A stretch of 12,614 nt of DNA. Source: Lachnospiraceae bacterium. GTDB lineage: Bacteria; Bacillota; Clostridia; Lachnospirales; Lachnospiraceae. Each line of letters opens with the position of its first letter. Within the stretch, counting starts at the first letter, position 1. Location: positions 1 through 12,614 of the forward strand of contig JAGAAH010000162.1 in assembly GCA_017615375.1 (NCBI GenBank), written 5' to 3'. The notes beneath the pieces were generated by a model that did no database searches, was not told where the DNA came from, and saw only the letters and a program-made list of their open reading frames with translations. Shown piece after piece: positions 1 through 12,614 of this stretch. A program made the position numbers and the translations under genes.

Positions 1-7
1 GGGAAAG

Positions 8-38
8 AAAAAAACCGGGACCATGTGATCCCGGGGTT
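8..38 (-). terminator. Intrinsic terminator of the rplM-rpsI operon
   Basis: Read on the minus strand, an 8-bp stem (CCGGGATC / GGTCCCGG, with one G-U pair) closes a 4-nt loop (ACAT) and is followed directly by seven T residues (positions 14 to 8). It lies about 25 bases after the rpsI stop codon. This is a textbook rho-independent terminator and marks the end of the ribosomal protein transcript. The A-run on the other side of the stem is short, so it probably acts mainly in this one direction. Confidence 0.9.
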
Positions 39-59
39 TTGGCATTTTCGCTATATTGA

Positions 60-470
60 TTATCTCTTTGAGAACTGAGGAGCACGACGAGCTGCCTTTA
101 AGCCGTACTTCTTTCTTTCTTTCATTCTTGGATCTCTTGTTAAGAATCCTGCCTTCTTTAATGTTGGTCTGAACTCATCAGAATCAACCTTAAGTAAAGC
201 TCTTGCGATACCGTGACGAACTGCACCGGCCTGACCTGTTGTGCCGCCGCCGCGAACGTTAACGATTACATCGTACTTATCAAGTGTATCTGTTGCAACG
301 AGTGGCTGACGAACGATAACCTTTAAGGTCTCAAGTCCGAAATACTCGTCGATATCTCTCTTGTTGATTGTGATCTTACCCTTACCAGGTACTAAGTTTA
401 CTCTTGCAACGGAACTTTTTCTTCTACCTGTTCCATAATACTTTGTTGCTGATTTAGCTGCCTTTGCCAC
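60..470 (-). CDS. rpsI: 30S ribosomal protein S9
   Basis: Small-subunit ribosomal protein whose C-terminal tail reaches the P-site tRNA in the 30S particle. The 136-residue product has the family hallmarks: the [14 protein letters not shown] start region (residues 11-24), the central [20 protein letters not shown] block (about 73-92) and the basic C-terminal end RRAPQFSKR, whose last arginine is the residue expected near tRNA. Length is normal for bacterial S9. The start codon is GTG (468-470), chosen because a strong AGGAGG (480-485) lies 9 nt upstream and the reading [18 protein letters not shown] fits the family. It follows rplM after 17 bp, the almost universal L13-S9 pair, and a strong terminator follows. 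Expression is expected to follow the rplM promoter and leader. Confidence 0.98.
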
Positions 471-487
471 TTTATCTTACCTCCTAA

Positions 488-916
488 TTAAAATGTCAAA
501 GCTTCAGGCTTCTGAGCCTCATGCTTGTGATCCGGTCCTGCATAAACGAATAACTTCTTGTACATATCTCTTCCGAGAGGTCCCTTTGGAAGCATTCCCT
601 TAACAGCGAACTCAAGTACTCTTTCCGGATGCTTGTCTAACATTTCCTTTAAAGAAGTCTCTCTAACACCACCAACATAATCTGAATGCTGGAAGTATAC
701 CTTCTGGTTCATCTTCTTACCTGTAACCTTAATCTTCTCAGCGTTAACGATGATTACATAATCACCTGTATCAACGTTAGGTGTGAAGATAGGCTTATTC
801 TTACCTCTTAATACCTTTGCTACTTCGGATGCTAAGCGTCCTAATGTATATCCTGTAGCGTCAACTACATACCACTTTCTTTCAATCTCTGCCGGCTTTG
901 CAACATAAGTTCTCAT
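488..916 (-). CDS. rplM: 50S ribosomal protein L13
   Basis: Large-subunit ribosomal protein and early assembly protein that binds 23S rRNA. The 142-residue product carries the family signature: [19 protein letters not shown] (residues 15-33), the [12 protein letters not shown] segment (about 72-83) and the [20 protein letters not shown] block (about 108-127). Length is typical. The ATG at 914-916 is preceded by GGAGGG (925-930) at a good distance. It is the first gene of a two-gene operon with rpsI and sits behind a consensus promoter with a leader of about 160 nt. Such a leader suggests autogenous control by L13, which is known in Firmicutes, although I cannot match the exact Rfam consensus by eye. 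Confidence 0.98.
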
Positions 917-1075
917 GAAAGTTACCCTCCTATTTTGTTATTATTACTAAATCTCATTGTCCCGATTAAACTCGATGGAAATGTCCGAAACCATCAAATC
1001 TACTTAAGGACCTTGTCTATCTATAATAAGCGCGCGCTCGGGGCTAATCAAGCACACGTCTACTTCACGTCAGAC
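917..1075 (-). promoter_or_regulatory. rplM 5' leader, possible L13 autoregulatory RNA
   Basis: The transcript predicted from the promoter just upstream begins near 1075 and has about 158 nt before the rplM ATG. Two visible helices suggest an ordered fold. A local hairpin TTGATGG / CCATCGA (about 973-996) encloses a 10-nt loop. A longer-range pairing of CCCGA (about 1042) with TCGGG (about 962), extended by ATT/AAT, encloses that hairpin. A GTCT/AGAC hairpin lies close to the 5' end and a self-complementary AGCGCGCGCT follows the CCCCG segment. L13 leaders are known in Firmicutes, so an L13-binding regulatory RNA is the natural guess. That assignment rests on position and on these helices only. 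Confidence 0.45.
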
Positions 1076-1081
1076 TAATAC

Positions 1082-1110
1082 ATTATAGTACACGAATCCT
1101 AGTGTGTCAA
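1082..1110 (-). promoter_or_regulatory. Sigma-A promoter of rplM-rpsI
   Basis: On the minus strand TTGACA (1110-1105) and TATAAT (1087-1082) are separated by exactly 17 bp, a perfect match to the housekeeping consensus in both boxes. The expected start is near 1075. An A/T-rich stretch lies upstream of the -35 box. This is the strongest promoter in the window, fitting ribosomal protein genes. Confidence 0.92.
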
Positions 1111-1135
1111 TATTTATTTAATACTTTTTCTCACC

Positions 1136-1215
1136 TAGGGACGGACCTTTTAACAATTTAATTATGAAAAGGACGGTACTTTTTGTTCAAAATTGTGTGA
1201 AAAAGACCGTCCCTA
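1136..1215. repeat. 80-bp GGGACGG-type inverted repeat (REP/MITE-like)
   Basis: The ends TAGGGACGG (1136-1144) and CCGTCCCTA (1207-1215) are perfect 9-bp inverted copies. Complementarity continues imperfectly inwards: CCTTTT then AACAATTT on the left, against AAATTGTGTG then AAAAAG on the right. A third copy of the core, AAAAGGACGG (1167-1176), lies inside. The element fills the gap between truA and the rplM promoter, and its outer TAG is the truA stop codon. From memory, short palindromes with GGGACGG cores recur in many clostridial genomes, some beside IS200-like (REP-associated) transposases; that link is inference. Only one copy is visible in this window. Confidence 0.6.
1167..1212 (-). 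terminator. Probable terminator of the ecf-truA operon inside the GGGACGG repeat
   Basis: On the minus strand GGACGGT followed by CTTTTT (1212-1200) pairs with AAAAAG and ACCGTCC (1184-1171), with a one-base bulge, a 15-nt loop and then TTTTC (1170-1166). The stem has 13 pairs and starts just behind the truA stop codon. The T-run is short (four), so strength is uncertain, but it is the only terminator-like structure between truA and the rplM promoter. The repeat element may have been recruited for this role. Confidence 0.5.
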
Positions 1216-1950
1216 TATATATTCGATTGAAATTAGGACGAGGCCTTGCGGCGGAGCCGTAGGACCTGCCGCCTCACGGTCGCGGGCATCTATGATTGCA
1301 GGAATGTCGGAAGGTGTAAGGTCATGTGACCCCACCTTAAGAAGCGTACCTGCAATTATGCGCACCATATTGTATAAAAATCCGTTACCGGTAATGCGTA
1401 AGGTAATCAAATCCCCATCTCGTGTTACCGAGCAATCGTATATCGTTCGTACCCTTGTGGTTACCTGCGCTTTTACCGCAGAAAAGCTCGTAAAATCATG
1501 TTCGCCGATGAAGCACTTGGCTGCCTCGTTCATAGCATGAACATCAAGCTCATAGTAATATGGATACGTAAAGTTCTTTAATAACGGGTCCGGAAACTTG
1601 CGATTCAAAATTCTATACTCATACGTCTTAATTGACGATGCGTATCTGGGATGAAAATCTTCCGAAACCTCGCATGAATCCTGGATTATTATATCGGAAG
1701 GCAAGCGCTGATTAAGAGCATATGCAAACTTATCCGCATCCATACGCATCTCGGTATCAAATACCGCAACATTCATAAGCGCATGCACGCCGGCATCCGT
1801 TCTGCTTGCGCCTATTACCTTAACTTCTTCACCGCAAAGGTCGGTAAGCGCCTTATTAAGCTCCTCTTCTATGGTAACCGCATTCGGCTGAATCTGAAAT
1901 CCCGAATAATTCGTGCCGTCATACGATACGATAAGTTTGATTCTTCTCAA
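1213..1950 (-). CDS. truA: tRNA pseudouridine(38-40) synthase TruA
   Basis: Isomerises uridine to pseudouridine at positions 38-40 of the tRNA anticodon stem. The 245-residue product is of usual length. It shows the N-terminal IKLIVSYDGTNYSGFQIQP segment (residues 4-22) and the catalytic motif GASRTDAGVHA with nucleophile Asp52 (47-57). Near the C-terminus, GNGFLYNMVRIIAGTLLKVG (about 193-212) is typical of the family. The start is TTG (1948-1950), 10 bp behind the ecfT stop, with AGGTG (1958-1962) overlapping that stop, so translational coupling to ecfT is likely. The order ecfA1-ecfA2-ecfT-truA-rplM-rpsI matches Bacillus and many other Firmicutes. The stop codon is TAG and coincides with the end of the 80-bp inverted repeat. 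Confidence 0.97.
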   Translation of the reverse strand: MRRIKLIVSYDGTNYSGFQIQPNAVTIEEELNKALTDLCGEEVKVIGASRTDAGVHALMNVAVFDTEMRMDADKFAYALNQRLPSDIIIQDSCEVSEDFHPRYASSIKTYEYRILNRKFPDPLLKNFTYPYYYELDVHAMNEAAKCFIGEHDFTSFSAVKAQVTTRVRTIYDCSVTRDGDLITLRITGNGFLYNMVRIIAGTLLKVGSHDLTPSDIPAIIDARDREAAGPTAPPQGLVLISIEYI

Positions 1951-1960
1951 TATAAGTCAC

Positions 1961-2761
1961 CTAAAACAAAACTCTCAAAACAATCATCAAAGCCATATAT
2001 GCAAGTAAAATAAGATATGCTATCCGGTCTCTTGCGCAATACCTAAGCGGTTTCATTCTGGTTCTTCCTTCGCCACCGTTGTAGCATCTTGCTTCCATTG
2101 CCATAGCAAGGTCTCCCGCACGACGCCATGCCGATACGAATAACGGCACCAGAAGCGGTACCATGCTCTTAGCCTTCTTAATAATGTTGCCGCTCTCAAA
2201 ATCGGCTCCACGGGCCATTTGCGCTTTCATAATCTTATCTGCTTCTTCAATAAGAATCGGAATGAATCGAAGCGCAATGGACATCATCATCGATATCTCA
2301 TGAACCGGAACTTTTATCTTATTAAGAAAACCAAGTCCCGTTTCCATACCGTCCGTAAGTCTCGTCGGAGTCGTTGTAAGCGTCATAAGGCTCGTTCCGA
2401 TTACAAGATATATAAGTCTTGTCATCATATATGCGGTGTTATATATACCCTGCTTCGATATCGCTATAAATTTCCATTCAAATACCGGTGCTCCCGGTGT
2501 CAAAAACAGGTTTACAAATCCTGTTAACACAAGGATTAAAACAATCGCTTTTAATCCCTTAACCATGTACTTAAAAGGCACTTTGCTAAGCGCTATGCAA
2601 AGAACTATAAACGCCGTCATAAGCACGAAACCGGGTATATTCCTGAATATAAAGACAGAGATTACATAGGCAAAAGTTCCAAGTAACTTAACTCTCGGGT
2701 CAAGCTCATGGATTACCGAATCAGCCTGATAATACTGTCCAATGGTAATATCTCGTAACAA
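1961..2761 (-). CDS. ecfT: Energy-coupling factor transporter transmembrane protein EcfT
   Basis: Membrane coupling subunit of a group II ECF vitamin transporter. It connects the two ATPases EcfA1 and EcfA2 to exchangeable substrate-binding S-components. The 266-residue product has several strongly hydrophobic segments (about residues 26-60, 71-88, 108-130, 155-172 and 246-264). It also carries the two family-defining Ala-Arg-Gly-type motifs in the coupling helices, MARGADF (182-188) and EARCYNGG (223-230). I take TTG (2759-2761) as the start because it follows an AGG-rich ribosome site that overlaps the ecfA2 stop codon; the two genes are separated by only 6 bp. It is followed 10 bp later by truA. 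Expected partners are EcfA1 and EcfA2 upstream and RibU encoded at 10393-11007. Confidence 0.96.
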   Translation of the reverse strand: MLRDITIGQYYQADSVIHELDPRVKLLGTFAYVISVFIFRNIPGFVLMTAFIVLCIALSKVPFKYMVKGLKAIVLILVLTGFVNLFLTPGAPVFEWKFIAISKQGIYNTAYMMTRLIYLVIGTSLMTLTTTPTRLTDGMETGLGFLNKIKVPVHEISMMMSIALRFIPILIEEADKIMKAQMARGADFESGNIIKKAKSMVPLLVPLFVSAWRRAGDLAMAMEARCYNGGEGRTRMKPLRYCARDRIAYLILLAYMALMIVLRVLF

Positions 2762-2767
2762 AAGTTC

Positions 2768-3622
2768 CTACCTTGCCTTTCTTAAGCACGTTAAAATCGT
2801 ATTCTTTGCTTCTTCAACCGTTGTTGCATCCTCATCCACATCAAACCCTTTATTCTTAAGGTCATGCATAAGGTATGTAACCTGCGGTGCAGAAAGTCCC
2901 ATCTTCTGAAGCTCCACGTAATTCTTAAATACTTCTCGCGGAGTTCCGTCATATGCCACACGTCCGTCATCCATTACAATCAATCTGTCCACATACTTTG
3001 CCACATCCTCCATGGAATGTGAAACCAGGATAACGGTCATGTTCTGTTCTTTATGTAATCTCGATATCTCATCGAGAATTTCATCTCTTCCTTGCGGATC
3101 AAGTCCCGCAGTAGGCTCATCCAATATAAGTACTTCCGGCTTCATTGCAAGTACGCCCGCAATTGCGACTCGACGCTTTTGACCGCCGGATAATTCAAAC
3201 GGTGACTGATAATATAATTCCTTCGGAAGCTTAACATTACCCAAGGCTTCCAAGGCACGCAATCCCGCATCTTTAGAAGACAATCCCTGATTCTTCGGTC
3301 CAAAGCACACGTCTTCGAATATGGTTGTCTCGAAAAGCTGATACTCCGGATATTGGAACACAAGTCCGACCTTAGATCGAAGCTCTTTTCTCGAGAAATC
3401 CTTATCGTTGATATCGCGTCCGTTATAATAGATTTCTCCGGAAGCAGGCTTTAAAAGTCCGTTAAGGTGCTGTATAAGCGTAGACTTACCCGAACCCGTA
3501 TGTCCTATGATTCCCAAGAATTCACCGTCTTTAATTTGCAAATTGATGTCTTTTAACGCATGCTGCGAAATATTGGTTCCTTCGCTGTATACGAAATCGA
3601 CGTGATTTACGATAATTGACAT
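2768..3622 (-). CDS. ecfA2: Energy-coupling factor transporter ATP-binding protein EcfA2
   Basis: One of the two ATPases that power the shared ECF vitamin transporter. The 284-residue product has Walker A GHTGSGKST (residues 40-48), Q-loop FQYPEYQLFE (89-98, Gln90), signature LSGGQKRR (144-151), Walker B VLILDEP with catalytic Glu169, and the switch His202 in VSHSMED. The FQYPEYQLFE form of the Q-loop is characteristic of EcfA2 rather than EcfA1. The ATG (3620-3622) lies inside the end of ecfA1, a 16-bp overlap, and a GAGGAG site precedes it, so the ATPases are translated in a coupled way, consistent with their 1:1 use as a heterodimer. The C-terminal part carries the usual ECF-specific extension. 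Confidence 0.96.
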   Translation of the reverse strand: MSIIVNHVDFVYSEGTNISQHALKDINLQIKDGEFLGIIGHTGSGKSTLIQHLNGLLKPASGEIYYNGRDINDKDFSRKELRSKVGLVFQYPEYQLFETTIFEDVCFGPKNQGLSSKDAGLRALEALGNVKLPKELYYQSPFELSGGQKRRVAIAGVLAMKPEVLILDEPTAGLDPQGRDEILDEISRLHKEQNMTVILVSHSMEDVAKYVDRLIVMDDGRVAYDGTPREVFKNYVELQKMGLSAPQVTYLMHDLKNKGFDVDEDATTVEEAKNTILTCLRKAR

Positions 3623-4458
3623 AATATGTGTAAAAGCTCCTCTTCCGTAAGAACGCCGTCCGGTATATTAAGTCCGGCTTCTTTAAGCTCATGTGCCAGT
3701 AATGTAATCTGCGGAACATCTAAGTGATGCTCTTTTAATGTCTTAATATCCGAGAATATCTGTCTCGGAGTACCCTGCATCACTATCTTACCATGATCCA
3801 TAACGAATACTTTATCCGCATTAACTACTTCTTCCATATAATGCGTAATAAGAATTATGGTTATTCCTTCTTTTTTGTTTAATTCCGTAATCGTATCTAT
3901 TACCTCACGACGGCCTACAGGATCAAGCATTGCTGTAGGTTCATCCAGGATAATGCATTTAGGGCGCATCGCAATAACGCCTGCGATTGCAACGCGCTGC
4001 TTCTGTCCGCCGGATAACTTATTCGGCGAATGATTACGATACTTCTCCATATGTACCGCGGATAAAGCATTATCAACTCTCGTCCAGATTTCCGATGTAG
4101 GAATGCCGATATTCTCCGGGCCAAATCCTATATCCTCTTCAACGATTCCCGCGATTATCTGGTTATCAGGATTCTGGAACACCATTCCTGCAGCCTGTCT
4201 AATCTCCCAAAGCTTCTCTTCGTCCTTGGTATCCTTACCGTCAACCCACATGGTTCCGTCGGACGGAGACAAGATAACATTCATGTGCTTCGCAAGGGTA
4301 GACTTACCCGATCCGTTATGACCTAAGATTGCGATAAAATCGCCCTCCGCAATGTCAAGATCGACGCCGTCAAGCGCCGTCTCGATGCTGTCCACGTTAC
4401 CTTCGTCATCACGGTGTATATATTCATGTGTAAGTTTTAATGCCTTAATAATGCTCAT
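3607..4458 (-). CDS. ecfA1: Energy-coupling factor transporter ATP-binding protein EcfA1
   Basis: Second ATPase of the ECF module. From the ATG at 4456-4458 it has 283 residues, the normal length. Walker A GHNGSGKST is at 46-54, Q-loop FQNPDNQ at 94-100 (Gln95), signature LSGGQKQR at 148-155, Walker B ILDEP with Glu173, and switch His206. The reading frame stays open for 93 more codons upstream, to an ATG at 4737, but that stretch lies wholly inside the large palindrome, resembles no ABC N-terminus, and would make the protein far too long. The chosen start begins MSIIKALKLTHEY, as expected for the family, and has TTGGAGA (about 4463-4469) at good spacing. I see no convincing promoter directly in front; transcription may read through from trmL across the palindrome or start within it. 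Confidence 0.95.
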   Translation of the reverse strand: MSIIKALKLTHEYIHRDDEGNVDSIETALDGVDLDIAEGDFIAILGHNGSGKSTLAKHMNVILSPSDGTMWVDGKDTKDEEKLWEIRQAAGMVFQNPDNQIIAGIVEEDIGFGPENIGIPTSEIWTRVDNALSAVHMEKYRNHSPNKLSGGQKQRVAIAGVIAMRPKCIILDEPTAMLDPVGRREVIDTITELNKKEGITIILITHYMEEVVNADKVFVMDHGKIVMQGTPRQIFSDIKTLKEHHLDVPQITLLAHELKEAGLNIPDGVLTEEELLHILCQLS

Positions 4459-4492
4459 TCGTTTCTCCAAATTATTATCATCTGACAATAGG

Positions 4493-4857
4493 GTATATAT
4501 TTTACTCACGGGCTTATATAATATGACACTTTTACTTGGACACGCTCTCGCTAAATGGTCCCTCGTTGCGTTACATAAAGTGCTACTCGTAAACTCGTAC
4601 CACTTAAGTAACGACGGGTCCCAATTGTCCTCGTAATAAGTGCATATTATATGCGCCCTGTTTACGATAACACTATATTGGTTCATAGAACAGGCCTGAA
4701 GAATTATGCATTTATCGGACGGGTAATTTGACGCCATCGTTACTTAAGTGGTGCAAACGAAGTGCAGCAGCACTTTATGTAACGTGATGAGCGGCAACTT
4801 AGTGCAAACGTGCCCGGACGAAAATGTCATAATTTGAAGGCCGTACGTTATATATAC
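4493..4857. repeat. 365-bp imperfect palindrome filling the trmL-ecfA1 gap
   Basis: This gene-free stretch folds back on itself almost end to end around a centre near 4675. Outer tips: GTATATAT (4493-4500) with ATATATAC (4850-4857). Perfect blocks: CGTTACATAAAGTGCT (4569-4584) with its complement at 4769-4784; CCACTTAAGTAACGA (4600-4614) with its complement at 4737-4751; CCTGTT (4657-4662) with AACAGG (4689-4694). Between the tips and the first block, 45 of 63 aligned positions (4522-4584 against 4831-4769) match by hand count, and 15 of the 18 differences are transitions. The centres of the paired blocks agree within about 1.5 bp, so the arms have hardly any net indels. Its right end touches the trmL stop codon. 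It could be a foldback or MITE-like element, a long structured RNA or a decayed inverted duplication. I recognise no known family. Confidence 0.85.
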
Positions 4858-5358
4858 TTATTCAATATAATCTGCAAACTTCGTGAGGTGCCCCTCCGTG
4901 TTCATGCCGGCAAACCCTTGCTGACGCAGCGCCTCATACGCAATAACCGCAACAGAATTGGAAAGATTAAGTGACCTCTCCTGTCCCATCATAGGAATAC
5001 GAATGCACTCATCCTTATGATGCGCCAAGATAGACTCCGGAATACCCGCGCTTTCCTTACCGAACATTACATAAGCACCATCCGGAAACTCAACATCCGC
5101 ATAAATATTCTTGCCCTTAGTCGTAGCATAATACATCTTGATATTCGGATTCTTCGCCAAAAAATCCTCATAGCAATCATACTTCGTTACATCAAGACGC
5201 GGCCAGTAATCAAGACCTGCCCGCTTAACCTGCTTCTCATCTATAGAAAATCCCATCGGCTCAATCAGATGGAGTCTGCATCCCGTTGCCACGCAGGTCC
5301 TGCCGATAGCTCCCGTATTAAATGGAATCTCCGGCTCAAGTAAAACTATATTAATCAT
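4858..5358 (-). CDS. trmL: tRNA (cytidine/uridine(34)-2'-O)-methyltransferase TrmL
   Basis: SPOUT-class methyltransferase that uses S-adenosylmethionine to methylate the 2'-O of the wobble nucleotide of tRNA(Leu) isoacceptors. The 166-residue product fits the compact YibK/CspR type. Motif 1 EPEIPFNTGAIGRT is at residues 8-21, motif 2 FGKESAGIP at 99-107, and motif 3 IPMMGQERSLNLSNSVAV at 121-138. The last two form the trefoil knot that binds the cofactor. The ATG (5356-5358) overlaps the TGA of the upstream AIR-synthase-like gene in an ATGA junction, so translation is coupled. It is the last gene of the VanW operon. The stop codon (4858-4860) is immediately followed by the 365-bp palindrome. 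Confidence 0.95.
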   Translation of the reverse strand: MINIVLLEPEIPFNTGAIGRTCVATGCRLHLIEPMGFSIDEKQVKRAGLDYWPRLDVTKYDCYEDFLAKNPNIKMYYATTKGKNIYADVEFPDGAYVMFGKESAGIPESILAHHKDECIRIPMMGQERSLNLSNSVAVIAYEALRQQGFAGMNTEGHLTKFADYIE

Positions 5359-6344
5359 TTTCCTACCACCTTATATAATTCGTCCGACTTAGGTGGCTCT
5401 AAGAATCTTTTCTCTTCACCGTTAAGTAAAAGTCTGTCGTTACCGCGAACAGCCTTACCTATTACGGTAGCTTCAATACCATGGCGCTTTAATTCCATGG
5501 AAAGTCCCACTCCGTCACGAGCTGCCATAAGCATTGACCCCGACGATATAAGCTCATAAGGACTTATTCCGAAGAATTCGCATATCTCTATGGTCTCCTG
5601 CTTTACAGGAATACTCTTAACGTCTATATTTAAGCCAACATCCGAGGCTTCACCCATCTCCCAGAGAGCCCCGAATATTCCGCCTTCGGTCACATCATGC
5701 ATTGCGGATACACCATACTTTACGGCAATCTTGGAATCTTCCACAACGCTTATATACTTATCAAAATCTGCTGCGTCATCTATCATCTTGGCAGAAAAAC
5801 GAGTAAGTAACTCCTCGCGCTTTTCCTTTGCTATGATGGACGTACCCTCAAGTCCGATCCATTTGGTAACAAGAATATCCATACCCGGACGTGCGCCCGA
5901 AGTCTTAACTATGTTATTCTTATCAACCTTACCGACACCTGTCACGGATACGACTACCTGATTAACAACATTGGTAATCTCCGTGTGTCCTCCAAGGATT
6001 TCCATATTGCACTTTTTACACTCGGCTTCAACATCTGCCATTATGCCTTTTAATTCTTCTTCGGTAACACTTTCCGGCAAAAGCATTGTAAGCATAATTC
6101 CCACGGGCTCTGCTCCCGCAGATGCAAGGTCGTTTGCAGTAATTAACGCTGCCAATTTACCGATATCATGCACGGTTCCCGTTATAGGGTCCGTAGACAT
6201 GACAAATACCTCATCCCCCGAAAGAGACAAGGCAGTGCAATCTTCACCGACAGCCGCGGAGAGAATAACCTCCTCGCGGCGTCGTCCTATTTGTCCAAGT
6301 ACTGAGCGCTTAAGCACGTTCTCCGGTACTTTACCGATCTTCAT
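5355..6344 (-). CDS. AIR synthase-related protein (HypE-like)
   Basis: Member of the PurM/HypE/SelD/ThiL fold family of ATP-dependent enzymes. The 329-residue product shows the N-terminal ATP/Mg segment with VGEDCTAL (residues 32-39), MSTDPITGT (49-57), NDLASAGAEP (71-80) and GGHTE (118-122). The C-terminal AIRS_C domain contains MHDVTEGGIFGALWEMGEAS and ISSGSMLMA. The layout is closest to HypE, the hydrogenase maturation factor that dehydrates carbamoyl to cyano on a C-terminal PRxC cysteine. Here the tail ends LYKVVGK with no cysteine, so the HypE reaction in its known form should not be possible. No hypF, hypC or hydrogenase gene is in the window. AGAGGT lies just upstream of the ATG; the VanW gene ends 23 bp before it and trmL overlaps its end. 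The true substrate is unknown. Confidence 0.85.
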   Translation of the reverse strand: MKIGKVPENVLKRSVLGQIGRRREEVILSAAVGEDCTALSLSGDEVFVMSTDPITGTVHDIGKLAALITANDLASAGAEPVGIMLTMLLPESVTEEELKGIMADVEAECKKCNMEILGGHTEITNVVNQVVVSVTGVGKVDKNNIVKTSGARPGMDILVTKWIGLEGTSIIAKEKREELLTRFSAKMIDDAADFDKYISVVEDSKIAVKYGVSAMHDVTEGGIFGALWEMGEASDVGLNIDVKSIPVKQETIEICEFFGISPYELISSGSMLMAARDGVGLSMELKRHGIEATVIGKAVRGNDRLLLNGEEKRFLEPPKSDELYKVVGK

Positions 6345-6367
6345 ATATGTACCTCTTAAATAACGAA

Positions 6368-7864
6368 TTATTCTTCATCGTCATCCGGTTCAGGATCAGG
6401 GTCCGGTTCCTGACGCTTCTTAATAGCCTCGTCACTCCAGTATCCTGCCGCGTTCTTAATCTTTTCTATATCACCGGTCGCAATCGCTTCTTTTATGGCC
6501 TTAACCGCTTCCGGATAAGATGACGATATACCGATTTCGTATATTGCAGATGACGGATTGTAAGTACTTCTGTTAAATACATCTCTGCTTACAAGCTTTC
6601 CGTTAACTGTTATAACCTTATAAAGTACGCACTTAAATCCTGCATGCTCACCCTGAAGCTTATTAACATAACCTATAGGCTGATCAACCATTTTGAATAC
6701 AGGGTCCGGATGCTCTTCGGATTCAATCTCCGTCTCGAAGCTTATCTTTCTGTTCGGATCTCTTGTTTCCTCACCATAAATTACGAAATAACACTGTTTA
6801 TTTCTGGTATAGCCCTGAATGTAAATCGGGGCATCGGTATTGTTTCTAAACTTAAAGTCCTTATAATCACCTGCAATGGCTGCATCCTGTGATGGCTGTA
6901 CATATGTAACTATCATTGAATGCGGTGAACGCTGAACAACTTCCAATTCAGCTCTTATAACTGCATTGTACAAAGTTGAAGAAACCTGGCATACACCACC
7001 ACCCACGGACTCTACTACAGTACCGTTCTCATAAGCACCTGCAAGCTCGTAACCGTTATCTTCGCTAATCGGAGAGATTGTATCATGTACCGAGAAAACT
7101 TCTCCCGGATATACAATTGAACCATTAATCAAAGATGTCGCATTTGCAACGTTTGCGCATCTTCCTGCTGCAGATGAAGAATAATCCGTATGGAAAGACG
7201 CAAGTTGATCCTTGATTCTTCCAAGTTCTTCTCTTGTTCCTCTTGGCTCGTCAATCTCGCTTATAAGCGCAATTTCGGAAAGCGGCTCGGAAATACCTTC
7301 CTCAAAAATTCTTGTAACTTCAGTAATCGAATCTTCTATTACAAGCGCAACGCCTGCCTGTCCTTCAACAAATGTGAAATCGGTTCCGTCAAATGTAAGT
7401 CCGTTATCTACCGCTTCAACATTGAATTTCTTTTCCTTTTCGGTAAAGAATTCGCGTAAAAGCTCCTCATCCACATCAAACGATAACTTAAATTCGATTG
7501 AACTTTGCTTTAAATCTTTCTGATCCTTATATCTCTTAATCAAGTTGCCGCATCTTCCAAGCTCCAATGCTTCTTCGGCAACATCCTTATTAGCCCACTT
7601 AAGACCGATAACTTCAGGCATAACATCAACTGTCTTGCCCTCACAATTCAATGTAATCGGAGTCGACAAAATCGTATCGGCAAGTGCTTTGGCTACATCC
7701 TCTGCCTCAAGCAATGTCATTCCGCTTACATCAGTCTTTCCGATAAATACTCCTTCGTATATCGTAACGTTATCCGCAGCATGAGTTCTTAATACAGAAG
7801 TTCCCGCAAATACCGCTGCGACTGCAATCATTAATCCCAATATACATCTTAATTTCTTACTCAT
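6368..7864 (-). CDS. VanW family exported protein, with peptidoglycan-binding-like and G5-like regions
   Basis: Predicted cell-envelope protein of 498 residues. An N-terminal signal (positively charged MSKKLR, hydrophobic residues 7-24, possible cleavage after THA at 29) is followed by a region of about 35-200 like the peptidoglycan-binding PG_binding_4 domain common ahead of VanW. The VanW domain is at about 224-355, with FHTDYSSSAAGRCANV and the invariant-looking GGGVCQVSSTLYNA (288-301). A G5-like segment follows (about 405-445), and the tail is very acidic (485-498, PDPDPEPDDDEE). VanW was named from vancomycin-resistance clusters, but the family is widespread and its biochemical role is unsettled; no other van gene is here, so this is not evidence of resistance. 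It starts the operon with the AIR-synthase-like gene and trmL. The ribosome site (AGG, about 7873) is weak. Confidence 0.88.
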   Translation of the reverse strand: MSKKLRCILGLMIAVAAVFAGTSVLRTHAADNVTIYEGVFIGKTDVSGMTLLEAEDVAKALADTILSTPITLNCEGKTVDVMPEVIGLKWANKDVAEEALELGRCGNLIKRYKDQKDLKQSSIEFKLSFDVDEELLREFFTEKEKKFNVEAVDNGLTFDGTDFTFVEGQAGVALVIEDSITEVTRIFEEGISEPLSEIALISEIDEPRGTREELGRIKDQLASFHTDYSSSAAGRCANVANATSLINGSIVYPGEVFSVHDTISPISEDNGYELAGAYENGTVVESVGGGVCQVSSTLYNAVIRAELEVVQRSPHSMIVTYVQPSQDAAIAGDYKDFKFRNNTDAPIYIQGYTRNKQCYFVIYGEETRDPNRKISFETEIESEEHPDPVFKMVDQPIGYVNKLQGEHAGFKCVLYKVITVNGKLVSRDVFNRSTYNPSSAIYEIGISSSYPEAVKAIKEAIATGDIEKIKNAAGYWSDEAIKKRQEPDPDPEPDDDEE

Positions 7865-7884
7865 TTTATAACCTGCTTTCTATA

Positions 7885-7913
7885 ATTAAAATACATTGAC
7901 AGTATTATTTAAA
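7885..7913 (-). promoter_or_regulatory. Possible promoter of the VanW-AIRS-trmL operon
   Basis: On the minus strand TTTAAA (7913-7908, four of six matches to TTGACA) lies 17 bp from TTTAAT (7890-7885, five of six matches to TATAAT). The predicted start near 7878 leaves about 14 nt before the ATG at 7864. The region is very A/T-rich, so chance matches are easy. It physically overlaps the plus-strand promoter at 7896-7924. Confidence 0.35.
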
Positions 7914-7924
7914 ACATTTACATT
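7896..7924 (+). promoter_or_regulatory. Possible promoter of the plus-strand membrane protein gene
   Basis: A perfect TTGACA (7896-7901) lies 17 bp before TACATT (7919-7924, four of six matches to TATAAT). A perfect TATAAT (7924-7929) also follows, but its 22-bp spacing is too long for standard use. Transcription would start around 7931-7936 and run into the small ORF at 7939 and the 204-residue protein at 8064. The -35 box sits inside the spacer of the opposing promoter, so the two polymerases would compete. Confidence 0.45.
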
Positions 7925-7938
7925 ATAATTAAACAATC

Positions 7939-8106
7939 ATGGATAAAAGAAGTGGCAATATCATTGAGATTACCAATACTATTACTATTATCATTGCGAT
8001 TGTCTGTCTTTTCTTATTGTTCATGATTTACCTCTCAAAATTTATATTAAGGAAGTTATTAATATGCCACATTTACCTAATCTTATTCTTCCATACATTC
8101 TTATAA
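7939..8106 (+). CDS. Possible small membrane protein, 55 residues
   Basis: An ATG-started frame of 55 codons begins MDKRSGNIIEITNT and continues into a hydrophobic stretch (about residues 15-31), then a basic patch (SKFILRKLL) and a second hydrophobic tail. This polar-then-hydrophobic order would suit a single-pass or small anchored peptide. Against it: no ribosome site is visible in front, the predicted transcript would start only a few bases before the ATG, A/T-rich DNA often gives hydrophobic frames by chance, and its end overlaps the better-supported gene at 8064 by 43 bp. I list it as a candidate only. Confidence 0.25.
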   Translation: MDKRSGNIIEITNTITIIIAIVCLFLLFMIYLSKFILRKLLICHIYLILFFHTFL

Positions 8107-8678
8107 TATTTGGTATCATCGGTCTTCTTCGTGCCAAATCCACTTTAGCGGATAAGAAAAAACGCGACGATTTCTTCAAGAAAGAATCCGAAGCCAACTC
8201 CGTAAAAAAGCGCGACATTTCTATGCTTCCTTACATTAAAATCGACGAATCCTTACTTTCCGTAAAAAGCGATAACCCTGAAATTCAGGCGCTTTTATCC
8301 GAATTAACGAACCTTAAGGATAAAAAAATCCTTAATCTTACCGGCATCAGCAATACCGACTTAAAACTTAAGTACGGCGCTGCCAATATTACCGAGTTAA
8401 CCGAGTGCGACGATAACTTTGCATTGCTTTGCAAGATTCTTAACTTGCTCGGCAAGGCATATTACGATAACGGCGATATAGCTATGTCCAAGAAGTTTCT
8501 TGAATATGCCGTAGGTATCCGCACCGATATCACGGACACTTTCGTGACTCTTGCCACCATCTACCGTGATAATAACGAGAGTAATCGTATCGACGATTTA
8601 ATCAACATCGCCGGCACATTAAATTCTCTCTCCAAACAAACTATTATACTAAAGCTTAATGATTTAGTCCATATATAA
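8064..8678 (+). CDS. Membrane-anchored TPR-like protein of unknown function
   Basis: I do not recognise this 204-residue protein. It begins with a hydrophobic segment (about residues 5-23, LPNLILPYILIIFGIIGLL) that looks like an uncleaved N-terminal anchor. A highly charged linker follows (about 24-50, rich in Lys, Asp and Glu), then a soluble part. Residues about 120-185, with NLLGKAYYDNGDIAMSKKF and ATIYRDNNESNRIDDLI, have the spacing of tetratricopeptide-like helical pairs, suggesting protein-protein contacts. An AAGGAAG site (about 8048-8054) lies at good distance from the ATG. It is the only confident plus-strand gene in the window, divergent from the VanW operon and convergent with nth, whose stop codon lies 12 bp away. 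Base composition resembles its neighbours, so there is no clear sign of recent transfer. Confidence 0.8.
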   Translation: MPHLPNLILPYILIIFGIIGLLRAKSTLADKKKRDDFFKKESEANSVKKRDISMLPYIKIDESLLSVKSDNPEIQALLSELTNLKDKKILNLTGISNTDLKLKYGAANITELTECDDNFALLCKILNLLGKAYYDNGDIAMSKKFLEYAVGIRTDITDTFVTLATIYRDNNESNRIDDLINIAGTLNSLSKQTIILKLNDLVHI

Positions 8679-8699
8679 TTGGTTACAATTTTATTTTTT
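8677..8699 (+). terminator. Weak hairpin with T-run after the TPR-like gene
   Basis: AATTG (8677-8681) pairs with CAATT (8686-8690) around a GTTA loop and is followed by TTATTTTTTA. The stem is short and A/T-rich and overlaps the stop codon, so it would be a weak plus-strand terminator. The opposing gene nth ends in the same spot, and no clear minus-strand terminator is seen there. Confidence 0.3.
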
Positions 8700-9323
8700 A
8701 TATGACGGACAAATGTCACCAAGATAACAATTCTCGCAATCCGGATTCTTGGCCGTACATATTGTTCTTCCAAGCGCTATAACATGGATATTATATAGTA
8801 TCCATGCTTCCTTCGGAAGTAATTTCATAAGGTCGAATTCTATGGCAGTCGGATCATCACTTGCCGTGAAACCCCACTTCTTGGATATTCTCTTAACATG
8901 TGTATCCACAACTATCGACTCTATATCATATATATTGCCGCGAATAACATTCGCGGTTTTTCTGCCTACTCCCGGAAGCTTGAGTAAAAGCTCCAAATCA
9001 GAAGGCACCTCTCCGCCGTATTCTTCACAAAGCATCTTGGCACAGGCAATAATATTCACTGCCTTATTATGATAGAATCCCGTCGAATGTATATCTTCTT
9101 CAAGCTCTTTTAAATCGGCATCCGCAAAGCTTTGCAATGTCGGATACTTCTTAAAAAGCGTCTCCGTCACCATGTTGACGCGCTTATCGGTGCACTGTGC
9201 CGACATAATAACCGCAATAAGCAACTGCCATGCATTATCATGGTTTAAGTACACGGTCTTGTCCGTACCGTACTTTTCATTCATTCGTTCAATTATTATT
9301 GCGACTCTTTCTTTCTTAGTCAT
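8691..9323 (-). CDS. nth: Endonuclease III
   Basis: Bifunctional DNA glycosylase/AP lyase of base excision repair, removing oxidised pyrimidines such as thymine glycol. The 210-residue product is full length. The helix-hairpin-helix LPGVGRKTANVI is at residues 116-127 with catalytic Lys122, followed by VVDTHVKR with catalytic Asp140. A C-terminal [4Fe-4S] site Cys189-X6-Cys196-X2-Cys199-X5-Cys205 is complete. The early segment LLIAVIMSAQCTDKRVN (34-50) is also diagnostic. The ATG (9321-9323) lies 8 bp behind the stop of the hydroxy-acid oxidase gene, with AGGG as ribosome site, so the two are cotranscribed. Its iron-sulphur cluster is expected in an organism with anaerobic metabolism. Confidence 0.97.
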   Translation of the reverse strand: MTKKERVAIIIERMNEKYGTDKTVYLNHDNAWQLLIAVIMSAQCTDKRVNMVTETLFKKYPTLQSFADADLKELEEDIHSTGFYHNKAVNIIACAKMLCEEYGGEVPSDLELLLKLPGVGRKTANVIRGNIYDIESIVVDTHVKRISKKWGFTASDDPTAIEFDLMKLLPKEAWILYNIHVIALGRTICTAKNPDCENCYLGDICPSYKK

Positions 9324-9331
9324 CTTAAACC

Positions 9332-10351
9332 CTATAATCCGAATATCATATCACGCTTAATGTCGTAAAGACTGCCTGCTCCGCACATAAGCATTGTATC
9401 GGCAAGTTCTCCCTTAAGCTTATCCACGTATACCTTAACTCCGGCATCTTCTGCGCCGTATACCATATTTACAAACGGTCTTGCGATTATAACTGCATCC
9501 GCACCGATTGCAAGCGCCTTAAATACGTCTGCTCCGGTTCTTATACCACCGTCAACGAATACTTTCATCTTAAGGCCGACAACGTCTTTAATCTCTTTTA
9601 AAACCTCGGCCGTAGACGGTGTCTCGCCCAAGACTCTTCCGCCGTGATTCGACACAACTATTGCGGCTGCGCCCGCATCCATCGCCTTACAAGCGGCCTT
9701 AGGTGTCATGATTCCCTTAACTATAAAAGGCTTGTCAAAAAGCGCGATAATCTCTTTTAATTCAGAAACCGACTTTGCTCCCGCAGGCGGATTCATATTC
9801 TTAAGGAATGGCAAACCTGCGGCATCAACATCCATTGCAACCGCAAACGCATCCGATGCATTAACAAGCGCTGCCTTTTCCTTAATTGTATCGATATTCC
9901 ATGGTTTAATCGTAGGTATACCTATGCCGCCCGCGCTTTTAATCGCCGCGGTTGCACCCTGCATAACCAAAGGATCCGTTCCGTCACCGGTAAACGCAGC
10001 AATTCCGGCATCCTTGCAGGCTCTTACCAGAATATCGTTATATGTTCTGTCATCATATCTGTCACCGTAATGCATGGCCACTGCACCTACAGGGCCTGCA
10101 AATACGGGAAGTTCAAACTTTTTATCAAAAATCGTAAATTGAGTATCGGCAGACTTAACATCCGTCAGCGTATCCATATTAAGGCGAAGTTCCTGCCACT
10201 TATCATAGTTTCTTATCGCAACGTCACCCACGCCCTTTGCTCCCGGACCCGGAATCGTATTCTTACAAGCTCTTCCGTCGCAGATTACGCAGCTTTTACA
10301 TAATGCACCCATATTGTTACGTGCGTTGTCCAGTACTTCCTTATAAGTCAT
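9332..10351 (-). CDS. FMN-dependent alpha-hydroxy-acid oxidase-like protein with N-terminal cysteine cluster
   Basis: Member of the FMN-binding TIM-barrel family that includes glycolate oxidase, lactate oxidase and LldD. In the 339-residue product, PVFAGPVGA (82-90) forms the first flavin-binding strand region, VKG (211-213) supplies the flavin-contacting lysine, VSNHGGR (233-239) holds the expected catalytic His236 and substrate-binding Arg239, and DGGIRTGADVFKALAIGAD (267-285) binds the FMN phosphate. Before the barrel, Cys18-X2-Cys21-X2-Cys24-DGRA-Cys29 forms a cluster absent from classical oxidases but, as I recall, usual in clostridial homologues. A metal or iron-sulphur site is possible. 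Substrate is unknown; in an anaerobe the electron acceptor is unlikely to be oxygen. GGAGG (10361-10365) precedes the ATG. ribU ends 41 bp before it and nth follows after 8 bp. Confidence 0.85.
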   Translation of the reverse strand: MTYKEVLDNARNNMGALCKSCVICDGRACKNTIPGPGAKGVGDVAIRNYDKWQELRLNMDTLTDVKSADTQFTIFDKKFELPVFAGPVGAVAMHYGDRYDDRTYNDILVRACKDAGIAAFTGDGTDPLVMQGATAAIKSAGGIGIPTIKPWNIDTIKEKAALVNASDAFAVAMDVDAAGLPFLKNMNPPAGAKSVSELKEIIALFDKPFIVKGIMTPKAACKAMDAGAAAIVVSNHGGRVLGETPSTAEVLKEIKDVVGLKMKVFVDGGIRTGADVFKALAIGADAVIIARPFVNMVYGAEDAGVKVYVDKLKGELADTMLMCGAGSLYDIKRDMIFGL

Positions 10352-10392
10352 ATTGCCAATCCTCCGATTAAATTTGTGTTATGTTATAGCTT

Positions 10393-11007
10393 TTATTCGC
10401 GATTCTTTCCCTTGATAAGCGGAGAAAGAGGCTTATAAATAAGCATTGTAATTATAGTTACGATTATGCCCTTGCCAATGGTAAACGGAAGGTTAAATAC
10501 AAGCAAACATGAAAAGATGCTGTTAACCATCGGTAAAATCGCCTTATATGCGGCAATGATTGCATCCTTTGACATAAAATTATAATAGAAAGGATATACA
10601 ACGAAGTAGTTAATCGGGAGTGATATCAATCCTGCGATACAGCAGCCTATCATTGCTCCGAAAAACGCATTGCGCTTGGTCTTACGCATCTTATAGATTA
10701 TTCCCGCAGGAATTACATACGAAATACCGATAATAAAGTTTGCAAGTTCACCGACCCCTCCGGTATGTGTCAACGGTAAGTGAAGCAAGTTCTTGATAAA
10801 ACATATAAGTGCGCCACATACAGGTCCGAATGCAAAGCTTCCGATAAATGCCGGCATATCCGATATGTCGAATTTAAGGAATGAAGGCATAATCGGTATC
10901 GACGTCTCCACATACATGAGCAAAAATGCGATTACCGCAAGCATCGGCGTAATCGTAATCATGTGTACATCAATTCTTTTCTTCTTGGTTTCTGTCTGTT
11001 TTCTCAT
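10393..11007 (-). CDS. ribU: Riboflavin ECF transporter S-component RibU
   Basis: Integral membrane substrate-binding subunit that captures riboflavin and works with the EcfA1/EcfA2/EcfT module. The 204-residue product starts with a basic cytoplasmic end (MRKQTETKKKR), followed by about six hydrophobic helices (roughly 16-34, 53-73, 87-104, 112-132, 155-172 and 176-192). The segment KFDISDMPAFIGSFAFGPVC (45-64), including the loop that contacts flavin in RibU, and NLLHLPLT (73-80) are family hallmarks. ATG 11005-11007 is preceded by AGGAGAG. The upstream FMN riboswitch with its terminator independently supports the riboflavin role. No terminator or clear promoter is visible in the 41 bp after it, so the hydroxy-acid oxidase gene and nth are probably in the same transcript. 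Confidence 0.95.
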   Translation of the reverse strand: MRKQTETKKKRIDVHMITITPMLAVIAFLLMYVETSIPIMPSFLKFDISDMPAFIGSFAFGPVCGALICFIKNLLHLPLTHTGGVGELANFIIGISYVIPAGIIYKMRKTKRNAFFGAMIGCCIAGLISLPINYFVVYPFYYNFMSKDAIIAAYKAILPMVNSIFSCLLVFNLPFTIGKGIIVTIITMLIYKPLSPLIKGKNRE

Positions 11008-11051
11008 TTCATTTCTCTCCTAAAAACGTTATTGCCAGCATGTATGGGATT

Positions 11052-11084
11052 AAAAAAGCCCTCGAAAGATAATCTTCCGAGGGC
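11052..11084 (-). terminator. Regulated intrinsic terminator of the FMN riboswitch
   Basis: On the minus strand GCCCTCGGAAGA pairs with TCTTTCGAGGGC (12 pairs including one G-U) around a very small loop, followed by six T residues (11057-11052). It lies between the riboswitch aptamer and ribU, about 45 bases before the ATG. This is the expression platform: with FMN bound, transcription should end here; without FMN it should read into ribU. I could not define the competing antiterminator helix by eye. Confidence 0.9.
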
Positions 11085-11100
11085 ACCTTATATTATATGT

Positions 11101-11230
11101 AACCATCTTTTCCCATCCGGACTATACCGTCGGTTGCGGAATTACACCGCATCGGCTCTGACTACTGGTTTCATCAGAGTTCGTGGACTGTCACCACCGG
11201 TCAGGAATCACACCTGCCCCAAAGATTACG
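11101..11230 (-). ncRNA. FMN riboswitch (RFN element)
   Basis: The minus strand carries the classic aptamer blocks in order. GGGGCAGG with CCTGACCGG comes first, then GGTGGT, then AGTCCACGA. A variable stem CTCTGA/TCAGAG follows, then GCGG/CCGC with ACCGACGGT, and finally AGTCCGGATGGG. The closing P1 helix ATCTTT (about 11226-11221) pairs with AAAGAT (about 11109-11104). The element binds FMN directly and senses riboflavin status. It is followed by an intrinsic terminator, so control is by transcription termination. It sits ahead of ribU and probably governs ribU, the flavoenzyme gene and nth together. Confidence 0.96.
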
Positions 11231-11236
11231 TGAATT

Positions 11237-11264
11237 ATTGTAGCATAAAAGCACGTAAAGTTAA
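11237..11264 (-). promoter_or_regulatory. Promoter of the FMN riboswitch-ribU transcript
   Basis: An extended -10 element, TGCTACAAT, has its -10 hexamer at 11242-11237 and lies 16 bp from a TTAACT -35-like box (11264-11259, four of six matches). The predicted start near 11230 coincides with the first bases of the riboswitch P1 stem, which supports the choice. It begins directly after the EAL gene. Confidence 0.55.
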
Positions 11265-11280
11265 AGAGCTTTTTCCGTAA

Positions 11281-12614
11281 TTATCTATCAATATACTCCA
11301 AAAACTGCGCTGCCGGAATAGGGCGTGAATAGTAAAATCCCTGATGCAAATAGCAGTGAAGTTCGCGAAGAAGTTCGGCCATATCCTTATCTTCAATTCC
11401 TTCCGTTACGATCTCAAGTCCCATATCGAAAAGCATCTCTATGGTGTGCTTTAAAGCCATCATAGCCTGGCGATTCTTCATAGCTTTCCATAGCATGTTT
11501 TTATCAATCTTAACTACCGTAAACGGGTAATCTATTATGGTTGAGACATTGGAGAATCCGGTACCGTAATCATCAACGGAGAAGTTAACTCCCTTTGACA
11601 TAAGCTTCTCCATGTTGCGGCGTAAATTCTCTTCGGATGCTATTGCGGCAGTCTCCGTAATTTCAAGATTAAACATCTTATAAGGAACTTTATAAGCATC
11701 CATTACGTCGATAATCTTATTGGATAAATCCTCCTGCATACACTGAACCGCAGAAAGGTTGATATCGATCTTATCAAGGCCTTTTTCCCACAACTTGTTC
11801 TCTGATACAAACCTGCACACTTCGTTAAGTACGATGGAATCGATATCTACTATAAGACCGTTTCTCTCGGCTATAGGTATGAATTCGTCCGGACTTATGA
11901 ATCCCATCTCTTCATCGACCAATCTTACCAAAGCCTCTGCTCTGGTTGCCCTGCCCTCGTTAACATTAAAAATCGGCTGGTAATATACGATAAACTTCTT
12001 TTCTTTTACGGCATTCTTTAATACCTGCGCTATCTGAGTCTCACGATGTCCTTGCTCTAAAATATTGGCATCCGCATAAACAATCGGCTTATGTGTTACG
12101 CTTTCCGATTCTCTTAAAGCATAGCTCATCATTTCAATCGCATCATCCAGACAAGCTGCTTTATCCGGATATGAAACCATACACATATATACGTCAAATG
12201 TAAGCGGTATTCTGTCGACTTCGAAACTGCGACGGAATCTGTCGATTATCTGCTCGCGTATTTTCGCCCATTCTTCATCCGTATAATCTGCCATTATACA
12301 TAATATATCATCATCAAGATAATAGAATTTACGGCGATTCACGATTTGAATCATGTAATCTATTACAACCTTCAGCGCTTCTCTTCCCGCATTAATTCCC
12401 ATTAAATCATTAACGGACTTAATTCCGGCAACTTTAAAGAAAAGCATCTTAAAGCCCCTGTTCTTGGCCACTTCATACTGAAAGGCCTCACGGAAAGCTT
12501 TGGTATTATATATATCAAATTCCTTATTTTTATAATCCTGAGGGTTCTCTATCGAGAATATAATAAGCTGACACGCAATTGCTTCGACGAACTGCATAAG
12601 AAGTATATTGGGTA
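11281..12614 (-). CDS. c-di-GMP phosphodiesterase with degenerate GGDEF and intact EAL domain (5' end missing)
   Basis: Predicted c-di-GMP hydrolase. The frame is open to the window edge (five codons beyond the ATG at 12597, which has no ribosome site), so the start lies outside; residues here are counted from that Met. The first about 20 residues look like the end of a sensor or membrane region. A GGDEF-like domain spans about 28-180, but the active-site loop reads FYYLDDD (91-97), so cyclase activity is not expected. The EAL domain (about 190-438) keeps its catalytic residues: EAL with Glu221, Asn280 in NLS, Glu312/Glu314 in LEITET, Asp342-Asp343 in DDYGTGFS, Lys363 and Asp365 in KID, Glu399 in EGIE, and Gln419 before GFYYSRP. 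The degenerate GGDEF may act as a regulatory GTP-binding or dimer module. The gene ends just before the riboswitch promoter, and I see only a weak A/T-rich hairpin (11245-11277) as a possible terminator. Confidence 0.9.
   Translation of the reverse strand, partial: PNILLMQFVEAIACQLIIFSIENPQDYKNKEFDIYNTKAFREAFQYEVAKNRGFKMLFFKVAGIKSVNDLMGINAGREALKVVIDYMIQIVNRRKFYYLDDDILCIMADYTDEEWAKIREQIIDRFRRSFEVDRIPLTFDVYMCMVSYPDKAACLDDAIEMMSYALRESESVTHKPIVYADANILEQGHRETQIAQVLKNAVKEKKFIVYYQPIFNVNEGRATRAEALVRLVDEEMGFISPDEFIPIAERNGLIVDIDSIVLNEVCRFVSENKLWEKGLDKIDINLSAVQCMQEDLSNKIIDVMDAYKVPYKMFNLEITETAAIASEENLRRNMEKLMSKGVNFSVDDYGTGFSNVSTIIDYPFTVVKIDKNMLWKAMKNRQAMMALKHTIEMLFDMGLEIVTEGIEDKDMAELLRELHCYLHQGFYYSRPIPAAQFLEYIDR

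Follow-up and report, generated by a model that had tools for sequence, protein, structure and literature searches.

A palindrome of 365 bp (4493..4857) lies between a trmL-like gene and ecfA1 in the stretch of Lachnospiraceae DNA that we analysed (12,614 nucleotides, referred to below as the window), and the question that it raises is what kind of element such a structure may be. The first-pass annotation of this DNA, made from the sequence letters, had offered three possibilities: a foldback element, a very long hairpin RNA that gates transcription from trmL into ecfA1, or a new RNA family. We find that the whole palindrome is a divergent inverted pair of two modules of one kind, which are widely dispersed in the family.

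The palindrome and its two modules

The palindrome is real by arm alignment, fold energy and comparison of the window with itself. The blocks of 16 bp (4569-4584/4769-4784) and 15 bp (4600-4614/4737-4751) and the 8-bp tips described earlier are exact. A global alignment of one arm with the other has 124 matches over 177 aligned positions; the differences are 29 transitions and 24 transversions, and a further 11 columns are gaps. Its score is 166, whereas the highest score among 1000 mononucleotide shuffles was 71. When the window was compared with itself by blastn, a match appeared at 4496-4856 (364 columns, 63.7% identity, E 7e-32). The fold energy is -139.8 kcal/mol on the + strand and -147.3 kcal/mol on the - strand (z -9.7 and -11.9), and on both strands none of 100 dinucleotide shuffles was equally good. 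The transitions had been reported to split evenly between G-U and A-C pairs, which holds over the whole arm (14 G-U and 15 A-C, + strand), whereas their dominance among mismatches, 15 of 18 in the outer half-arm first inspected, falls to 29 of 53 over the whole arm.

The gene setting is compact. The trmL-like gene (4858..5358, - strand) scores 183.8 bits with TIGR00185, just under the cut-off of 190.6, and exceeds the cut-off of PF00588, and ecfA1, which encodes an ECF transporter ATPase, follows downstream (3607..4461, - strand; TIGR04520, 385.9 bits, over the cut-off), its start being placed at 4461 by comparison with six relatives. As had been remarked, the palindrome abuts the TAA stop codon of the trmL-like gene (4858-4860) exactly, and it occupies the gap from there to about 31 nt upstream of the ecfA1 start, where a ribosome-site-like stretch remains. 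Both reading frames stay open around it. No promoter-like site was seen around the window element and no terminator-like site inside it; a single such terminator-like site was detected beyond its limits.

Both arms of the palindrome prove to be complete hairpin modules of one kind, which we call A, of about 130 nt, one on each strand and with the 5' ends facing. The left module (core and proximal stem, 4521..4648) lies on the - strand, that of trmL and ecfA1, and scores 130.1 bits with model R1 and 94.1 bits with model R2; the right module (4703..4832, + strand, antisense to both genes) scores 136.3 and 88.0 bits, both modules having gone into the building of the two models. A spacer of 54 bp (4649..4702) separates the two cores and holds the facing 5' arms. 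A 2-bp hairpin with a GNRA loop can be read from the sequence in each module, with GAGA in the left (4544..4551, - strand) and GCAA in the right (4802..4809, + strand).

Taken alone, A folds into a long outer stem, a conserved core, an inner hairpin and the 2-bp hairpin with its GNRA loop. With its arms the module measures about 120-220 nt, R1 and R2 covering 130 and 121 positions, and the outer arms beyond the model are mostly 20-125 bp. Outside genome G043, described below, the arms differ widely among copies of the same genome, yet mostly pair over about 20-125 bp; in a few copies no arm was detected beside the core. Among 214 copies, 208 loops of this hairpin were found, of which 207 have a purine at position 3; position 2 is variable. 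These are the two positions that are independent of a loop search that favoured G...A loops. No Rfam family overlapped an A module in the window at the gathering score, in six loci at E ≤ 5 or in nine loci at E ≤ 1, and a known riboswitch or other RNA was rejected on this ground. An FMN riboswitch is present elsewhere in the window (11101-11230, - strand; 100.2 bits, gathering score 66.2).

Upstream of the modules there is a weakly conserved block, which in G031 mostly resembles, by eye, the reversed partner module. Several modules (L072, L075, L079, L111, L122, L123 and others) carry upstream a TTGCGAAAC box with at most one mismatch, sometimes mirrored downstream; the box also occurs away from modules. 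At locus L068 (1593-1802, - strand) a 69-codon reading frame lies between two facing modules, one of which supplies its stop codon.

In seven A copies, aligned blind to structure and examined with RNAalifold, compensatory changes were found at 21 of 36 pairs. After realignment of the core none of 500 shuffles scored as high, and slid partners were 26-44% paired, compared with 91.8%. For 123 copies, in an alignment fitted to the structure, the covariation score is 0.667, against 0.173 after shuffling and 0.067-0.114 with slid partners. Compensatory changes, a check named beforehand, are therefore present in both alignments. The core and proximal stem have about two G-U for each A-C (68:38 in alignment A3 and 82:34 in A5, both belonging to the series A3-A6 that was fitted to a model, by which paired columns are favoured). 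In 30 copies from G022 there are 9 G-U and 14 A-C, and three modelled pairs fail to form. The core has a frequent U-G pair, and G-U pairs are few overall. For the distal arms we counted 120 G-U and 105 A-C (p 0.35, omitting mismatches that adjoin gaps or other mismatches), and 164:182 in another count, whereas the SRP RNA of 29 relatives, used as a control with a different aligner and after dropping 22 poorly paired columns, gave 75 G-U and 11 A-C. Pairing in the A core thus looks more RNA-like, and the distal arms show no RNA-strand preference. In 190 copies there is no promoter-like enrichment at a fixed upstream distance, and the T content is flat after the 3' end of A, so that no pattern of hairpin plus T-run (intrinsic terminator) is seen; a dedicated promoter was discarded for these copies and for the window element alike.

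Distribution, pairing and sites of module A

Dispersed copies, which had been named in advance as a check, proved to be many, both in the genome of the window and in related genomes. A DNA search of the window's own genome gave a third, partial match on another contig, and among 97 genomes there were matches, most of them covering a single arm, in three: this one and two congeners. A modules standing alone, apart from the pair, were found on G000:C80 and C224, and in G002 and G003. With R1, A was found in 15 of 60 relatives, all of the window's family, and in none of 24 genomes from other families of the same order. With R2, built from 123 copies, it was found in 47 of 100 Lachnospiraceae genera (35 of 80 among good-quality genomes) and in seven genomes of a 291-genome sample of the class, all of the same family; among the 10 same-family genomes listed in that sample, seven carry A and three do not. 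Both models were scored partly on their own training sequences, and the surveys of more than 40 genomes used stricter filters. Six genomes hold at least 50, 51, 45, 17, 15 and 12 copies, which are lower bounds, as only the best candidates in each genome were scored (150 for these six, 35 for the 100 genera and 12 for the 291 genomes). In G022, for which 45 copies were counted with R1, a first look in the survey of 100 genera gave 1063 candidates, of which 35 were scored; this genome may hold far more copies than that count.

A pattern scan returned at least 119 stretches, and the 80 loci listed gave 89 R1 matches. Coprococcus catus VPIC661, Butyrivibrio sp. M55 and Falcatimonas sp. MSJ-15 are among the carriers by both pattern and model. 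Matching records that name a family or genus mostly fit Lachnospiraceae, and the family name used here is taken from them. Five metagenome-assembled contigs with A are labelled Gastranaerophilales, Muribaculaceae, Muribaculum or Bacteroides (L181, L212, L221, L233 and L252), and are probably mis-binned Lachnospiraceae contigs. Carriage by phages or plasmids was also considered and set aside, as A gave no match in IMG/VR by one pattern and none in plasmids or phages by blastn.

The divergent arrangement of the window recurs across the family. Neighbouring A modules at most 500 bp apart are divergent in 20 of 20 cases, and at most 1 kb apart in 21 of 22, the exception being a tandem pair at 998 bp. 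These counts are drawn from alignments A3, A4 and A5 (96, 30 and 89 matches), and become 19 and 20 independent cases when the orthologous pair loci L184 and L203 are taken as one; no overlap above 800 bp was found between the 80 named loci and those fetched from G006, G014, G022 and G031, or the other loci of L046-L125. Neighbours more than 1 kb apart comprise six divergent, four tandem and one convergent pair. In G182 one convergent pair at 796 bp was seen by eye among the matches listed. The partner is the closest or second-closest copy in three of 11 pairs (the window, L056 and L094) and is neither in the other eight. Since partners are usually not nearest copies, the divergent pair is an arrangement and not just a local duplication. 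The members of the window pair are 67.2% alike, compared with a mean of 55.0% to two other copies from the same genome, so that an inverted duplication of a single module may be the origin of this particular pair. Relative to co-directional neighbouring genes, A lies in sense and antisense about equally often (31 '++' and 27 '--' of 96, as judged with a home-made gene caller); this placement, together with dispersed and often single copies, argues against an orientation-dependent leader or attenuator.

At the trmL-ecfA1 site, six relatives of the genus have no A module in the 160 nt upstream of ecfA1, and absence from this site in relatives, another check set beforehand, is thus what we observe. 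The stop and start codons overlap in G003, the gaps are short in G001 and G004-G006, and in G002 a stretch of about 70 nt resembles one arm by eye; the G002 and G003 loci (L127 and L128) gave no match to the models. A second presence/absence site lies beside a gene that we take to be rapZ-like. Of three sister species compared here, G122 has 183 nt with a module, which is absent without trace from the contiguous G275 sequence (flanks 93-95% identical), and G316 has a shorter gap and no module. Part of the 183 nt of G122 resembles G316, which makes a deletion in G275 as likely as an insertion in G122. No target-site duplication was found at this site; at the window site there is an imperfect GAATRAGYAT repeat, seen by eye. 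In G003 a module (L014) stands beside genes that are presumably ylxM-like and phosphopantetheinyl transferase-like, and the corresponding stretch of G002 (L147, G002:C58) looks, by eye, like a degenerate remnant.

Four orthologous copies could be compared between the sister species G122 and G275. Identity between the cores is 94.9-99.2%. In two of these cases the neighbouring non-coding bins drop as low as 16-68%, gaps being counted as differences, and in the remaining two conservation extends over the entire region. As far as these alignments go, the conservation of the cores suggests constraint rather than a neutral parasite.

A young family, hairpin B and the competing explanations

In G043, 18 of 20 fetched copies, picked for their top scores, are near-identical (0-4 differences over 119 positions) and have the same arms. 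Ten of the 20 carry the 5' start motif of a longer element, which measures 619-637 nt in seven of them and is a composite, of about 620 nt, of a further hairpin, B, and A; L367, L376 and L379 are shortened, and in three other copies (L365, L372 and L380) an A-like module in reverse orientation stands upstream instead. Inspected by eye, both ends are AAACTG...CAGTTT-like (terminal inverted repeats, in G043 only), and TA is present at most of the ends. The longest stop-free runs of the seven full elements are 85-113 codons, with no evident gene. In this family (L362-L381) the end of a long reading frame on the far strand is no more than 1 nt from the 3' terminus in 11 of 18 cases, and on the 5' side six of 10 such frames stop exactly where the element begins. 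These counts are without a chance control, and a frame here means whichever open one of 60 codons or more was longest among those that end at most 400 nt away, not a proven gene. The abutment of the palindrome on the trmL stop codon resembles these frames ending at element ends. We also considered that arms are copied from host flanks, as hinted by the frame entering an arm at L068, and rejected this for G043, where near-identical copies have the same arms although they stand at different loci.

Hairpin B lies upstream of A on the same strand and has its own conserved core with two CATCC loops. Nine B sequences, among them six close G043 relatives, show compensatory changes at 19 of 31 pairs. 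With a model of B, R3, three loci showed B preceding A on its strand: L306, and L185 and L213, which had themselves gone into R3. L095 gave a weak match of this kind (E 0.03), and in L249 the distance between B and A is about 2.5 kb; over 174 sources B was found in these five loci and L362, and not in the window. B followed by A therefore occurs in a few genera and is unproven elsewhere.

No mobilising gene could be linked to A. The Y1 transposase family PF01797 is absent from all seven genomes of the genus (three of them less than 80% complete), including G006 with its at least 50 A copies. It is present in five of the 15 genomes searched, and 24 Y1 loci from elsewhere were all without an A module in their vicinity. 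On these grounds a Y1 transposase was rejected as the partner in this genus.

The explanation that we favour, and hold to be probable, takes the palindrome for two end modules, arranged divergently, from a family of non-autonomous mobile elements of REPIN/MITE-like kind in Lachnospiraceae. We infer mobility from the dispersal of the modules, the young copies and the presence/absence sites; against it stand the outer arms outside G043, which are unrelated in most copies of a genome and so unusual for a copied element, the apparent constraint on orthologous cores, and the negative results for a mobilising gene, for a target-site duplication at the rapZ-like site and for phage or plasmid carriage. 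The original foldback proposal is right in part, the palindrome being an inverted pair of a dispersed module and not one unit. In the mechanism that we propose, the conserved A core, with its GNRA mini-hairpin, would be the recognised part, and the outer stem could vary freely while pairing holds. A trans-acting protein would recognise the core in its folded single-stranded form, whether RNA or DNA, and would mobilise units that have a module at each end (A facing A, or B then A), the surviving copies presumably being those that sit where they are harmless, often at stop codons. More tentatively, and at somewhat less than an even chance, these repeats may form a new class of mobile structured element, with large RNA-type folds as ends, A-facing-A or B-then-A composites, spread by a factor that recognises the folded core in trans, and outer stems evolving freely under pairing alone. 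If so, the A/B element would rank among the main structured repeats dispersed in Lachnospiraceae genomes.

A narrower form of the favoured explanation places the action in DNA, the hairpin working as folded single-stranded DNA or a cruciform and its arms being kept complementary by palindrome-correcting replication. The ends of IS200/IS605 elements and REP sequences are hairpins that act in this manner, and the distal arms without RNA-strand bias, the few G-U pairs overall and the inverted doublets, as in REPINs, agree with it; the GNRA rule and the frequent core U-G pair, however, are RNA habits, and the genus lacks a Y1 transposase, so that we see this form as possible but on the doubtful side. 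The modules might instead be dispersed non-coding RNA genes, transcribed from their own or a neighbouring promoter and acting as RNA, with mobility incidental or ancient. Core covariation, the near-invariant GNRA loops, the G-U excess of the core and proximal stem, and the two ortholog cases in which the core is conserved relative to flanking DNA would fit, whereas the missing promoter-like signal, the flat T content on the 3' side, the near-identical G043 copies and the distal arms, so different from the SRP control, do not, and we regard this account as unlikely. The new RNA family suggested at the outset is likewise right in part: the covarying core, which has no Rfam match, looks more RNA-like, and the distal arms do not discriminate. 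That the palindrome is one very long hairpin RNA gating transcription from trmL into ecfA1 is very improbable, even with a global fold that is stable on either strand and a position inside a co-directional gene pair; its arms are complete modules that occur alone, in other contexts and in both orientations, it contains no terminator-like site, and the six relatives have no module there, and the proposal was therefore dropped. Hardly any weight remains for a decayed local inverted duplication of no wider meaning, which the higher likeness within the window pair would favour; divergent pairing is family-wide, mostly with partners that are not the nearest copies, and as a full account it is contradicted by dispersed copies across genera.

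Significance and likeness to known repeats

Lachnospiraceae are common in guts and rumens. A covarying structure without an Rfam match that is present in close to half of their sampled genera, with about 50 counted copies in the richest genomes, amounts to a considerable portion of these genomes that lacks annotation. With the A repeat one could ask directly whether mobile repeats of bacteria can be recognised in the form of folded RNA, and how long stems keep pairing while their sequence changes completely. In the open-licence literature we found no title or abstract describing it, which is weak evidence of absence.

MITEs, ERIC and RUP are dispersed palindromic intergenic repeats without an evident gene. 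A resembles them in its dispersal, in the lack of an evident gene and, in G043, in the shared short termini and near-identical copies at different loci, and differs in that the terminal modules are large covarying folds and that arm sequence is rarely shared outside G043. The bcr1 repeats of the Bacillus cereus group, which belongs to a different bacterial class, are mobile intergenic repeats with a conserved RNA-like structure, and are like A by description only. HEARO and IS605-orfB RNAs are structured RNAs tied to mobile elements with many copies per genome; in the loci scanned (the window and 15 others), no Rfam family overlapped A. Stem-loop repeat families that are intergenic and have a common predicted structure have been described in 40 genomes (PMC2267715), and A, an intergenic repeat with a common predicted structure, is likened to them by description. 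REP units of 20-40 bp (PMC3733652) are far from the roughly 120-220 nt of A with its RNA-type conserved core and, unlike REPs and REPINs with a RAYT, A is carried by a genus that has no Y1 transposase gene. REPINs are presented (PMC3116915) as non-autonomous intergenic palindromic units that occur in many copies as singlets and inverted doublets, and A likewise occurs in many copies, singly and as inverted doublets (19 independent loci within 500 bp).
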